Shown piece after piece: positions 1 through 64,000 of a stretch of DNA of 64,000 bases (position 1 is the stretch's first letter; every line of letters starts with the position of its first letter). This DNA comes from Moorella thermoacetica (GTDB taxonomy: Bacteria > Bacillota > DSM-521 > Neomoorellales > Neomoorellaceae). The notes under the pieces were generated by a model. The model saw nothing but the letters and a program-made list of their open reading frames with translations. It searched no databases and had not been told where the DNA came from. A program made the translations under genes and the position numbers. The stretch lies in assembly GCF_001267405.1 (NCBI RefSeq), contig NZ_CP012369.1, positions 1,886,001-1,950,000 on the forward strand, written 5' to 3'.

Positions 1-462
1 CAGGGCCTGTTTGACCGGTCCCCGCTGCCAGGGGTCGATGGCCAGGGTGCAGGCATCTTGACGCTCCTTGATATACGGCTGGATGCGCTTGTTATTCGAG
101 ATTTCCGCGGCTATCCCCGGGTCGGCTGTGACCAGCCGCAATCCAGTTCCCCGGGCTACCAGCTTGACTTTGCCGTAACGGCCGACATATTCCCGGATAT
201 CGGCAACCACATTGGCAGGGAGGGGATACTTGCTGTAATCCGCCAACACCTGGATGATAGTGGCCGCATCCAGCCCGCCGGCAGCCGCGTTCCAGAGGGA
301 AAGGGGCGTCAGGCGATAGGTGTGAATATGTTCGGGACTCTTCACCAGTTCGGCAAAACGGGCCAGGGCGTCCCGCGCCTCCGGGTAAAGGGGGTTATCA
401 ACCTCCAGCAGAATGGTCCTGTCGCTCTGGACTACCAGGGGAGCGTCTGACATGTCGGCCAT
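1..462 (-). CDS. XPB/Rad25-type DNA repair helicase, N-terminal part (runs off the window)
   Basis: The first 154 codons of a minus-strand gene whose remainder lies before the window. The start is ATG at 462, seven bases after AGGAGG; a second ATG follows three codons in. The protein begins MADMSDAPLVVQSDRTILLE and continues with YPEARDALARFAELVKSPEH and HTYRITPLSLWNAA-like text. I recognise this as the N-terminal helicase_C_3-type domain of bacterial XPB-family superfamily 2 helicases. The DEAD-box and helicase motifs lie outside the window, so the call rests on the N-terminal domain alone. The 5' side carries a minus-strand terminator at 507-532 and then the divergent trpS promoter. Confidence 0.75.
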   Translation of the reverse strand, partial: MADMSDAPLVVQSDRTILLEVDNPLYPEARDALARFAELVKSPEHIHTYRLTPLSLWNAAAGGLDAATIIQVLADYSKYPLPANVVADIREYVGRYGKVKLVARGTGLRLVTADPGIAAEISNNKRIQPYIKERQDACTLAIDPWQRGPVKQAL

Positions 463-506
463 AGGTTAACCTCCTGAAAAATATATCTTCTACCGTAGTT
501 TAGATC

Positions 507-532
507 AAAAAAAGCGGGTGAACAACCCGCTT
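507..532 (-). terminator. Intrinsic terminator facing minus, between XPB helicase and trpS
   Basis: The 8-bp stem AAGCGGGT/ACCCGCTT with a 5-base loop is followed on the minus strand by seven T. No minus-strand gene ends here. The nearest one upstream on that strand is the permease ending at 1709, inside trpS, so the site probably ends a permease transcript that has crossed trpS in antisense. Confidence 0.75.
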
Positions 533-630
533 ACTCCACAATTACCCCGCTCCCCGGCCGGGGGCGGTTGCGATCTAACACCAAGCGATACTTATAACGG
601 TATCCTGGCGATAGAAAAACCGGCCGGCAC

Positions 631-659
631 TTTTGGTAAGGCCCGGTTCGTGGTATAAT
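631..659 (+). promoter_or_regulatory. Probable sigma-A promoter of trpS
   Basis: A perfect TATAAT at 654-659 lies 55 bases before the trpS start. The 17-base-spaced -35 (TTTTGG at 631) is weak. Confidence 0.55.
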
Positions 660-714
660 GCCGTAGGGACTTGATTAAAAACGAGCTTAAATTAATTATG
701 GAAGGGAATAGAAA

Positions 715-1728
715 ATGGCTGAAATCCAAACCAAGAAAAAAGGACGAATACTGACCGGGGACCGGCCGACAGGGAAGTTGCACCTCGGACATTATGTAGG
801 CAGCCTCATCAACCGGGTGCGGTTACAGGATGAGTATGATACCTTTCTGATTATCGCCGATGTGCAAGCATTGACTACCAATTTCGAGGAACCCGAAAAG
901 CTGGCCCGTGATGTCCGGGAAGTCGCCCTGGACTACCTGGCGGCAGGGATCGACCCGGAGAAAAGCACCATTTTCGTCCAGTCTCTGGTACCGGAAATTG
1001 CCGAACTAACTATCTTTTACTCCATGATTATCACCGTCAATACCCTGCGCCATAACCCGACCATCAAGTCAGAAGCCGCCCAAAGGGGCTATACCGACAT
1101 GACCTACGGCTTCCTGGGTTATCCGGTAAGCCAGGCGGCGGATATTACTTTCTGCAAGGCCAACCTGGTGCCCGTAGGTGAGGACCAGTTGCCCCACATT
1201 GAGTTGACCCGGAAGCTTGTCCGTCGCTTTAACAGCCTCTACGGCCCGGTCCTGGTAGAGCCCGAGGCCCTGGTAGGGGAAGTGCCGCGTCTGGTTGGCC
1301 TGGATGGAGCGGCCAAGATGAGCAAATCCCTGGATAATGCCATCAACCTATCCGACCCGCCGGAAGAGGTCGAACGCCGGGTCAAAAATGCAGTAACTGA
1401 CCCGGCCCGCATCCGGGCTACCGATCCCGGCCACCCCGATATCTGTACCGTTTTTGCTTATCATACCGCTTTCAATAAGCCGGTGATTCCGGAGATCGAA
1501 GAATCTTGTAAAAAAGGCGCCATCGGCTGCGTGGCCTGTAAAAAGCGGTTAACAGCCACCCTCAACGAACTGCTGGAGCCCATGCGGGAACGAAGGGCCA
1601 GGTACGAAGCCAACCCTAAATTGGTTGATGAAATCCTCCTGGCCGGGACGGCGCGCGCCCGGGCGGTGGCGAAAGAAACTATGGCCCAGGTCCGGGAAGC
1701 CATGAAGATTAATTATTTTCCCAGTTAG
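715..1728 (+). CDS. trpS: Tryptophanyl-tRNA synthetase
   Basis: A class I aminoacyl-tRNA synthetase of 337 residues that charges tRNA-Trp in the cytoplasm. The HIGH-type motif is KLHLGHYVGS near residue 22 and the KMSKS loop is AKMSKSLDN near residue 200. The Rossmann core text GYPVSQAADI and VPVGEDQLPHIELTRKLVR is typical of TrpRS. The region before the C-terminal helices carries a CxxC pair (GCVACKKRL). The length is normal. ATG follows GGAAGGG. The last 20 bases overlap the convergent permease gene, so the two 3' ends are read from both strands and no terminator fits between them. Confidence 0.95.
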   Translation: MAEIQTKKKGRILTGDRPTGKLHLGHYVGSLINRVRLQDEYDTFLIIADVQALTTNFEEPEKLARDVREVALDYLAAGIDPEKSTIFVQSLVPEIAELTIFYSMIITVNTLRHNPTIKSEAAQRGYTDMTYGFLGYPVSQAADITFCKANLVPVGEDQLPHIELTRKLVRRFNSLYGPVLVEPEALVGEVPRLVGLDGAAKMSKSLDNAINLSDPPEEVERRVKNAVTDPARIRATDPGHPDICTVFAYHTAFNKPVIPEIEESCKKGAIGCVACKKRLTATLNELLEPMRERRARYEANPKLVDEILLAGTARARAVAKETMAQVREAMKINYFPS

Positions 1729-3109
1729 CCAGCTTCGAGTGCCTGATACCATAGCCAAAGTAGATAAGCATCCCGACTATAAACCAGATGGCAAATCTAA
1801 CCAACGTCGCTCCTGGCAAGCTGAAGGTCAGGGCCACGACTCCCAGGGTGGCTACCGGCGCCACCAACCATACGGCGGGAACCCTGAAGGGTCGTTCAAT
1901 TTCCGGGTATCTCAAGCGCATGACCAGGATGGAAATAGAGGTCAGGAGGTAGGCGGTGAGCATGCCGATATTCACCAGTTCCACCAATTCTCCCAGGGAG
2001 AGGAAACCGCCTGTCAGGACGGCCACTGTCAGGACGATCAATGTGGCAACGTAGGGAGTACGCCTGGTTGCGTGTACCCGGGAAAAAACCGGCGGCAATA
2101 GACCGTCGCGGCTGAGGGCGAACAGGATGCGGCTCCCACCCAGCATAGCCCCCATCATAACTGTAAAAAGGCCGCAGATGGCCCCGGCGGCTACCAGACT
2201 CCCGCCCCAGCGTTTGCCCAGGTAGGAGAGGGCAAAAGCCACAGGTGCCGGGGTATCGAGTTTGGTGTAAGGAATAACCCCCGTCAGCACCAGGGAGACA
2301 AGAACATAAAGAGAAGCCACTACCACCAGTCCCAGGATCAGGCCTAAGGGTATATCGCGGTTGGGGTTCCGGGTCTCCTCGGCGGCAGTTGTGACGGCGT
2401 CGAAACCACCGTAAGCAAAGAAGCCCAGGGCGGCAGCAGTCATAACCCCTTGCCAGCCGAAGGGCAAAAAGGGTTGCCAGTTTACCGGTTTAACAAAGGG
2501 GAGGGCCACGATAATAAAAAACACCACGGTGAGGAGCTTTATAATCCCAATGGCATCGTTGACCTTACCTGTCAGGCTGATACCGCCGTAAATAATATAA
2601 GCCACCACCAGGAGGATGAAAACCGCCGGCAGGTTGACTATACCGCCGTGGGCTATATCGGTAGTAAAGGCCGGGGGCAGACTCAGGCCCATATCCTTTA
2701 ACAACTCAACGATATAGCCGGACCAGCCCACAGCCACGGCGCTGCAGACCAGGGTGAACTCCAGGAGGACATCCCAACCGATGATCCAGGCAAATATCTC
2801 TCCCAGGGCAATATAAGAATAAGTATAAGCGCTTCCCGCCACCGGGACCATAGAAGCAAACTCAACATAACACAGGCCGGTAAAGATGGCTACCACCGCG
2901 CCGATTAAAAAAGAAATAGTAACCCCGGGACCTGCGTGTTCCGCCGCCATGACCCCCGGCAGGACGAATATCCCCCCACCTATGGTAATACCTATTACCA
3001 GAAAAAAGAGATCCATGGCCTTCAACTCCCGGCGAAGCCGATATTGGTCCATGGCAGCCATTTCCATGGCTGTAGCGATATCTTTTTTGCGCAAGATACT
3101 GCTGGCCAT
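1709..3109 (-). CDS. APC-superfamily amino acid permease (CAT-like)
   Basis: A 466-residue integral membrane permease with about 12 hydrophobic segments. It likely imports or exchanges amino acids by proton symport. The N-terminal signature LFFLVIGITIGGGIFVLPG is the APC consensus in TM1. TM6-region text FFAYGGFDAVTTAAEETRNP matches the cationic amino acid transporter/YfnA group. It is a close paralog of the permease at 14181, sharing long identical stretches such as GLCYVEFASMVPVAGSAYTY. I chose ATG 3109 (MASSILRKK), preceded by GGGGAG at seven bases, over the ATG five codons earlier, which lacks a good site. The 3' end overlaps trpS. The substrate cannot be read from sequence. Confidence 0.9.
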   Translation of the reverse strand: MASSILRKKDIATAMEMAAMDQYRLRRELKAMDLFFLVIGITIGGGIFVLPGVMAAEHAGPGVTISFLIGAVVAIFTGLCYVEFASMVPVAGSAYTYSYIALGEIFAWIIGWDVLLEFTLVCSAVAVGWSGYIVELLKDMGLSLPPAFTTDIAHGGIVNLPAVFILLVVAYIIYGGISLTGKVNDAIGIIKLLTVVFFIIVALPFVKPVNWQPFLPFGWQGVMTAAALGFFAYGGFDAVTTAAEETRNPNRDIPLGLILGLVVVASLYVLVSLVLTGVIPYTKLDTPAPVAFALSYLGKRWGGSLVAAGAICGLFTVMMGAMLGGSRILFALSRDGLLPPVFSRVHATRRTPYVATLIVLTVAVLTGGFLSLGELVELVNIGMLTAYLLTSISILVMRLRYPEIERPFRVPAVWLVAPVATLGVVALTFSLPGATLVRFAIWFIVGMLIYFGYGIRHSKLANWENN

Positions 3110-3202
3110 ATTCTTTCTCCCCATCCCTTAAACCATTTTCCTTCTATATTTCCTTCTTTATCCCGCCATGACCTTGCCCTAAAATTTAGCGCCTCCTGAT
3201 TT

Positions 3203-3270
3203 TTAAGGCCGCCGGCGAACAGATGATACGGGGCCAGTACCTGGCAGAGTCATCTGCTGGGTTCCGCCCG
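3203..3270 (-). ncRNA. Possible structured leader RNA upstream of the permease
   Basis: Three stacked helices fit the minus-strand RNA. P1 is GGCGGA/TTCGCC (with a G-U pair), P2 is CAGATGA/TCATCTG (7 bp, perfect), and P3 is GCCAG-GTA-CTGGC. The internal loops are 6/0 and 4/6 bases. It lies about 95 bases before the permease start, after the por terminator. It does not match any riboswitch consensus I know. Confidence 0.4.
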
Positions 3271-3285
3271 TGCATAAAACTTCAT

Positions 3286-3311
3286 AAAAAGACGGCGGCA
3301 GAGTACCGCCA
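3286..3311 (-). terminator. Terminator of the porGDAB operon
   Basis: The minus strand folds GGCGG...CCGCC and then runs GTCTTTTTA. It lies about 95 bases after the porB stop. Confidence 0.6.
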
Positions 3312-3403
3312 CCGGCATTAGTATACCATATCAACTTCAGTAAAAGCCAGCCCCCGACCTCTCCGGGAAACAAGCCTCACAGGCCAGCTAAAGGGCAATA
3401 TTT

Positions 3404-4225
3404 TTATTTGGAAGCCAACAGGTGGGCGAAACGGGCCTGGGGGGCCAGGTACTCTTTTAAGGGACGGGGATTGGCAACCTCTTTAACGGTCAGCCGCCCC
3501 CTTTCATATTCGGCCAGGGGCCACTGGCCCGTCTGGACGGCCAGGCGGGCGAGTTTTACGGTCAGGTGGCTGCTGTAACCCCACCCCGGCGGGCAGGGGG
3601 CCAGGACCTGAATGTAAGCCGGTCCCTCTATCTCCATGGCCTTCTGCACCTTGGTCAGGTAATCCTGGGGGTAGCCGATACTGGCCGTGGCCGCGTAGGG
3701 GACGTTATGGGCGGCGACGATGGCCAGCATGTCCTTCTTGGGCCTGTCTTCACCCCGGCCGGCCCTGCCCACCGGTGTGGTCGTCGTCCGCGCCCCCAGG
3801 GGGGTGGCGCCGCTCCGCTGCACGCCGGTGTTCATGTAGGCCTCGTTATCGTAACAGATAAAGATAAAGTTGTCGCCCCGCTCTATGGCCCCGGAGAGGG
3901 CCTGGAGGCCGATGTCCACAGTGCCGCCGTCGCCGGCCAGGCCCACGACTTTCACCCCGCTCTTGCCCCGGCGCCTCAAACCCGCCACCACTCCGGAAAT
4001 GGCCGCCGCCGTGCTGGGGAAGGTGACATTGACGCAGGGCACTTTAAAGGCCAGCTGGGGGTAAAAGGTGGTCACCCCCAGGAGACAGCTCGGTGTGGTG
4101 ACAATCACCGTTTCCGGCCCCAGGACCTTCAGGGCCATACGCACGGCCAGGATCCCGCCGCAGCCGGCACAGGCATAGGAACCCTGGACCAGCTCATTGT
4201 CGGGGAGTTCTTTTATCTTAACCAT
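3404..4225 (-). CDS. porB: 2-oxoacid:ferredoxin oxidoreductase, beta (TPP) subunit
   Basis: A 273-residue thiamine-diphosphate subunit of a POR-type enzyme that oxidatively decarboxylates a 2-oxoacid to acyl-CoA and reduces ferredoxin. The TPP/Mg loop is GLAGDGGTVDIGLQALSG, followed by YDNEAYMNTGVQRSGATP. The CAGCGG motif near residue 18 plus later cysteines (PSC, APCPPGW) fit the beta-subunit [4Fe-4S] cluster. The start is ATG 4225 after GGAGGG; an upstream in-frame ATG has no site. It is last of four genes in order gamma, delta, alpha, beta. Pyruvate is the likeliest substrate, but branched-chain (VOR) or other 2-oxoacids are not excluded. Confidence 0.9.
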   Translation of the reverse strand: MVKIKELPDNELVQGSYACAGCGGILAVRMALKVLGPETVIVTTPSCLLGVTTFYPQLAFKVPCVNVTFPSTAAAISGVVAGLRRRGKSGVKVVGLAGDGGTVDIGLQALSGAIERGDNFIFICYDNEAYMNTGVQRSGATPLGARTTTTPVGRAGRGEDRPKKDMLAIVAAHNVPYAATASIGYPQDYLTKVQKAMEIEGPAYIQVLAPCPPGWGYSSHLTVKLARLAVQTGQWPLAEYERGRLTVKEVANPRPLKEYLAPQARFAHLLASK

Positions 4226-4288
4226 AACAAATACCCTCCGCTTTACCGTTTTCACTGCAGCCGCCCATAGCCCGGACCGGCTAGCGGG

Positions 4289-5464
4289 TTACTTCTGCCA
4301 GCCGCCGCTGACAACCAATCCTTCGCCCCTGTTCCGATGCCGGACAGCCTCCAGACAGTGGCGGAAAATGCCGGCCAGATCCTCAGGGCGAATATCGCGG
4401 CCCCCCAGACCGCCGGTAAAGCCAGCCACCACCGGTGCTCCGGGTACGCCCTGGAGGGCGGCCTTGACCTCCGTAGCCAGCACTCCTTCGTAACCGAAGG
4501 AGCAGTCCCGGTCCAGAACGGCCACCACCCTGGTCCCCGCCAGGGCCGCCCGGAGGGCTGCTATCGGGAAGGGCCGGAAACTCCGCAGGCGTAAAAATCC
4601 CACCGGTTCCCCCTGGCGGCGCAGATCGTCGACCACTTCCCGGGCCGTGCCGGCGGTGGCACCCATCAATACCAGGATCACTTCTGCCTCGTCGCAATAA
4701 TAGGGGTCTACCAGGCCGCCGTAACTGCGCCCGAACAGGGCGGCGAACTCTCCGTCGACATCTTCTATTACCTCCTGGGCCCGGAGCATGGCCTGATGCT
4801 GGTAGTATTTAAAGGCAGGGTAAAGCTCCGGCCCGGCGCCGATGCCAAAAACCATGGGCCTTGCGGTGTCAACGGCATATTCCGGCCGGTATGGCGGCAA
4901 GAAACCGTCGACCGCCTCCTGCTCCGGCACGTCTACTATTTCTTCCGTATGGGATAGGACATAACCGTCCAGGCAGACCATGACCGGAGTCAGCACCTCC
5001 GGGTGGGCTGCTATCTTATAAGCCTGGAGGCAGGTATCCAGGGCTTCCTGGGCAGTTTCCACATAGAGCTGGATCCAGCCCGTGTCGCGGCAGGCTATGG
5101 CATCCTGGTGATCGGCCCAGATGGTCCACGGCGCCGCCAGGCCGCGGTTGGCCACGGCCATGACCAGGGGCACCCGACAGCCGCTGACGTAATGTAGCAT
5201 TTCAAACATATAGGCCAGCCCCTGGGAGGAAGTGGCGGTAAAAACCCGGGTGCCCGTCACGGCGGCGCCGTAGCAGGCCGCCAGGGCGGCGTGTTCCGAT
5301 TCCACTCGTATGTAGTCGGCCGCCATGGACCCGTTGGCAATATATTCAGCGATCTTCTCGACAATAGTCGACTGGGGAGTGATGGGATAAGCGGCCACCA
5401 CTTCCGCCCTGGCAAGCCGGACGGCAGTCGCCACCGCTTCATTACCGTTCAAGTAGACGCGCAT
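4289..5464 (-). CDS. porA: 2-oxoacid:ferredoxin oxidoreductase, alpha subunit
   Basis: The 391-residue alpha subunit carries the PYR domain and domain II of the POR enzyme. The diagnostic N-terminal text is AYPITPQSTIVEKIAEYI, followed by ESEHAALAACYGAAVTGTRV, which places the conserved glutamate that activates TPP. ATG 5464 (MRVYLNG) with AAGGT eight bases before it is preferred to the longer frame. The start overlaps the end of porD by 23 bases, so the two are translationally coupled. The length is normal for the heterotetrameric form. Confidence 0.92.
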   Translation of the reverse strand: MRVYLNGNEAVATAVRLARAEVVAAYPITPQSTIVEKIAEYIANGSMAADYIRVESEHAALAACYGAAVTGTRVFTATSSQGLAYMFEMLHYVSGCRVPLVMAVANRGLAAPWTIWADHQDAIACRDTGWIQLYVETAQEALDTCLQAYKIAAHPEVLTPVMVCLDGYVLSHTEEIVDVPEQEAVDGFLPPYRPEYAVDTARPMVFGIGAGPELYPAFKYYQHQAMLRAQEVIEDVDGEFAALFGRSYGGLVDPYYCDEAEVILVLMGATAGTAREVVDDLRRQGEPVGFLRLRSFRPFPIAALRAALAGTRVVAVLDRDCSFGYEGVLATEVKAALQGVPGAPVVAGFTGGLGGRDIRPEDLAGIFRHCLEAVRHRNRGEGLVVSGGWQK

Positions 5465-5732
5465 CGTTACTACCTTCTTCCACAAGGGCCAGGGCCTGGC
5501 GGGGACACTCCGTCACACAGATGCCACAGCCCTTGCAAAAATCCAAATTTAAAGTAACTGCCTCCTCTCCCCGGCGAAAACACCCCTCCGGACAGAAGAG
5601 CCAGCATGCCAGGCAATTATTACAACGCTCCCGGTCCAGGACCGGGCGCAGCAAGCGCCAGGATCCAGTGGTTGTACCTAAAAATGGTGTATAAAGGTTG
5701 GGACCCTTCTTTAATTCCTCTTCCCTCAACAC
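5442..5732 (-). CDS. porD: 2-oxoacid:ferredoxin oxidoreductase, delta (2[4Fe-4S] ferredoxin) subunit
   Basis: A 96-residue ferredoxin-like subunit that moves electrons from the TPP site to external ferredoxin. Two full cluster motifs are visible: CNNCLACWLFCPEGC and CKGCGICVTECP. The start is GTG at 5732, eight bases after GGAGG. It overlaps porA. Confidence 0.92.
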   Translation of the reverse strand: MLREEELKKGPNLYTPFLGTTTGSWRLLRPVLDRERCNNCLACWLFCPEGCFRRGEEAVTLNLDFCKGCGICVTECPRQALALVEEGSNDARLLER

Positions 5733-5770
5733 CGGTAAAGCCTCCTCCCAAAAAATTAGACAACCGCCGG

Positions 5771-6358
5771 TTACACCAGCCGGCTGTCATGGTAGGCGGC
5801 ACCCGGCTTTCCTGTCCCTTCACCGACTAATTCGTAGGCCTGCCGGGCCACCGCAGCGTTTTTGTTTACCAGCCCCTCCGGTAGGACATCGGCGATGGCC
5901 CTGGTCACCGCTTCTACCGGGAGCAGCCCGCTCAATCCCGCCAGGGCTCCCACCATGGCCGTGTTAACGATGGGAGCCTCCAGGACTTCCCGGGCCAGGT
6001 GGGTGGCATCCAGGTAATGAAGCCTGGCTCCGGCTGGAATACGCCCGCCGGCCACATCCCGGCTACTATTGATAAGTACTACTCCTCCGGGGGCCAGCCC
6101 GGCAAAGACGTTGGTAGTCTCCAGCAGGGTGGCGTCCAGCACGACAATATAGTCAGGGTTATAAATCTGGCTGCGGTCGCGGATCGGCCTGTCATCCAGG
6201 CGGGTAAAGGCTGTTACCGGCGCGCCCCGGCGCTCGGTTCCAAAGGAAGGAAAGGATTGGGCATGCCACCCGGCGTAAAGGGCTGCCGCCAGCCCGAAAA
6301 TTCGAGCCGCGGTTACGGCCCCCTGGCCGCCCCGGCCGTGCCAGCGAATTTGTAGCAT
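5771..6358 (-). CDS. porG: 2-oxoacid:ferredoxin oxidoreductase, gamma subunit
   Basis: A 195-residue gamma subunit, first gene of the operon. The family opening RWHGRGGQGAVTAARIFG and the text PSFGTERRGAPVTAFTRL are diagnostic; this subunit contributes to CoA binding. AGGAGG lies just before the start and a good sigma-A promoter lies at 6381-6409. Confidence 0.92.
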   Translation of the reverse strand: MLQIRWHGRGGQGAVTAARIFGLAAALYAGWHAQSFPSFGTERRGAPVTAFTRLDDRPIRDRSQIYNPDYIVVLDATLLETTNVFAGLAPGGVVLINSSRDVAGGRIPAGARLHYLDATHLAREVLEAPIVNTAMVGALAGLSGLLPVEAVTRAIADVLPEGLVNKNAAVARQAYELVGEGTGKPGAAYHDSRLV

Positions 6359-6380
6359 TTTTCCACCTCCTGCTAGCTAT

Positions 6381-6409
6381 ATTTTACCACCAGGTAATAA
6401 GACTAGCAA
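6381..6409 (-). promoter_or_regulatory. Sigma-A promoter of porGDAB
   Basis: The minus strand shows TTGCTA, a 17-base spacer and TAAAAT, about 23 bases before the porG start. Confidence 0.6.
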
Positions 6410-6424
6410 GTAATATTTGTCGAT

Positions 6425-6453
6425 AAAAAAAGGCCGCGCCTTTGTAGCCGGCC
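6425..6453 (-). terminator. Terminator after the nucleotidyltransferase/phosphomutase gene
   Basis: The stem GGCCG/CGGCC is followed on the minus strand by seven T. It lies about 110 bases after the stop at 6562. Confidence 0.65.
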
Positions 6454-6561
6454 CTAAATTACTCCATATGTCGAGGTCAAACATCCCTGCCGCCCGGGTC
6501 GCAGCACCAGGAAACACTGGGAATGATTAATCCCGGGGTTCCCGGCGAGCCCGGGGAGGGC

Positions 6562-9027
6562 CTACCTCCCTTTACTTTTTTCCCTGGCGATTAGCTCCTT
6601 GAGGCGTTCCTCATAAAAGCCGGCCAGCTCTTCGGCCGCCTCCTGGGAAAAGGCCTCGCTATAGATGTGGTAATGGGGCGTCTCCCCGTCAGGCAGAACC
6701 AAGGACCAGCCCTTCCCATGGCGCACCTGGACCCCGTCGAGGAGCTCCACCCCGTCTGCCGGTTCCTCGCTGATGAGAGTGCGCATGACCCTCCCCTTGG
6801 CCTCCCAGGGGCAGGCTACGGTACGGCTCGCGGTGTAAACCGGAGGCAGGGCGGCCACTGCAGAGTCCAGGCTTTCCTCCCTGCTGGCCAGCCAGTCCAG
6901 GATGTGCACGAGGGCCGCCAGGGCGTCCAGTTGCAGGTGCTGCTGACCTAAAGCTGTTTCCCCGTCCGCCCGGGCCATGGCCTCATGATAGATGCCGGGA
7001 TGGCCCTTCACCCGCTCCACCCGGCCGTGGAGACCCCCGGCGACCTGTTCCAGCACCCGCGGTGCCGTCACGGGTAAAACCAGGCTGGCTCCCCGGTGGG
7101 TCTCCAGGTAAACCCGGGCCAGGAGGGTCATTTGCTGCGCCGGGGCCACCCGCCGTCCCTCGCCGGTGAAGAGGATCAATTCCTCGCCATTGGAGTCCAG
7201 GGCCGCCCCCAGATCAGCGCCATAACGCCGGATTTCCCCGGCGAAGTAGGGCAAATCTTCCTGGACGGCCTGCCAGGTTTTGGCGGGATCCAGGTCCAGG
7301 CGAATAACTTCGGCCCCGGCGTCCTGGAGGATGGTGCCGGCCACCCCGGCTACCTGTCCCTGTCCCCCCAGGGCTACCCGCAGGGCCCTTTTCTTCAGGC
7401 CATGGTCTCCCAGGGTCGCCAGCAACCAATCCCGGTAGGCCCCTTCAAGGCCCGGAAAATAAATGCTGGCCGGGACCTCCTGCACCCGGCGACCGTCCTC
7501 CCGCCAGTAGAGGTTCTCAATCTTGCGCACCGCTGCGGGGTTTAAGTCGTGGCCCCGAGAGTTTACCAGGTGCAGCCACACCTTGTCCCTTTCCGCTGCA
7601 TCTCGCTTGATATGGCAACCGCCGTCGAGCCCCAGGGAACGGACGGCAAAACGGTGTATGGGCGTCAACAACCGGCCCAGATCGGCCACCTGCACCCCGG
7701 CAGCCATTAGGCCGGCGGCCAGGGCTTTATAAAGCATTTCCCCGGCCCCGCCGGCGAAGGTGCTGAGGCCCACCGTAGTGCCGGGAGGGAAACTGGCGCC
7801 GTAAGCCATACCCAGCCTTGTTACCTGGAAGGGAGTCAGGTCGCCGTGCAGGTAACCAGGGGCCTGGCTGCCGACAAAAAGGGGGCGGGCTACACCCCGG
7901 CCCCAGATAAGGCTCTCATGGACCACCGTCTCCCGGCCCAGGGTTTTCTCCGGCCAGACCTTGACCTCCGGGCGCACCTCGGCCCCGGCATCCACCTGGG
8001 TGCCGTCGCCAATGACGGCACCTTCATAGACCTGTACCCGGCGCTGGAGGCTGGCCCGGCTACAAACTACCGCCCCCCTGACGTTGGCCCCTTCACCGGT
8101 ATAAACGTTGTCCCAAAGGACGGATCGCCTGACAGTGGCCCCTTCTTCCACCCGGGTGTAGGGCCCGAGAACGGTAAAGGGGCCAACAACGGCCCCGGTG
8201 GCAATGTGGCAGGCTCCACCGATAAGGACCGGGCCTTCAATCCGCGCCCCGGGGGCAATCTCCACCCCTTCACCCATCACCACACCGCCACCCTTATCCT
8301 GGCCCACCACCCGGACCTTCACCCGGCCCCGCAGGATATCCTCCTGGGCCTGGCGGTATTGGGTAAGGTTACCGATATCGCACCAGTAGCCGGAAAGGGT
8401 CACCCCGTAGAGGGGTCGCTTTTCCTTTAACAGCCGGGGAAAGAGGTCCTTGCTGAAATCAAAGGGCCGGCCCTCGGGGATCAGTTCCAGGACCTCCGGC
8501 TCCAGGATGTAGATGCCTGTGTTGACCCGGTCGCTGAAAACCTCGCCCCAGCTCGGTTTCTCCAGGAAGGAACGGATGCTGCCGTCGGGGTTGGTGATAA
8601 CCACCCCGTACTCCAGGGGGTTATCCACTGCAGTAAGTACCAGGGTGGCCAGGGCGCCGCTTTCCTTATGCCGGGCAATGGCCGGCCGCAGGTCAAAATC
8701 CGTCAGGGCGTCGCCGCTCACCACCACAAAGGTTTCATCTAAAATAGCGGCCGCATTCTTGACGCTCCCGGCGGTACCCAGGGGCTTATCCTCGACAAAG
8801 TAATGCAGGTGCAGGCCGAAATCACTGCCGTCCCCAAAATATTCCTCAATAAGTTGCGGCAGGTACTGCAGGGTCACCCCTACCTCTTTGATACCAAGTT
8901 CACGCAGCAGGTCCACGCAGTACTCCATCACCGGCCGGTTGGCCACCGGCACCAGGGGTTTGGGCCGCTTGCAGGTCAGGGGCCGCAAGCGCGACCCTTC
9001 CCCGCCGGCCATGATGATTGCTTTCAT
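6562..9027 (-). CDS. Sugar-phosphate nucleotidyltransferase / hexapeptide / phosphomutase-like fusion
   Basis: An 821-residue three-part protein. Residues 1-235 are a nucleotidyltransferase with [20 protein letters not shown] and the later GDALTD and FLEKP motifs. About 250-380 are left-handed beta-helix hexapeptide repeats. About 385-821 are a phosphohexomutase fold. Such fusions are usually named mannose-1-phosphate guanylyltransferase. In the mutase part the catalytic TASHNP serine loop is replaced by [16 protein letters not shown], and the metal loop DGDGDR appears as DSNGEELI, so mutase activity is unlikely. It probably supplies NDP-sugar for glycans. The start is ATG after AGGAGG. The sugar and nucleotide are not readable from sequence. 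Confidence 0.88.
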
Positions 9028-9131
9028 AAAATATTTCTACCTCCTGCCTCCGGATTAAAAATTTCCCAGAGGCAGTATGCCCCTTTGGCGCCTTTTCTAT
9101 TATTACTATATACTCCCAGAAAAACCAGCAT

Positions 9132-10421
9132 CTAAAATACCGGGATTGTTGAGTTAGCTTTGGGCATAACAGTTACCACCTCTGCATCTGGCAATTCCTT
9201 CAAGGCCATGTTTATGGCGGCCTGTAGGTCGGGGGCTTTCCGGACCATCATTATCCGGGCCAGGTTGTCGTCCACGCCGTCGCTCACCAGGATTACCCGT
9301 GCCCGGACCAGGGAACGGCACCAGAGGAAGGCTTTGTGCCGGCCCATTTGAAATTCGCCTTGTTTAAAGACCTTTATTACCTCCTCCGGAGTATTGCCAG
9401 CCTGCATGGTGTCGATGAAGCCCTTCTCCCCGGCACCCTCCCGGCATTCGGCGCAGAGAATGATCACTCCCCCCTCTTTAACCAATCTAGTACCGTGGGC
9501 CAGGCCCTTCTGGGCCTGGTAGAGGTTGATATCCTTGGGAAAACCGCCGGGAGAAACAATGGCCACGTCGGCCAGTGCCGGTACCGGTACTTCGCTTACC
9601 TGACGGGCAACGGCCACCCCGGCTCGGTGAGCCGCCAGGTAATGGCCGGCTACTGTCCGGACAATCCCTTTATGGCTATTCAGGATAACGTTAATAATTA
9701 GGTTAATACCCACCAGGCCGCCGATTTCATCAATATCCTCCCGGGCCGGGTTGCCCTCTATCCGTCCCAGGGTTGCTTCCGGCTCTACCAGGTGGGCGTG
9801 GTTGGCGCGTATGGTGGCCTCACCACCGCAGCCAATGACCAGTGACTTGGACCCGGCCGTGTAACCGACAAATTGGTGAGGGTCAATCATGCCGATCAGA
9901 ATCCGGCCGTCGGCCTCCAGGTAGTGGCGGTTGATCCAGATAGGGGTCCCCCGGGAGGAAACACCAATCTGCTGCAGGATCCCCGGAGCATAGGCGTCGT
10001 GGCTGATCACCTTTACCCGGGCGGCTACCTCTGGACCCACAATCAGGGGAAACTCCTCTGGTGGCGCCGGCCGGTGCAGTCCGGTCCCCACCAGTATGGT
10101 GACCTGTTCGTCTTTGATGCCGATAGCGTTTAGTTTTTCTAATAAAACTGGTAAAATAACATCATTGGGCACCGGCCGGGTGAGGTCGCTGACGACGATC
10201 ACCACCTGCCGGACCCCCCGCAGTTCCTCCACCCCATGGTTGCCGATGGGTTGCTCCAGGGCCCGGCGCACATCGGCCGACGGATCAGGTACCCCGGCTA
10301 TCTCACTGGGCACGACCTCCTTAACTTTTATACCCTCTGGCAACTCGCCGACAAGGTATCCTTGACCATAGGGTATCTTGAGGGCTAGTTGTTTATACTT
10401 GGGAACCTCCCGATTTCGCAT
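9132..10421 (-). CDS. larA: LarA-family nickel-dependent racemase/epimerase (lactate racemase-like)
   Basis: A 429-residue DUF2088/LarA family protein. Family landmarks are VVIVVSDLTRPVPNDVILPV, GTGLHRP (first conserved His), SHDAY (second), and GMIDPHQFVGYTAGSKS (third). LarA uses a nickel-pincer cofactor to racemise lactate, and relatives act on other 2-hydroxyacids. The segment GTPIWINRHY has Arg where I expect the cofactor-linked Lys, which may mean a different specificity or reflect my alignment. ATG 10421 gives the usual N-terminus, though its ribosome site is weak. larB, larC and larE are absent from the window. A decayed uxaA lies head-to-head, so the neighbourhood once handled sugar acids. 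Confidence 0.8.
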   Translation of the reverse strand: MRNREVPKYKQLALKIPYGQGYLVGELPEGIKVKEVVPSEIAGVPDPSADVRRALEQPIGNHGVEELRGVRQVVIVVSDLTRPVPNDVILPVLLEKLNAIGIKDEQVTILVGTGLHRPAPPEEFPLIVGPEVAARVKVISHDAYAPGILQQIGVSSRGTPIWINRHYLEADGRILIGMIDPHQFVGYTAGSKSLVIGCGGEATIRANHAHLVEPEATLGRIEGNPAREDIDEIGGLVGINLIINVILNSHKGIVRTVAGHYLAAHRAGVAVARQVSEVPVPALADVAIVSPGGFPKDINLYQAQKGLAHGTRLVKEGGVIILCAECREGAGEKGFIDTMQAGNTPEEVIKVFKQGEFQMGRHKAFLWCRSLVRARVILVSDGVDDNLARIMMVRKAPDLQAAINMALKELPDAEVVTVMPKANSTIPVF

Positions 10422-10443
10422 TTCCCAGTACGTCGACCTCCGC

Positions 10444-10656
10444 GGCTCCCAGCCAACCGAGGGCAATATCGCCGGCGGCTCGGTCCTGCATTTCTTTACC
10501 CCCGGCCAGGGTAATATCGTAGGTAACCCCGTCATCCCGGTGATCAAGATCTATGCCAACCCTGTCAATGTAGCCACCATGAGCGAGGACATTGATGTGG
10601 ATGCCGAGGCCCTAAGCCACAAGGAATTCATCCTTACCAACCGTTCCGCATCATAA
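10444..10656 (+). pseudogene. Altronate dehydratase (UxaA family) remnant
   Basis: The plus-strand frame reads GSQPTEGNIAGG joined directly to SVLHFFTPGQGNIVGNPVIP and then VIKIYANPVNVATMSEDIDV. The first piece precedes the metal-binding middle of UxaA and the second is its C-terminal region. Roughly 50-100 residues between them are missing and the tail stops early after EFILTNRSAS. There is no start codon context. It is a deletion derivative overlapping the 5' flank of larA. Confidence 0.7.
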
Positions 10657-10687
10657 GAATTTCTATGCCTCCCACGGGTCAATTTAT

Positions 10688-11722
10688 CTATATAAAATAC
10701 TCAACTTTAGCCCTCGGTAAATAAGTAGCTACCATTTCTTTGAAAAAAGCCTCCAGCGCCGTTCTTACTTCAGCGGGGTAAACATACTTACCATAACCAA
10801 ATTGACCATACCGAAAAGTCCTCTCTTCTTCATCTAGAGGCAATTTTGTATTGGGAAATAGCGTTTCAATGGAAGTCTTGGCCCGTTTGGTAAAGCGATG
10901 GGTTATTAGCTCTAATGTCAGGTCATTCGATTCGGCAAGCAACGGTTGCCTGGCAATTACTTGAAAAAGATGGCGATATTGCTGCTGCCACCCTTCCAAA
11001 TAAAATATAGGAGCAATAATGAAACCTGTCAGGTAACCTCCCCCGGCCATCTGTGCCGCCGCCGCCAGCCGTTGCCCCAGGGGCGGGGTACCATGCTCAA
11101 AACGCTTAATTATGTTTTCTGCATTGATACTAAAGCGAAAGCGGGTATGGCCCCGGTGGTCCAGGTTTAATAGCCCGTCTACATCAGTAAATTTAGTAGC
11201 AACCCGCAAGCGCCCCAGGGGTTGCCTGGCCATAAATTCAATAGCAGCGGCAAGGCTGCCGGTATACTTTTCTACCGGCACGGGATCTGAGGTGGCTGAA
11301 GCTTCAAAGTATGTTACTTCGGGGTCGCGCCGGTTAATATAATCCCGGGCCAGAGCGAGGATTTCAGCGATATTAACATAAATCTTTTGATAGGGCTTAC
11401 GCCCAAAATGAGTAAACAGGTAACAGTATTCACACATGGCCGGACAACTTGTGACCAGGGGTAACTGGTAATGGGCCGAGGGCTTGCAGGTTTGAAAATC
11501 CCTGCTCCTTCGCACCCCTACTACCAGGGTACGTTTAGCTTCCAGAAAACTCTCCCGGGCTGTTTTGCCCGGGATACAAGTAACACGGTTGTGAGATGGG
11601 GTCATCAATACTTCGACTCTTTCTTCATGGAAGCGTTGATATAGTTTTCGCCCCAGGGGATAGTTCAAAGCTTCCGGTTCGAAGACAACCCGTTTTAATT
11701 CAACAGTCACCCTTAAAATCAC
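10688..11722 (-). CDS. splB: Spore photoproduct lyase (radical SAM) with Cys-to-Ala change at the H-donor site
   Basis: A 344-residue radical SAM enzyme that reverses the 5-thyminyl-5,6-dihydrothymine spore photoproduct in DNA during germination. The cluster motif is CPAMCEYCY (Cys93, 97, 100), with the two flanking tyrosines of the radical relay kept (Tyr99, Tyr101). Family text KPSAHYQLPLVTSC, TRFRFSINAENIIKRFEHGT and the C-terminus KVEYFI match Bacillus SplB end to end. Bacillus has FEASCTSD, where Cys141 gives a hydrogen atom to the product radical; here the text is FEASATSD (Ala143), exactly 43 residues after the last cluster Cys as in Bacillus. The start is GTG 11722 with a poor ribosome site. 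No sigma-G promoter was obvious to me. Confidence 0.9.
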   Translation of the reverse strand: MILRVTVELKRVVFEPEALNYPLGRKLYQRFHEERVEVLMTPSHNRVTCIPGKTARESFLEAKRTLVVGVRRSRDFQTCKPSAHYQLPLVTSCPAMCEYCYLFTHFGRKPYQKIYVNIAEILALARDYINRRDPEVTYFEASATSDPVPVEKYTGSLAAAIEFMARQPLGRLRVATKFTDVDGLLNLDHRGHTRFRFSINAENIIKRFEHGTPPLGQRLAAAAQMAGGGYLTGFIIAPIFYLEGWQQQYRHLFQVIARQPLLAESNDLTLELITHRFTKRAKTSIETLFPNTKLPLDEEERTFRYGQFGYGKYVYPAEVRTALEAFFKEMVATYLPRAKVEYFI

Positions 11723-11770
11723 CCTGGCTTACTTTATCCTTTTTCCTACCGTACCCTTTATTTGTCCGGG

Positions 11771-11953
11771 TTATACCCCAAGCATCACCCTGACCCACTC
11801 CAGCCACCTGCGGGCATGTTCAAAGAGGCGCCACAGGCCCAGGTTGCGGTAATAAAGAAAGGTAATTACCAGGGCTGCAGAGATATAGAATAGGGACCAG
11901 AAGGCAGAAAGCCTGTCATTGTCGTCCCCGGCCGGGCCTGACCCGGTAGACAT
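11771..11953 (-). CDS. Small single-pass membrane protein, unknown function
   Basis: A 60-residue protein with a short polar N-terminus, one hydrophobic segment (about 17-38, SLFYISAALVITFLYYR) and a basic, Trp-rich C-terminal helix. ATG 11953 has GGGGAG seven bases before it. It overlaps the last 38 bases of the upstream glycosyltransferase, which suggests coupled expression. I do not recognise a family; it may be an accessory subunit of that enzyme. Confidence 0.65.
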   Translation of the reverse strand: MSTGSGPAGDDNDRLSAFWSLFYISAALVITFLYYRNLGLWRLFEHARRWLEWVRVMLGV

Positions 11954-13844
11954 TAATCATCTCCCCTTTCCTGTAGGGTGTTAATAAATCAGGCAGTGAA
12001 AGGGCCCATCTATCGTAGTCGCCATACTGGGTGTTGGTAACAACAAAATCCAGGCCCTGACAGATGATGGCCTCCCGCCAGGACTCCGCCGTGGTTCCAT
12101 CGACCAGCTCCACCTGGTTACGCAGGCCGCCATACAGGGGGTAGATCCAGGCCATAGGCGTATAACCAATCCGGCTGGGAGGCAGCTGGTCCACCCAGGC
12201 ATAGTCACTGAAGTACAGTTCCCCAAAGGTCCGGTGAGCTGGGTCCAGGCGCATGGCTGCAGGTAGCTTATCCAGGGTTTCTACCAGAGTCAAACCGGTG
12301 GCCACCACCAGGTTCAGAATCATGATTCCGGCCACAGCCATTTTCAACCTGGGGTCGAGGCGGTCATAAACCCAGGCCATAGCCGCCAGTCCCACCGGCA
12401 CTACATAAAGGACATAGCGCGGCCACCAGGCAGCCGGCTGGAGGATTAAAAAAATAAGGGTCAGGCCCACCATCCAGAGTACCGGGGCCCGGCGCCGGCG
12501 CCAGGCTGAAAATGCGAAGGGTAGGATAGCGGGGAGGGCCAGGGCCGCCCAGGCCGGTCCCAGGCCGCGGGTGCGGGAATAATAATTGTAGGATTCGTTA
12601 CCAAGCTCCAACCAGGAAGTAAGGATATTGAGGATGATGTTGCGGCCCCGGTAGGCTTCCGGTGTATTCGCGGCCATAAATAACCTGGAGACACTGCCCA
12701 TGCCGGGAAGCTTCCATCCCAGCACTTGAATCTCTACGGGGTAAACGGGATTACCGTAAAACCACCAGGTTCGCAAGTACCAAAAAGTGCCCGTGGCCAT
12801 CAGGGACAATAAAATCACTGTTATCTGGAGCCAGAGAGCTCTGTTGCCGGATACCCCTTGCCGGTACTGCCAGAAGCCTGAGGCCAGTATAGCCAGGACG
12901 AAGACACCGGCAAAGGCGATGCCCGTAGCTTTAATCCCCATCATCAGCCCAATGGCCAGGCCCAGGATCAGGGCATACTCCAGATTGCGCTCCTCCTGCC
13001 ACCTTAAAAAAAGATAAAGGGCGGCGGCTACCATAGAGCCGAAGGCGGCGTCGACATAGGCTACCCGCAGGTGGATCAGAACCATGGGGGTCAAAAGGAA
13101 GAGCATAGAAGCCAGAATCGATGCATTCCGTCCGGCACCCCCTGACCTGCTCAGGCCGAAGGTGGCCAGGGCGCCGATTACAACATAAGGGAACTGGGTG
13201 GCATCCACCAGGAGGTCGTTACCCGTCAGGACCATGATCCATAGGGCATTTAATTCGGCGTTAAGGGGGTAAACATTGGCCCAATTAAAGGCCACGCTTA
13301 AATCCAGGGCGAGCTTTCTGGAGGTTACCCGGGTGGGATCGTAGTGCTGCCAGAGTAGGGCCTCCGGCAGCCGGGTAATGGCCCCCTGTTTGAACCAGGC
13401 GGCCATAGGAGTAAGGTGATACCAGATCTCATCCCAGGCGAAGGGCGGCAGGTAAATCCACCCCAGGACCAGGGCTGCCAGGCTAAAGGCCAGAATGACA
13501 CCGGTTACTGCGATGAGGGAACTGGAAAAAATCTCGGCGTTCCCGGGTTCTCCTATATCCCCGGCCGCCCCGCTTTCAAAGGAGAAAATCTCACCGGATC
13601 TACTCCCCTGCCTGTTCCGGATCAGCAACCCGAGCCCCGCCCAGCCCAGGGCCAGGAGCAATACCACGCCGCGGTTAAGATGCCGCAGGGCTTGACCGGC
13701 GAGCAGGAGGATCAGTACCTGCCCGGCCATGGTCAATACCCCTACGGCCAGCCAGCGGTCGAGAGTTTTTTTCAACGCCATCCGGGCCGCCATGAGCCAG
13801 GACCCGGTGAGCAGGGCCAGTGTGCCCAGAAGAAACCAGAGCAT
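11916..13844 (-). CDS. Multi-pass membrane glycosyltransferase-like protein (GT39/ArnT fold)
   Basis: A 642-residue protein with a dozen or so hydrophobic segments and one large extracytoplasmic loop region. After TM3 comes PPFAWDEIWYHLTPMAAWFK, whose acidic residues resemble the DE catalytic motif of the first loop in PMT/ArnT-type lipid-linked sugar transferases; VAYVDAAFG follows. The C-terminal third is soluble. It probably moves a sugar from a lipid carrier to an envelope acceptor. The start is ATG with GGGGAGG. It lies between two small genes with coupled spacing. Confidence 0.7.
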   Translation of the reverse strand: MLWFLLGTLALLTGSWLMAARMALKKTLDRWLAVGVLTMAGQVLILLLAGQALRHLNRGVVLLLALGWAGLGLLIRNRQGSRSGEIFSFESGAAGDIGEPGNAEIFSSSLIAVTGVILAFSLAALVLGWIYLPPFAWDEIWYHLTPMAAWFKQGAITRLPEALLWQHYDPTRVTSRKLALDLSVAFNWANVYPLNAELNALWIMVLTGNDLLVDATQFPYVVIGALATFGLSRSGGAGRNASILASMLFLLTPMVLIHLRVAYVDAAFGSMVAAALYLFLRWQEERNLEYALILGLAIGLMMGIKATGIAFAGVFVLAILASGFWQYRQGVSGNRALWLQITVILLSLMATGTFWYLRTWWFYGNPVYPVEIQVLGWKLPGMGSVSRLFMAANTPEAYRGRNIILNILTSWLELGNESYNYYSRTRGLGPAWAALALPAILPFAFSAWRRRRAPVLWMVGLTLIFLILQPAAWWPRYVLYVVPVGLAAMAWVYDRLDPRLKMAVAGIMILNLVVATGLTLVETLDKLPAAMRLDPAHRTFGELYFSDYAWVDQLPPSRIGYTPMAWIYPLYGGLRNQVELVDGTTAESWREAIICQGLDFVVTNTQYGDYDRWALSLPDLLTPYRKGEMINVYRVRPGRGRQ

Positions 13845-13857
13845 TTAGTTCCTCCCC

Positions 13858-14037
13858 TTAGTTTTCAACCCTATCATTTATAAATTCTTTATGGAGGCCC
13901 TTAATCCTTTTTACCCCGGTTTCTCCTGCCGGCATTTTAATGTTCTCCTTATCGAGATTTCTTGCACGCCTGGCTAACGGAGGTACTTGACCATAATTAC
14001 TTTGTTGTAGTATCTTCTTGAAGGCATCCCCTTTCAT
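13858..14037 (-). CDS. Small basic protein (59 aa), unknown
   Basis: A short gene starting ATG at 14037 after AAAGGA, with sequence MKGDAFKKILQQSNYG then PPLARRARNLDKENIK and a C-terminus ending DRVEN. It is soluble, basic and lacks membrane segments. Its TAA is followed at once by the GGGGAGG of the membrane glycosyltransferase, so the three genes 14037-11771 form a likely operon. I see no known family. Confidence 0.55.
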   Translation of the reverse strand: MKGDAFKKILQQSNYGQVPPLARRARNLDKENIKMPAGETGVKRIKGLHKEFINDRVEN

Positions 14038-14128
14038 TGAATTCCTTTACCAAATTAGCCTTCTAGATTTTAATGGGGTGTCTTTCTTCTTTTTTATAAA
14101 GGCCTCATAGCAATCATGCAGGCATTAC

Positions 14129-14157
14129 TTGCTGGCTATTTAGGATAGTATTTAAAT
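14129..14157 (+). promoter_or_regulatory. Possible promoter of the second permease
   Basis: TTGCTG at 14129, a 17-base spacer and TTAAAT at 14152, 24 bases before the start. The -10 is weak. Confidence 0.3.
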
Positions 14158-14180
14158 GGTAAATCTGGAGGGAGATTATA

Positions 14181-15572
14181 ATGACCTTGCTATTTCGTAG
14201 AAAAAGTATTTCTGAAGCAACGGAACTGGCGGAGCTGAAAGAATATAAATTAAGGCGGGATCTTAATCTTCTGGAATTATTCTTTCTAGTAATAGGGGCA
14301 ACCATTGGCGCCGGTATTTTTGTGCTCCCGGGTGTAGCTGCTGCCAAATATTCCGGACCGGCAGTAAGCATATCGTTTTTCCTTGGTGGATTAGTATGTA
14401 TCTGTGTGGGCCTGTGCTATGTGGAATTTGCCTCTATGGTTCCGGTGGCAGGTAGTGCCTATACTTATGCTTACCTCGCTTTAGGTGAAATTTTTGCTTG
14501 GATCGTCGGCTGGGATTTGCTCTTCGAATTTACTGCTATAACTAGTACCGTATCGGTAGGCTGGTCTGGTTATTTTGTAGAATTTTTAAGGGGTTTCGGG
14601 ATCCATCTTCCCAAAATGATTACTACGGATATCGCCCATGGTGGTTTCATAAATGCCCCGGCAATAATAGCTATTTTACTTGTAACTTATATTGTCTATA
14701 GTGGTATAAGGGAAGCAGGTAAAATAAATGCCTATTTAAGTCTCGGTAAACTGTGCGCCCTGGCCCTTTTTTTAGTACTGGCAATTCCCTTTATTAAGCC
14801 GGTAAACTGGCATCCATTTCTTCCCTTTGGGTGGAAAGGAGTAATGACCGGCGCCGCCCTTACTTTTTTCGCCTTTACAGGCTTTGATGGTGTAACCACA
14901 GTTACTGAGGAAACAAAAAATCCCCAACGGGATGTCCCAATAGCCCTCGTTTCAGGACTGGGGTTTATCACTATTCTTTATATTGTTGTTAGCGCCGTAC
15001 TAACGGGTGTTGTTCCTTATACCAAGCTAGACGTTCCCGATCCGGCAGCCTTTGCCCTAGTGTCAATAGGCAAAAGCTGGGGGGGAGGAATCATTGCCAT
15101 TGCAGCCATTTTCGGGCTATTTACAGTCATGATGGGCAATGGTTTAAGTGCGACCCGCATTCTTTTTGCCATGAGTCGTGATGGGCTTCTCCCACCCATC
15201 TTTGCCCGGGTACACAAAACAAGGCGAACCCCCTATATTGCCACCTTGATCATATTTTCAGTAGCCCTTATTGGTGGCGGCTTCCTCTCTATCGGCGAAT
15301 TGGCTGAACTGGCAAATATCGGGGGACTAACCGCCTTTACCCTTACAGCTATTAGTACCCTGGTAATGCGGTACAGCCAGCCCGCGGCTAGGCGTCCCTT
15401 TAAAGTACCAGCCATCTGGGTGGTAGCACCATTAGGTACAGTAGGTGGAATTGCTCTCATTAGCAGCCTACCACCGATTACCTTCATCCGCTTTGGTATC
15501 TGGATGGTAATAGGCCTCGTTATTTACTTCAGCTATGGAAGAAAATATTCCAAAGCTGATATAGGAGGATAA
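14181..15572 (+). CDS. APC-superfamily amino acid permease, paralog of the one at 1709
   Basis: A 463-residue permease with LELFFLVIGATIGAGIFVLPG in TM1 and FFAFTGFDGVTTVTEETKNP in the TM6 region. It is collinear with the first permease, including ITTDIAHGG and KPVNWHPFLPFGWKGVMTGA. The gene is more AT-rich than most neighbours. The start is ATG with GGAGGGAG. It likely transports amino acids; the specific substrate is unknown. The two copies differ in promoter and leader, so they may serve different conditions. Confidence 0.9.
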   Translation: MTLLFRRKSISEATELAELKEYKLRRDLNLLELFFLVIGATIGAGIFVLPGVAAAKYSGPAVSISFFLGGLVCICVGLCYVEFASMVPVAGSAYTYAYLALGEIFAWIVGWDLLFEFTAITSTVSVGWSGYFVEFLRGFGIHLPKMITTDIAHGGFINAPAIIAILLVTYIVYSGIREAGKINAYLSLGKLCALALFLVLAIPFIKPVNWHPFLPFGWKGVMTGAALTFFAFTGFDGVTTVTEETKNPQRDVPIALVSGLGFITILYIVVSAVLTGVVPYTKLDVPDPAAFALVSIGKSWGGGIIAIAAIFGLFTVMMGNGLSATRILFAMSRDGLLPPIFARVHKTRRTPYIATLIIFSVALIGGGFLSIGELAELANIGGLTAFTLTAISTLVMRYSQPAARRPFKVPAIWVVAPLGTVGGIALISSLPPITFIRFGIWMVIGLVIYFSYGRKYSKADIGG

Positions 15573-15579
15573 AACTCCT

Positions 15580-15603
15580 GTGCCAGGTGTATCCACCTGG
15601 CAC
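15580..15603. terminator. Perfect 10-bp hairpin after the permease
   Basis: GTGCCAGGTG-TATC-CACCTGGCAC starts eight bases after the stop. There is no T-run on either side, so it may be a transcript-stabilising hairpin or a dispersed palindrome rather than an efficient terminator. Confidence 0.45.
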
Positions 15604-15684
15604 CTGAAATAGTCCGTAATTAACTTTTCCCGGCAGCATTAATCCAGCGATTATAGCCCGCTTGGCTTGCTGCCCATAACAGTC

Positions 15685-16908
15685 CTAATCCATAATCCTC
15701 TTCTCACCGCTAATGGCCTGGAGAGGCTTGAGGTCCATGGTCACCTCCAGGGTGCCGGCAAAGTCGCCTTTTTCGTCCCGGACGGCAAAATACTGGATAA
15801 ACACATACTTATCACCCAGGTGCAGCCAGAAGGCTTCCCGGTCTTTACGCCCGCTTTTGAAGTCGGCAATGAGTTTCTCCACCACCTGGACGCTGGCCGG
15901 GGGATGACAGTTTTCGACCCGCCGGCCGATAACCGCCCGGCTGCGGGTAAAGATGCGCTCCCTGGTATTGGAAAAATACTTGACCACATTATCCTTGTCG
16001 ACAAAGGTTATGTCTACTGGCAGGTGATCGAAGATCAAGCTGATCTCCCGGGGCGTCAGGATACCGGTAGCAAACTTAATGTATCCCCTGGTTTCCTCGC
16101 TGGCGACAGTTTCTTTCTGGTCAAGTTTGACCTGCGCCGGCCGCCAGTCTTCCCGGGGCTCGATGAGGCAATAACCGATACTGGCGCTGTCAAGCATGAT
16201 CCGGTACCACTCGTCCTCGGTCAGGGTCTCCAGGGCCATGGGGAAGAGAATCCTTTCTTCTTTAAAGATCATTTCTTTGATTTTTGCCAGGGCGGCTTCT
16301 GTTCTGGTAATGAGTTCTTCTTTTTTATCCGGTACGTAATTGACGGCCAGGTCCCGGGCTTCCTTTAAGAGGTCCCTGATCTCGTCGTCGACGCCCCACA
16401 TGACCTTGGGCGGCCCTACTATCTGGTACTTCTCCAGGTAAGGGAAGAGGAGATTCTCCTTGCGGCTATAATGCTTGTTGACATCCTGGAGAAGATTCAG
16501 TTTTTCCGCCAGCTTTATGGCCAGGTCTTTTTCAACGTCCGGGTTCGCCCGGCGCAATTCAGCCAGGAGCGGTTGAATCTCTCTGATCATTAAATCTTCC
16601 AGGGCCCGGTTTTCTTCTTTAAAAGTATGCACCGGGTGACCGGGGATGGTTTCCGGTTGCGGCGCCCTTTCTAATGACTCTTTAAAGACCGCCGCGTGGA
16701 CGTCGCAGAGGCGCTGGACCTCCTCCACCGGCAGGCCTTCGTTGATCAGGGCCTGCTCCATGAGGGAGATCTCCGCCGGGGCCACATCCTTGATCAGTTC
16801 ATTAAACCTGGCCTTCACTTCCTCCACGCTCTTGCCCCGGTGCAATTCCCGGATAATTTCTTTTAAGGCTTCTTTACGGTAATCCTGGTTGTTGAGCAGT
16901 TCGGTCAT
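15685..16908 (-). CDS. DUF438 / hemerythrin-like / PAS sensor protein
   Basis: A 407-residue cytoplasmic protein in three parts. Residues 1-75 are the DUF438 helical domain (EIIRELHRGKSVEEVKARF). About 90-235 are a hemerythrin-like four-helix domain with HTFKEENR, HYSRKENLLFPYLEK and FKEERILFPMALE, whose His/Glu residues fit a di-iron site. About 285-405 are a PAS domain (LPVDITFVDKDNVVKYFSNT, GRRVENCHPP). There is no kinase or DNA-binding domain, so it is a stand-alone sensor, probably of oxygen or nitric oxide. The start is ATG with GGAGG. Confidence 0.85.
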   Translation of the reverse strand: MTELLNNQDYRKEALKEIIRELHRGKSVEEVKARFNELIKDVAPAEISLMEQALINEGLPVEEVQRLCDVHAAVFKESLERAPQPETIPGHPVHTFKEENRALEDLMIREIQPLLAELRRANPDVEKDLAIKLAEKLNLLQDVNKHYSRKENLLFPYLEKYQIVGPPKVMWGVDDEIRDLLKEARDLAVNYVPDKKEELITRTEAALAKIKEMIFKEERILFPMALETLTEDEWYRIMLDSASIGYCLIEPREDWRPAQVKLDQKETVASEETRGYIKFATGILTPREISLIFDHLPVDITFVDKDNVVKYFSNTRERIFTRSRAVIGRRVENCHPPASVQVVEKLIADFKSGRKDREAFWLHLGDKYVFIQYFAVRDEKGDFAGTLEVTMDLKPLQAISGEKRIMD

Positions 16909-17061
16909 GGCTACACCTCCAAGTTATTTATTTAGTATGCCCTTGCTTAAAAATAATTTTCCGTTTTCCACCACCTTTTATTTAACTACCAGATTGGCAA
17001 GCTCCGCTGCAAGCAATTACTCCCAGGCCTGGATGAGACAATTCGGCCAGAAGGGCGCCTG

Positions 17062-17087
17062 CTTTAAAGCCCCCGGGGTACGGGGGC
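17062..17087 (-). terminator. Hairpin after the SLH remnant
   Basis: GCCCCC/GGGGGC followed on the minus strand by TTTAAAG. It is a weak terminator for the decayed S-layer-type gene. Confidence 0.35.
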
Positions 17088-17100
17088 AGTCCGACGTTAG

Positions 17101-17325
17101 CTACATTTTAACGGCCAGGGTGCGAACCAGGGCGGCCGCCGCCTCAGCCCTGGTGACCTGGTGGCCGGGCTCAAAAGTAGAACCATTACCCTTCAGGATA
17201 CCCAGACCCCAGGACAGGGCGACGTAACCCAGGGAATCAGATGACAGGGAACCGGCGTCGGTATAGGGCACCCGGTAAATCCCCTCCACCCGCGCGACAT
17301 GATCCAGTTGAGGAGGCGGATCCTT
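17101..17325 (-). pseudogene. S-layer homology (SLH) domain remnant
   Basis: An open frame of 74 codons with no good start and an in-frame stop just upstream. It contains SLGYVALSWGLGILKG and FEPGHQVTRAEAAAALVRTL, the end of one SLH repeat. SLH proteins anchor to the cell wall and normally carry three repeats after a large exported part; only the extreme C-terminus remains here. Confidence 0.65.
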
Positions 17326-17525
17326 TTATTCTTTAGTAAACAATTCCTTTAACAGGTGTCGACTAGTATTTTTTAACTCCCCTCCCTCCTTTCCAGTTCC
17401 TCCCTGATCCTTGCCTTTATACAGACGCTTAAGGCGCGTTAAAGTTCCCGCCGCTGGCAAAAATCTCCCAGCCAGTATATATTAATCTCGAAGGCATAAA
17501 TATGCCGAGTAGTTCCTTATGGCTA

Positions 17526-17558
17526 TAATAAAAATAACCCGGGAGCTAAACCGGGTTA
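17526..17558 (-). terminator. Minus-facing terminator inside the marC leader
   Basis: A 9-bp stem, ATAACCCGG/CCGGGTTAT with an 8-base loop, followed on the minus strand by TTTTATTAT. No minus gene ends here. The nearest upstream one is the GT4 gene, which ends at 18220 only two bases from the marC stop. The site probably ends that transcript after it crosses marC. Confidence 0.7.
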
Positions 17559-17584
17559 TCCGAGTCTTATCGGGGGGAATACCT

Positions 17585-18217
17585 TTGTCTGTCTTTTTCT
17601 TACATGCCGTCGTATCAATCCTGGCCATCCTTAATCCCATTGGTAACCTGCCTATCTTCCTCTCCCTGGTCGAAGGGGAGGCAACGGCCGATCAAATCGC
17701 CACCGCCAGAAGGGCTACCCTGGCCGCCTTCGGCTTCCTAACACTCTTTGTCCTCCTGGGTAATAATATCCTCCTCTTCTTCGGCATCACCCTGGCTGCC
17801 TTCCGGGTTGCCGGCAGTATTATCCTGTTTAGCATCGGCTATAAAATTCTCCAGGGTCGTAACATTCACAGCCGCAGCCTGGCGCCGGATATCCATGAAG
17901 ACATCATGGCCCGGGACGATGTAGCCATTACTCCCCTGGCCACTCCTATCCTTGCCGGTCCTGGTTCCATCACCACCGTCATGCTCCTGGTCGGCTCCGA
18001 GTGGCGGCTCCGGACCATCCTCCTGACCGTTGCCGCTATAGCCGTCGTCACCCTGGGCACCTACTTAATCTTCCGTTATGCCACCCTTATTACCCGTCAC
18101 CTGGGACCCATGGAAATGAATATCATCAGCCGCGTCATGGGTCTCCTCCTGGCAGTGATCGCCGTCCAGATGGGCGCTTCCGGCCTGCTGGAACTCTTCC
18201 CGGGCCTGGGAAGGTGA
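17585..18217 (+). CDS. marC: MarC-family integral membrane protein
   Basis: A 210-residue protein with six hydrophobic segments. Family text: ILAILNPIGNLPIFLSLV in TM1, ITPLATPILAGPGSITTVM, and the C-terminal AVIAVQMGASGL. MarC proteins are poorly characterised transporters. I prefer TTG 17585 with GGGGGGA six bases before it (MSVFFLHAVVSI). The ATG at 17519 would add 22 polar residues encoded by a terminator hairpin. It converges on the GT4 gene with two bases between stops. Confidence 0.8.
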   Translation: MSVFFLHAVVSILAILNPIGNLPIFLSLVEGEATADQIATARRATLAAFGFLTLFVLLGNNILLFFGITLAAFRVAGSIILFSIGYKILQGRNIHSRSLAPDIHEDIMARDDVAITPLATPILAGPGSITTVMLLVGSEWRLRTILLTVAAIAVVTLGTYLIFRYATLITRHLGPMEMNIISRVMGLLLAVIAVQMGASGLLELFPGLGR

Positions 18218-18219
18218 AC

Positions 18220-19560
18220 CTACCCCTCGCTCCTGCCCCGGTGCTGGTTTACCAGAGTAGCCCGGTACCGGGCCAGGTCATAGCGCCCCCCCAGGGGCAG
18301 TGGTTGTTCTCTGTCCTGGTCCCCGGCTACGTAAGGGACGAAGCGCCACAGGCGGGCTATTACCGGGGTCCGTTCCGGCCAGGGGGTGCGACGATACTGG
18401 TTGTAAACCTCCTGGTAGACGTCAGCCGTGCGCCGGGCGATATTTTCCCAGTCGTAAACCTCTGCTACCAGGCGACGGCCGTTGGCGCTGAGTTTCGCAA
18501 CCAGAGCGTCATCCTGCAGGACCGCCAGGATGTTGTCGGCCAGGGAATTGGCGTTGCCCGGATAGGCGCGCATGCCGTCAACGCCGTGAGTGATTATCTC
18601 CGCCAGGCCGCCTGTTTCGCTGGCCACCACCGGCGTCCCGGCGGCCATGGCCTCCAGGGCGACGATACCGAAGGGCTCGTAAAGGCTGGGGAAGACAGCC
18701 ACCCTGGCGGCCCGGTAGAGCTGGTTGCGGGTCCGGTCGTCAATATAGCCGGCAAAACAGACCTTGTGGCCGATTCCCAGTTCCCGGGCCCGGTTCTGGA
18801 GCTGGCCTTCCATGGGTCCCCGGCCGGCAACCACCAGTTTGGCCTCCGGGCAAGAGGAGAGGATGCGAGGCATGGCCTCCAGGAGCACCTGGACTCCCTT
18901 TTCGATCACCAGGCGGCCGACAAAGAAGAGGATTTTCTCGTTAGGCGCGGCGTAACGCCGCCGGACCTCCGGGTCGACTGTCCCGGCCCGGAACTTTTTG
19001 CTATACACTCCGTTGGGTATAATGGTAATCTTGTCAGCCGGCAGCTGGAATAACCCCTGGACCTCCTGGCGCATATGCCGGCTGCAGACAATGACCCGCC
19101 AGGCTTCGTAGGTCAGCCACCATTCGACGCTGTTAATGTAGCGCTGCATGTCGTTGTGGAGGCCGCGGTTGCGGCCCGCCTCGGTGGCGTGGATGGTGGC
19201 GATGAGGGGTAAATGATAAGCGTGCTTCAAAGCCCGGCCGGTAAAGGCCACCAGCCAATCGTGGGCGTGGATAATCTGGAAGGGGCCGTACCGGCGCATG
19301 AGGATCATGGCCTCTTCCATAAAGCGGGCATTCAGTTGCAGCACCCAGACGAGAAAATCAGGGGGATGAACGGGGTAGGCTTCCACCCGGTGGACGGTCA
19401 ACCCGTTCTCCCGGCTCTCGAAAGCTTCTCCGGGTCGGCCAATAGTCAGGACGTGAACATCATGGCGGGCCGCCAGGGAGATAGCCAGATCCTCCACATG
19501 GCGGGCCAAGCCGCCGACACTCTGGGGCGGGTATTCCCAGGAAAGCATCAAGATCCGCAT
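18220..19560 (-). CDS. GT4-family glycosyltransferase (glycogen synthase/maltosyltransferase-like)
   Basis: A 446-residue GT-B enzyme. The N-terminal domain begins MRILMLSWEYPPQSVGGLAR and includes IIHAHDWLVAFTGRALKH. The C-terminal donor domain has FVGRLVIEKGVQVLLEAMP and the E-x7-E motif in PSLYEPFGIVALEAMAAGTP. Proteins of this type use NDP-glucose for alpha-glucan or envelope glycan synthesis. It lies next to galT and glgA, consistent with glycogen or sugar-nucleotide metabolism. The start has GAAGGTGG. The acceptor is unknown. Confidence 0.82.
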   Translation of the reverse strand: MRILMLSWEYPPQSVGGLARHVEDLAISLAARHDVHVLTIGRPGEAFESRENGLTVHRVEAYPVHPPDFLVWVLQLNARFMEEAMILMRRYGPFQIIHAHDWLVAFTGRALKHAYHLPLIATIHATEAGRNRGLHNDMQRYINSVEWWLTYEAWRVIVCSRHMRQEVQGLFQLPADKITIIPNGVYSKKFRAGTVDPEVRRRYAAPNEKILFFVGRLVIEKGVQVLLEAMPRILSSCPEAKLVVAGRGPMEGQLQNRARELGIGHKVCFAGYIDDRTRNQLYRAARVAVFPSLYEPFGIVALEAMAAGTPVVASETGGLAEIITHGVDGMRAYPGNANSLADNILAVLQDDALVAKLSANGRRLVAEVYDWENIARRTADVYQEVYNQYRRTPWPERTPVIARLWRFVPYVAGDQDREQPLPLGGRYDLARYRATLVNQHRGRSEG

Positions 19561-19729
19561 AACCTGCCACCTTCGTTTAGCATCTCTCTATTATTCTGGC
19601 AATGCCGGCCGGCTTTAATACTTCCAAACAAGCCTTCGGTCAAAGCCGCCAACCGGGGAACGCAGTGGCGCATAATTACTGCCCTATAGATAAAACATAG
19701 TAACAGGTTATTAATTTGGAGGTTCCAGC

Positions 19730-20746
19730 ATGCCCGAATTACGCCAGGACCCGGTGAGCCAGCGCTGGGTAATCATTGCCACCGAAAGGGCCAAAAGGCC
19801 TTCGGACTTCAAGCCTCCGCATCAAGAAAAGAATGGCAGCACCGGCTGTCCTTTCTGCCCCGGCCATGAAAGAGAAACCCCGCCGGAGGTGCTGGCCTTC
19901 CGGGTCGCCGGCACCGCCCCCGACACCCCCGGCTGGCGGGTACGGGTTGTCCCCAATAAATTTGCCGCCCTGGCCCCCGGCGACGATGTAACCATAGAAA
20001 ATAGGGGTTTATACCGGACCATGAGCGGCACCGGTGCCCACGAAGTCATAATCGAGGGTCCCGATCACAACACCTTTTTCCCCGATATGGCCCCGGATCA
20101 TGCCGTCCAGGTCTTTAAGGCCTGGCGCCAGCGTTATCTGCAATTGAGCCGGGATAAGAAACTACAATATATCCAGCTCTTTAAAAACCATGGCCGCACG
20201 GCCGGAGCCTCCCTGGAACACCCCCACAGCCAGTTAATCGCCACTCCCCTGGTACCAGTTACCGTCAGCCAGGAAATGGATAGATTTAAGTCCTACTGGC
20301 AGGAACAAGAGAGCTGCCTCCTCTGCGATGTCGTAGAGGCCGAACTGGAAGCCGGGGCCAGGGTCACCGGCTTCAATAGTGAGTTCCTGGCCTTTTGTCC
20401 CTTTGCCTCCCGGTTTCCCATGGAGACCTGGATCGTACCCCGCAGGCACCAGACAGGCTTCGGCGACTGCGACGACGTGCAGCTTAAGCAACTGGGCGCC
20501 ATCGTACAGGAAACCCTGGGCCGGCTGAAAAAGGCGGCTGGTGACCCGCCCTTTAACCTGGTCCTCCATACGGCCCCCCTACATCAGGACGACGTTATCT
20601 ATCACTGGCATTTGGAACTATTGCCCCGGCTGGCCATCGTCGCCGGGTTTGAGTGGGGAACAGGTATCTATATCAACCCCACCCCGCCGGAAATTGCGGC
20701 CCAGTCTCTCAATGAAATTAAACTGGATCAGGAGGCACTGGCTTAA
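19730..20746 (+). CDS. galT: Galactose-1-phosphate uridylyltransferase
   Basis: A 338-residue GalT of the histidine triad superfamily, exchanging UMP between UDP-glucose and galactose-1-phosphate or a related sugar phosphate. The catalytic HPH is in LEHPHSQLIATPLVP. The N-terminal zinc pair is CPFCPGHE and the late motif is YHWHLELLPRL. GGAGG lies before the start. It precedes glgA by about 100 bases and may share its transcript, suggesting a role in feeding sugar phosphates to glycogen. Confidence 0.92.
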   Translation: MPELRQDPVSQRWVIIATERAKRPSDFKPPHQEKNGSTGCPFCPGHERETPPEVLAFRVAGTAPDTPGWRVRVVPNKFAALAPGDDVTIENRGLYRTMSGTGAHEVIIEGPDHNTFFPDMAPDHAVQVFKAWRQRYLQLSRDKKLQYIQLFKNHGRTAGASLEHPHSQLIATPLVPVTVSQEMDRFKSYWQEQESCLLCDVVEAELEAGARVTGFNSEFLAFCPFASRFPMETWIVPRRHQTGFGDCDDVQLKQLGAIVQETLGRLKKAAGDPPFNLVLHTAPLHQDDVIYHWHLELLPRLAIVAGFEWGTGIYINPTPPEIAAQSLNEIKLDQEALA

Positions 20747-20850
20747 GCTAACCGTAGGGAGCAGCCGTGAACGGGCGAACTGGTAAAATTGCGCAAGGCA
20801 GAAAATTTCCCGCCTCCCACTTCCCGGCATCCCAGATAGGAGGAAGCGCG

Positions 20851-22314
20851 ATGAACAAACCCTTGAAGATCTTGCTGGTTTCTCCCGAGGTTGCACCCCT
20901 GGCCAAAACCGGCGGCCTGGCTGATGTGGCCGGTAGCCTGCCCAAAGCCCTGGCGGCCAAGGGCCACGAGGTCAGGGTAGCCATGCCCCGTTACCGCCAG
21001 GTCAAGGAGGTTAACTACCTCACCGATCTGCCGGTAGAGATGGACGGCAGCCTGGAGACAGCCGTCATTCGCCAGGGGAAACTGCCCGGGGAAGCCGGGA
21101 TCCCGGTATACCTGATCGACAACTACAAGTTTTTCTACCGTGATGGCATGTATGGTTACGGCGATGACGCCGCACGGTTCAATTTCTTCTGCAAAGCCGT
21201 GCTGTCCATGCTGCCCTGGCTGGAGTTTCAGCCGGATATCATCCATTGTAACGACTGGCAGACCGGTCCCATACCCCTGTTCCTCAAGGTAAAGCACGAG
21301 GACAACCCTTTTTACCGGGAGACGGCAACCATCTATACCATCCATAACCTGCAGTACCAGGGTACCTTTCCCCGCAACATCCTCAAGACCATGGCCCTCA
21401 GCGAGGAATTCTTTGTCCCGGAACGCCTGGAGTTTTACGGGCAGGTCAGCTATATGAAGGCCGGGATCCTGTACGCCGACCTGGTGAACACCGTCAGCAA
21501 GAAATACGCCCTGGAAATCCAGACGCCGGAGTACGGGGAGCGCCTGGACGGCCTGCTCCGTAAAAGGGCAGCCGACCTGAGGGGCATCCTGAACGGCATC
21601 GACTATGAGGAGTTCGACCCGGCCACCGACCGGCGCCTGGCAGTCAATTACGACGCCGATCACCTGGAGAAGAAAGGGGAAAACAAGGCGGCCCTGCAGC
21701 GGGAGATGGAACTGCCCGTCAGGGACGTCCCCGTCCTGGGCCTGATCTCCCGCCTGGTGAGCCAGAAGGGTCTCGACCTCCTGGCCGCTATCCTGGACCC
21801 ATTGATGCAACAGGACCTGCAGTTCGTCCTCCTGGGCAGCGGCGAGGACTACTACCAGCAGCTTTTCTCCCGATATAAGGTAAAATATCGCGATAAAATG
21901 GCCGTGAAAATCGGCTTTGACCCGGTCCTGGCCCAGCATATCTACGCCGGGTGCGATATCTTCCTGATGCCATCCCGGTTCGAGCCCTGCGGCCTGGGGC
22001 AGATGATCAGCCTGCGCTATGGTGCCGTCCCGGTGGTCAGGGCAACTGGCGGCCTGGAGGATACCATCAAAGACTTGCACCAGTATCCGGGAGTGGGTAA
22101 CGGCTTTACCTTCCGTGATTACCAGCCCCAGGCCCTCCTGGATACCATCAACCGCGCCCTGCACGTCTACCGCCACGAACCCGGAGAATGGCGTAAACTG
22201 ATGCGGCGGGGCATGGCCGCCGATTTCTCCTGGAGCGCTTCGGCCGGTCACTACGAGGAAATGTACCGCGAGGCCCTGGAGAAGAGGCGGGCCGCCATGT
22301 TTAAGGTAGGGTAA
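20851..22314 (+). CDS. glgA: Glycogen synthase (ADP-glucose, GT5)
   Basis: A 487-residue glycogen synthase. The ADP-glucose-binding KTGGLADV motif appears as APLAKTGGLADVAGSLPKAL near residue 15. Other marks are HCNDWQTGPIPLFLK, HNLQYQGTFP and the late SRFEPCGLGQMISLRYG. ATG 20851 has AGGAGG; the longer frame from 20767 would add 28 unrelated residues. A starch-binding module is encoded convergently just after. Confidence 0.95.
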   Translation: MNKPLKILLVSPEVAPLAKTGGLADVAGSLPKALAAKGHEVRVAMPRYRQVKEVNYLTDLPVEMDGSLETAVIRQGKLPGEAGIPVYLIDNYKFFYRDGMYGYGDDAARFNFFCKAVLSMLPWLEFQPDIIHCNDWQTGPIPLFLKVKHEDNPFYRETATIYTIHNLQYQGTFPRNILKTMALSEEFFVPERLEFYGQVSYMKAGILYADLVNTVSKKYALEIQTPEYGERLDGLLRKRAADLRGILNGIDYEEFDPATDRRLAVNYDADHLEKKGENKAALQREMELPVRDVPVLGLISRLVSQKGLDLLAAILDPLMQQDLQFVLLGSGEDYYQQLFSRYKVKYRDKMAVKIGFDPVLAQHIYAGCDIFLMPSRFEPCGLGQMISLRYGAVPVVRATGGLEDTIKDLHQYPGVGNGFTFRDYQPQALLDTINRALHVYRHEPGEWRKLMRRGMAADFSWSASAGHYEEMYREALEKRRAAMFKVG

Positions 22315-22356
22315 AATCCAAAAACCCCGGGATATCAGGACCCCGGGAAAGCTAAT

Positions 22357-22391
22357 AATTAACCCCTTGCACTTCCGGCAAGGGGTTAATT
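22357..22391. terminator. Bidirectional hairpin between glgA and the CBM gene
   Basis: A perfect 14-bp stem (AATTAACCCCTTGC with its complement) and a 7-base loop lie between the two convergent stops. T-richness on both sides is modest. A second GC hairpin (CCCGGG twice) lies at 22325-22347. Confidence 0.6.
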
Positions 22392-22392
22392 G

Positions 22393-22782
22393 CTAACGTC
22401 GGCCAGGGCGCTCGCCGTTATGGATTTCAAAGCTCCAGTTGAGACCGTTGTTGTTATCCCAGTTATCGGCGCTGTCTTTAAAGCAGATATTCAGGCGACT
22501 GGTATCTTCCACCCGGATGTTTTTCACCCAGCCGTAGCCGGTGCGCTCCATGCGGTAATCGCAGACATTCTGCCAGTTATTGGCGTCGCCGTAACCGGTA
22601 TGCATCCATACCTGGTCGGCGCCGCAGGCATCCAGGAGGCCGTGGTAGAGGATTGTAACTTCATCGCCCGCAGTGATGGGTACGGGGTCGACCACCACCC
22701 CGCCGGGGTATTCGGCAGCCCGCATCTGCTGCAATCTGGTGCCCTCGTCGCTAACAAAGCGGCTGCGGTTTTTATCGCCCAA
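22393..22782 (-). CDS. Free-standing starch/glycogen-binding module protein (CBM25-like)
   Basis: A 129-residue soluble protein without a signal peptide. Residues about 35-125 read as a CBM25-type beta-sandwich: AGDEVTILYHGLLDACGADQ, WMHTGYGDANNWQNV, NICFKDSADNWDNNNGLNWS. These modules bind alpha-1,4-glucans. The start is TTG 22782, eight bases after GGGAGG. Next to glgA it is plausibly an intracellular glycogen-binding factor. It could also accompany an enzyme encoded elsewhere. Confidence 0.75.
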   Translation of the reverse strand: MGDKNRSRFVSDEGTRLQQMRAAEYPGGVVVDPVPITAGDEVTILYHGLLDACGADQVWMHTGYGDANNWQNVCDYRMERTGYGWVKNIRVEDTSRLNICFKDSADNWDNNNGLNWSFEIHNGERPGRR

Positions 22783-22840
22783 GGTGATTACCTCCCAGGG
22801 AAAATTTCTATAGTTTATCTTTCCCTGGAGCCGGGCCGGG

Positions 22841-23992
22841 CTATACGGCGGTCACGGCCGCCTTTTTCCGGGCTTCCTGGTAATCCTCATAGATGTGGGC
22901 CAGTTCCTTATCAAAGAGGGGGCGCTTGAGTTCCACCGCCAGGGCACGCACCCTGGCGAGGATAGCTGCGGCGTCTGCTTCTTCCAGGTGCACGCCGTAC
23001 TCGGCAAACTTGGCCTTAATGGCCGCCGTGCCCGAGTGCTTGCCGATGACAATCTGCCGTTCCAGGCCGACCTCTTCCGGCGTCATTACTTCGTAGGTGC
23101 GCGGGTCCTTCAGGGCGCCGTCGGCATGAATACCGGACTCGTGGGCAAACATATTGCTGCCCACAACGGCTTTCCAGGCCGGTAGTTGCCGGCGTGCCAC
23201 CAGGGAAACGTACTCGGCCAGCTCGCGGAACTGCTCGGTTTTAAACTTTAAGTCAATATTTTCCAGATATTTTAAGGCCATGACCACTTCCTCCAGGGCG
23301 GCGTTGCCGGCCCGTTCGCCCAGGCCCACCACCGTCACCCCGGCGTACTTGGCCCCGGCGCGGATGCCGGCCAGGGTATTGGCCGTTGCCATGCCAAAGT
23401 CGTTGTGCATGTGCATCTCTACATCCAGGCCCACTTCTTCGATCAACCATTTTATTTTTTCATAAGTGCCGAAGGGATCCATTATGCCCACCGTATCGCA
23501 GAAGCGCAGGCGGTCGGCGCCGGCCTCCCGGGCAGCCCGAGCAAACTGTAATAGGTAATCGGGATCGGTGCGGCTGGCGTCCTCGGCATTGACGGAGACG
23601 TAGAGGTTGTGCTTCTTGGCGAACTCGCAGGCCCGGGACATGGACTCAATGACCTTTTCCCTGGTGCTGCGCAGTTTGTGTTCGATATGGATATCAGAAG
23701 TAGAAATGGAGATGGCTACGGCATCGCAGCCACAATCGATGGAATGCCGGACATCGTCAATGACAGCCCGGTTCCAGCCCATGATACTCGCCCGCAAACC
23801 GGCATCGACAATCTCCTTGATGACCTTTTTCTCATCACCGCCCATGACCGGTACGCCGGCTTCAATTTGATCGACACCGATAGCGTCCAGCATCTTGGCA
23901 ATGCGCAGTTTTTCACTGTTGGCAAAGACCACCCCGGCTGTTTGTTCGCCGTCCCGGAGGGTGGTATCGACGATTTTAATCTGTCCGCCCAT
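22841..23992 (-). CDS. Homocitrate synthase family enzyme (possible Re-citrate synthase)
   Basis: A 383-residue DRE-TIM aldol enzyme condensing acetyl-CoA with a 2-oxoacid. The motif VDTTLRDGEQTAGVVF, the metal-binding MHMHNDFGMATANTLAG and the loop NMFAHESGIHADG are those of NifV-type homocitrate synthases. No nif or lysine genes are near. In Clostridium kluyveri a NifV-like protein is the Re-citrate synthase, and anaerobes without gltA use it to make glutamate from acetyl-CoA; that is a reasonable alternative here. The start is ATG with GGGGTG. A sigma-H-type promoter lies 45 bases before it. Confidence 0.8.
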   Translation of the reverse strand: MGGQIKIVDTTLRDGEQTAGVVFANSEKLRIAKMLDAIGVDQIEAGVPVMGGDEKKVIKEIVDAGLRASIMGWNRAVIDDVRHSIDCGCDAVAISISTSDIHIEHKLRSTREKVIESMSRACEFAKKHNLYVSVNAEDASRTDPDYLLQFARAAREAGADRLRFCDTVGIMDPFGTYEKIKWLIEEVGLDVEMHMHNDFGMATANTLAGIRAGAKYAGVTVVGLGERAGNAALEEVVMALKYLENIDLKFKTEQFRELAEYVSLVARRQLPAWKAVVGSNMFAHESGIHADGALKDPRTYEVMTPEEVGLERQIVIGKHSGTAAIKAKFAEYGVHLEEADAAAILARVRALAVELKRPLFDKELAHIYEDYQEARKKAAVTAV

Positions 23993-24037
23993 TTTTTCAC
24001 CCCTTTTTTGAAGGCTTTACGCCGGCATATTCTAGAT

Positions 24038-24066
24038 GTATTCCGCAAAAAAATAACGTTTCCTGC
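24038..24066 (-). promoter_or_regulatory. Sigma-H-type promoter (site 1) before the citrate/homocitrate synthase gene
   Basis: The minus strand reads GCAGGAAAC, 11 bases, GCGGAATAC. AGGA and GAAT are intact; the last base of each half departs from consensus. Confidence 0.55.
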
Positions 24067-24093
24067 CCGATATTAGCGAGAATCCAGTATACT

Positions 24094-24915
24094 TCACCGT
24101 CTCTTGAGCCAGTCAGCGGCGGCGTATTTCGCCCGCAGTTCCTTAAGGCGCCCTTTTTCTCCCTCCGTCAGCCCGCCCGGGACAAATTCCACGGCGTAGA
24201 GCCTGGTGAAGGCCCGGACAATATTCTCCTTTATTACCCCGGCCTCGACCCTGCGGCCCAGAACTTCTTCCAGGCCGCAGGCCTGGTGATAAAACTTCGC
24301 TAGGAGACGCTGGCGTACGGCCTCCGAGGGCATCTTCAGGACGGCGAAGAGATCGTCGCCATTCAGGGTGAGAACTATCGAACCGTGCTGGAGGACCACG
24401 CCGCCTTTACGGGTCTGGGCGCTACCCACCAGCTTGCGGCCGCCGCAGGTTATCTCGTACCAGGAGGGGGCGTCAAAACAGGCGGCTGTGGTATGCTCCT
24501 CGCGACCACCCTTACGGCCCGAGGCGATCTCCACCGGCGCCCCCAGCTCTCTAAGCCCTGCGGCCAGAGCCTTTGCCAGGCGCAGGTAAGAGGGGCGGAT
24601 GCCACCGATCATCAGTGGATGATCCTCCCTGGCTACCACGCTGTAGGTTACTTCATCGTCGTGGAGAACGGCCCGGCCGCCCGTCAGGCGCCGGACCAGC
24701 CCCAGGCCCCGCTCCTTGACGGCCTCCAGATCGATTTCTTTCTCTAGCTGCTGGAAATAACCCAGGGAGATAGTGGGCGGCGACCAGGCGTAAAAACGTA
24801 AAGTAGGCGGCGTTTTTCCCTCCCGGTGCTCCAGGAGGATGGCCTCGTCTATGGCCATATTGGTGTAAGGATCGGATACGCCGGTATCGAGCAGGCGCCA
24901 GGTTTCAGCTGGCAT
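24094..24915 (-). CDS. lipM: Octanoyl-transferase LipM (lipoate-protein ligase A fold)
   Basis: A 273-residue member of the biotin/lipoate ligase fold. The substrate-binding text is GLVRRLTGGRAVLHDDEVTY. The text AACFDAPSWYEI places a cysteine at residue 146; LipM in Bacillus uses Cys150 in the same motif to carry octanoyl from acyl carrier protein to GcvH. That favours LipM over an ATP-dependent ligase. ATG 24915 has GGAGG. The gcv operon, including the lipoylated protein GcvH, lies immediately upstream on the same strand, so GcvH is the obvious acceptor. Confidence 0.85.
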   Translation of the reverse strand: MPAETWRLLDTGVSDPYTNMAIDEAILLEHREGKTPPTLRFYAWSPPTISLGYFQQLEKEIDLEAVKERGLGLVRRLTGGRAVLHDDEVTYSVVAREDHPLMIGGIRPSYLRLAKALAAGLRELGAPVEIASGRKGGREEHTTAACFDAPSWYEITCGGRKLVGSAQTRKGGVVLQHGSIVLTLNGDDLFAVLKMPSEAVRQRLLAKFYHQACGLEEVLGRRVEAGVIKENIVRAFTRLYAVEFVPGGLTEGEKGRLKELRAKYAAADWLKRR

Positions 24916-24952
24916 AAATATACCTCCATGGACCTGAACGGACTGCATGACA

Positions 24953-25210
24953 TTAATACTTTTTAAGGATATCATGATATCCGCAGGCTAATAAAACCAA
25001 AGTATCACCGTTCCGCTCAAAAATCACCCTGATGCTGATGCTGGCATAGGCCTCCCAAAAGGGTGTTCCTTTAATACGATGTACCTTCAGAGAAGGATGG
25101 CTCGGGTTTTGAGCCAGAAAAAGTATAGTTTTCAACACGTGCTTTTGAGCTTCCTTGCTTAACTCTTGAAACTGTTCCAAGAAACTATCAGTTCTTATTA
25201 TCTGTGGCAT
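24953..25210 (-). CDS. RelE/ParE-family toxin
   Basis: An 85-residue protein of the RelE/ParE fold: FLEQFQELSKEAQKHVLKTI, then VHRIKGTPFWEAYASISIRV and IFERNGDTLVLLACGYHD. The C-terminal ...GYHDILKKY fits the HigB/RelE group that cleaves ribosome-bound mRNA. It overlaps the antitoxin by 23 bases. The start has AGGAG. Confidence 0.8.
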   Translation of the reverse strand: MPQIIRTDSFLEQFQELSKEAQKHVLKTILFLAQNPSHPSLKVHRIKGTPFWEAYASISIRVIFERNGDTLVLLACGYHDILKKY

Positions 25211-25496
25211 TCTCCAGTTCTCCTAGCAATTCCTCAACATCGCTGTAAGTCTTAACCCGCCCCTCTGCCAGATCCCGCAAGCTATTCTTCATCCTCTCCT
25301 GCCATTCCCCGCTCCAGAAATACTCCTGTTCCCTAGGGTGCCAGTCAACCGGGACAAGGCGAAGGCTGTTGCTATTTTCCTCCAACTCTAAACGTACATA
25401 ATCCCCCTCTTTAAGGCCCAGTTTCTTCGCCAGTTGGCCTATACTGATAAGCATCCTCTTCTGTATCTGCTGAATTACCGCATATTCCTGTTTCAC
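25188..25496 (-). CDS. AbrB/MazE-type antitoxin
   Basis: A 102-residue protein with an N-terminal swapped-hairpin DNA-binding domain (ISIGQLAKKLGLKEGDYVRL) and a C-terminal acidic toxin-binding tail with a Trp-rich section. GTG 25496 follows AAGGAG. It precedes the toxin, the usual order for a type II pair. AbrB-type antitoxins are more often paired with MazF, so the RelE partner makes this a mixed pair. Confidence 0.75.
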   Translation of the reverse strand: MKQEYAVIQQIQKRMLISIGQLAKKLGLKEGDYVRLELEENSNSLRLVPVDWHPREQEYFWSGEWQERMKNSLRDLAEGRVKTYSDVEELLGELENATDNKN

Positions 25497-25528
25497 GTTT
25501 ATCGCACTCCTTATTGATTCCGTTCTTC

Positions 25529-25542
25529 TGTATTATAACACA
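25529..25542 (-). promoter_or_regulatory. Promoter and likely autoregulatory operator of the toxin-antitoxin pair
   Basis: The minus strand reads TGTGTTATAATACA. TATAAT is the -10 and lies within the dyad TGT-N-TTATAA-N-ACA, a natural binding site for the antitoxin. No good -35 is visible. Confidence 0.5.
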
Positions 25543-25615
25543 GATTGAAAAAAAAGAATACCTACTTAACAAAGATAACCGAGGGTGTGCCGTACAGGTT
25601 CGCCAAAACGCTGAT

Positions 25616-25643
25616 AAAAAAGCCGGCAGGCTTTAAGCCTGCC
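25616..25643 (-). terminator. Terminator of the gcv operon
   Basis: The minus strand has GGCAGGC-TTA-AAGCCTGCC, then GGCTTTTTT, 33 bases after the gcvPB stop. It separates the gcv operon from the toxin-antitoxin/lipM unit. Confidence 0.8.
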
Positions 25644-25675
25644 AATAGTAAAAGTAATCGTCTTCCTGTCTTTTA

Positions 25676-27133
25676 CTACCTGCCCCGCCAGCGTAAAACC
25701 GGGTTCCTGGCAGCGCCCACCTCGTCCAGGCGCCGCACTGGGGTGTTATGGGGCGCCTGGTGCAGAGCCTCCGGGTTCTCAACTGCCTCTTTAGCAATAG
25801 CAATCAAAGCGTCGCAGAAGGCGTCCAGGTTCTCCCGGGGCTCCGTTTCCGTCGGTTCGATCATCATGGCCTCGCGGACAATGAGGGGGAAGTAGATGGT
25901 AGGCGCATGGAAACCGTAGTCCAGGAGGCGTTTGGCTATATCCAGGGTATGAACGCCGGCATCAGTTACCTCCTGGGACGGTGCGATGACAAACTCGTGC
26001 TTGCACAGCCGGTCGAAGGGCACCTTGAAGTAGGGCCTGAGGCGCGCCAGCATGTAGTTGGCATTCAAAACCGCCTGTTGGCTGACCCTCTTCAGGCCCG
26101 GGGCCCCCAGGGAGCGGATATAGGTGTAGGCCTTGACCATGACGCCGAAATTACCATAGAAGGAACGTACCTGGCCGATGCTCTGGGGCCGGTCGTAATC
26201 CAGGTAATACTGGCCGTCCTCCCGGCGAGCCACCACCGGCACCGGCAGGAAGGCAGCCAGGTGCTCCTTCACCCCCACCGGGCCGCTGCCGGGACCACCG
26301 CCGCCGTGGGGGGTGGAGAAGGTCTTGTGGAGGTTTAAGTGAACTACGTCAAAGCCCATATCTCCCGGCCTGGTGAGGCCCATGATGGCGTTCAGGTTGG
26401 CGCCGTCATAATAGAGGAGGCCGCCGGCTGCATGGACGATGGCTGCCATGGCCTCGATATTGCTCTCAAAGAGGCCCAGGGTGTTGGGGTTGGTCAGCAT
26501 CAGGGCCGCCGTCCTGGGGCCGACGGCAGCCTTCAGGGCTTCAAGATCCACTAGCCCCCCCTCGTCGGAGGGTATCTGGACTACCTCCAGGCCGGCCATG
26601 GCGGCACTGGCCGGGTTGGTGCCATGGGCGGAATCCGGCACCAGCACCTGGCGCCGTTCCCGGTCACCGCGGCTCTGATGATAGGCGGCGATGACAGCCA
26701 GGCCGGTATACTCTCCGTGGGCGCCGGCGGCCGGCTGCAGGGTGATGGCATCCATGCCGGTGATTTCCGCGAGATACTCCTGCAGGTTGTACATGAGTTC
26801 CAGGGCCCCCTGGGCCGCCTCAACCGGCACCAGCGGGTGCAGTCCCGTAAAGCCTGGCAAGTTGGCCGTCGCTTCATTGATCTTGGGGTTATACTTCATG
26901 GTACAGGAACCTAAGGGGTAGAAACCGGTATCGACGCCATAGTTCATAGTGGATAAATGGGTAAAATGGCGGACGACCTCTACTTCGCTCAATTCCGGCA
27001 GGGCAGCATCGGACCGGCGGCGTGTTGCTTCGGGGAGGTAATCCTCCACTTTCCCCGGTACATCACATTCCGGCAGGGTGTAACCTTGCCTTCCGGGGGC
27101 ACCGAGTTCAAATAGTAAGGGTTCCGTCTTCAT
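25676..27133 (-). CDS. gcvPB: Glycine dehydrogenase (decarboxylating) subunit 2
   Basis: A 485-residue catalytic half of the P-protein, which decarboxylates glycine and passes aminomethyl to lipoyl-GcvH. The PLP lysine is in [19 protein letters not shown]. Other text: [20 protein letters not shown]. Its start overlaps the end of gcvPA by four bases (ATGA), giving tight coupling of the two halves. The length is normal for the split form. Confidence 0.96.
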
Positions 27134-28464
27134 GCCAGTATCCCCCTCATGGCCGCCACCAGGGCGTCTATTTCCTCCCTGGTCCGGACTTCGGTTACGG
27201 TAAAGAGCAGGGCATTTTTAAGTTCGGGATAGAAGCGACCCAGGTCGAAACCGGCGGCAAAACCATTTTCCGCCAGTCTCCGGGCTACAGTTGCCGGTGA
27301 AAGCTTTGTCTGCAGGACAAACTCATGGAAAAAAGGACCGTTAAAAACCGGCGTTACCCCTGGTAGGGCGGCCAGCTTCTTTTGCGCATAATGGGCCTTC
27401 AACAGGCACTGGCTGGCCACCTCCTTCAGGCCTTCCCGGCCCATGGCGGCAAGGTAGATGGTGGCCGCCAGGGCGCAGAGGGCTTCATTGGAACAAATAT
27501 TGGACGTCGCCTTTTCCCGGCGAATATGCTGCTCCCGGGCCTGGAGGGTCAGGACATAGGCGCGTTTGCCGTCCACGTCCTTGGTCTGGCCGACGATGCG
27601 GCCCGGCAAGCGCCGGACCAGCTTTTCCCTGGCGGCGATAAAACCCAAATAGGGACCGCCGAAGTTCAAGGGGTTACCCAGACTCTGGCCCTCGCCTACG
27701 GCCAGATCGGCGCCGTATTCCCCCGGAGCCGCCAGCAGCCCCAGGGAAACGGGATCGACGACGGCAATACCTAAAGCCCTGGCCTTGTGAGCCAGATCAG
27801 TTGCTTCGGCCATGGCTTCAATCTGGCCGAAGAAATTGGGATTCTGCAGGATTACCCCGGCGACGTCCTTGCCCGCCAGTTTTTCCAGGGCCTCCAGGTC
27901 CGTCCGACCATCCTGCAGGGGCACCTCCGCCAGTTCTACCCCCTGACCCTTGGCATAGGTGCTCAGGACGGTCCGGTACTGGGGATTCACGGAGCGGGAG
28001 ACCAAAATTTTCTGCCGCCGGGTGGCGTTACAAGCTACCAGGGCCGCCTCGGCCATGGCCGTGGCCCCGTCGTAATGGGAAGCGGTGGCTACATCCAGGC
28101 CCGTAAGCTCACAGATTAACGATTGAAATTCAAAGATAGCCTGGAGGGTCCCCTGACTGATCTCCGGTTGATAGGGTGTATAGGCCGTGTAAAACTCGGA
28201 GCGGGCCAGGAGGTGTCCTACCACGCTGGGAATGTAGTGTTCGTAGGCTCCGGCGCCCAGGAAGGAGACCAGCTTTTTGTTCTTCCCGGCCAGTTCCTCC
28301 AGGTGGCGCCATACTTCAGCCTCCGCCATGGGCCGGGGGAGATTGAGCTCCCGGCCCAGGCGTACGCTGGCAGGTACATCACTAAAAAGCTCTTCCATCC
28401 GGTGGGCACCGCAGGCCGCCAGCATCTGCTGCTGTTCCGCCGCCGTGGTGGGAATGTAGGTCAT
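27130..28464 (-). CDS. gcvPA: Glycine dehydrogenase (decarboxylating) subunit 1
   Basis: The 444-residue N-terminal half of split P-protein: [35 protein letters not shown], and [20 protein letters not shown]. It forms an alpha2beta2 enzyme with gcvPB. It lies four bases after gcvH with its own GGGGAG site. Together with GcvT, GcvH and lipoamide dehydrogenase (not in the window) it yields CO2, ammonia, NADH and methylene-THF. The system may run in reverse for glycine synthesis in acetogens. Confidence 0.96.
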
Positions 28465-28468
28465 CCCC

Positions 28469-28861
28469 TTACTCCCCCTTCTCCTCCTTTACCAGTTCCA
28501 GGTAAGCACTGGCATCCATGAGGCTTTCTACTTCACTCGGATCGCTCAATTCCAGTTCAATCATCCAGCCCTTGCCGTAGGGGTCGGCGTTGATGTCCTG
28601 GGGGGCGTCCAGGAGGGCTTCGTTAACAGCCACCACCTTGCCGCCCACCGGCGCATAGACGTCGGAAGCCGACTTTACCGACTCGACGACCCCAAAGCTG
28701 TCGCCCGTCGCCAGTTCATCCCCTACCTGGGGCAGTTCCACAAAAACTATGTCCCCCAGGGACTCCTGGGCATAGTCGGTAATACCGATACGGGCACGGT
28801 TACCATCGACTTCTACCCACTCATGGTCTTTACTATAATGCAGATGAGCCGGGAAATTCAT
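28469..28861 (-). CDS. gcvH: Glycine cleavage system H protein
   Basis: A 130-residue lipoyl carrier. The lipoyl lysine is Lys63 in [20 protein letters not shown]. The N-terminus [15 protein letters not shown] is standard. GGAGG precedes two close ATGs and the second gives the usual N-terminus. It is likely octanoylated by the nearby LipM. Confidence 0.97.
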
Positions 28862-28894
28862 GCCATTAATTCCTCCTTTTAAAAAGATTTCGGC

Positions 28895-29995
28895 TTACTT
28901 TTTGGGGCGGCGATAGAAGGGGAGTTTCACCACCCGGGCGCGGTTGACACGGCCGCGGATGCTCACTTCTACTTCGCCGCCGGTAGAGACAGTTCCTGCC
29001 GCCACCAGGGCCAGAGCGATATTTTGTCCCAGGGTTGGCGCCAGGGAACCTGAGGTAACGTAACCAATCTCCTTGCCTGCCGCCAGGACGGGGTATTCCG
29101 GCCGGGGGATCCCCCGGTCGATCATGGTCAGTCCCACCAGTTGCCTCCTGACCCCGGCTTCCCGCTGGGCTGCCAGGGCCTCCCTCCCGTTAAATTCGCC
29201 CTTCTCCAGGCGGACAAAGCGGTGCAAACCGGCCTCCAGGGGGCTGATGTCCGGGCCCAACTCGTGGCCGTAAAGGGGCAGGGCCGCCTCCAGCCTTAGA
29301 GTATCCCTGGCCCCCAGTCCGGCCGGGACCAGGCCTGCCTCCCTGCCGGCGGCCAGGATATTCCGCCACATGGTAGGGGCTGCGGCCGCCTCAAAGTAAA
29401 GCTCGAAACCGTCTTCGCCGGTGTAGCCGGTGCGGGAGATCAGGCAATGAACCCCCAGAACCTGGCCCTCGGTCCAGCGGTAATAACCCAGGGAGGCCAG
29501 GTCGACCCTCGTCAGGGGCCGGAGAATTTCCAGGGCTCGTGGCCCCTGGAGGGCCAGTTGAGCTGTAGCTGCGGAGATATTGCTGACCTCAACCCGGAAA
29601 CCGCTAGCGTTCTCCTGGATCCAGGCAAAGTCCTTGTCAATGTTACCGGCGTTGACTACCAGGAGATATTCTCCTTCTCCCCGGGGATAGACCAGCAGGT
29701 CGTCGACTACGCCCCCGTCCGGGTAACACATAGGGCTGTAGATGACCCTGTCCCCGGTGGCCCGGTCGGCATCGTTGGTAAGCAGCTTCTGGACCAGCGC
29801 CAGGGCGTCAGGTCCCTTTATGGTAATCTCCCCCATATGGGAGACGTCAAAGAGCCCGGCACAGTTACGCACCCGCTGATGTTCCTCAATAATGCTGCTG
29901 TACTGGACGGGCATCAACCAGCCGCCGAATTCCACCATTTTGGCCCCGGCAGCCACGTGCTCCCCGTAGAGGGGCGTCTTTTTTAAATCGGCCAC
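28895..29995 (-). CDS. gcvT: Glycine cleavage system aminomethyltransferase (T protein)
   Basis: A 366-residue THF-dependent aminomethyltransferase producing 5,10-methylene-THF, which can enter the Wood-Ljungdahl methyl branch. Family text: KTPLYGEHVAAGAKMVEFGG, CAGLFDVSHMGEITIKGPDA, SRTGYTGEDGFELYF, LGARDTLRLEAALPLYGHEL. I place the start at GTG 29995 (MADLKKTPLYG), six bases after GGTGGAG, rather than the GTG four codons earlier, which overlaps that site. First gene of the operon; preceded by a glycine riboswitch. Confidence 0.95.
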   Translation of the reverse strand: MADLKKTPLYGEHVAAGAKMVEFGGWLMPVQYSSIIEEHQRVRNCAGLFDVSHMGEITIKGPDALALVQKLLTNDADRATGDRVIYSPMCYPDGGVVDDLLVYPRGEGEYLLVVNAGNIDKDFAWIQENASGFRVEVSNISAATAQLALQGPRALEILRPLTRVDLASLGYYRWTEGQVLGVHCLISRTGYTGEDGFELYFEAAAAPTMWRNILAAGREAGLVPAGLGARDTLRLEAALPLYGHELGPDISPLEAGLHRFVRLEKGEFNGREALAAQREAGVRRQLVGLTMIDRGIPRPEYPVLAAGKEIGYVTSGSLAPTLGQNIALALVAAGTVSTGGEVEVSIRGRVNRARVVKLPFYRRPKK

Positions 29996-30030
29996 TGATA
30001 ACTCCACCTCACTTCTATTAGTATGTCCAC

Positions 30031-30065
30031 AAAAAAAGCCATCACCGTTCCTTAACGGTGATGGC
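30031..30065 (-). terminator. Terminator controlled by the glycine riboswitch
   Basis: A perfect 12-bp stem, GCCATCACCGTT with its complement and a 4-base loop, then seven T on the minus strand, between riboswitch and gcvT. This fits transcriptional ON control, with glycine binding preventing the stop. Confidence 0.85.
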
Positions 30066-30318
30066 CTCTGTCCTGGTACCTGAGAGATTAGGCAGTTGCC
30101 TGCCTTCCCCTTTGGTGTCCCCTGAAGCCGGCTGTTTCCGGGCCAAGCGGCTACCCGCCGACCCTAAGGTCGGGTGTTGAAACCGGCTTTAAGGAAGCTC
30201 TCCAGAGTTGGGTCCGGGAGCGGTACTTTTGCCTGAGAGGTTCCTTCCCCCGTCACCTGCCGGGGAAAATTGCTCCTTCGGCGCCCTTTAAAGGGTCTCT
30301 TCCACTCCCCTCATCCGC
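30066..30318 (-). ncRNA. Tandem glycine riboswitch of the gcv operon
   Basis: Two aptamers in series on the minus strand. The first starts near GGGGAGTGGAAGAGACC and holds CGCCGAAGGAGCAA and ACCTCTCAGGCAAAAGTACCG. The second begins with GGAGAGCTTCC after a short linker, has a long extended P3 arm (GCCGGTTT...) and ends AATCTCTCAGGTACCAGGAC. The repeated CTCTCAGG(c/t)A text and conserved cores are those of the glycine riboswitch. It is followed by a strong terminator and gcvT, and preceded by a sigma-H-type promoter. Confidence 0.93.
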
Positions 30319-30342
30319 CCGGTATGTAGTTGTGTAAATATG

Positions 30343-30371
30343 ATATTCGCTTTGGTAGGAGAAATTCCTGC
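30343..30371 (-). promoter_or_regulatory. Sigma-H-type promoter (site 2) of the gcv operon
   Basis: GCAGGAATT, 11 bases, AGCGAATAT on the minus strand, a full match to RNAGGAWWW-N11-RNNGAATWW. The predicted start is about 15-20 bases before the glycine riboswitch begins. Confidence 0.75.
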
Positions 30372-30501
30372 TATGTCAGGAAACTTTGCAGGTATTTTTT
30401 GCGGGTGAAGTTAATCAAGTTTGCAGGTGTCTTTGGGGGGATTGGATAGCACTGGAATCGTAATCACCTAGTGAAATTCACCGTATTTCTTTGACTAATA
30501 C

Positions 30502-30533
30502 AAAAACCCGGTAACCCTTAAGGGATACCAGGG
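30502..30533 (-). terminator. Terminator at the end of sdaAA
   Basis: CCCTGGTATCCC-TTAA-GGGTTACCGGG (one bulge), then TTTTTG on the minus strand. The stem overlaps the last codons and stop of sdaAA. Confidence 0.7.
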
Positions 30534-31459
30534 CTTGCTACCGAAAGATTCTCCTGGAGAGAATCCTTGTCCAGGGTTTTGATCCCGATCTGCCGGGCCA
30601 GTTTCCGGGCGGTGGGACAGGCGGCTATCCCGCCGGCACCCGTCTCCCGTAATTCCGGCGGCAGGGCGCGACCGACCTGGACCATGGCTGCGACTATTTC
30701 ATCAAAAGGTATATAGCACTGGACGCCGGCCAGGGCAATGTCGGCCGCCACCAGGGCCTGGGCCGCGCCCATGGCGTTGCGCATGACGCAGGGGACCTCC
30801 ACCAGGCCACCCACGGGGTCGCAGACCAGTCCCATCAGGCCCTGCAGGGCGACCCCGGCGGCGTTGGCGGCCTGGACCGCATCCCCTCCGGTCATTTCCA
30901 CGGCCGCCGCTGCCGCCATGGCGGCGGCCACCCCTACCTCGGCCTGGCACCCCAGGGCGGCCCCCGAAAGGGAGGCCTGCCCGGCGGCCACCATGCCGAT
31001 ACCGGCGGCCGCAAAGAGCCCATCGATAAGCAGGTCTTCGTCCAGCCCCTTTTCCGCTTCCAGGGCCAGCAGGACCCCTGGAAGGATGCCGCAGGAGCCA
31101 GCCGTCGGCGCGGCTACCACCCGGCCCATGGAAGCGTTGACCTCAGCTACGGCCATGGCCAGGGCAATGGCCCGGGCGGTGGTGGCGGCACAGAGGCTCT
31201 GCCCTGCCAGGCGCCTTTCCTCCAGGAGTTTTCCGCCCCCGCCTACCAGGCCGCTGGGGGAACGGATGTCTTCATGCAACCCTTTCCTGGCAGCCGCCCG
31301 CATAACGGCCAGCCTCTCCCCCATCGCCCGGCGCACCTCTTCGCGGCTCTTACCCTCCAGGTCTTCCTGGTAGCGGATGACTACCCCGGCCAGGGTCAGC
31401 CCTTCATCCGCGGCTATCTGCAGGAGTTCAGCCATGCTTTGAAAATTATACCGGGTCAA
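30518..31459 (-). CDS. sdaAA: L-serine dehydratase, iron-sulfur-dependent, alpha subunit
   Basis: A 313-residue catalytic subunit converting serine to pyruvate and ammonia with a [4Fe-4S] cluster. Marks: PTAGSCGILPGVLLA, GLVCDPVGGLVEVPCVMRNA, IPFDEIVAAM, and a late AACPTARK cysteine. TTG 31459 (MTRYNFQSMAELL) matches family N-termini and lies in the end of the beta-subunit gene (14-base overlap). Downstream of glycine-to-serine conversion this would give pyruvate. Confidence 0.93.
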   Translation of the reverse strand: MTRYNFQSMAELLQIAADEGLTLAGVVIRYQEDLEGKSREEVRRAMGERLAVMRAAARKGLHEDIRSPSGLVGGGGKLLEERRLAGQSLCAATTARAIALAMAVAEVNASMGRVVAAPTAGSCGILPGVLLALEAEKGLDEDLLIDGLFAAAGIGMVAAGQASLSGAALGCQAEVGVAAAMAAAAAVEMTGGDAVQAANAAGVALQGLMGLVCDPVGGLVEVPCVMRNAMGAAQALVAADIALAGVQCYIPFDEIVAAMVQVGRALPPELRETGAGGIAACPTARKLARQIGIKTLDKDSLQENLSVASPGIP

Positions 31460-32102
31460 TCTGGATCACCCGCTCCATCATTGGTAGGGCCCGCATGGCC
31501 GGCACCAGCCCCGGAGGAATTGCCTGGTCGGTTTCGACGACCATCAGGGCCTGTTCACCTGCTTCCCGGCGGGATACTCGCATGCCGGCAATATTTACTC
31601 CCACCCCGGCCAGCAAAGCGGCCACCGCCGCTATTACCCCCGGCCGGTCGGGATAGGCTGCCACCAGGGTCGGCAGGTCCCCGTATATTTCCACCTCAAA
31701 GGCATCAATCTTATTAACTACTACCTGGGCCCCACCCAGGGAGGAGGCCTCCACCTGGACTTTCCCTTCCCGGCCCTCCAGGTTTAACTGTACGGAGTTG
31801 GGATGGACGTCACCCAGATCTTTCTCGCCGAAGGTGACCTCCAGCCCCTCCCGGGGAGCCAGCTCCAGGGCTTCCCTGACCCTTTCGTCGGCAACATCGA
31901 AACTTAGGAGCCCGGCTACCAGGGCCCGATCGGTGCCGTGGCCGCGGACAGTGCGGGCGAAGGAGCCGTGGAGAAGGATCTCGGCCCGCAAGGGCTGTTC
32001 GCCCAGGATGGCCCGGGCCAGGCGGCCGATACGCACCGCCCCGGCGGTATGGGAACTGGAAGGCCCGATCATTACCGGGCCGATGATTTGAAAGGCATCC
32101 AC
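31446..32102 (-). CDS. sdaAB: L-serine dehydratase, iron-sulfur-dependent, beta subunit
   Basis: A 218-residue subunit: IIGPVMIGPSSSHTAGAVRI at the N-terminus, then a C-terminal ACT domain (about 148-215, VAAYPDRPGVIAAVAALLAG). The start is GTG after GGGGGGA. A TATAAT at about 32190 on the minus strand is a possible sigma-A -10. I see no convincing sigma-H site here, unlike most neighbouring operons. Confidence 0.93.
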   Translation of the reverse strand: MDAFQIIGPVMIGPSSSHTAGAVRIGRLARAILGEQPLRAEILLHGSFARTVRGHGTDRALVAGLLSFDVADERVREALELAPREGLEVTFGEKDLGDVHPNSVQLNLEGREGKVQVEASSLGGAQVVVNKIDAFEVEIYGDLPTLVAAYPDRPGVIAAVAALLAGVGVNIAGMRVSRREAGEQALMVVETDQAIPPGLVPAMRALPMMERVIQIDPV

Positions 32103-32324
32103 ACTGGTCCCCCCGTGGCCGGGTTATATCCTCCTGAACTCTATCGACACCAAACCGGAAATAAAACCGGTCACCTGATTCCACCGCCTATATTATACCC
32201 CGTTCTTCCATCAGGCAAGGTTTTATTCCTCCCATAACACCGCTAACCTTATTGCATGGATTTAACCTATCCACCGGCGGTGAACTAAATAGAGCCCATT
32301 AGCTGGATTTCAATTGCCTGCTCC

Positions 32325-33269
32325 TTACCCGGCGACAACCTCCGTCCCGGAGCGGCCGGCCACTGCTTCTGCGGCCCGGGCCAGGGAACCGATAATGGCT
32401 TTCTCGCCCCCAGCTTCGACAAAGGCGATGGCTGCTTCTACTTTGGGGCCCATACTGCCGGGAGGGAATTGGCCCTCGGCCAGGTAGCGGCGGGCTTCAC
32501 TGACAGTCAACCTCTCTACCTCCCGCTGGGTAGGCAGGCCGTAGTCCAGGCAGACCCGCTCCACGTCCGTGAGCAGGAAAAGGACCTCGGCCTCTACCTG
32601 GCTGGCCAGGATGGTGGCTGCGCGGTCCTTATCAATCACAGCCTCAACGCCGGCCAGGCTACCGTCGTCCCGGCGCACCACCGGGATGCCGCCGCCCCCG
32701 GCGGCCACTACGATGATGCCCGCCCGGATCAGGGCCTTGATGGCTTCCCGCTCGATTATCTCCAGTGGCCTGGGTGAGGGGACTACCCGTCGCCAGCCGC
32801 GGTGGCTGTCTTCCACCATCCTGTAGCCTCGTTCCTGCATCAATTTTACGGCTTCTTCCTGGCTGTAAAAGGGACCCACCGGCTTGGTAGGATTCTGGAA
32901 GGCCGGGTCGTCGGCGGCAACCACCACCTGGGTAACTATGGAGGCCACCGGTACCTTTAACCCGTGACACGCCAGTTCATAACCCAGAGCCTGTTGAATG
33001 GCGTAACCGATGGATCCCTGGGTGTTGGACACCAGGACGTCCAGGGGCATGGCCGGGACGATATCTTTGGCAATTTCGTTTTTAATTAGCATATTGCCCA
33101 CCTGGGGACCATTCCCGTGGGTCAAAACCAGGCGATACCCCTCGCGGACGAGATCGACCAGCTGCCGGCAGGTGGCCGCGACATTGGCCTTCTGCTCGGC
33201 AAAGGTCCCCTTTTCGCCAGGGCGGGTAATGGCGTTACCACCGAAGGCCATAACTACGGTCCGGGGCAT
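32325..33269 (-). CDS. arcC: Carbamate kinase
   Basis: A 314-residue amino-acid kinase fold enzyme that makes ATP from carbamoyl phosphate and ADP. Marks: VMAFGGNAITRPGEKGTF, LTHGNGPQVGNMLIKNE, VVAAGGGGIPVV and AVIDKDRAATILA. GGAGGG precedes ATG. No arginine deiminase or ornithine carbamoyltransferase is near. Adjacent YgfK and the xdh/SsnA operon instead point to purine-derived carbamoyl groups as the source. A sigma-H-type promoter lies 41 bases upstream. Confidence 0.95.
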   Translation of the reverse strand: MPRTVVMAFGGNAITRPGEKGTFAEQKANVAATCRQLVDLVREGYRLVLTHGNGPQVGNMLIKNEIAKDIVPAMPLDVLVSNTQGSIGYAIQQALGYELACHGLKVPVASIVTQVVVAADDPAFQNPTKPVGPFYSQEEAVKLMQERGYRMVEDSHRGWRRVVPSPRPLEIIEREAIKALIRAGIIVVAAGGGGIPVVRRDDGSLAGVEAVIDKDRAATILASQVEAEVLFLLTDVERVCLDYGLPTQREVERLTVSEARRYLAEGQFPPGSMGPKVEAAIAFVEAGGEKAIIGSLARAAEAVAGRSGTEVVAG

Positions 33270-33309
33270 TGCTATCCCTCCATGTAACCACGCTTTACTT
33301 TATACCTAT

Positions 33310-33338
33310 TTATTCAATATGAATTTAATTTTTCCTGC
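33310..33338 (-). promoter_or_regulatory. Sigma-H-type promoter (site 3) of arcC
   Basis: GCAGGAAAA, 11 bases, ATTGAATAA on the minus strand, a full consensus match. It lies 41 bases before the arcC start. Confidence 0.7.
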
Positions 33339-33413
33339 CGGTAGCAAGAAATTTTTAAGTAAACCGATAGGCCCCCCAAACCTGTTATGTCGCCGCGTTA
33401 TGTTAAGTTCTTT

Positions 33414-33461
33414 CCTGCCAACAGGCAGGTACCGCCATTCAATCCCTTAAATGGCGGTACC
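33414..33461 (-). terminator. Two overlapping hairpins after ygfK
   Basis: GGTACCGCCATT with its perfect 12-base complement (33428-33461), and CCTGCC-AACA-GGCAGG (33414-33429), which shares bases 33428-33429 with the first. No T-run follows. They mark the ygfK transcript end or protect it. Confidence 0.45.
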
Positions 33462-33534
33462 CGGTCATGCGAGACTGTCTTTTAAACAACCTGGCAGTAA
33501 CTATTTTCAGCCCCGGCTGGCAACGGGTATCTCT

Positions 33535-36500
33535 TTAAAACAGATACCTGTAGCCCTTATATACTGCCAGGATAAGGTCTAATACCCCTTGCTCCAGGTC
33601 CACATTAGCCTTGCCGGCAGGGTCGAATTTTACCTCCTGCACCCGGCCGTTGAGGCGGACTTTAAAGACAAGTTCCGCGCCGCCCGCTAACAGCAGGAAA
33701 CCGTTGTTCTGGCTGCCGGCAAAGTCTTCTTCCTTCCAGAAGAGGGTTAATTTATCCCTATAGGGTGCGCCGTCATAAGGGCAGAAGGTGGCGCAGTTGC
33801 CGCATTCGTTGCACATACCATCTACATGCACTATCTGGTTTTGATCCCGGAAGCCACCATTACGTGTTTGGATGGCAATGTTGGCCCTGTTGGGACATAC
33901 CTCCGTGCAGATATTACAGACAAAACCGCACTCCAGGCAGCGCTGCGGCTCCAGTCCAGGGTCTCCTGCCGCCCCGGCCAGGTTCCCTTTTTTCTGGTTA
34001 ACCTCCCGGAGCCTCCACTCCCGGTCAAAGGGCACCGCGCCGGGAACAGGTGGCGTCAGGCCTTCCCGGGTGAGAATCGCCCTGGCCGCTTTACGGCCAT
34101 CGGCAATGGCCTCAACTATTGTCGCCGGTCCGCGCAGGGCGTCGCCGCCGATAAAGACATTGGCCACACTGGTCTCGTTGGTGGCGGGGTCAACGACAAT
34201 CCTCCCCCCTTCGTCGATGGCGATACCGTTTTTCTCCAGGAGACCGTAGTCCACATCCTGGCCGATGGCTGCTAAGACGGCGTCGGCAGGAATATCCACA
34301 AGCTCCCCTGCTTTAACGGCAACTCCCGGCCGTCCCGAGGCATCCGGCGCCTCAAGTTCCATCTGCTGGCAACGGAGGACACCTTCAGACCAGGAGTAAG
34401 GGGCGAGGAGCTCTTTGAGGACTACGCCCTCGGCCAGGGCCTCCCGGAGTTCTTCCCTGCTCGCCGGCATATACTCCCTGGTACGGCGGTAGATAATAGT
34501 AACTTTCTCGACACCTGGGACCCGCAGGGCCGCCCTAGCGGCATCCATGGCCGTGTTGCCGCCGCCGATGACGGCCACCCTTTTACCCAGGCGGACCTTC
34601 TGCCTGTCTTCTTTAAACTTGGCCAGGAATTCCACGGCGCCCATGACCCTTTCGCCGCCGGTTCTAAGTTCCAGGGGCCTGGACGCCCCCGCCCCGGGGG
34701 CCAGGAAGACGTATTTGTAACCGGCCCTTTTTAACTCCGCGACGTTAAAGTCGGGGCTGACGCCCAGTTTAAACTCGACACCAGTTCCCTTAACCAGCTC
34801 CAGGTCTCTGGCAATGGCGTCCTCAGAAAGACGGAAATCGGGGATCACATGGGTCACTGTACCACCAGGTTTTCCCTTTTTATCAAAAATGGTGACCCCC
34901 AGGCCGGCCCTGGCCAGGAAGTAGCCGGCAGCCAGACCCGCAGGCCCCGCCCCGATTACGGCCACCCGGGCGGAAGCCTTTCCTTGCGCCGGCCCGCACC
35001 GGGGCCGGGAAGCCCGGTAACCTTTTACGGCCGCCTCCTTCTTCATTTCCCGGATGCGCACCGGTTCGTCGTAATCCAGGCGCGTGCATTTAGCGGCACA
35101 GTGCTGGGTACAGATGCTGCCGGTGATAAAAGGCAGCGGGTTTTTCTCGATAATAAGTTCGTAGGCCTCGCGGTACCTCTTTTCGCCCACCAGCCGGATA
35201 TACTCCGGTATGTCCTGGCCGATGGGACAGCCGGCGGTACACGGCGCCAAAAAGCAATCAGTCAGGGGTAACTTCCTGGTGAGCTTGCGGCTGGCGACCC
35301 CTCGTTTCTCCTTGCGGAAGTCGGGGTCCCGGGTGACGCCCGCCGCCAGGCCGGCCAGTTGTGCTACATCGATAACCTCGCCGGCAGTGTCAGGCATCCG
35401 GGTTGCCAGTTCTGCGGCTATTTGCTGCAACCGCAGGTAACCCCCCGGCTTTAAAAGGGTCGTAGCCACCGTTAGGGGCCAGATCCCCGTCGCGAAGAGG
35501 CGGGGGAGGTTAAAGGCGTCGCCACCGCCGGCATAGGAGATTCTCAGGTGGCCGTTAAACTCCTGTGCCAGCCTGGCGGCAAGGTTTAAGGTCAGGGGGT
35601 ACAGGGCCCGGCCTGACAGGTACATCTCCTCCCCGGGGAGTTCGCCCCTGGTTACCTGCACCGGCAGGGTGTTGGATAGTTTGACGCCGAAGCCCCGACC
35701 CTGTTCCCGGGCGAACTCCTGTAGCCGCCCGATCAGGGCTACACCGTCGGTGTACTGCAGGTCGTGGCTGAAGGATTCTTCTTTTAACTGGACATAGCTA
35801 TATCCCATGCCGGCCAGGGTATCTTTAACAAATTTATAGCCCAGAAGGGTGGGATTCAGCTTGACAAAGGTATGCAGCCTTTTCTCCGCCAGGAGGTAAC
35901 GGCAGATGGTTTCGATCTCCGCCGGCGGGCAGCCGTGCATGGTTGAAAGGGTGACGGAACTGCAGATATGGGGGGAGATGCCATCGATAAATTCAGCATC
36001 TACCGCTGTAAACCGGTCCACCTCGGCCTGCAAAACCGCCCGGCACTCCTGAAAGATGGCCGTCTTCGAGGCGTCCTTCAGGCTCTCGATGAACCGGTCG
36101 ACTTTGGGGGATTTGATCCCCTTTAAATCGTAGCCGACACTCATATTGAACATGAAGCCGCGCCTGTCCGTGCCCCATAGTTCCTTTTGTAAAACGTGGA
36201 GCAGGAACCAGGCCTTGACATACTCCTCAAAGGCTTCCTCAATGGCCAGTTCGGTTGACCACTCCACGTTGTAGCCTTCATCCGCCGCGTTGATGCAGGG
36301 CTTCGGGATGTCCAGCCGGTCGAGTACCTGAACCGTCTTTAACTCGAAAAACCTGCCGCCGGCCAGGTAGGCCGCGACAATATTCTGAGCCAGCTGGGTA
36401 TGGGGACCGGCGGCAGGTCCGATAACGTTTTCCAAATATTCCCCAAATAATTGCCAGTAAACCCCGGGCTGTGCCCGGTAAAATTTTTCCTGCGGCAGGC

Positions 36501-36585
36501 CAAAAATACTGTGAAACTTCCGGTTCTCCTCAAGGATCCAGTCCAAGAGCTTCTTAAAGGGTATCGGCCGCATAGCGCCGCTCAT
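33535..36585 (-). CDS. ygfK: YgfK-type FAD/NAD(P), iron-sulfur oxidoreductase (putative selenate reductase subunit)
   Basis: A 1016-residue multidomain flavoprotein. Residues 1-460 form a barrel-like domain (FIDGISPHICSSVTLSTMHG, HDLQYTDGVALI). About 470-530 are a GltD-type Fe-S segment (APCTAGCPIGQDIPEYIRLV, CTQHCAAKCTR). About 545-870 are FAD and NAD domains (VIGAGPAGLAAGYFLARAG, VIGGGNTAMDAARAALRVPG). About 905-965 carry ferredoxin clusters (CNICTEVCPNRANIA, CNECGNCATFCPYDG). YgfK is encoded with ssnA, arcC and xanthine dehydrogenases in anaerobic purine/urate degradation clusters, where it is thought to reduce a purine intermediate; the selenate label is historical. The start has GGGGGGA and a sigma-H-type site just before it. 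Confidence 0.88.
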   Translation of the reverse strand: MSGAMRPIPFKKLLDWILEENRKFHSIFGLPQEKFYRAQPGVYWQLFGEYLENVIGPAAGPHTQLAQNIVAAYLAGGRFFELKTVQVLDRLDIPKPCINAADEGYNVEWSTELAIEEAFEEYVKAWFLLHVLQKELWGTDRRGFMFNMSVGYDLKGIKSPKVDRFIESLKDASKTAIFQECRAVLQAEVDRFTAVDAEFIDGISPHICSSVTLSTMHGCPPAEIETICRYLLAEKRLHTFVKLNPTLLGYKFVKDTLAGMGYSYVQLKEESFSHDLQYTDGVALIGRLQEFAREQGRGFGVKLSNTLPVQVTRGELPGEEMYLSGRALYPLTLNLAARLAQEFNGHLRISYAGGGDAFNLPRLFATGIWPLTVATTLLKPGGYLRLQQIAAELATRMPDTAGEVIDVAQLAGLAAGVTRDPDFRKEKRGVASRKLTRKLPLTDCFLAPCTAGCPIGQDIPEYIRLVGEKRYREAYELIIEKNPLPFITGSICTQHCAAKCTRLDYDEPVRIREMKKEAAVKGYRASRPRCGPAQGKASARVAVIGAGPAGLAAGYFLARAGLGVTIFDKKGKPGGTVTHVIPDFRLSEDAIARDLELVKGTGVEFKLGVSPDFNVAELKRAGYKYVFLAPGAGASRPLELRTGGERVMGAVEFLAKFKEDRQKVRLGKRVAVIGGGNTAMDAARAALRVPGVEKVTIIYRRTREYMPASREELREALAEGVVLKELLAPYSWSEGVLRCQQMELEAPDASGRPGVAVKAGELVDIPADAVLAAIGQDVDYGLLEKNGIAIDEGGRIVVDPATNETSVANVFIGGDALRGPATIVEAIADGRKAARAILTREGLTPPVPGAVPFDREWRLREVNQKKGNLAGAAGDPGLEPQRCLECGFVCNICTEVCPNRANIAIQTRNGGFRDQNQIVHVDGMCNECGNCATFCPYDGAPYRDKLTLFWKEEDFAGSQNNGFLLLAGGAELVFKVRLNGRVQEVKFDPAGKANVDLEQGVLDLILAVYKGYRYLF

Positions 36586-36623
36586 GAATCTTCCCCCCTG
36601 GCAAGGCCTTATTTTATATATAT

Positions 36624-36652
36624 TAATTCGAGCTAAAATTATTTAATCCTGC
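36624..36652 (-). promoter_or_regulatory. Sigma-H-type promoter (site 4) of ygfK
   Basis: GCAGGATTA, 11 bases, CTCGAATTA on the minus strand; only the leading purine of the -10 half is missing. It lies about 40 bases before the ygfK start. Confidence 0.6.
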
Positions 36653-36673
36653 TTATCGCCAGGCCTTTTTTAA

Positions 36674-37609
36674 CTACCTTTCCTCCCGGTCATAGGGTAT
36701 GGACAGGGCCCCGGGCGCCCCTACATGCTTGACGATAGTCTGGCGGGTAGCAAAAATCAGTACGATTACCGTCAGGATGTATGGTAGCATCTTGAGGAAG
36801 AAGGACGGGATGGCAATCTTGGTCGCCGCCTGGAGGCCGTAGGTGAGGGCATCAACACCCCCGAAGAGGTAGGAACCCAGGAGGGCTTTAACCGGGTCCC
36901 ACACGGCGAAGATCACCAGGGCAACGGCAATCCAGCCGCGGCCTGCCGTCATGTTTTCCAGCCAGCTGGGGGCGTAGGCCAGGGAAAGAAAGGCTCCCCC
37001 GGCCCCGGCCAGCATACCGCCGATGATCACGTAGATGTAACGCAGAGCAAAGACATTGACCCCCAGAGCGTCGGCCGCCGCCGGGTTTTCCCCTACCGCC
37101 CGCAGGTTCAGGCCCGGCCGGGTACGGTAGAAATAATACCAGAGGGCGGGTACCAGGATATAGCTTAAGTAAACCAGGGGATCGTGACGGAAAAAAATGG
37201 GGCCGATAAAGGGGATCTGGGATAGCAACGGTAGGGCAACCGGTTTAAAGCTCACGGGCAAGGGGATGCCTACATAGGGCTTACCCAGGAAGCCGCTTAA
37301 ACCGGTGCCAAAGATAGTCAGGGCCAGGCCGGTCACCACCTGGTTGGCCCGCAGGGTTATAGTCAGGACGGCGAAGATTGCCGCCGTAGCCCCGGCTGCT
37401 ACCAGGGCTGCCAGGAAACCCAGCCATGGGCTGGCGGTCTTAACGGCGACCATAAAACCGGTCACCGCCCCGACCAGCATCATGCCCTCCACGCCCAGGT
37501 TGAGGACACCGGCCCTTTCGGCGATGATCTCCCCCAGGGCGGCAAAAAGGATGGGCGTGCCGGCGGTAATGGCCGCCGCCAGGGTGGCAATCCAAACCGA
37601 ATTCTCCAT
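36674..37609 (-). CDS. nupQ: Nucleoside ABC transporter permease (NupQ-like)
   Basis: A 311-residue BPD-type permease of the branched/ribose group with about eight hydrophobic segments: TAGTPILFAALGEIIAERAG-like N-terminus, LNLGVEGMMLVGAVTGF, RAVGENPAAADALGVNVF. This is one of two permeases in BMP-type nucleoside importers. It starts almost directly after the first permease gene. Confidence 0.9.
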   Translation of the reverse strand: MENSVWIATLAAAITAGTPILFAALGEIIAERAGVLNLGVEGMMLVGAVTGFMVAVKTASPWLGFLAALVAAGATAAIFAVLTITLRANQVVTGLALTIFGTGLSGFLGKPYVGIPLPVSFKPVALPLLSQIPFIGPIFFRHDPLVYLSYILVPALWYYFYRTRPGLNLRAVGENPAAADALGVNVFALRYIYVIIGGMLAGAGGAFLSLAYAPSWLENMTAGRGWIAVALVIFAVWDPVKALLGSYLFGGVDALTYGLQAATKIAIPSFFLKMLPYILTVIVLIFATRQTIVKHVGAPGALSIPYDREER

Positions 37610-37611
37610 GA

Positions 37612-38733
37612 TTATTTTCCCTCCTTACGACCGAAGTGCAACCGGTAACGGGTCAGGATCTCACCGCCAAGGACAAAGAAGAGGATGGCCCCCTGGAGCA
37701 TTGATACCGTGGCCGCCGGTACCCCGGAAGTCTGGACGCTGTACCCGCCGACAATGAGACCGCCGAAGAGGATAGAAACCAGGATGATGGTCGCCGGGTG
37801 CAGCTTGGCCAGCCAGGCGATGATAATGGCGGTATAGCCGTATCCCGGGGAGATGCCGTGCTGGAGGCGGTGGGTGATGCCGGCCACCTCGCTCATGCCG
37901 GCCAGCCCGGCCAGGGCGCCGCTAAGGAGCATAACTAGGATAATATTGCGTTCGATATTCATGCCGGCGTAACGGGTGGCCCGGGCGCTCTCGCCGATGA
38001 CCCGGATCTCATAACCCCACCTGGTGTGCCAGAGGATAATGGCGAGGAGCACGGCCGCCACCAGGGCAAAGATCAATCCCACGTGCACCCTGGTGCCGGC
38101 AATGGTAGGTAGCGCTGCGGCATCGCTGAAGGTGGCCGTGAGGGGAAAGTTAAAACCCTTGGGGTCCTTCCAGGGACCGTAAACCAAGTAGTCCACCCAG
38201 AGGATGGCTACATAGTTGAGCATCAGGGTGGTAATGACCTCGTTGACGCCCCATTTGGCCCGGGGCAAGGCTGGCAGCAATCCCCACAGGGCCCCCATCA
38301 AGCCCCCGGCAAGGAACATGGCCGGCAGCATAATGTAAGCCGGTAAATGGGGAAAAGTCAGGGCCACCCAACTGGCGCCAAAGGCGCCCATATAGAACTG
38401 GCCTTCAGCGCCGATGTTCCAGAGGAGCATGCGGAAGGCCACCGAAACCCCCAGGCCCGCCAGCATCAGGGGGATAGCCTTGACGATGGTTTCCGAGATA
38501 CCGTACTTGGAACCGACGGCACCGTTGAGCATGCTCTGGTAGACCTTCATTGGTTGAAAGCCGGTGGCCGCCAGGAAGATGGCCCCGACGGCCAGGGCCA
38601 GGATGACGGATATAACGGGTACTACCACGGCCATAAAGCGCGAGGGTTCCAGGCGCTTTTCTAAGGTTAACGCGGGTCCAGATCCCGGCCCGGAACTCCG
38701 GTTGGTATTCTTGGGTACGGCTGTAGCTGGCAT
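37612..38733 (-). CDS. nupP: Nucleoside ABC transporter permease (NupP-like)
   Basis: A 373-residue permease with a polar N-terminus followed by about nine hydrophobic segments: AFRMLLWNIGAEGQFYMGAF, WGVNEVITTLMLNYVAILWV, RYAGMNIERNIILVMLLSGA. The ATG overlaps the ATPase stop by one base (TGATG), so translation is coupled. Confidence 0.9.
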   Translation of the reverse strand: MPATAVPKNTNRSSGPGSGPALTLEKRLEPSRFMAVVVPVISVILALAVGAIFLAATGFQPMKVYQSMLNGAVGSKYGISETIVKAIPLMLAGLGVSVAFRMLLWNIGAEGQFYMGAFGASWVALTFPHLPAYIMLPAMFLAGGLMGALWGLLPALPRAKWGVNEVITTLMLNYVAILWVDYLVYGPWKDPKGFNFPLTATFSDAAALPTIAGTRVHVGLIFALVAAVLLAIILWHTRWGYEIRVIGESARATRYAGMNIERNIILVMLLSGALAGLAGMSEVAGITHRLQHGISPGYGYTAIIIAWLAKLHPATIILVSILFGGLIVGGYSVQTSGVPAATVSMLQGAILFFVLGGEILTRYRLHFGRKEGK

Positions 38734-40250
38734 CAGGCTCCGACCTCCATTCTTTTCGCCCCGGCCATCATCAGGCCCAGCTCCTCCACGCTGGCCTTTT
38801 CAGTGGGCATCAAGCCCATAATCTGGCCTTCATACATTACGGCTATGCGGTCGGCCAGGCGGAAGAGCTCCTCCAGGTCCTCGGAAATCAGAAGAATGGC
38901 CGTACCGGCGGCCCGCTGCTCCAGGAGCAGGCGGTGGACCGTTTCCGTAGCGTCAACGTCCAGGCCCCGGGCCGGGTAGACGGCCACCAACAGGCGCGGC
39001 CGGGAGGAAATCTCGCGGGCAAGGAGCAGCCGCTGCAGGTTGCCGCCGGACATCATTTTCACCGGGGCGTCCAGACCGGCCATCTTTACTTTGAAGTGTT
39101 GCACCAGTTCGCCGGCCCATTGGCGCGCTGCCCTCCGGTTCATGATGGTCCTACCCCAGCGGGGATGGCGGTATTCCTTCAGGAGCAGGTTGTCGACAGC
39201 TCCCAGGTTGGGTATAAGGCCCGTACCCAGGCGATCTTCGGGTATATAGCCCACTCCGGCCTGGATTACCCGGCAGGGGTCGCACTGGCCTAGTTCCTGC
39301 CCGGAAACGGTAATGCTGCCGCCCTGGCAGGGCCGCAAGCCGGCGATGACCTCGGCCAACTCCCGCTGGCCGTTGCCGGCCACCCCGGCAATACCCAGGA
39401 TCTCACCGGCAAAGACCTCCAGGTTGATACCCCGTAGAGCTGGCAGGCCTTTATCGTTTAGAGCCCTTAAATCTCTGATCTCCAGGATCTTTTCGCCCTT
39501 TTTAGCTACAGGCTTATCCCCCTGCCAGACAATCTCCCGGCCGACCATCATCCGGGCCAGTTCCTTTTCGCTGGTTTCACTCTTTTTCACTGTGGCCACC
39601 GTCTTGCCACCCCGGAGAATAGTAATGGTATCGGCGGCGTCCATAACTTCCTGGAGTTTATGGGTAATGAAGATCACGGCGCAGCCCTGGGCAGCCATTC
39701 TTTTCAAGGTCCGATACAGATCCCGGGCTTCCTGGGGGGTCAGGACGGCCGTCGGTTCATCGAGAATCAGGACCCGGGTCTTCCGGTACAGGAGCTTGAT
39801 GATCTCGACCCGCTGTTGTTCCCCCACTGAAAGCTGCCAGATCCGCGCCTGGGGGTCCACCTGGAGGCCGTATTCTTTAGAAAGCGCGGCTATTTCCCCG
39901 GCCAGCCGGTTTACGTTGAGTTTAAGGCCGCCTTTAAGCCCCAGGGCCACATTCTCCGTTACCGTGAAGGGCGCCACCAGCCGAAAGTGCTGGTGGACCA
40001 TGCCGATACCCGCCTCAATGGCGTCCCGGGGCGAGCGGAAATTGACCCTCCGGCCGTCCAGGTAGATCTCCCCGCCATCGGGCCGGTACAGGCCCGTAAG
40101 AACACTCATCAGGGTACTTTTTCCCGCCCCATTCTCCCCCAGCAGGGCGTGAATTTCCCCAGCGTGGACGGCCAGGTTGACCCCCTCGTTGGCCACCACG
40201 CCCGGAAAAACCTTGGTTATCCCCCGCATTTCAACCAGCGGTACTGCCAT
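38733..40250 (-). CDS. nupO: Nucleoside ABC transporter ATPase (double-domain, NupO-like)
   Basis: A 505-residue protein with two ABC domains. The first has Walker A GENGAGKST, signature LSVGEQQRVEI and Walker B VLILDEPTAVLT. The second (about 265-490) is degenerate: GVAGNGQREL replaces Walker A and MMSGGNLQRLLLAREI is the signature. This asymmetry is usual in ribose/nucleoside importers. ATG 40250 with GGGAGG is preferred to the longer frame. A sigma-H-type site lies about 70 bases before the start. Confidence 0.93.
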   Translation of the reverse strand: MAVPLVEMRGITKVFPGVVANEGVNLAVHAGEIHALLGENGAGKSTLMSVLTGLYRPDGGEIYLDGRRVNFRSPRDAIEAGIGMVHQHFRLVAPFTVTENVALGLKGGLKLNVNRLAGEIAALSKEYGLQVDPQARIWQLSVGEQQRVEIIKLLYRKTRVLILDEPTAVLTPQEARDLYRTLKRMAAQGCAVIFITHKLQEVMDAADTITILRGGKTVATVKKSETSEKELARMMVGREIVWQGDKPVAKKGEKILEIRDLRALNDKGLPALRGINLEVFAGEILGIAGVAGNGQRELAEVIAGLRPCQGGSITVSGQELGQCDPCRVIQAGVGYIPEDRLGTGLIPNLGAVDNLLLKEYRHPRWGRTIMNRRAARQWAGELVQHFKVKMAGLDAPVKMMSGGNLQRLLLAREISSRPRLLVAVYPARGLDVDATETVHRLLLEQRAAGTAILLISEDLEELFRLADRIAVMYEGQIMGLMPTEKASVEELGLMMAGAKRMEVGA

Positions 40251-40320
40251 GAAATTTAACCTCCCCGGAGGTATATAGCAACGTAAAGTAAAACCGCCTC
40301 TTACCAAACATATAGCTACA

Positions 40321-40349
40321 TCATTCGCTACGGTCGGTAAAATTCCTGC
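40321..40349 (-). promoter_or_regulatory. Sigma-H-type promoter (site 5) of the nupOPQ genes
   Basis: GCAGGAATT, 11 bases, AGCGAATGA on the minus strand; one mismatch in the final WW. It lies in the gap between the BMP gene and its ATPase. Confidence 0.6.
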
Positions 40350-40415
40350 CCCTTGCAGTTACTTATAGCTAAATTTTCGATTAATTATTATTATGCCACT
40401 TAACCCATTGGCTAC

Positions 40416-40446
40416 AGGAAAGGCCGTGGAAATAAATCCCACGGCC
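40416..40446 (-). terminator. Terminator after the BMP lipoprotein gene
   Basis: GGCCGTGG/CCACGGCC followed by TTTCCTG on the minus strand, 20 bases after the stop. Its moderate strength may allow partial read-through into nupOPQ. Confidence 0.6.
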
Positions 40447-40465
40447 CCCAGCTCCCAAGAGACCA

Positions 40466-41605
40466 TTATTTCGGGATTTCACCCTCGACGCCTTCTACAA
40501 ACCAGTTGAAGCCCAGGATATCTTCCTGACTCATCTTCTGGCCTTCCTGGACCCGGATTTTGCCACTCTGGTCCTTGATGGGCCCCTGGAATACGAAGAA
40601 TTTGCCGTCAATGATCTCCTGTTTCTTCTTTTCTACCAGGTCGCGGACATCCTGGGGCACCATCTTGTTGAAGGGCGCCAGGTCGACGATCCCGTCCTTC
40701 ATGGTGCCGTAGTATTGCTCCGGTTTCCAGGTACCGTTCTTGACGGCTTCCACTATCTTTACATAGTAGGGACCCCAGTTCCAGACGGGCGAAGTCAGGG
40801 TGGCATTGGGAGCGAACTGGCTCATATCGCTGTCATAGCCGATACCGTAGGCGCCCCTCTCCTGGGCTGCCTGTTGTGGGCCCGGGGTATCCTGGTGCTG
40901 GGCGATGACATCGGCTCCGGCATCCAGCAGGCTCAGGGCGGCCTGCTTCTCGGCGGCCGGGTCATACCAGGTATTGGTCCAGACTACTTTGACCTTCACG
41001 TTGGGGTTAACCGAGCGCGCCCCCAGGGTGAAGGCGTTGATGCCGCGAATAACCTCCGGGATGGGGTGGGCGGCTACGAAGCCCAGGACGTTCTTCTTGG
41101 TCATCTTGCCGGCCACCATACCCGAGAGGTAACGGGCCTCTTCCATAGCGCCAAAGTAGGTACCGACGTTCTCTGCCGTCTTGTAGCCCGAGCAGTGCAT
41201 AAAGATGACATTGGGGTATTTCTTGGCCACGTTGATAACGTAGTCCATATAGCCGAAGCTGGTGGCAAAAATTATCTTATTACCCTGTTCGGCCAGCTCC
41301 GTCAGGACGCGCTCCGCGTCGGCCCCTTCAGGTACGTTCTCCATGTAGGTGGTTTCCACCCAGGGCAGCTTTTCCGCCAGGTATTTCCGGCCCTGGTCGT
41401 GGGCCCAGCTCCAGCCCGCATCACCGACTGGACCTACGTAAACAAAGGCCACCTTCATTTTCTGGTTTTGATCCTGCCCGCCGCTCGCCGTATTAGCTCC
41501 GCTTTTACTCTCGCCAGCCGGCTTCTGGCCGCCGCAACCCACGGCAGCGACAGCCACCGCCAGGGCCAGGAGCAACATCAACAGCACGCGCAAACCTTTC
41601 TTCAT
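40466..41605 (-). CDS. BMP-family nucleoside-binding lipoprotein
   Basis: A 379-residue exported solute-binding protein. It has a type II signal peptide ending LAVAVAAVGCGG, where Cys24 is the lipidated residue, then a Ser/Gly/Gln-rich linker. Mature text: VAFVYVGPVGDAGWSWAHDQ, FATSFGYMDYVINVAKKYP, VIAQHQDTPGPQQAAQERGA, GIGYDSDMSQFAPNATLTS. It captures nucleosides or purine bases for the adjacent NupOPQ. A strong AAGGAGG lies about 31 bases before ATG, with a 7-bp hairpin between them. Confidence 0.92.
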   Translation of the reverse strand: MKKGLRVLLMLLLALAVAVAAVGCGGQKPAGESKSGANTASGGQDQNQKMKVAFVYVGPVGDAGWSWAHDQGRKYLAEKLPWVETTYMENVPEGADAERVLTELAEQGNKIIFATSFGYMDYVINVAKKYPNVIFMHCSGYKTAENVGTYFGAMEEARYLSGMVAGKMTKKNVLGFVAAHPIPEVIRGINAFTLGARSVNPNVKVKVVWTNTWYDPAAEKQAALSLLDAGADVIAQHQDTPGPQQAAQERGAYGIGYDSDMSQFAPNATLTSPVWNWGPYYVKIVEAVKNGTWKPEQYYGTMKDGIVDLAPFNKMVPQDVRDLVEKKKQEIIDGKFFVFQGPIKDQSGKIRVQEGQKMSQEDILGFNWFVEGVEGEIPK

Positions 41606-41611
41606 ACTCGC

Positions 41612-41645
41612 CCGCGGTACCGTAACCGCGGCTCACACCTCCTTG
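41612..41645 (-). promoter_or_regulatory. Shine-Dalgarno and hairpin spacer before the BMP gene
   Basis: AAGGAGG at 41637-41645 is separated from ATG 41605 by the perfect hairpin CCGCGGT-loop-ACCGCGG (41612-41631). Folding would bring the site close to the start codon. Confidence 0.4.
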
Positions 41646-41740
41646 GTATTAATGGGGCTCTCTCATTCCTATTTTGTTTCTACATTAATATATAGTCCCG
41701 TACCCATCACCCCCTTTACATGAACCATGCCCCGGAGCTA

Positions 41741-41785
41741 AAAACGAAAAACCGGGTACCTCCATAGCCACAAAGGAAATAACCC
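41741..41785 (-). terminator. Terminator stem after purine riboswitch 1
   Basis: On the minus strand GGGTTATTTCC pairs imperfectly with GGAGGTACCC, followed by GGTTTTTCGTTTTT. Its 5' arm begins at the 3' strand of riboswitch helix P1, the usual layout for transcription control. Confidence 0.5.
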
Positions 41786-41852
41786 TTCGTAGCCAAGGTG
41801 ATTCCGGTCACCTGGTAGAAACCCCCGGACCAATCTCCGGGACTATACGAAG
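41785..41852 (-). ncRNA. Purine-type riboswitch 1 (upstream of BMP nucleoside lipoprotein)
   Basis: The minus strand has P1 CTTCGTA/TACGAAG, J1-2 TATAG, P2 CCCGGA.../TCCGGGG, J2-3 GTTTCTACC (canonical), then P3 CCAGGTGA/TCACCTTGG with a bulge and loop CCGGAA, and J3-1 GGCTACG. The C before TACG is the guanine-type specificity base. The base before it is G, where the family usually has A, and P3 plus its loop is two bases longer than in xpt-type aptamers. It lies between a sigma-H-type promoter and the BMP gene. Confidence 0.8.
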
Positions 41853-41890
41853 AAACCTAAAAGAAGACTCCCACTTTTATTAATAAAATA

Positions 41891-41919
41891 TAATTCGCTG
41901 TTCAATCTTAAAATCCTTC
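41891..41919 (-). promoter_or_regulatory. Sigma-H-type promoter (site 6) before purine riboswitch 1
   Basis: GAAGGATTT, 11 bases, AGCGAATTA on the minus strand, a full consensus match. The predicted start is some 30 bases before the riboswitch. Confidence 0.7.
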
Positions 41920-41989
41920 CAGGTTCACAAAAATCGACCGGATAAAACATGTCTTTTTAAAAGTATACTGTATTAAACTTTTTATTTTT

Positions 41990-42018
41990 AAAGGAGATCA
42001 CATCTTAACGTCGAATAT
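41990..42018 (+). promoter_or_regulatory. Sigma-H-type promoter (site 7), plus strand, before the hydroxyacid dehydrogenase
   Basis: AAAGGAGAT, 11 bases, GTCGAATAT; one mismatch in the -35 WWW. It ends 43 bases before the ATG at 42061 and lies back-to-back with site 6. Confidence 0.6.
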
Positions 42019-42060
42019 AAATGCCAATAAAGTCGTACTTAATTTCTGGAGGGATTTTTA

Positions 42061-43050
42061 ATGTCTAAATGGAACGTCTATGTTACTCGTCTGGTCCCAC
42101 AACCGGCCCTGGATCTCCTGGCCGAGTACTGCGACCTGGAGATCAACCCTGAAGACCGGGTCCTGACCAGGGCTGAATTGCTGGAAAAGGTCCGGGGTCG
42201 CGACGGCATCCTCTGTCTCCTGACGGACATCCTGGACGACGAGGTCTTTACCGCAGCTAAAGGGGCCAAGATCTTCGCCAACTTAGCCGTCGGCTTTAAT
42301 AACGTCGACCTGGAAGCAGCCACCCGGCACGGGATCATGATCACCAATACCCCGGGCGTCCTCACCGAAGCCACCGCCGACATGGCCTGGGCCCTGCTCT
42401 TTGCTGTGGCACGGCGGGTGGTGGAAGGCGACAAGTTTACCCGGGCCGGTAAATACAAGGGCTGGGGCCCCCTGTTGATGCTCGGCCAGGAAATTACCGG
42501 TAAAACCCTGGGCGTCATCGGCGCCGGCCGTATCGGCACCGCCTTTGCCCGCAAAGCCAGGGGCTTTGATATGAAGGTCCTCTACCACGATGTCCAGCCA
42601 AGCAAGGCTTTCGAAGAAGCCACCGGCGGTCAATTCGTCGACAAGGAGACCCTCCTCAAGGAAGCTGATTTTGTTTCCCTGCACGTTCCCTTAATGCCTT
42701 CGACCACCCACCTCATCAGTACTCCGGAACTAAAACTGATGAAGAAAACAGCCATCCTCATTAACACCTCCCGTGGCCCGGTCGTTGATGAAAAGGCCCT
42801 GGTCAAAGCCCTCCGAGAGAAGGAAATCTGGGGCGCCGGCCTGGACGTCTTCGAAAACGAACCGGAACTGGCCCCGGGCCTGGCTGACCTGGAGAATGTT
42901 GTTCTCTGCCCCCACATCGCCAGCGCTACCTGGGAAACCCGGACCAATATGGCCTTAATGGCCGCCAACAACCTGCTGGCCGCCCTGCGGGGTGAACTAC
43001 CGCCCCAGTGCCTGAACCCCGAAGTTTACTACCGGCAACACGGTAAATAG
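42061..43050 (+). CDS. D-2-hydroxyacid dehydrogenase (glyoxylate/hydroxypyruvate reductase type)
   Basis: A 329-residue NAD(P)-dependent enzyme. The nucleotide fold has LGVIGAGRIGTAFARKARGF. The catalytic Arg is in INTSRGPVVDEKAL, the Glu in LDVFENEPELAPG and the His in LCPHIASATWETR. It fits the GyaR/hydroxypyruvate reductase group. GGAGGG precedes ATG. It is followed 28 bases on by an aminotransferase, so the pair could interconvert an amino acid and its hydroxyacid, for instance serine, hydroxypyruvate and glycerate, or glycine and glyoxylate. The direction is unknown. Confidence 0.88.
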   Translation: MSKWNVYVTRLVPQPALDLLAEYCDLEINPEDRVLTRAELLEKVRGRDGILCLLTDILDDEVFTAAKGAKIFANLAVGFNNVDLEAATRHGIMITNTPGVLTEATADMAWALLFAVARRVVEGDKFTRAGKYKGWGPLLMLGQEITGKTLGVIGAGRIGTAFARKARGFDMKVLYHDVQPSKAFEEATGGQFVDKETLLKEADFVSLHVPLMPSTTHLISTPELKLMKKTAILINTSRGPVVDEKALVKALREKEIWGAGLDVFENEPELAPGLADLENVVLCPHIASATWETRTNMALMAANNLLAALRGELPPQCLNPEVYYRQHGK

Positions 43051-43078
43051 ATAGGATTTTATTAGGAGGAGAAAGCCC

Positions 43079-44257
43079 ATGTTCGAAAAAATCTTTGCCG
43101 ACAAAATGGCCAATCTGGGGACCGAAACGGCCTTTATGGTCCTGGCCAAGGCCAAAGCTCTGGAAGCCCAGGGCAAGGAGATCATCCACCTGGAAATCGG
43201 CGAACCCGATTTCGCTACCCCCCGCAACATAATCGACGCCGGCATCCGGGCCCTGAACGAAGGTTATACTCATTACACCCCCGCCCCCGGGCTGCCGGAA
43301 GTCCGGGCGACCATTGCTGAGTATGCCACCCGGCAGAAGGGCGTTCATTACGACCCGGAAGAAGTCGTCATCGTTCCCGGGGGTAAACCCATAATGTTCT
43401 TTACCATCCTGGCCCTGGTAAACCCGGGTGACGAGGTCATCTACCCCAATCCCGGCTTCCCTATTTATGAATCCGTCATCAACTTCGTCGGCGGCAAGGC
43501 AGTTCCCCTGCCCATCCGGGAAGAAAACGACTTCCGCCTGGATGTAGATGAACTGGCAGGGCTCATCACCCCCAAAACCAAACTCCTGATCATCAATTCC
43601 CCCGCCAACCCCACCGGCGGCGTCCTCACGGCTGAAGATATCGGCCGCATCGCCGACCTGGTCCGGGGTAAGAACATTGTCGTCCTGGCCGACGAGATCT
43701 ACGATCGCATCGTTTACGACGGTGCCCGTCCCGTATCCATTGCCGCCCAGCCGGGTATGAAGGACTGGACCATTATCCTGGACGGTTTCTCCAAGACCTA
43801 CGCCATGACCGGTTGGCGGATCGGCTACGGCCTGATGCACCGGGAGCTCGCCGACCGCATCGCCCAGTTGATGGTCAACTCCAACTCCTGCACCGCCGCC
43901 TTTACCCAAAAGGCTGCCCAGGAGGCCCTGACCGGACCCCAGGACGCCGCCGAGGCCATGGTGGCCGAATTTAAGAAGCGGCGGGACATCATTGTTGATG
44001 GCCTGAACAGCATTCCCGGTATTACCTGCAAACGGCCTCTGGGTTCCTTCTACGTCTTCCCCAACATCAAGGGTCTGGGCCTCTCCAGCCAGGAGCTGGA
44101 AGCCTTCCTGATGGAAAAGGCGGGCGTAGCCGCCCTGAGCGGTACGGCCTTCGGTAAATACGGGGAAGGCTACCTGCGTCTCTCCTATGCCAACTCGGTG
44201 GAGAACATCGAGAAAGCCCTGGAGAAAATAGCGGCTGCCGTAAAGGAGCTGCGGTAG
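43079..44257 (+). CDS. Class I/II PLP-dependent aminotransferase
   Basis: A 392-residue aspartate-aminotransferase-fold enzyme. The PLP lysine is in DGFSKTYAMTGWRIGYG. Other marks: IINSPANPTGGVLTAED, VLADEIYDRIVYDG and the C-terminal arginine in GYLRLSYANSVENI. AGGAGG precedes ATG. Its partner suggests serine/alanine/glycine:2-oxoacid specificity, but sequence alone does not settle it. A strong terminator follows. Confidence 0.88.
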   Translation: MFEKIFADKMANLGTETAFMVLAKAKALEAQGKEIIHLEIGEPDFATPRNIIDAGIRALNEGYTHYTPAPGLPEVRATIAEYATRQKGVHYDPEEVVIVPGGKPIMFFTILALVNPGDEVIYPNPGFPIYESVINFVGGKAVPLPIREENDFRLDVDELAGLITPKTKLLIINSPANPTGGVLTAEDIGRIADLVRGKNIVVLADEIYDRIVYDGARPVSIAAQPGMKDWTIILDGFSKTYAMTGWRIGYGLMHRELADRIAQLMVNSNSCTAAFTQKAAQEALTGPQDAAEAMVAEFKKRRDIIVDGLNSIPGITCKRPLGSFYVFPNIKGLGLSSQELEAFLMEKAGVAALSGTAFGKYGEGYLRLSYANSVENIEKALEKIAAAVKELR

Positions 44258-44288
44258 ATTACCGCCTGGTTTCCCGGCGGTTACAAAG

Positions 44289-44326
44289 CCAGGAGGGTGA
44301 GTTCCCGGCCTCCTGGTTTTTCTTTT
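44289..44326 (+). terminator. Terminator of the dehydrogenase/aminotransferase operon
   Basis: CCAGGAGG/CCTCCTGG with a 12-base loop, then TTTTTCTTTTT. Confidence 0.9.
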
Positions 44327-44334
44327 TAGGGCGC

Positions 44335-44379
44335 AAAAAAACGTCTACAATGAGGGCCCCGTTACCCTGATGTAGACGT
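44335..44379 (-). terminator. Terminator of the xdh/ssnA operon
   Basis: ACGTCTACA/TGTAGACGT with a 21-base loop, then a run of T on the minus strand, 42 bases after the last stop. Confidence 0.8.
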
Positions 44380-44421
44380 CTTTGCCTGCAGTAATAACTT
44401 TTCACCAGGTATTTTTTGTAT

Positions 44422-45309
44422 CTATTCGACATCGTTTTCTATTTTCCTGCTGGTTGCGCGGGAAAAAGCTTCGCTTAAAGCCCTGGCTACCAGCACAGCC
44501 GTCATGTCCTTCCGGTAGGCGCCGGAACCCCGGAGGAGGCTGTCCCTGGGCCGGGCTGCCTCCTTAGCTACGGAAGCCGCCCTGGCAATTGCTTTCGCCG
44601 TGGGTTCCCGGCCCACGAGGCTGGCGGCCGCTTCTTCGCACAGGAAGGGCCGGGGCGCCACCGGGGCGATTGAGATACGCGCCCTGGTGCATATCCCTTC
44701 CCTGACCTGCACCCGGACGGCCACGTTTAGCATGGGCAGGGAGAGGGCGCGCCGGGGCGACAGGCGGACAAAAGCCGAGGATTCGCCCTCCCCCCACAGG
44801 TCCACGGTAAATCTGGTTATAATCTCGCGGCCGGCATCTACCAGGGAGCGGCCCACACCGGCGTAGAGGTCGGCCACCGGCACCTGGCGTTCCCCCTCCG
44901 CTCCCAGGATGGTGGCCACGGCTCCCAGGGCTACCAGGGCCACAGCCGTATCCGCCGCCGGCTGGGCATTGACCACATTGCCGGCCAGGGTGCCGACATT
45001 GCGCACCTGGGGGGATCCGACCGCGGCAGCGGCGGCAGCCAGGGCCGGGAGCTTCTGCCGGATAAGGGATGAGGTGGCCACGCGGGTGTGGGTGGCCGCC
45101 CCGCCCAGGATAATCTTACCATTTGTTTCGGTAATTATTTTTAATTCGGGTATCCTGGTGATATCCACCAGGGTGGTAACCTGCCGCCTTTTTTCCTTGA
45201 GGTCGATGACCAGGTCAGTACCGCCGGCAATGAGGCGCGCCCCAGGGTTCGCGGCCAGCAGGGCCAGGCAGTCGGCCGGGGAAGTGGCGAAGAGATACTT
45301 CTCGGGCAT
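44422..45309 (-). CDS. Molybdenum hydroxylase FAD-binding subunit (second copy)
   Basis: A 295-residue CoxM/XdhB-type FAD subunit, last gene of the xdh operon. The FAD phosphate-binding loops are LIAGGTDLVIDLK and GTLAGNVVNAQPAADTAVAL. The segment SPQVRNVGTLAG is the family hallmark. It follows ssnA by 14 bases. It is clearly different from the other FAD subunit at 47123. Its Mo partner is not obvious, because only one Mo subunit is present in the window. Confidence 0.88.
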   Translation of the reverse strand: MPEKYLFATSPADCLALLAANPGARLIAGGTDLVIDLKEKRRQVTTLVDITRIPELKIITETNGKIILGGAATHTRVATSSLIRQKLPALAAAAAAVGSPQVRNVGTLAGNVVNAQPAADTAVALVALGAVATILGAEGERQVPVADLYAGVGRSLVDAGREIITRFTVDLWGEGESSAFVRLSPRRALSLPMLNVAVRVQVREGICTRARISIAPVAPRPFLCEEAAASLVGREPTAKAIARAASVAKEAARPRDSLLRGSGAYRKDMTAVLVARALSEAFSRATSRKIENDVE

Positions 45310-45323
45310 GGAATCCCTCCCCG

Positions 45324-46649
45324 TTAAAACCGCTCCCAGACTTTGATCGCCAGTTCCCGGGCCCGGGCGGCGATGGCCGCCTCGTCCAGGTGCAGCAAGC
45401 GCTGCCTTTGCATGAGTACTTTACCGCCGACAACGGTAGTATCCACCAGGCCGCCGTTGAAGCCGAAGAGGAGGTGGCCGAACCAGTTGTCCCTTCCCAG
45501 GGGTGTTGGCGCCTGGTAGTCCACCAGGATCACATCGGCATAGGCACCTGGCTCCAGACGGCCCAGGGGGTGGGGGAAGAAGCGGCTCGCGATGCGGCGG
45601 TTGTTTTCAAAGGCCATGGCCGGGACCTCTGCCCAGCCGGCGCCCGGATCGCCGGAGACGAATTTGCGCAGGACGTTGGCGGTCTTTAGGGACTCGAACA
45701 TATCGCTGGTATAGCCGTCCGTTCCCAGGCCGACGGGGACACCTGCGGCCAGCATGTCGCCAACCGGAGCACAGCCGACGGCATTGCCCATATTTGATTC
45801 CGGGTTGTGGACCACCAGGGTGCCTGTCTCCTTCAGAATGGCTATTTCCCTGTCCGTCACGTGCACGCAATGGGCGGCGATGGTATTGGGTCCCAGGATG
45901 CCGTTAACAGCCAGGCGTTCCACCACCCGCTTCCCCGATTTGGCTAAAGCGTCCTCGACGTCCTGGATCCCCTCGGCCACGTGGATGTGAAAGCCGCTGC
46001 CCACCTCCCCTTCGGCCTCCCGGCAGGCCTCCAGGGTGGCGTCGGAGAGGGTCAGAGAGGCGTGGAGGCCAAAGGTAGCTGAAATTAAACCCTCTTTGCC
46101 CCGGTATTTCTTTATGGCGGCGATGTTTTCCGCAATCCCCTGCCGCATAATTTCCTTACCATCGCGATCGGAGACTTCGTAGGCCAGGCAGGTGCGTACC
46201 CCCGTCTCCATGGCGGCCCGGGCGATCATCTCCAGGCTGCCGGTAACGGCATAGGGGCTGGCGTGGTGATCCAGAATGGTGGTAGTTCCGCTCTTGATGC
46301 AGTCGATCAGGGGCAGGAGGGCGCTGTAGTAAACGTCTTCCAGGGTCAGGGCTTTGTCCAGGCGCCACCACAGGCGCTGGAGGATCTCCAGGAAATTGGT
46401 TGGCGGCGGGTCCTTCAGGGCCATGCCCCGGGCAAAGGTGCTGTACAGGTGCATGTGGGTATTGATCATCCCGGGCATAATGACCATGCCCCGGGCGTCC
46501 AGCCACTCGGCTGCCGGGTAGCGCGCTTTAAGTTCAGCCGTGGGCCCTACGGCGACGATCAGGTCGCCGTCAATGGCCACCGCTCCGTCTTCCTGGTAGG
46601 GTTTCCCCGGCACCAGGGAAAGTAGGCGGCCGTTACCGATGAGAAGCAT
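45324..46649 (-). CDS. ssnA: SsnA-type aminohydrolase (guanine deaminase-like amidohydrolase)
   Basis: A 441-residue metal-dependent amidohydrolase. The HxH motif is PGMINTHMHLYSTFARGM, followed by KDPPPTNFLEILQRLWWRLD as in SsnA. Later ligands lie in GFHIHVAEGI, AAHCVHV and GLGTDGYTSD. SsnA proteins lie in purine-degradation clusters with xanthine dehydrogenases and YgfK, and probably act on a purine or its hydroxylation product. It lies between the iron-sulfur and FAD subunit genes. The start has GGAGGGGG. Confidence 0.88.
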   Translation of the reverse strand: MLLIGNGRLLSLVPGKPYQEDGAVAIDGDLIVAVGPTAELKARYPAAEWLDARGMVIMPGMINTHMHLYSTFARGMALKDPPPTNFLEILQRLWWRLDKALTLEDVYYSALLPLIDCIKSGTTTILDHHASPYAVTGSLEMIARAAMETGVRTCLAYEVSDRDGKEIMRQGIAENIAAIKKYRGKEGLISATFGLHASLTLSDATLEACREAEGEVGSGFHIHVAEGIQDVEDALAKSGKRVVERLAVNGILGPNTIAAHCVHVTDREIAILKETGTLVVHNPESNMGNAVGCAPVGDMLAAGVPVGLGTDGYTSDMFESLKTANVLRKFVSGDPGAGWAEVPAMAFENNRRIASRFFPHPLGRLEPGAYADVILVDYQAPTPLGRDNWFGHLLFGFNGGLVDTTVVGGKVLMQRQRLLHLDEAAIAARARELAIKVWERF

Positions 46650-46668
46650 AGGTTCCCCCTCCTTTGAC

Positions 46669-47130
46669 TTAATCGTTTAAGGCTTTCTCCACGGCCCTGA
46701 GGATATTCTGATAACCGGTGCAGCGGCAGAGATGGCCGGCCAGTTCCCGCTTAATTTCTTCCCGAGAATATTTTTTACCGCTTTCTACCAAGGCTGTAGC
46801 GGTAAGGACATAGCCTGGCGTGCAGAAGCCGCACTGGATGGCGCCCTCTTCTATAAAGGCTTTCTGTACCCTGGAGAGTTCCCCGTTTTTGGCTATGCCT
46901 TCTATGGTAATTATCTTTTTCCCTTCCGCCCAAACAGCCAGGTAGATGCAGGAGTCCACCGGAGTACCGTCGATAAGCACGGTGCAGGCGCCGCATTCGC
47001 CCACACCGCATCCCTTTTTCACCCCGGTATACCCCAGGCGGTTGCGCAGTACCTCCAGCAATGTCTCGCCAGCGTCAACTTCTAAAGTTACCGGTGTATC
47101 ATTGACCGTGAAGGAGATTTTTTTAAGCAA
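46669..47130 (-). CDS. Molybdenum hydroxylase [2Fe-2S] subunit (second copy)
   Basis: A 153-residue subunit with two [2Fe-2S] clusters: GCGVGECGACTVLIDG (plant-type) and the helical domain QCGFCTPGYVL with LCRCTGYQNI. The start is TTG 47130, overlapping the preceding FAD gene by eight bases. It carries electrons from the molybdopterin site to FAD. Confidence 0.92.
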   Translation of the reverse strand: MLKKISFTVNDTPVTLEVDAGETLLEVLRNRLGYTGVKKGCGVGECGACTVLIDGTPVDSCIYLAVWAEGKKIITIEGIAKNGELSRVQKAFIEEGAIQCGFCTPGYVLTATALVESGKKYSREEIKRELAGHLCRCTGYQNILRAVEKALND

Positions 47131-48007
47131 CTTCCCTACCCCCTGCTTTTACGACGGCCGCTTTTAATGCCCTCTCGGTAAGCTCGGCCACCAGGTGTTC
47201 CCGGTATTCCTTCGAAGCCCGCCAGGAGGTCCTGGCCTGCGTCGCTTTAACGGCCAACCGTCCGATAGCCGCGATGGTGGCTGCGGAGATTGGTTGACCG
47301 CTGGCATAGGCTTCGGCCTCGGGGCACCTCAAGGGGGTCGGCCCGGCTACCCCCAGGCCAATCCTTACATCCGCAAAGGTAGTGCCGTCTTTGATTTTAC
47401 AGAGCACCGCCACCCCCAGGGTGGCAATATCCATGGCCCGGCGCTGGGAAAACTTGATATAATGGCCGCCATAGCCGCGGTAATTCTCAGGCGTAATAAT
47501 AATCTCCGCCAGGAGCTCCCCGGGCTTTAAATCAACCCGGCCCGGACCCAGGTAAAACTCCTGGATGGGGACCACCCTCTGCCCTTGATTGTCCTGTAAT
47601 TTTAACCTGGCATTCAGGGCGAACAGGGTCGAAGCGCTGTCGGCGGAGGTGGCGCCATTGCAAATATTGCCGCCGATGGTGGCCACATTGCGAATCTGGG
47701 GACCGCCCATGGAAGCCGCGGCTTCGGCCAGGACGGGGATATGGGCCCGGATAACAGGATCATTGATAATCCGGGTAAAGGTCGTAAGCGCCCCGATGAC
47801 GATGGTGCCATCCTCGAGCTTTAGGATACCCTCCAGGGATTTTATACCCCGGATACTCAACAACCCGGCCTTCGCTATCCGGCCGTGATGCATTTTTATC
47901 AAAACGTCCGTACCGCCAGCGATGACTGTCAGGCCGGGATGGGCCGCCAGCAACGCCGTGGCTTCCTCTACTGTTGCAGCCTCAAAATATTCCTGGATGT
48001 TGAACAT
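47123..48007 (-). CDS. xdhB: Xanthine dehydrogenase FAD-binding subunit
   Basis: A 294-residue FAD subunit: VIAGGTDVLIKMHHGRIAKA, GGPQIRNVATIGGNICNGAT and SQRRAMDIATLGVAV, the last resembling E. coli XdhB. It follows the Mo subunit by 17 bases, so it is probably the direct partner of that protein. Confidence 0.9.
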   Translation of the reverse strand: MFNIQEYFEAATVEEATALLAAHPGLTVIAGGTDVLIKMHHGRIAKAGLLSIRGIKSLEGILKLEDGTIVIGALTTFTRIINDPVIRAHIPVLAEAAASMGGPQIRNVATIGGNICNGATSADSASTLFALNARLKLQDNQGQRVVPIQEFYLGPGRVDLKPGELLAEIIITPENYRGYGGHYIKFSQRRAMDIATLGVAVLCKIKDGTTFADVRIGLGVAGPTPLRCPEAEAYASGQPISAATIAAIGRLAVKATQARTSWRASKEYREHLVAELTERALKAAVVKAGGREVA

Positions 48008-48024
48008 CAGCCCTCACCACCTTA

Positions 48025-50316
48025 CTATATTAACCCGGCTTCCTTGAACTTTTCGAAAACCCGTTGGGGATTCATGGGCAACCTGTCAAAAGCCACGCCC
48101 GTGGCGTCGAAAACGGCATTACGAATGGCCGGGGCCACAGGAATAATCGGCGGCTCGCCTAAAGCCTTGCAGCCAAAGGGGCTGGTAGGTTCAAAGGTTT
48201 CCACAAAATCTACGCCGATTGCGGGAATATCCATAATCGTAGGCAGTTTGTAATCCAGCAGATTGTTATTCAGTGGTTGGCCGGTCTTCTCGTCAAAGAG
48301 CAATTGCTCGGAGAGGGCATAACCTATGCCCATGCCCACGCCGCCGTGGACCTGGGCTGCCGCCAGCTGGCGGTTGATAATCCTGCCGGAATCGTGGACG
48401 TTATATATCTCCAGGACCTCGATCCGGCCGGTTTTCAGGTCTACTTCCACCTCGGCAAAGGTAACGCCAAAAACAAAGGCGTTGACCCGGGCATTATTGG
48501 AGGTATCGCTCGTTATCGGTTTGGCGAAAACGGTGTCGTAATAGGTATGCAGGGCCACCTCGGCCAGGGGCATGACCACTTCGCCCGAGTGTTTATAGAC
48601 GATATTGGCATCTTTAATATCCAGGGCATGGGCTGGGATATCGGTCATCCCCCAGGCAAAATCCAGGATCTTCTCCTTGACCTCCGCGGCCGCCCTGGCC
48701 ACCGCCATACCGGTGATATAGGTCTGCCGGGAAGCATAGGCACCGGTATCAAAGGGGGAAATATCTGTATCCTGGGTGGAAAGGACATGGACCATATCCA
48801 CCGGAATACCCAGGACCTCGGCTACCATCTGGGCAAAGACGGTATCGCTGCCCTGACCTATTTCTGTAGCTCCAACCTGTAGCTGGACGGAACCGTCCTG
48901 GTTCAGGACGATCCGCGCCCCTCCTATTTCCAGCCCCACCGGGTAAGTGCCGGAACCGTAGCTGAAGCAGGCCATGCCCAGGCCCCGGCGTCTGCTGCCG
49001 GTTTGGTTTTTATACCGCGCTTTTTTCTCGTCCCACTTGATCAACTCTTTGCCCCGGGCAATGCACTCGCGAATGCCGCAACTCCGCACCGCGTTGCCAT
49101 TTAAAGGATCGACATAACCCTCTTTAACCAGGTTTTTCAGACGGAACTCAATAGGATCGATATTGAGTTTGCTGGCGATGTTATCCAGATGGCTTTCCAC
49201 GGCAAAGGTTATCTGGGGCGATCCATAACCCCTCATGGCTCCCGCCACCGGCAGGTTGGTGTAAACTGTAAATGGTTCATATTTCAAAGCCTTCATGGGA
49301 TAAAGAATCCTGAATTTGGAACCACCGGCCATGGCGATGGAATGACCGTGGGAGGCATAGGCCCCGGTATTGGAAATGGCCTTGATATGCATCCCGATTA
49401 ACCTGCCGTCCCGGGAAACCCCGGTTTTGATCTTAAACTTGAAGGCATGGCGGGTGCGGGTGGCAATCATGCATTCTTCCCGGGAAAGTTCCAGTTTTAC
49501 CGGCCTTCCCCCCACGGCCAGGGTCATGGCTGCGGCCAGGGGTTCGGTGCAGACATCCTGTTTGCTACCAAAGCCGCCCCCGACGTAGGGCTTGATTACC
49601 CGGATCCTGCCCCAAGGGATACCCAAGGCCTGGCCGACGATTCTCCTGACAATATGGGGGATCTGGGTGGAGGTTATAATCACTATGCGGCCGTCGCTGT
49701 CGACATAAGCGCAGGATATATGATTTTCCAGCTGGCAATGCTGAACAATGTTAGTTTCCAGTTCATCCTCAAAGATATAGTCGGCTTCTTTAAAAGCCTC
49801 GTCGACGTCGCCGATGGCATAGCCACTGGCACTGAGGATGTTGCCAGGGCAATCCTCATGAATCAGGGGCGCGCCCTCCCGCATGGCTGCCTCCGGGGTG
49901 AGGAGGGGTTCTAACACCTCGTACTCTACCTTAATAAGCTTCAGGGCCTCGGCGGCCGTCAGCTCATCCCTGGCTATTACCGCCGCGATGGCGTCACCGA
50001 CGAAGCGGGCTTTATCGGTCAGGATGGTACGGTCGGCCTTATCGCCGTGGGCCGGATCCAGGGAATAGGGATGCCCGGCAGTGGGGAATTTATTCCGCGG
50101 TACATCCTTATAAGTCAGGACCCCTTCCACGCCGGGTAAAGCCCTGGCCTGGCTGACATCAATGTTTTTAACGATGGCATGGGCATAGGGACTTCTTAAG
50201 ACCTTACCGACCAGCATGTCCCTGAACATAAAATCCCCGGTATACTTTGCTTGCCCGGTAACTTTGGCCACAGCATCAACCCTGGTGACACTCTTCCCCA
50301 CTGCTGTAGAAGCCAT
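48025..50316 (-). CDS. xdhA: Xanthine dehydrogenase molybdenum-binding subunit
   Basis: A 763-residue molybdopterin subunit. Marks: PYVGGGFGSKQDVCTEPLAA, the C-terminal GCKALGEPPIIPVAPAIRNA with the active-site Glu, REECMIATRTRHAF with the Arg matching bovine Arg880, and HCQLENHISCAYVD with the Glu matching bovine Glu802. Keeping both the Glu and the Arg fits a purine hydroxylase rather than a CO or aldehyde oxidase. It hydroxylates hypoxanthine or xanthine. The start is ATG at the operon's second position. Confidence 0.93.
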   Translation of the reverse strand: MASTAVGKSVTRVDAVAKVTGQAKYTGDFMFRDMLVGKVLRSPYAHAIVKNIDVSQARALPGVEGVLTYKDVPRNKFPTAGHPYSLDPAHGDKADRTILTDKARFVGDAIAAVIARDELTAAEALKLIKVEYEVLEPLLTPEAAMREGAPLIHEDCPGNILSASGYAIGDVDEAFKEADYIFEDELETNIVQHCQLENHISCAYVDSDGRIVIITSTQIPHIVRRIVGQALGIPWGRIRVIKPYVGGGFGSKQDVCTEPLAAAMTLAVGGRPVKLELSREECMIATRTRHAFKFKIKTGVSRDGRLIGMHIKAISNTGAYASHGHSIAMAGGSKFRILYPMKALKYEPFTVYTNLPVAGAMRGYGSPQITFAVESHLDNIASKLNIDPIEFRLKNLVKEGYVDPLNGNAVRSCGIRECIARGKELIKWDEKKARYKNQTGSRRRGLGMACFSYGSGTYPVGLEIGGARIVLNQDGSVQLQVGATEIGQGSDTVFAQMVAEVLGIPVDMVHVLSTQDTDISPFDTGAYASRQTYITGMAVARAAAEVKEKILDFAWGMTDIPAHALDIKDANIVYKHSGEVVMPLAEVALHTYYDTVFAKPITSDTSNNARVNAFVFGVTFAEVEVDLKTGRIEVLEIYNVHDSGRIINRQLAAAQVHGGVGMGIGYALSEQLLFDEKTGQPLNNNLLDYKLPTIMDIPAIGVDFVETFEPTSPFGCKALGEPPIIPVAPAIRNAVFDATGVAFDRLPMNPQRVFEKFKEAGLI

Positions 50317-50341
50317 TTTACCCCCTCCATAAAATCAGGTT

Positions 50342-50827
50342 CTAATTTTTTCTACCCGCCGCTGCCATAACGGCTGCTGCTTTTTCCACGGCCGCGATAA
50401 TTTTAGCATAGCCGGTGCAGCGGTACAGATTGCCTGAAAGGGCCATCTTAATCTCCTCGCGGCCAGGGCGGGGGTTGCTGTCCAGGAGGGCCTTGGCGCT
50501 CAAGATCATCCCCGGGGTGCAGAAGCCGCACTGGACAGCCCCCTCAGTAATGAAGGCCTCCTGGAGGGGATGGAGTTTACCGTCCGGCGAGGCCAGGCCC
50601 TCGATGGTCAGGACCTCGGCTCCCTCCGCCTTGGCGGCGGGAATCAGGCAGGAATTAACCGCCTGGCCGTCCAGGAGCACGGTGCAGGCGCCGCACTCTC
50701 CCTTGCCACACCCCTCCTTGGTACCGGTGAGGCCCAGATACTCCCGCAGCAGCTCCAGCAGGGTAATATCCGCCGGGGCCTCGACCTGGTACTCCCGGCC
50801 ATTGACTTTAAGCTTAAACCCGGGCAT
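50342..50827 (-). CDS. xdhC: Xanthine dehydrogenase [2Fe-2S] subunit (first copy)
   Basis: A 161-residue subunit with GCGKGECGACTVLLDGQ and QCGFCTPGMILSA plus LYRCTGYAKI. In the last motif the usual first Cys of the CRCTG pair is Tyr (here LYRCTG), whereas the second copy at 46669 keeps LCRCTG. This would remove one ligand of a [2Fe-2S] cluster. ATG 50827, eight bases after GGGGGG, is preferred to the frame from 50920. It is the first gene after purine riboswitch 2. Confidence 0.9.
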   Translation of the reverse strand: MPGFKLKVNGREYQVEAPADITLLELLREYLGLTGTKEGCGKGECGACTVLLDGQAVNSCLIPAAKAEGAEVLTIEGLASPDGKLHPLQEAFITEGAVQCGFCTPGMILSAKALLDSNPRPGREEIKMALSGNLYRCTGYAKIIAAVEKAAAVMAAAGRKN

Positions 50828-50894
50828 CTTCGTTACCCCCCTGGTAATCTCGAACTCCAAAAAATGGATATAAAGAAACCAGCTGCCGCTCACC

Positions 50895-50960
50895 CTCGTA
50901 GCCGAGGTGATTCCGGTCACCTGGTAGAGACCCCCGGCCCCATCGCCGGGGTTATACGAG
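50895..50960 (-). ncRNA. Purine-type riboswitch 2 (upstream of the xdh/ssnA operon)
   Basis: P1 CTCGTA/TACGAG, J1-2 TATAA (canonical), P2 CCCCGGC.../GCCGGGG, J2-3 GTCTCTACC, P3 CCAGGTGA with CCGGAA loop and TCACCTCGG, then GGCTACG. It shares the enlarged P3 and the G-C-T of J3-1 with riboswitch 1 while differing in P1 and P2 with pairing kept, which is good evidence for function. No terminator follows. About 68 bases later the sequence TTACC-AGGGG-GGTAA could place the xdhC ribosome site in a hairpin. Confidence 0.8.
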
Positions 50961-50970
50961 TCTAATAGTA

Positions 50971-50999
50971 ATATTCGTCACGACTGGATTTAATCCTGC
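50971..50999 (-). promoter_or_regulatory. Sigma-H-type promoter (site 8) directly before purine riboswitch 2
   Basis: GCAGGATTA, 11 bases, GACGAATAT on the minus strand, a full consensus match; transcription would start a few bases before the aptamer. Confidence 0.75.
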
Positions 51000-51087
51000 T
51001 AACTGGGTAATGGCCAGCAATCTTCCACCCCCTGGGAAAAATTCCTGTTAACATCAAGGCTCTACAATTAAATGATACTTAAATTTG

Positions 51088-51116
51088 ATATTCGCTAAAA
51101 AAGGTTAAAATCCTGC
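51088..51116 (-). promoter_or_regulatory. Sigma-H-type promoter (site 9), distal, of the xdh/ssnA operon
   Basis: GCAGGATTT, 11 bases, AGCGAATAT on the minus strand, a full consensus match. It lies 117 bases upstream of site 8, giving tandem promoters. Confidence 0.7.
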
Positions 51117-51119
51117 CTC

Positions 51120-51316
51120 TAACGATAAAAAGGCAGAAATATTCCCGCCCTAAATTTTTGCTTATAGCTTTTAGAAAATCGGCCTTCGCTTTTACCGTAA
51201 TAAACCCCGGCTGTTCCGCCGCTCGCTTGGCCTTTCCCGAGGCCAGGGTCCCATGGAAATCGACCCTTGTCCGCCATTCCAAGGGGAAAGTTAAAGTGCA
51301 TGGTACAGCGGCACTA
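51120..51316. other. Intergenic stretch without recognised features
   Basis: About 200 bases between the sigma-H site 9 and the terminator of the M20 gene. Short frames on the minus strand have no ribosome site and run through the promoter, so I do not call a gene. Confidence 0.4.
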
Positions 51317-51357
51317 AAAGAAAAAGCCATCCACTATCCCTAAAGCAGTAGATGGCT
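51317..51357 (-). terminator. Terminator of the M20 amidohydrolase gene
   Basis: AGCCATC/GATGGCT with a long loop, then TTTTCTTTTAG on the minus strand. Confidence 0.75.
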
Positions 51358-51408
51358 TCATTGCCTGGTAGGCATCTTCTTTGACCCGGAGCAACCCGCT
51401 TTGGCCGG

Positions 51409-52599
51409 CTAAAAATCCTCCAGGGTCCGAACAGCCAGCGCCGCCAGCAACCCGGCGCCGATGGGCAGGCAATCCTCGTTAATGTTAAAGCGCGGGTGGT
51501 GCCAGGGGTGGGGTTCCGCACCGGGGATAGCCGCTCCCAGGTTAAAGTATACTGCCGGTACTTTTTCCGCATAGCGGGCGAAATCCTCGGCCCCCATGGA
51601 TGGGTTGGCCAGCTCCAGGACTTTATCCGGCCCCAGGATTTCCCCGGCAACTCGGCGAAAAAGTTCAGTCAGGCCGGCATTGTTGACTAAAGGCGGGTAA
51701 CCCCACAGGTAATCGAGGTCAATCTCGGTACCGCTGGCGGCCGCCACCCCGGCCAGGACCTGGCGCATGTCCTTTTCCAGTTGCTGCCGCATAACGTTAT
51801 TCAAGGCCCGGGTGGTACCCGTCAAGGTTACTTCACCGGCAACGATGTTCTCCTTCTCCCCGCCTTTTATGGTCCCCACGGTCAGGACCGCCGGTTGCAC
51901 CGGGTCCAGGTGCCGGGAAATAATGGTTTGTAAAGCCAGAACGGCCTGGGCGGCGGCGACGATGGCATCAGCCCCTAGGTGGGGTGAGGCTCCGTGGCTG
52001 GTACGCCCCTTGATCTTAATCGTAAAGTTGTCAGCCGAAGCCATGATGGCCCCGCTGCGAACACCTACCGTACCCACCGGCAGGTAAGCGGTGACGTGGA
52101 GGCCGAAGGCGGCCTTGACCGGGGGGTCGTCCAGGACGCCGGCTGCCAGCATCCGGCTGGCGCCGCCCGGGGGCAGTTCTTCTCCGGGTTGGAAGATGAA
52201 AACTACCGGCCCGGGGAGTTCCTGGCGCCGTTCGGCCAGAATGGTCGCCGCCCCCAGGACCATTGTCATATGGGCATCGTGGCCGCAACCGTGCATCCGG
52301 CCAGGATAGCGGGAGGCGAACTCCTCGCCGGTATCTTCTTGGAGGGGCAGGGCGTCCATATCGGCCCGCAGGGCGACGCCGGGGCCTTCCCCGGCCCCGG
52401 CCAGGACACCCACCACCCCGGTACCGCCGATGCCGCTCCTGACCTGCAGCCCCAGTTCGCGTAACACCCCGGCCACCATCGCCGACGTTTCCCTTTCCTC
52501 AAAGCTCAGTTCCGGATACTGGTGCAGCCGCCGCCGCCAGGCCACCAGCTGGGGTTTGAGGGCCTCTGCGGCGGCACGCAAATCGCCGGCGCTTACCAT
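51409..52599 (-). CDS. M20-family amidohydrolase/carboxypeptidase
   Basis: A 396-residue dinuclear metallohydrolase. Marks: HQYPELSFEERET, ALRADMDALPLQEDTGEEFA, the metal-binding GRMHGCGHDAHM, FQPGEELPPGGASRML and the late NPSMGAEDFARYAEKVPAVY. It is like hippurate or N-acyl-amino-acid hydrolases, but M20 enzymes also split carbamoyl or formimino amino acids and ring-opened purine products. Its position after the xdh/ssnA operon makes such a role possible. The start is ATG 52599 with GGAGGT. No sigma-H site is visible before it. Confidence 0.85.
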   Translation of the reverse strand: MVSAGDLRAAAEALKPQLVAWRRRLHQYPELSFEERETSAMVAGVLRELGLQVRSGIGGTGVVGVLAGAGEGPGVALRADMDALPLQEDTGEEFASRYPGRMHGCGHDAHMTMVLGAATILAERRQELPGPVVFIFQPGEELPPGGASRMLAAGVLDDPPVKAAFGLHVTAYLPVGTVGVRSGAIMASADNFTIKIKGRTSHGASPHLGADAIVAAAQAVLALQTIISRHLDPVQPAVLTVGTIKGGEKENIVAGEVTLTGTTRALNNVMRQQLEKDMRQVLAGVAAASGTEIDLDYLWGYPPLVNNAGLTELFRRVAGEILGPDKVLELANPSMGAEDFARYAEKVPAVYFNLGAAIPGAEPHPWHHPRFNINEDCLPIGAGLLAALAVRTLEDF

Positions 52600-52694
52600 T
52601 ACGAAAACCACCTCCGGCTCTTAGCCAACCTCAAATCTTGACTAATTATCTCAGTTTACCTCGATAATACCAGGGAGGGGGTTTCCGGTCAAGT

Positions 52695-52720
52695 AAAAAA
52701 CCCGGGTTGGTTAACCCGGG
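52695..52720 (-). terminator. Terminator after cstA
   Basis: CCCGGGTT/AACCCGGG with a 4-base loop, then six T on the minus strand. Confidence 0.85.
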
Positions 52721-52745
52721 CCGGCATAATGCCGCTCTTTAACTT

Positions 52746-54566
52746 TTAATAAGTGTGGGCCGAACCGGTTTCGTTTAATGAAGCAGCCCGGCCCTTTTCC
52801 AGTTCCGTTTTGCTCCCGGAGAGGAGCTGGAACCACACCCTTACAGAGTCGATAATGATAGCGATGACCATCAGAAGCATAATGATGGAAATTACTGCCA
52901 GCAGGTAATTATGGGCCGGTAGATAGTTTATAAAGATATTTTGATAACCTGCGGTTATAGTAGTTACCGTCAAAAAGACCATAGGGATAAAGGTCGTCCA
53001 GGCGTAGCGGACCTTACCCATCCTGATGAGCATGGTGGTGCCGATGGCCAGGGCCATGCTTCCCAGGAGCTGGTTGTTTACCCCGAAAAGGGGCCAGATG
53101 GTGGATATGGTACCTCCGTAAAGGAGATAACCCCAGGCTAGAGTAAAGATACCACTGGTGAGGATAATACCCGGCCACCAATTGGTGTCTTTCAAAGGTT
53201 TGTAGATTACCCCACCAATTTCCTGCAGCAGGTAGCGCCCGACCCGGGTACCGGCGTCAATCAACGTCAGAATGAACAGGGCTTCAAACATAATGGCGAA
53301 ATGGTACCAGTAACCCATCAGGTGCCTTAAACCGCCGATGCTGGAGAAAATGTGGGCCATGCCCGCCGCCAGGGATACAGCGCCGCCCGGCCTGCCGGCC
53401 AGGTTTTCTCCCACCAGCTGGGAAAGCACGGGCAGGTCCTGGACATGCATACCCAGTTTGGCAAAGACCTCCGGGGCGCTGTTAATGGCAAAGTAGTCTG
53501 CCGGGGCCAGGACGGTAGCCGCGATCAGGGCCATGAGGGCCACAAAGCCTTCCACCAGCATGGCCCCGTAACCGACAACCTTGATGTCAGCCTCACTGGT
53601 GATCATTTTCGGCGTAGTGCCGCTGGAGACCATGGCGTGGAAACCGGAGAGGGCCCCGCAGGCGATGGTGATAAACATAAAGGGCCAAACTTTGCCCGGA
53701 ATGACCGGGCCGCCGCCGGCCACAAATTTAGTCACCGAAGGCATCTGCAGGACGGGGTTGACGGCAATGACGCCAACGGCCAGCAATAACATGGTGCCGA
53801 TTTTCATATAAGTGCTCAGGTAGTCCCTGGGTACCAGCAGGAGCCATACCGGCAGCACCGCCGCCAGAAAACCGTAGGCGGCGATGAGCAGGGAGAGCTG
53901 TTGTTTATCAAAGGTTAGTAAGGGAGCCAGGGACGAATGCTGGATGACCGGTCCTAGGACGACGCCGGCGACAATCAGGGCTACGCCGATAACAGTAGCC
54001 TCCCCGATACGGCCGGGGCGCAGCCATTTCAGATAAGCACCGATAAAAATGGCGATAGGGATAGTCACGCCTACGGTAAAAGTCCCCCAGGGGCTCTGAT
54101 AGAGGGCATTGACTACCGAGACACTGGCGCCGGCCAGGACGACAATTAAAAGAAACAAAAGGGCGATTGAAGCCATCCAGTAGGAAAAGTTGCTCACTTC
54201 GCTGCGCGCTATTTCCGCCAGCGACTGGCCGTCATGGCGCACGGAAGCGAAGAGGATCACCATATCATGGACGGCGCCGGCGACCACGGCGCCGATGAGG
54301 ATCCACAGGAACCCGGGCAGGTAGCCGAACTAGGCCGCCAGGACCGGGCCGATGAGGGGTCCGGCGCCGGCTATGGCTGCAAAGTGATGGCCGAAAACCA
54401 ACCAGCGGTTGGTCGGCACATAGTCCCGGCCGTCGTTATGGATCAGGGCCGGGGTCTGGTGCCCCGGGTCCAGGGCCAGGACCTTGGCGGCCATAAAGGC
54501 GCCGTAAAAGCGGTAGGCCAGGACAAATACCAGCACCGCTATAATTAACAGTACCAGTGCATTCAT
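52746..54566 (-). pseudogene. cstA: CstA-family carbon starvation/pyruvate transporter with in-frame amber codon
   Basis: A 606-codon frame for a multi-pass CstA/BtsT-type transporter. It opens LLIIAVLVFVLAYRFYGAFM and has the family text GRDYVPTNRWLVFGHHFAAI and GAGPLIGPVLAA. Codon 79 (54330-54332) is TAG, where homologs read Gln before FGYLPGFLWILIGAVVAGAV; CAG to TAG is one change. The rest is intact to the terminator, without other stops or frameshifts. It could be a recent inactivation, a sequencing or culture error, or suppressed. The start has GGAGAG and a sigma-A promoter. Neighbouring LytS/LytTR genes suggest control by that system, as for BtsSR and the pyruvate carrier BtsT in E. 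coli. Confidence 0.8.
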
Positions 54567-54613
54567 TCACCCGTCTCTCCTTCGCTTGATTAAAACCGGC
54601 CGATTTTGCTTTT

Positions 54614-54642
54614 ATTATAAAACTGTCTTAAAAGGCAAGTAA
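54614..54642 (-). promoter_or_regulatory. Sigma-A promoter of cstA
   Basis: TATAAT at 54614-54619 on the minus strand with TTACTT 17 bases before it. Confidence 0.5.
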
Positions 54643-54694
54643 CAATAATTTAATGAACAGAACAAAAAGGGGGTCAAACAGAAATATGGACCGA

Positions 54695-54721
54695 TAAAAA
54701 GAGCCCCTTTGAGGAGGGGCT
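54695..54721 (-). terminator. Terminator after the LytTR regulator gene
   Basis: AGCCCCT/AGGGGCT then CTTTTT on the minus strand. Another hairpin, TCGGGC-loop-GCCCGA, lies 25-45 bases nearer the gene. Confidence 0.75.
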
Positions 54722-54798
54722 GATGAAGGCAACGATTGTAGGAAAATTCGGGCTCTTGCCCGAGATTCTCGCCTGTAGCTGTCGTTATTAGTTGAGTA

Positions 54799-55566
54799 TT
54801 AGTTGAGACCCAGCAGAACCTTTAGCTCCTTCACCTGACCTTTGCTTACCGGAATCTGGGTCCGTTTCCGGTCACCCATAACCAGCCAGTAGGTGCCCTT
54901 GAACCAGGGTAACACCCCCTCCACCTTTCTTAAGTTAACCAGAAAGCTCTTATGCACCCTGAAAAAACCTTCCCTGTTTAACCGTTCTTCCAGTTCCGCC
55001 ATGGTGCCGCTAAAGGTATAGGAATCATCGGTAGTAAAAACTTGCACCCCGCCGCCCCGGGCGCGGCCATAAAAAATGTCGCCGTAATCCAGGAGTTTGA
55101 TAGCCCCGTTCTTCTCAACGGGCAATTTTTTTACTGACTGCTGATTATCTTCCAGCAACCGGGCGACCCGGGCCACTGCCTCCTGCCAGTCCTCCTGGCG
55201 CGCCTTGAGATTTTTAATCCGCTCAATGGTTTTCGCCAGGCGTTCGTCCACAAAGGGTTTCAATAAATAATCTATCGCTCCCAGTTCGAAGGCCCCGACA
55301 GCGTATTCGTTGTAGGCGGTCGCAAAAACAATCAGGGGCGGTTTGGGTTCAGCCAGCATCTTCCTGGCGGCATCATAACCGGACATGCCCCGCATCTCGA
55401 TATCCAGGAAAACTACATCCGGATGCAGCCTGGCCACCAGTTGCAGGGCTTCCCCCCCGTCTTCAGCTTCGCCGATGACCTGGCATTCTTCGTAGGCAGA
55501 CAGCAGGTATTTTAGTTCATCCCGAGCCAGGGGCTCGTCATCAACCACAACGGCGGTAAAGGTCAT
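54799..55566 (-). CDS. LytTR-family response regulator
   Basis: A 255-residue regulator. Receiver domain 1-120: acidic pair VVDDEPLARDEL, phospho-acceptor Asp in DVVFLDIEMRGMSG, and the Lys in YLLKPFVDERL. LytTR DNA-binding domain about 150-250: LLDYGDIFYGRARGGGVQVF and NREGFFRVHKSFLVNLRKVE. It overlaps its kinase by 26 bases. It likely binds direct repeats before cstA or nearby operons. Confidence 0.92.
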   Translation of the reverse strand: MTFTAVVVDDEPLARDELKYLLSAYEECQVIGEAEDGGEALQLVARLHPDVVFLDIEMRGMSGYDAARKMLAEPKPPLIVFATAYNEYAVGAFELGAIDYLLKPFVDERLAKTIERIKNLKARQEDWQEAVARVARLLEDNQQSVKKLPVEKNGAIKLLDYGDIFYGRARGGGVQVFTTDDSYTFSGTMAELEERLNREGFFRVHKSFLVNLRKVEGVLPWFKGTYWLVMGDRKRTQIPVSKGQVKELKVLLGLN

Positions 55567-57271
55567 CTTCCTCCTTCACCTCCCGGTGCTCAACTTTTTT
55601 AGGAAAACGCAGGACCACCTCGGTACCCTGGCCGGGGACACTCTTCACCCGGACGGCGTATTCCGGCCCGTAAAGGGCCTTTAAACGCTCGTTAACAATA
55701 GACAGGCCCAGGCCGTGGCCGCGACCGTAGCCAGGGAGAAAAATTTTATTCATTTCTTCCGGGGCAATACCCACCCCGTCGTCCGTTACCCTGACCTCTA
55801 CATCCGCTCCCCGATCGCTGGCGTTCAATATCACCCTGCCCCCTTGAGTTCTGGGTTGTAATCCATGTTTGATGGCGTTTTCCACTACCGGTTGCAGGGT
55901 GAAGGCAGGGACAGGGAAAGCCAGGGTGGCGGGGTCCACCTGGCGGATAACCTCCAGCTTATTACCAAAACGCGCTTCCTTTATAGCCAGGTAAGAATCT
56001 ACGTGGGCCAGCTCTTCGGCCAGGGGAATGGGGTTATCGTCCCTTCTTAAACTATAGCGGAAGAAACTGGCCAGTTTCGCCAGCAATTCCCTTGCTTTTT
56101 CGGGTCTGGTACGGATCAGGGAACTAATGGTATTCAAGGCATTAAAGAGGAAGTGGGGGTGTATCTGAGCCTGCAGGACCTTTAGTTCTGCCTGGGAACG
56201 TAGCTGAGCCTGGTATTTCACCTCTGCCAGTTCCAGCTGGGTAGAAAACAGGTGGGCCAGCCCCCGGGCCAGTTCCAGGTCCACCGTGGTAATGCTATTC
56301 TCCCGCTCGTGATAAAGCTTTAACGTGCCAATGGTTGCTTCCCGCCTCTTGAGAGGCACCACCACCGCCGAAGCCAAACGACAGTCCTTCTCCCGGCAGC
56401 CGATTTCACCCCGGCTCCGGGCCAGCTGCAACTCTCCGGTGGCTATGGCCTGGAGGGTGGCGCTGGTCATGATAGGCATACCCGGGTGATGGTGGTCACT
56501 GCCCATTCCCACATGGGCCAGAATTTCCTGCCTGTCGGTAATAGCTACGGCGGCCACTTTAATGGAATTAAAGATAATCCTTGCCGCCTCTTCGGCCGAC
56601 TCCCGGTTCAAGCCATGGCGCAGGAAAGGTAATGTCTGGTTGGCAATATCCAGAGCCCGCTGGGCCTGACAGGCGGCGATGTGGTCCTGCTGTTCGGCGG
56701 CAGTTTTAACAATAAACATGAAAATGGCCACGCCAATAGAATTGACAATAATCATCGGGGGGCCGATAATCTGAACCAGAGCCCAGGCCTCAGTAAAGGG
56801 GCGGGCTGTCAGGAGGATGATGACCATCTGCATGGTTTCCCCTACCAGGCCCGCGGCGAAGGCCATAGGCCAGGGCACCGGTGAACGACGGTAACACTGC
56901 TGTACCAGTCCCCCGAGGGTCCCCTCCGCTACTGCCGCCAGGCCGCAGGCGAAGGCGGTAAAGCCCCCCATTAAATAGCGATGGATGCCGGCGATCAGGC
57001 CGGCTCCCGCCCCTACGAAGGGACCGCCCAGCAGGCCAGCTACCATCACTCCCACCACCCGGGAGTTGGCCAGGGCATCGTGAATGGGGATACCGGCATA
57101 GGTTCCAACTATCCCCATCCCGCCAAGGACAAGGACCAGCAATAGCCTGTCCCGATTGGTAAGCTGCCGGGATAAGATGCGTCCCAGGGCCGGGGTACGA
57201 GATAGGATAAAAGCCGCTGTGGCAACCATACTCAATCTTTCCGCAAGATGCAGGCCCATTGACCAGTCCAT
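55541..57271 (-). CDS. LytS-type sensor histidine kinase
   Basis: A 576-residue kinase. The N-terminal 5TM-LYT domain (about 10-200) includes GGMGIVGTYAGIPIHDALAN and VAGLLGGPFVGAGAGLIAGI. A GAF domain follows (about 220-350). The kinase core has His in LQAQIHPHFLFNALNTISSL, then N-box PVVENAIKHGL and G-box DDGVGIAPEE and GHGLGLSIVNERLKALYG. Members sense pyruvate or cell-envelope signals. The start has GGGGGCGAG. Confidence 0.92.
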   Translation of the reverse strand: MDWSMGLHLAERLSMVATAAFILSRTPALGRILSRQLTNRDRLLLVLVLGGMGIVGTYAGIPIHDALANSRVVGVMVAGLLGGPFVGAGAGLIAGIHRYLMGGFTAFACGLAAVAEGTLGGLVQQCYRRSPVPWPMAFAAGLVGETMQMVIILLTARPFTEAWALVQIIGPPMIIVNSIGVAIFMFIVKTAAEQQDHIAACQAQRALDIANQTLPFLRHGLNRESAEEAARIIFNSIKVAAVAITDRQEILAHVGMGSDHHHPGMPIMTSATLQAIATGELQLARSRGEIGCREKDCRLASAVVVPLKRREATIGTLKLYHERENSITTVDLELARGLAHLFSTQLELAEVKYQAQLRSQAELKVLQAQIHPHFLFNALNTISSLIRTRPEKARELLAKLASFFRYSLRRDDNPIPLAEELAHVDSYLAIKEARFGNKLEVIRQVDPATLAFPVPAFTLQPVVENAIKHGLQPRTQGGRVILNASDRGADVEVRVTDDGVGIAPEEMNKIFLPGYGRGHGLGLSIVNERLKALYGPEYAVRVKSVPGQGTEVVLRFPKKVEHREVKEEDDLYRRCG

Positions 57272-57300
57272 AGACTCGCCCCCTTTCTATTACATTTTAT

Positions 57301-57328
57301 ATTATATCAAAATGGCCATGGTTAGTCA
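57301..57328 (-). promoter_or_regulatory. Sigma-A promoter of the LytS/LytTR operon
   Basis: TATAAT at 57301-57306 with TGACTA 16 bases before it on the minus strand. Confidence 0.5.
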
Positions 57329-57334
57329 GTAACA

Positions 57335-57477
57335 GCCCGGAGTAGCCCTAACGCCCCCTTCCATGAACCCCAAAAAATATACGCTGAGGCAAGGAGTTTG
57401 AGGGTACAAGCGGAGGGCGACTTGGATCGAGGCGTCAGATACTTACGCGAAGCCGAGAGCTTTGCGGCGGTGAACGA
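57335..57477. other. Unassigned intergenic segment between the lytS promoter and the hyuB terminator
   Basis: About 140 GC-rich bases with many short complementary pieces (GGAGGGCGAC, GATCGAGGCGTC, GCGAAGCCGAGAGCTTTGC). A 64-codon minus frame exists but lacks a ribosome site and protein-like composition. It may be an RNA or an insertion relic. Confidence 0.3.
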
Positions 57478-57521
57478 AGCAAAACCAGAAAGCCCGGCGA
57501 CCGGAAAAACCGGCACCGGGC
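57478..57521 (-). terminator. Terminator of hyuAB
   Basis: GGCCCGGTGCCGG-TTTTT-CCGGTCGCCGGGC, then TTTCTGGTTTTG on the minus strand, just after the hyuB stop. Confidence 0.65.
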
Positions 57522-57528
57522 CTTTACT

Positions 57529-59298
57529 CTAATCCTTTGCTCTATTATCTTGCCGCTGGGGCGCCAGTTCCTCGACCGCCAGGGTTTCGGGGTTCAAGCG
57601 CACACCGTAATCTTCCCAGGCCTGGGTCAGGGTGATATACCCGTTGCGGACATCCTCCTGGACCTTCTCCACCGGCCGGCGATAAGGGTTGCCATATCCT
57701 CCACCGCAGCCGGTAATCAGGCGGACTACATCGTTCCGGCGCAGGCGCAGGCGGGCGCACTTGCCAAAGACCCGTTCCGGTTCACCGTGGGCTGAAATAA
57801 CCCGCACTTCGTTCCGCGTGCCCGGTTTGCCACCGTCCATACCCCAGGGCAGGAACTTGTGCCGGCCGAAGGTGGCGGTGAAGTAGGCCTCATCAGCCAG
57901 GATGCGATAGTCGCGGATGACCCCTGTGCCGCCACGCTTCTCGCCGGCACCGCCACCGGCGGTATTTAAAGCGTACTGGTCGACCAGAAAACCGTAACGT
58001 GTTTCGGCGACCTCCACCGGAATAATATAAGTTTCACCGTCGCCGATGCAGACCATGCCGTTCTCGCCGTCTTTATACTTGCCGGCGCCCCATCCCCCGG
58101 CCGTTGGTTCCACCAGGAGGGCCAGTTCGCCGGTGTCGGGGTGGATATTGGCCAGGACATCGGCGCAGACGCTGAGGAAGTGCCCAGCAGTTAAGCGCTC
58201 CGGTATCGCCGGCGCCAAGGCCTTCCAGATGAGATCGGTGACGTAGAGCATAGTCTCCCAGTAGGTGGAGACGGCGGCAGGCCGCTCGGCCGTAAAAATG
58301 GTCCGGGGCTCGGTAATGATCTTCAGGGGCCGGAAGGTCCCCTCATTGGCAGGTATGGCCGGGTTGGTAATGGCCTTAAAGATGCACCGCGCCCCGGCCA
58401 CCAGGCCGGTATAGCTACAATTCACCGGCCCGGGCACCTGGGGATGGGTGCCCCGGAAGTCACAGATGAACTCGTCGTCAGTAATGGTCACTTTGACGCA
58501 GACCCGGAAGGGGCCGTTACCCAGGCCGTCATCATCGATGTAGTCTTCAGCCTCGTACACGCCCTTGGGCAATTTGGCTAATTCCAGGCGTACCAGCCGC
58601 TCCCCGTTGTCCAGGAGCTGCTCGATGCTGGCCAGGACCAGGTCCTTGCCGTATTTATCGCAGAGCTCCACGAACCGTCTCTCGCCCACCCGCAGGGCGG
58701 CGACCCCGGCCCAGAGGTCCCCCAGGGTCATATCCGGCATGCGCACGTTGGCGGCGATGAGATCCACCAGACTCTGGATTGGCTTGCCGCCTTCGAATAT
58801 TTTAATGCAGGGAAACTGCAGCCCCTCCTGGTAAACCTCGGTGGAGTCGGTTGTCCAGCTGCCCGGATCCTTACCGCCCACTTCGGTCCAGTGGGCCTTG
58901 TTGGCCGAATAGGCAACGATCTCGCCATCATAGAAGATGGGCATGACCAGGCAGACGTCGGAGAGGTGGGTACCGCCGCCGCCGTAAGGATCGTTGGTGA
59001 TAATGACATCCCCGGGGTTCAAGAGGCCCCGGGCAGCAAATTTATTGATGGCGTCCTTGACGGAAAAATCCAGGGTACCCAGAAAACCGGTCACCCCGTT
59101 GCCCTGGGTAATTAACCGGGCCTGGTTGTCGGTGAGGCCGCAGGCATAGTCGAGGACCTCGTAGATAATGGTGCTCTTGCTGGTGCGCTGGAGGGCCACG
59201 AACATCTCATCGCCAATGGCTATCAGGGAATCCTTGATAATTTCCACGGTAAAGGGATCAACATCCCGCAGGGCGCCGGCGCGTTTCTTCTCTTCCAT
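57529..59298 (-). CDS. hyuB: Hydantoinase B/oxoprolinase family protein
   Basis: A 589-residue partner of HyuA. Marks: FTVEIIKDSLIAIGDEMFVA, NDPYGGGGTHLSDVCLVMPI, GGWGAGKYKDGENGMVCIGD and the Gly-rich GCGGGYGNPYRRPVEKVQED at the C-terminus. With HyuA it forms an ATP-dependent amidohydrolase of the N-methylhydantoinase/5-oxoprolinase class (acetone carboxylase is related). Ring opening of a hydantoin-like purine or pyrimidine product would suit the neighbourhood, but the substrate is unproven. Confidence 0.9.
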   Translation of the reverse strand: MEEKKRAGALRDVDPFTVEIIKDSLIAIGDEMFVALQRTSKSTIIYEVLDYACGLTDNQARLITQGNGVTGFLGTLDFSVKDAINKFAARGLLNPGDVIITNDPYGGGGTHLSDVCLVMPIFYDGEIVAYSANKAHWTEVGGKDPGSWTTDSTEVYQEGLQFPCIKIFEGGKPIQSLVDLIAANVRMPDMTLGDLWAGVAALRVGERRFVELCDKYGKDLVLASIEQLLDNGERLVRLELAKLPKGVYEAEDYIDDDGLGNGPFRVCVKVTITDDEFICDFRGTHPQVPGPVNCSYTGLVAGARCIFKAITNPAIPANEGTFRPLKIITEPRTIFTAERPAAVSTYWETMLYVTDLIWKALAPAIPERLTAGHFLSVCADVLANIHPDTGELALLVEPTAGGWGAGKYKDGENGMVCIGDGETYIIPVEVAETRYGFLVDQYALNTAGGGAGEKRGGTGVIRDYRILADEAYFTATFGRHKFLPWGMDGGKPGTRNEVRVISAHGEPERVFGKCARLRLRRNDVVRLITGCGGGYGNPYRRPVEKVQEDVRNGYITLTQAWEDYGVRLNPETLAVEELAPQRQDNRAKD

Positions 59299-59307
59299 AG
59301 TTACAGG

Positions 59308-61359
59308 TTACACCCCCGTTTCAATAATCAGGTTGCCGTAAGGATCGACAGTCAGCTTTTGGCCCGGGAAAAGGAGGGTGGATGAGGCCGGTTCTTCAAC
59401 TACCGCCGGGCCGGTGATGGTCGCCCCGGCACCTAAGAGGCTCCGTTCATAAATAGCGCTCTCCTGCCAGCCTTCCGCATCGAAGTGGACCGGGCGATGT
59501 CCCTTTAGGGCCCTGGTAGCGTCGGCGGAGCCGGTTTGCAGCCGGGCCAGTTCCGGCTTCTTCACCCTGCCGAAGGTGGTCAGGTGGAAATTCACAAATT
59601 CAATCTGGGAATCCTCCAGCCGGAAGGTGTAGTGTTGTTCGTGGAGGGCATGGAAGCGCTCTTCGATCTCTTTGATGGCCGCGGCATCGAGCCTGCCGCC
59701 GGGTACGGGCACTTTAACTGTATGTTCCTGGCCCAGGTAGCGCATATCGGCAAAACGGGAGAAGACCAGATCGGTAGTCCCCAAGTTTTCCTGCTGGAAG
59801 TACCGGACCGCCTCCTTCTCCAGGGAATCCCAGATGGCCTGCAATTCCACCGGGGTGATGCTATTGGTCCGGCGGATGGTCGTCTGGATCAAATCGTACC
59901 GCAGATCGGTCATCAGCATGCCCCAGGCGGAGAAGACGGACGTGGCTACGGGAATTAAAACCCTCTTGATCTTTAACTCCCGGGCCAGGGCCGCGGCGTG
60001 CATGGAACCGCCGCCGCCAAAAGCCACCAGGGTAAAGTCGCGGGGGTCATAACCCCGCCGGACGGAGATGAGTTTCAAGGCATTGATCATGTTGGCGTTG
60101 GCCAGGCGGATGACCCCCAGGGCGGCGTCCTCGACAGTCAGGTTGAAAGGGGCGGCAATCCTGGCCATGGCCTCCCTGGCCCCTGCCAGATCGACTTTAA
60201 TCTCTCCCCCCAGGAAGTACTCCGGGTTGATCCGGCCGGCAATCAGGTTGGCGTCGGTCACCGTTGGTTCGGTGCCGCCGCGGCCGTAGGCTACCGGCCC
60301 GGGCAGGGCGCCGGCGCTTCGGGGGCCGACGTGCAAGGATCCGGCGTCATCAATCCAGGCGATGCTCCCGCCGCCGGCGCCGATTTCAATAATATCTACC
60401 ACAGGGATTTTAATGGGATACCCGGCGGACTCCCGCGACCACTCGATCTTGTAGTCGGTAGTCACCTTCATCTCGCCGTTCTCGATCAGCGAGCACTTGG
60501 CGGTGGTCCCGCCGATATCCAGGGCGATGATATTCTTTTCTCCGATCAGCTTTCCCAGGGTGGCCGCGCCGAAGACGCCGGCCACCGGCCCGGATTCGAC
60601 CATGTTGATGGGCGCTTCCTTCGCCCGGGCAAAGGAAGTGGTGCCACCGTTGGACTGCATGATGTAGCGCCTGTTACTGACCTGGAGTTTATTTAATTCC
60701 CGGTCCAGGGAGTCGATATACCTGGCGGCTACAGGTTGTACATAACTGTTAAGGACGGCGGTGCTGGTCCGCTCGTACTCGCGCCATTCTTTGCTGATCT
60801 CGTGGGAAACGGTGATATCTACTTCCGGCCACTCGCGGCGGATAATCTCCGCGCACCGGCGCTCATGCTCGGGGTTGGCGTAAGAGTGAAGGAAACAAAT
60901 GCCAATGGCTTCCACGCCTTCTTTTTTAAACTGGGCGATACAGCGCCGCACGTCATCTTCCTTTAAGGGGACGAGGACCTCGCCCTTGTAGTTGATGCGT
61001 TCTTCTACCTCCAGCCGCAGGTAACGGGGCACAAAGGGAACGGGCTTTTTATAGTACACATTGTAAATATCCGCCCGGTTGGACCGCCCCAATTCGAGGA
61101 CGTCGCGGAATCCCCTGGTGGTAATGAGGCCGGTCTTGGCCCCTTTACGCTCCGTCAGGGCGTTGATTATAACGGTAGTGCCGTGGACAAAAAAATTTAT
61201 CCCCGTCTCCGTTAAGCCGGCTTTCTTGATGGCGTTGATTACCCCCTGCTCAAACTCCGGCGGGGTGGTATCTGTTTTGGCTACCCCTACCCGGCCGGTA
61301 TCCTCATCCAGATAGACCAGGTCGGTAAAGGTACCGCCAATGTCGGTAGCGACACGCAT
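59308..61359 (-). CDS. hyuA: Hydantoinase A/oxoprolinase family protein
   Basis: A 683-residue ATP-binding subunit of the ASKHA fold. The phosphate loops are ATDIGGTFTDLVYL and ALDIGGTTAKCSLI; other text: FFVHGTTVIINALTERKGAK, GAGGGSIAWID, FGGGGSMHAAALARELKI. The pair hyuA-hyuB is separated by nine bases. The start has GGAAGGG. It is of the 5-oxoprolinase-like kind, not the cyclic-amidohydrolase HyuA of urate clusters. Confidence 0.9.
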   Translation of the reverse strand: MRVATDIGGTFTDLVYLDEDTGRVGVAKTDTTPPEFEQGVINAIKKAGLTETGINFFVHGTTVIINALTERKGAKTGLITTRGFRDVLELGRSNRADIYNVYYKKPVPFVPRYLRLEVEERINYKGEVLVPLKEDDVRRCIAQFKKEGVEAIGICFLHSYANPEHERRCAEIIRREWPEVDITVSHEISKEWREYERTSTAVLNSYVQPVAARYIDSLDRELNKLQVSNRRYIMQSNGGTTSFARAKEAPINMVESGPVAGVFGAATLGKLIGEKNIIALDIGGTTAKCSLIENGEMKVTTDYKIEWSRESAGYPIKIPVVDIIEIGAGGGSIAWIDDAGSLHVGPRSAGALPGPVAYGRGGTEPTVTDANLIAGRINPEYFLGGEIKVDLAGAREAMARIAAPFNLTVEDAALGVIRLANANMINALKLISVRRGYDPRDFTLVAFGGGGSMHAAALARELKIKRVLIPVATSVFSAWGMLMTDLRYDLIQTTIRRTNSITPVELQAIWDSLEKEAVRYFQQENLGTTDLVFSRFADMRYLGQEHTVKVPVPGGRLDAAAIKEIEERFHALHEQHYTFRLEDSQIEFVNFHLTTFGRVKKPELARLQTGSADATRALKGHRPVHFDAEGWQESAIYERSLLGAGATITGPAVVEEPASSTLLFPGQKLTVDPYGNLIIETGV

Positions 61360-61760
61360 GCCGATTTCCCTTCCTTTCTGGACCCTGCTAGTTACAGGTT
61401 TTACTATTATCCTTCCTAACTTCTATGGGTTTCTACAAAATTATTGCCTTTTCCTGCTTACCCGGCCGAATATGTCTGCTTCCGAACCGCAGGGGCATTA
61501 TTCCTCGGTGCACTTTTTACCTGGCTCCCGCGCGGAGAGCCTCCGAAAGTTATTATTAAAAAATTATGAAATTTATTTTTAAATAAAAACCCCATTTGGC
61601 AAAGCCGGGAGGAGTAAAAAATATTTTTTCCGGCCCCTGTCCCTTAATGGGAAAGGGCCTCTATCTGTAAGGTCGGCTGCGCTCTTTTTCTCTTGTATTA
61701 ACAAAGGGTTCCCCCACCGGGCTTAAACTAAACAGCCCTGCCGGCAGTGACCGGCTTTTA
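61360..61760. other. Intergenic region between the sulfur-transfer operon and hyuA
   Basis: About 400 bases, AT-rich in the middle. It holds the terminator-like hairpin at 61617-61659. I found no gene with a ribosome site, no sigma-H match and no clear -35/-10 pair for hyuA. Confidence 0.4.
61617..61659 (-). terminator. Probable terminator of the sulfur-transfer operon
   Basis: On the minus strand GGCCCTTTCCC-ATTAA-GGGACAGGGGCC (internal mismatch), then GGAAAAAATATTTTTT. Confidence 0.45.
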
Positions 61761-61961
61761 TCAGGCACCGCCGCCCATGTTTAACACCAGCTCGACTCTG
61801 TCGCCAGGTTGCAGTTTCCGGCTATACTCCTCATGCAAAAGGAGCTGCCCATTCAGTTCAACGGCTACGGTTACAGGATTAAAATTAAGCTGCTGCACCA
61901 GCTCATTTACACTAATGCCGTCTGCAACCTCTTTTTCCTGGCGGTTGAAAATAATCTTCAT
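61761..61961 (-). CDS. ThiS/MoaD-type sulfur carrier protein with C-terminal Ala after the diglycine
   Basis: A 66-residue ubiquitin-like carrier: IFNRQEKEVADGISVNELVQ and ending LQPGDRVELVLNMGGGA. Carriers are adenylated and thiocarboxylated on a terminal Gly-Gly, so the final Ala must be removed first. A carrier of this kind (HcyS) with sulfite reductase and a ThiF-type activator is known from Wolinella for protein-thiocarboxylate homocysteine synthesis. No protease of the JAMM type is in the window; it may lie beyond 64000. It overlaps the TusA-like gene by four bases. Confidence 0.85.
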   Translation of the reverse strand: MKIIFNRQEKEVADGISVNELVQQLNFNPVTVAVELNGQLLLHEEYSRKLQPGDRVELVLNMGGGA

Positions 61962-62206
61962 TCTGCCTTACCCCTTTCAACAATTAATAAATAAGTATCG
62001 GGGCCCATTTTCTTGACCTGGAGAATCTTGTGGCCCTCGGACTTTAAACTCCGGGGTACATTGGCCAGGGGTTCTCCATCCTTGAGCAAGACCTCCAGGA
62101 TTTCTCCGGGCTGCATCTCTTCCAGGGCCAGTTTAGTTTTGACAAAGGTTATGGGGCAACAATCCCCGGTAATATCCAGGCGCTTCGTTGCTCTAATCTC
62201 TGCCAC
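61958..62206 (-). CDS. TusA/SirA-like sulfurtransferase
   Basis: An 82-residue protein with the family CPxP-like motif near the N-terminus (LDITGDCCPITFVKTKLALE), where a doubled Cys is followed by Pro, and the closing LLIVERGKAE. TusA proteins relay persulfide sulfur. The start is GTG 62206, eight bases after GGAGGT, inside the end of the sulfite reductase gene. Confidence 0.85.
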   Translation of the reverse strand: MAEIRATKRLDITGDCCPITFVKTKLALEEMQPGEILEVLLKDGEPLANVPRSLKSEGHKILQVKKMGPDTYLLIVERGKAE

Positions 62207-63092
62207 CTGCAGCGACCTCCTCCCTGAATTGAGGGGGAATTAACTCCCGGAATCCACCACTACCAAGGCGTTCAATTGTGTCTGCAAGGCGCTCGTTTCC
62301 TTGCCGGTATTTGATAAAAACCTGTAAGATAGAGTTGATGCGAGGGATTACCTCGTCCTCCGGGATGAAATCAAACAGCCTGTCCCCCAGCCGAGGCCGG
62401 CGTCCCATTTTACCTCCGGCATAAAGGACGAAGCCCCTGGCACCCGCTGTCCAGGCGCCCGTTGGGCAGGAGGCTACGCAGGCCCCATCACCACAGCATT
62501 TCTGCCGATCAATGGTTACCCTGTCGGCAATAATCTTAATAGCGCCCCCGGGGCATATGGACTGGCAAAGGCCGCACAAACTGCAGCGGTCGGCCGCCAG
62601 CTGGGGGTAAACGACACCCTGCAGGCCGATATCGTTTTCCCGCGGTTTGGTGCAGGCGTTATGGCAGCCGGCGATGGCAATCTTAAACTTAACCGGTACA
62701 TCGCGGCCGAAAAAGGCCTGATCCACTTGCCGGGCCATCTCCCGGGTGTCTACCACACCGTTGGGACAGACTTCCTTCCCCGGGCAACCGACGATAGATC
62801 GTATCCGCGGGCCGCAGGCACCCGGCAACAGTTGCAGGGTCTGGATTTCGGCGATCAACGCCTGGTAATCCGCCAGCCTGACGCCGGGAATTTCTACACC
62901 CTGACGGGTGGTCAGGTGCACCTCGCCCCGGCCGTATTTCCTGGCCAGCCGGGCGATATTCTCCAGATCCCGGCTGGTCAAATGGCCGCCGATACTCCGT
63001 AGCCGCATGATAAAAAGGTCGGGACCCTGCTGTCTGATAAAGCCGCCCTTTTTTAGTTGATTAAAATCAATATCCTTATAATCGTTGGTCAT
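62193..63092 (-). CDS. Siroheme sulfite (nitrite) reductase with extra ferredoxin domain (AsrC-like)
   Basis: A 299-residue enzyme. The siroheme-[4Fe-4S] ligands are GCPGKEVCPNG and AGCHNACTKPREND. Two ferredoxin clusters are inserted: CSLCGLCQSICPGGAI and CCGDGACVASCPTGAW. It is shorter than assimilatory CysI and resembles anaerobic AsrC-type reductases that make sulfide from sulfite. ATG 63092 lies eight bases after the ThiF stop. Supplying sulfide to the carrier is its likely role. Confidence 0.85.
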   Translation of the reverse strand: MTNDYKDIDFNQLKKGGFIRQQGPDLFIMRLRSIGGHLTSRDLENIARLARKYGRGEVHLTTRQGVEIPGVRLADYQALIAEIQTLQLLPGACGPRIRSIVGCPGKEVCPNGVVDTREMARQVDQAFFGRDVPVKFKIAIAGCHNACTKPRENDIGLQGVVYPQLAADRCSLCGLCQSICPGGAIKIIADRVTIDRQKCCGDGACVASCPTGAWTAGARGFVLYAGGKMGRRPRLGDRLFDFIPEDEVIPRINSILQVFIKYRQGNERLADTIERLGSGGFRELIPPQFREEVAAGGRD

Positions 63093-63100
63093 AGCAGGCT

Positions 63101-63910
63101 TCACCTGCCGCATTGAGTTTCGCAAACAAAAGTATACTCTTCCAGTTCCCGGATGCTGGGGTTATCGCCGCAGACAGGACAGTCGGGATTGCGTTCGGCC
63201 TTGATCTCGCGGAAGCGCATCTCCAGGGCATTATAAATCAATAGCCTGCCGGTAAGGGTTTCCCCCGTTGCCAGCAATATCTTCAGGACTTCCGTGGCCT
63301 GGATACAGCCGATAACGCCTGGTACCGGGCCGACCACCCCGGCTTCCTGACAGCTCGGTACGGCTCCGGGCGGAGGCGGGTCGGGAAAGATGCAACGGTA
63401 GCAGGGTCCCTGGCCGGGCTTGATGGTCATGACCAGCCCGTCCCACTGCAGAACGCCCGCCTCGACCAGGGTTTTACCCGTCATGACACAGGCGTCATTG
63501 AGCAGATAACGGGTAGGAAAGTTATCGACGCCATCAACAATAACGTCATAATCGCGGATAATATCCAGGATATTCTCTTTACCCAGCCTCAGCGGGTAGG
63601 TGTTTATGGTCAGCGCTGGATTTAAGGCCAGGAGGGTTTCCCGGGCGGATTCCGCCTTGGGCTGCCCGAGACGACCGGTGGTGTGGAGAATCTGGCGCTG
63701 CAGGTTGGACAGGTCGACGTTATCGCTGTCGATTATCCCCAGGGTACCGACCCCGGCCGCCGCCAGGTAGTAGGCTACCGGCGAGCCAAGGCCCCCGGCG
63801 CCGACAATCAGGACTTTTCCCTGTTTGAGCCTTTCCTGACCCCGGCCGCCGATGTTCTTGAGGATAATTTGCCGGCTGTAGCGCTCTATCTCTTCATTTG
63901 ATAAGGCCAT
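63101..63910 (-). CDS. ThiF/MoeB/HesA-type adenylyltransferase
   Basis: A 269-residue E1-like enzyme that adenylates the C-terminus of a ubiquitin-like carrier. ATP loop: VLIVGAGGLGSPVAYYLAAA; then DSDNVDLSNLQRQILHTTGR and VDGVDNFPTRYLLNDACV. Zinc ligands CYRC and CPVCG. First gene of the operon with GGGGGCGGG before ATG. It is the probable activator of the 61761 carrier. Confidence 0.92.
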   Translation of the reverse strand: MALSNEEIERYSRQIILKNIGGRGQERLKQGKVLIVGAGGLGSPVAYYLAAAGVGTLGIIDSDNVDLSNLQRQILHTTGRLGQPKAESARETLLALNPALTINTYPLRLGKENILDIIRDYDVIVDGVDNFPTRYLLNDACVMTGKTLVEAGVLQWDGLVMTIKPGQGPCYRCIFPDPPPPGAVPSCQEAGVVGPVPGVIGCIQATEVLKILLATGETLTGRLLIYNALEMRFREIKAERNPDCPVCGDNPSIRELEEYTFVCETQCGR

Positions 63911-63952
63911 GCCCCCGCCCCCAATCTTGAGTAAACTTATCGGGTTGCATTG

Positions 63953-63981
63953 ATTATATCAAGATCTAACGCCAAGGTCAA
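63953..63981 (-). promoter_or_regulatory. Strong sigma-A promoter of the sulfur-transfer operon
   Basis: TTGACC, 17 bases, TATAAT on the minus strand, 43 bases before the ThiF-like start. Confidence 0.8.
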
Positions 63982-64000
63982 GAAAATATTTTTAACAATA

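Follow-up and report, generated by a model that had tools for sequence, protein, structure and literature searches.

The window, that is, the whole stretch of 64,000 nucleotides of Moorella thermoacetica DNA that was analysed, carries a spore photoproduct lyase (SPL) gene on its minus strand (Table 1). Enzymes of the SPL family convert 5-thyminyl-5,6-dihydrothymine into two thymines, and this spore photoproduct lesion forms in DNA in the setting of small acid-soluble spore proteins (SASPs). The open reading frame matches two family profiles, NCBIfam TIGR04070 (526.4 bits for a cut-off of 400, residues 8-344) and Pfam PF20903 (422.9 bits for a cut-off of 27). Its exact start, set here at a GTG codon, is uncertain; the family matches begin at residue 8-11. 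In a profile search of the genome, no SPL other than this one passed the Pfam cut-off, and the sole other match scored 20 bits. Three PF00269 matches over cut-off in the same kind of search show that SASPs are encoded in this genome as well.

Table 1 Features of the SPL locus (positions in the window)
Feature	Position	Strand	Remarks
Spore photoproduct lyase (SPL) gene	10688..11722	-	344 aa from GTG; TIGR04070 and PF20903 matches
Codon 79, TGC, Cys (QTCKPS); proposed hydrogen donor	11486..11488	-	Pairs with Geobacillus Ser76
Radical-SAM motif CX3CX2C (Cys93, Cys97, Cys100)	11423..11446	-	Read from translation and alignment
Relay tyrosines Tyr99 and Tyr101 (Bacillus Tyr97, Tyr99)	11420..11428	-	Invariant in 185/185 SPLs
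Codon 143, GCC, Ala (FEASATSD); site of Bacillus donor Cys141 / Geobacillus Cys140	11294..11296	-	From the alignment
Nickel-dependent malate racemase, LarAH5 family	9132..10547	-	579.8 bits for a cut-off of 462

Two cysteine positions in the Moorella enzyme

The Moorella SPL was aligned with the solved Geobacillus SPL chain, whose numbering is used below with an inferred offset of 27. The alignment has zero gaps over query residues 10-343. Because it is gap-free, Cys79 pairs with Ser76 of Geobacillus and Ala143 pairs with Cys140. The enzyme therefore shows a Cys at position 76 and a residue other than Cys at position 140, which is the clostridial-type combination, and not the Bacillus-type one with Cys at 140 and Ser at 76. 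A preliminary description of the locus had read an alanine in place of the Bacillus donor cysteine, a cysteine where Bacillus-type enzymes have a serine, and two retained relay tyrosines. The codons and the Geobacillus alignment agree with all three readings. The identity and the alignment of the cysteine pair, as well as its conservation and exclusivity described below, are read directly from the sequences.

The chance that the GCC of codon 143 reflects an error in sequencing or assembly is practically nil. No support for such an error was found, and it is refuted by independent Moorella assemblies that show Ala in the same column. The error is also needless, since every other Moorella locus fetched carries the same Cys79/Ala143 pair.

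An alanine at this site is also what characterizes the inactivating C141A mutant of the Bacillus enzyme (PMC3742179). This likeness is in favor of a Moorella enzyme that has lost its donor, is impaired or decaying, and releases misprocessed product as the mutant does. We consider this highly improbable. The Cys79/Ala143 pair is common to all Moorella loci and to more than 100 other SPLs. Moreover, the reading frame is open and intact, and the gene is under purifying selection, with dN/dS of 0.15 (dN 0.023, dS 0.153) in the comparison with M. thermoacetica DSM 21394. Compared with three other Moorella, dN is about 0.145 and dS is 1.6-2.1, which is near saturation. Finally, the SPL of Clostridium acetobutylicum, which is of the same type, is active according to PMC5368176. 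The SPL should be marked as intact in the annotation of the Moorella genome.

Distribution of the two cysteines

SPL-family open reading frames were gathered from 299 genomes drawn evenly across the phylum, from 151 genomes of the class to which the Bacillus-like SPLs belong, and from the orders of two odd families. Two hundred sequences were aligned, of which 185 are SPLs proper. The pair Cys76/Ala140 is found in 106 of these 185 SPLs, including the enzyme of the window, Cys76/Ser140 in 16 and Ser76/Cys140 in 63, so that a cysteine is present at position 76 in 122 of them in total. None of the 185 aligned SPLs has both Cys76 and Cys140, and none has neither. The two columns lie 64 residues apart in 180 SPLs and 63 residues apart in the remaining 5. 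Scanning genomes with DNA patterns designed for a two-cysteine enzyme gave no match, but a positive control of the same layout missed the gene in genomes where its presence is known, and the initial pattern had also not passed a local control. Because of this failed control, we base the absence of two-cysteine SPLs on the 185 aligned sequences only.

When the phylum draw and the Moorella loci are considered, the Cys76 states amount to 107 rows with Ala140, counting the enzyme of the window and an engineered Geobacillus chain, and 14 rows with Ser140, versus 7 rows with Ser76/Cys140. From these counts, the Cys76 form is the rule in an evenly drawn sample of the phylum. Hence, the Bacillus enzyme, on which studies of the mechanism were based, is not the commonest SPL form in such a sample.

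Within the Cys76 type, Cys76 is invariant (122/122) and, outside the cluster motif, the alignment reveals no other conserved cysteine. Since all relatives of this type carry a cysteine there and no other non-cluster cysteine is conserved, the presence of Cys79 in the Moorella enzyme is not due to chance. The preliminary description had proposed an alignment of SPLs from Moorella and relatives. Ala143 does fall in the column of the Bacillus cysteine, as was claimed, but the conserved cysteine of the enzyme's own class lies elsewhere, at residue 79. As residue 79 is the conserved cysteine of the class, a conserved Cys located elsewhere is in effect the outcome of this alignment.

The hydrogen could come from another source, such as Cys49, a tyrosine or a small thiol in solution, with Cys79 playing a structural role. 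Nothing direct favors this possibility beyond the existence of Cys49 as a further cysteine in the Moorella enzyme, and we regard it as very unlikely. Cys49 is kept in just 11 of the 122 SPLs of the Cys76 type; as it is not conserved, it was rejected as a class-wide donor. A purely structural role of Cys79 would not predict a strict alternation between Cys76 and Cys140. Such an alternation would be expected, judging from the sequences, if both positions were alternative sites of the same hydrogen donor. That each of 185 enzymes has strictly one cysteine or the other is evidence from evolution, independent of biochemistry, that the same job is done at both positions.

Other features of the alignment were observed. 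Four positions, 84, 86, 213 and 308, co-vary with the donor site, being His, Gln, Pro and Phe in the Cys76 class and Glu, Ala, Ser and Tyr in the Cys140 class. This may correspond to tuning of the pocket or to mere ancestry. Nine rows (L127-L135) are SPL-like paralogues with Asn76/Ser140. They have the cluster motif and both tyrosines, neither of the donor cysteines, and a motif that reads EIG[S]NSD; this family resembles TIGR03886. Two of the genomes drawn from the phylum have an SPL match broken into two adjacent pieces (G031:C12:19795-20797 and G084:C2:34389-35395), possibly corresponding to a frameshifted or decaying gene.

Proposed mechanism

The Moorella enzyme is very probably a functional SPL of the clostridial (Cys76) class that uses Cys79 as hydrogen donor and is otherwise ordinary. 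The proposal that Cys79 might stand in for the absent cysteine is supported by its invariance in the class, by its mutual exclusion with Cys140 in 185 SPLs and by its agreement with published results on other SPLs (PMC5368176, PMC9692996). We infer the chemistry from the published work on the C. acetobutylicum, Bacillus and Geobacillus enzymes. The cluster would cleave SAM and the resulting 5'-deoxyadenosyl radical would abstract H6 of the spore photoproduct. Fragmentation of the dimer would then yield a thymine allylic radical, which would receive a hydrogen from Cys79 and not from a cysteine at position 143. The thiyl radical would be re-reduced via Tyr101, with the help of Tyr99, and SAM would be regenerated.

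Evolution of the donor site

Two trees, of 192 and 52 rows, were built with columns 76 and 140 left out. In each of them, the donor state has to change twice between Cys76 and Cys140. The Ser76/Cys140 pair is found in Bacilli and, separately, in one non-Bacilli family (f114; L035 and L136 from genomes G264 and G300), which apparently switched its donor position independently. A single clade containing all the Ser76/Cys140 rows was rejected with p-AU 0.021, a test weakened by the choice of the group after seeing the data and by the long branch of f114. The position of this branch is not the same in the two trees. Two sequences of the Bacillus class (L192 and L193, from genomes G323 and G341, family f137) are Cys76/Ser140 and adjoin the main Ser76/Cys140 group, with a support of 80 in the larger tree. 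Because they keep Cys76/Ser140 on a branch next to this group, they may sit close to the donor switch.

When the tree is rooted on distant paralogues, the basal lineages are all Cys76, suggesting that this state is ancestral. This ancestry is tentative, given the great length of the outgroup branch (4.3). In this scenario, the Bacillus form would derive from a move of the donor across the pocket that occurred two or more times, in Bacilli and in a single family outside them, and no living enzyme would have both cysteines. We judge the chances that this whole scenario is correct to be evenly balanced. The preliminary description had presented the Moorella enzyme as an odd one that had lost its catalytic donor. 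This view is not supported, as the type is in the majority in the even phylum sample and looks ancestral rather than the result of a loss. The ancestral look of the Cys76 form, together with the apparent origin of the Bacillus form on at least two occasions, may be the less appreciated part of these results.

Comparison with known SPLs

No paper on the Moorella SPL was found in the literature. Like the Moorella enzyme, the SPLs of Bacillus subtilis and Geobacillus belong to the same family and have the cluster motif and the tyrosine pair, and the Moorella SPL is 47.7% identical to a Bacilli homologue. These enzymes differ by having Ser76/Cys140 where the Moorella enzyme has Cys76/Ala140, and also at positions 84, 86, 213 and 308.

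The closest precedent in a natural enzyme is that of C. acetobutylicum, SPL(Ca), for which PMC5368176, describing Yang et al. 2017, reports a conserved cysteine at C74. In the same paper, C74 is projected on the side of the pocket opposite the tyrosine. As in the Moorella enzyme, the donor cysteine is away from the Bacillus 141 site, and SPL(Ca) itself is reported there to be active. The species is different, and the probable equivalence of C74 and Cys79 is drawn from this paper and the class-wide alignment. SPL(Ca) turns SP TpT into about 80% TpT and 20% TpT-SO2- (PMC5368176). Because of this leak of about 20% with the dinucleotide, the new position of the donor may be a less favorable one.

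In the PDB sequence set, the Geobacillus SPL chain of entries 4rh0 and 4rh1 reads Cys76/Ala140, exactly the Moorella pair. This Geobacillus thermodenitrificans double mutant, whose structure has been solved, presumably comes from the work of Benjdia et al. 2014. Whereas the pair was engineered into a Bacillus-type enzyme in that case, it is natural in Moorella. A review states that the relocated cysteine gives back activity in the rewired Geobacillus enzyme (PMC9692996). An SPL with a relocated cysteine is therefore already known. From the report on C74 of SPL(Ca) and from the rewired Geobacillus chain, the Moorella SPL, which is neither broken nor new, is a natural example of this described variant.
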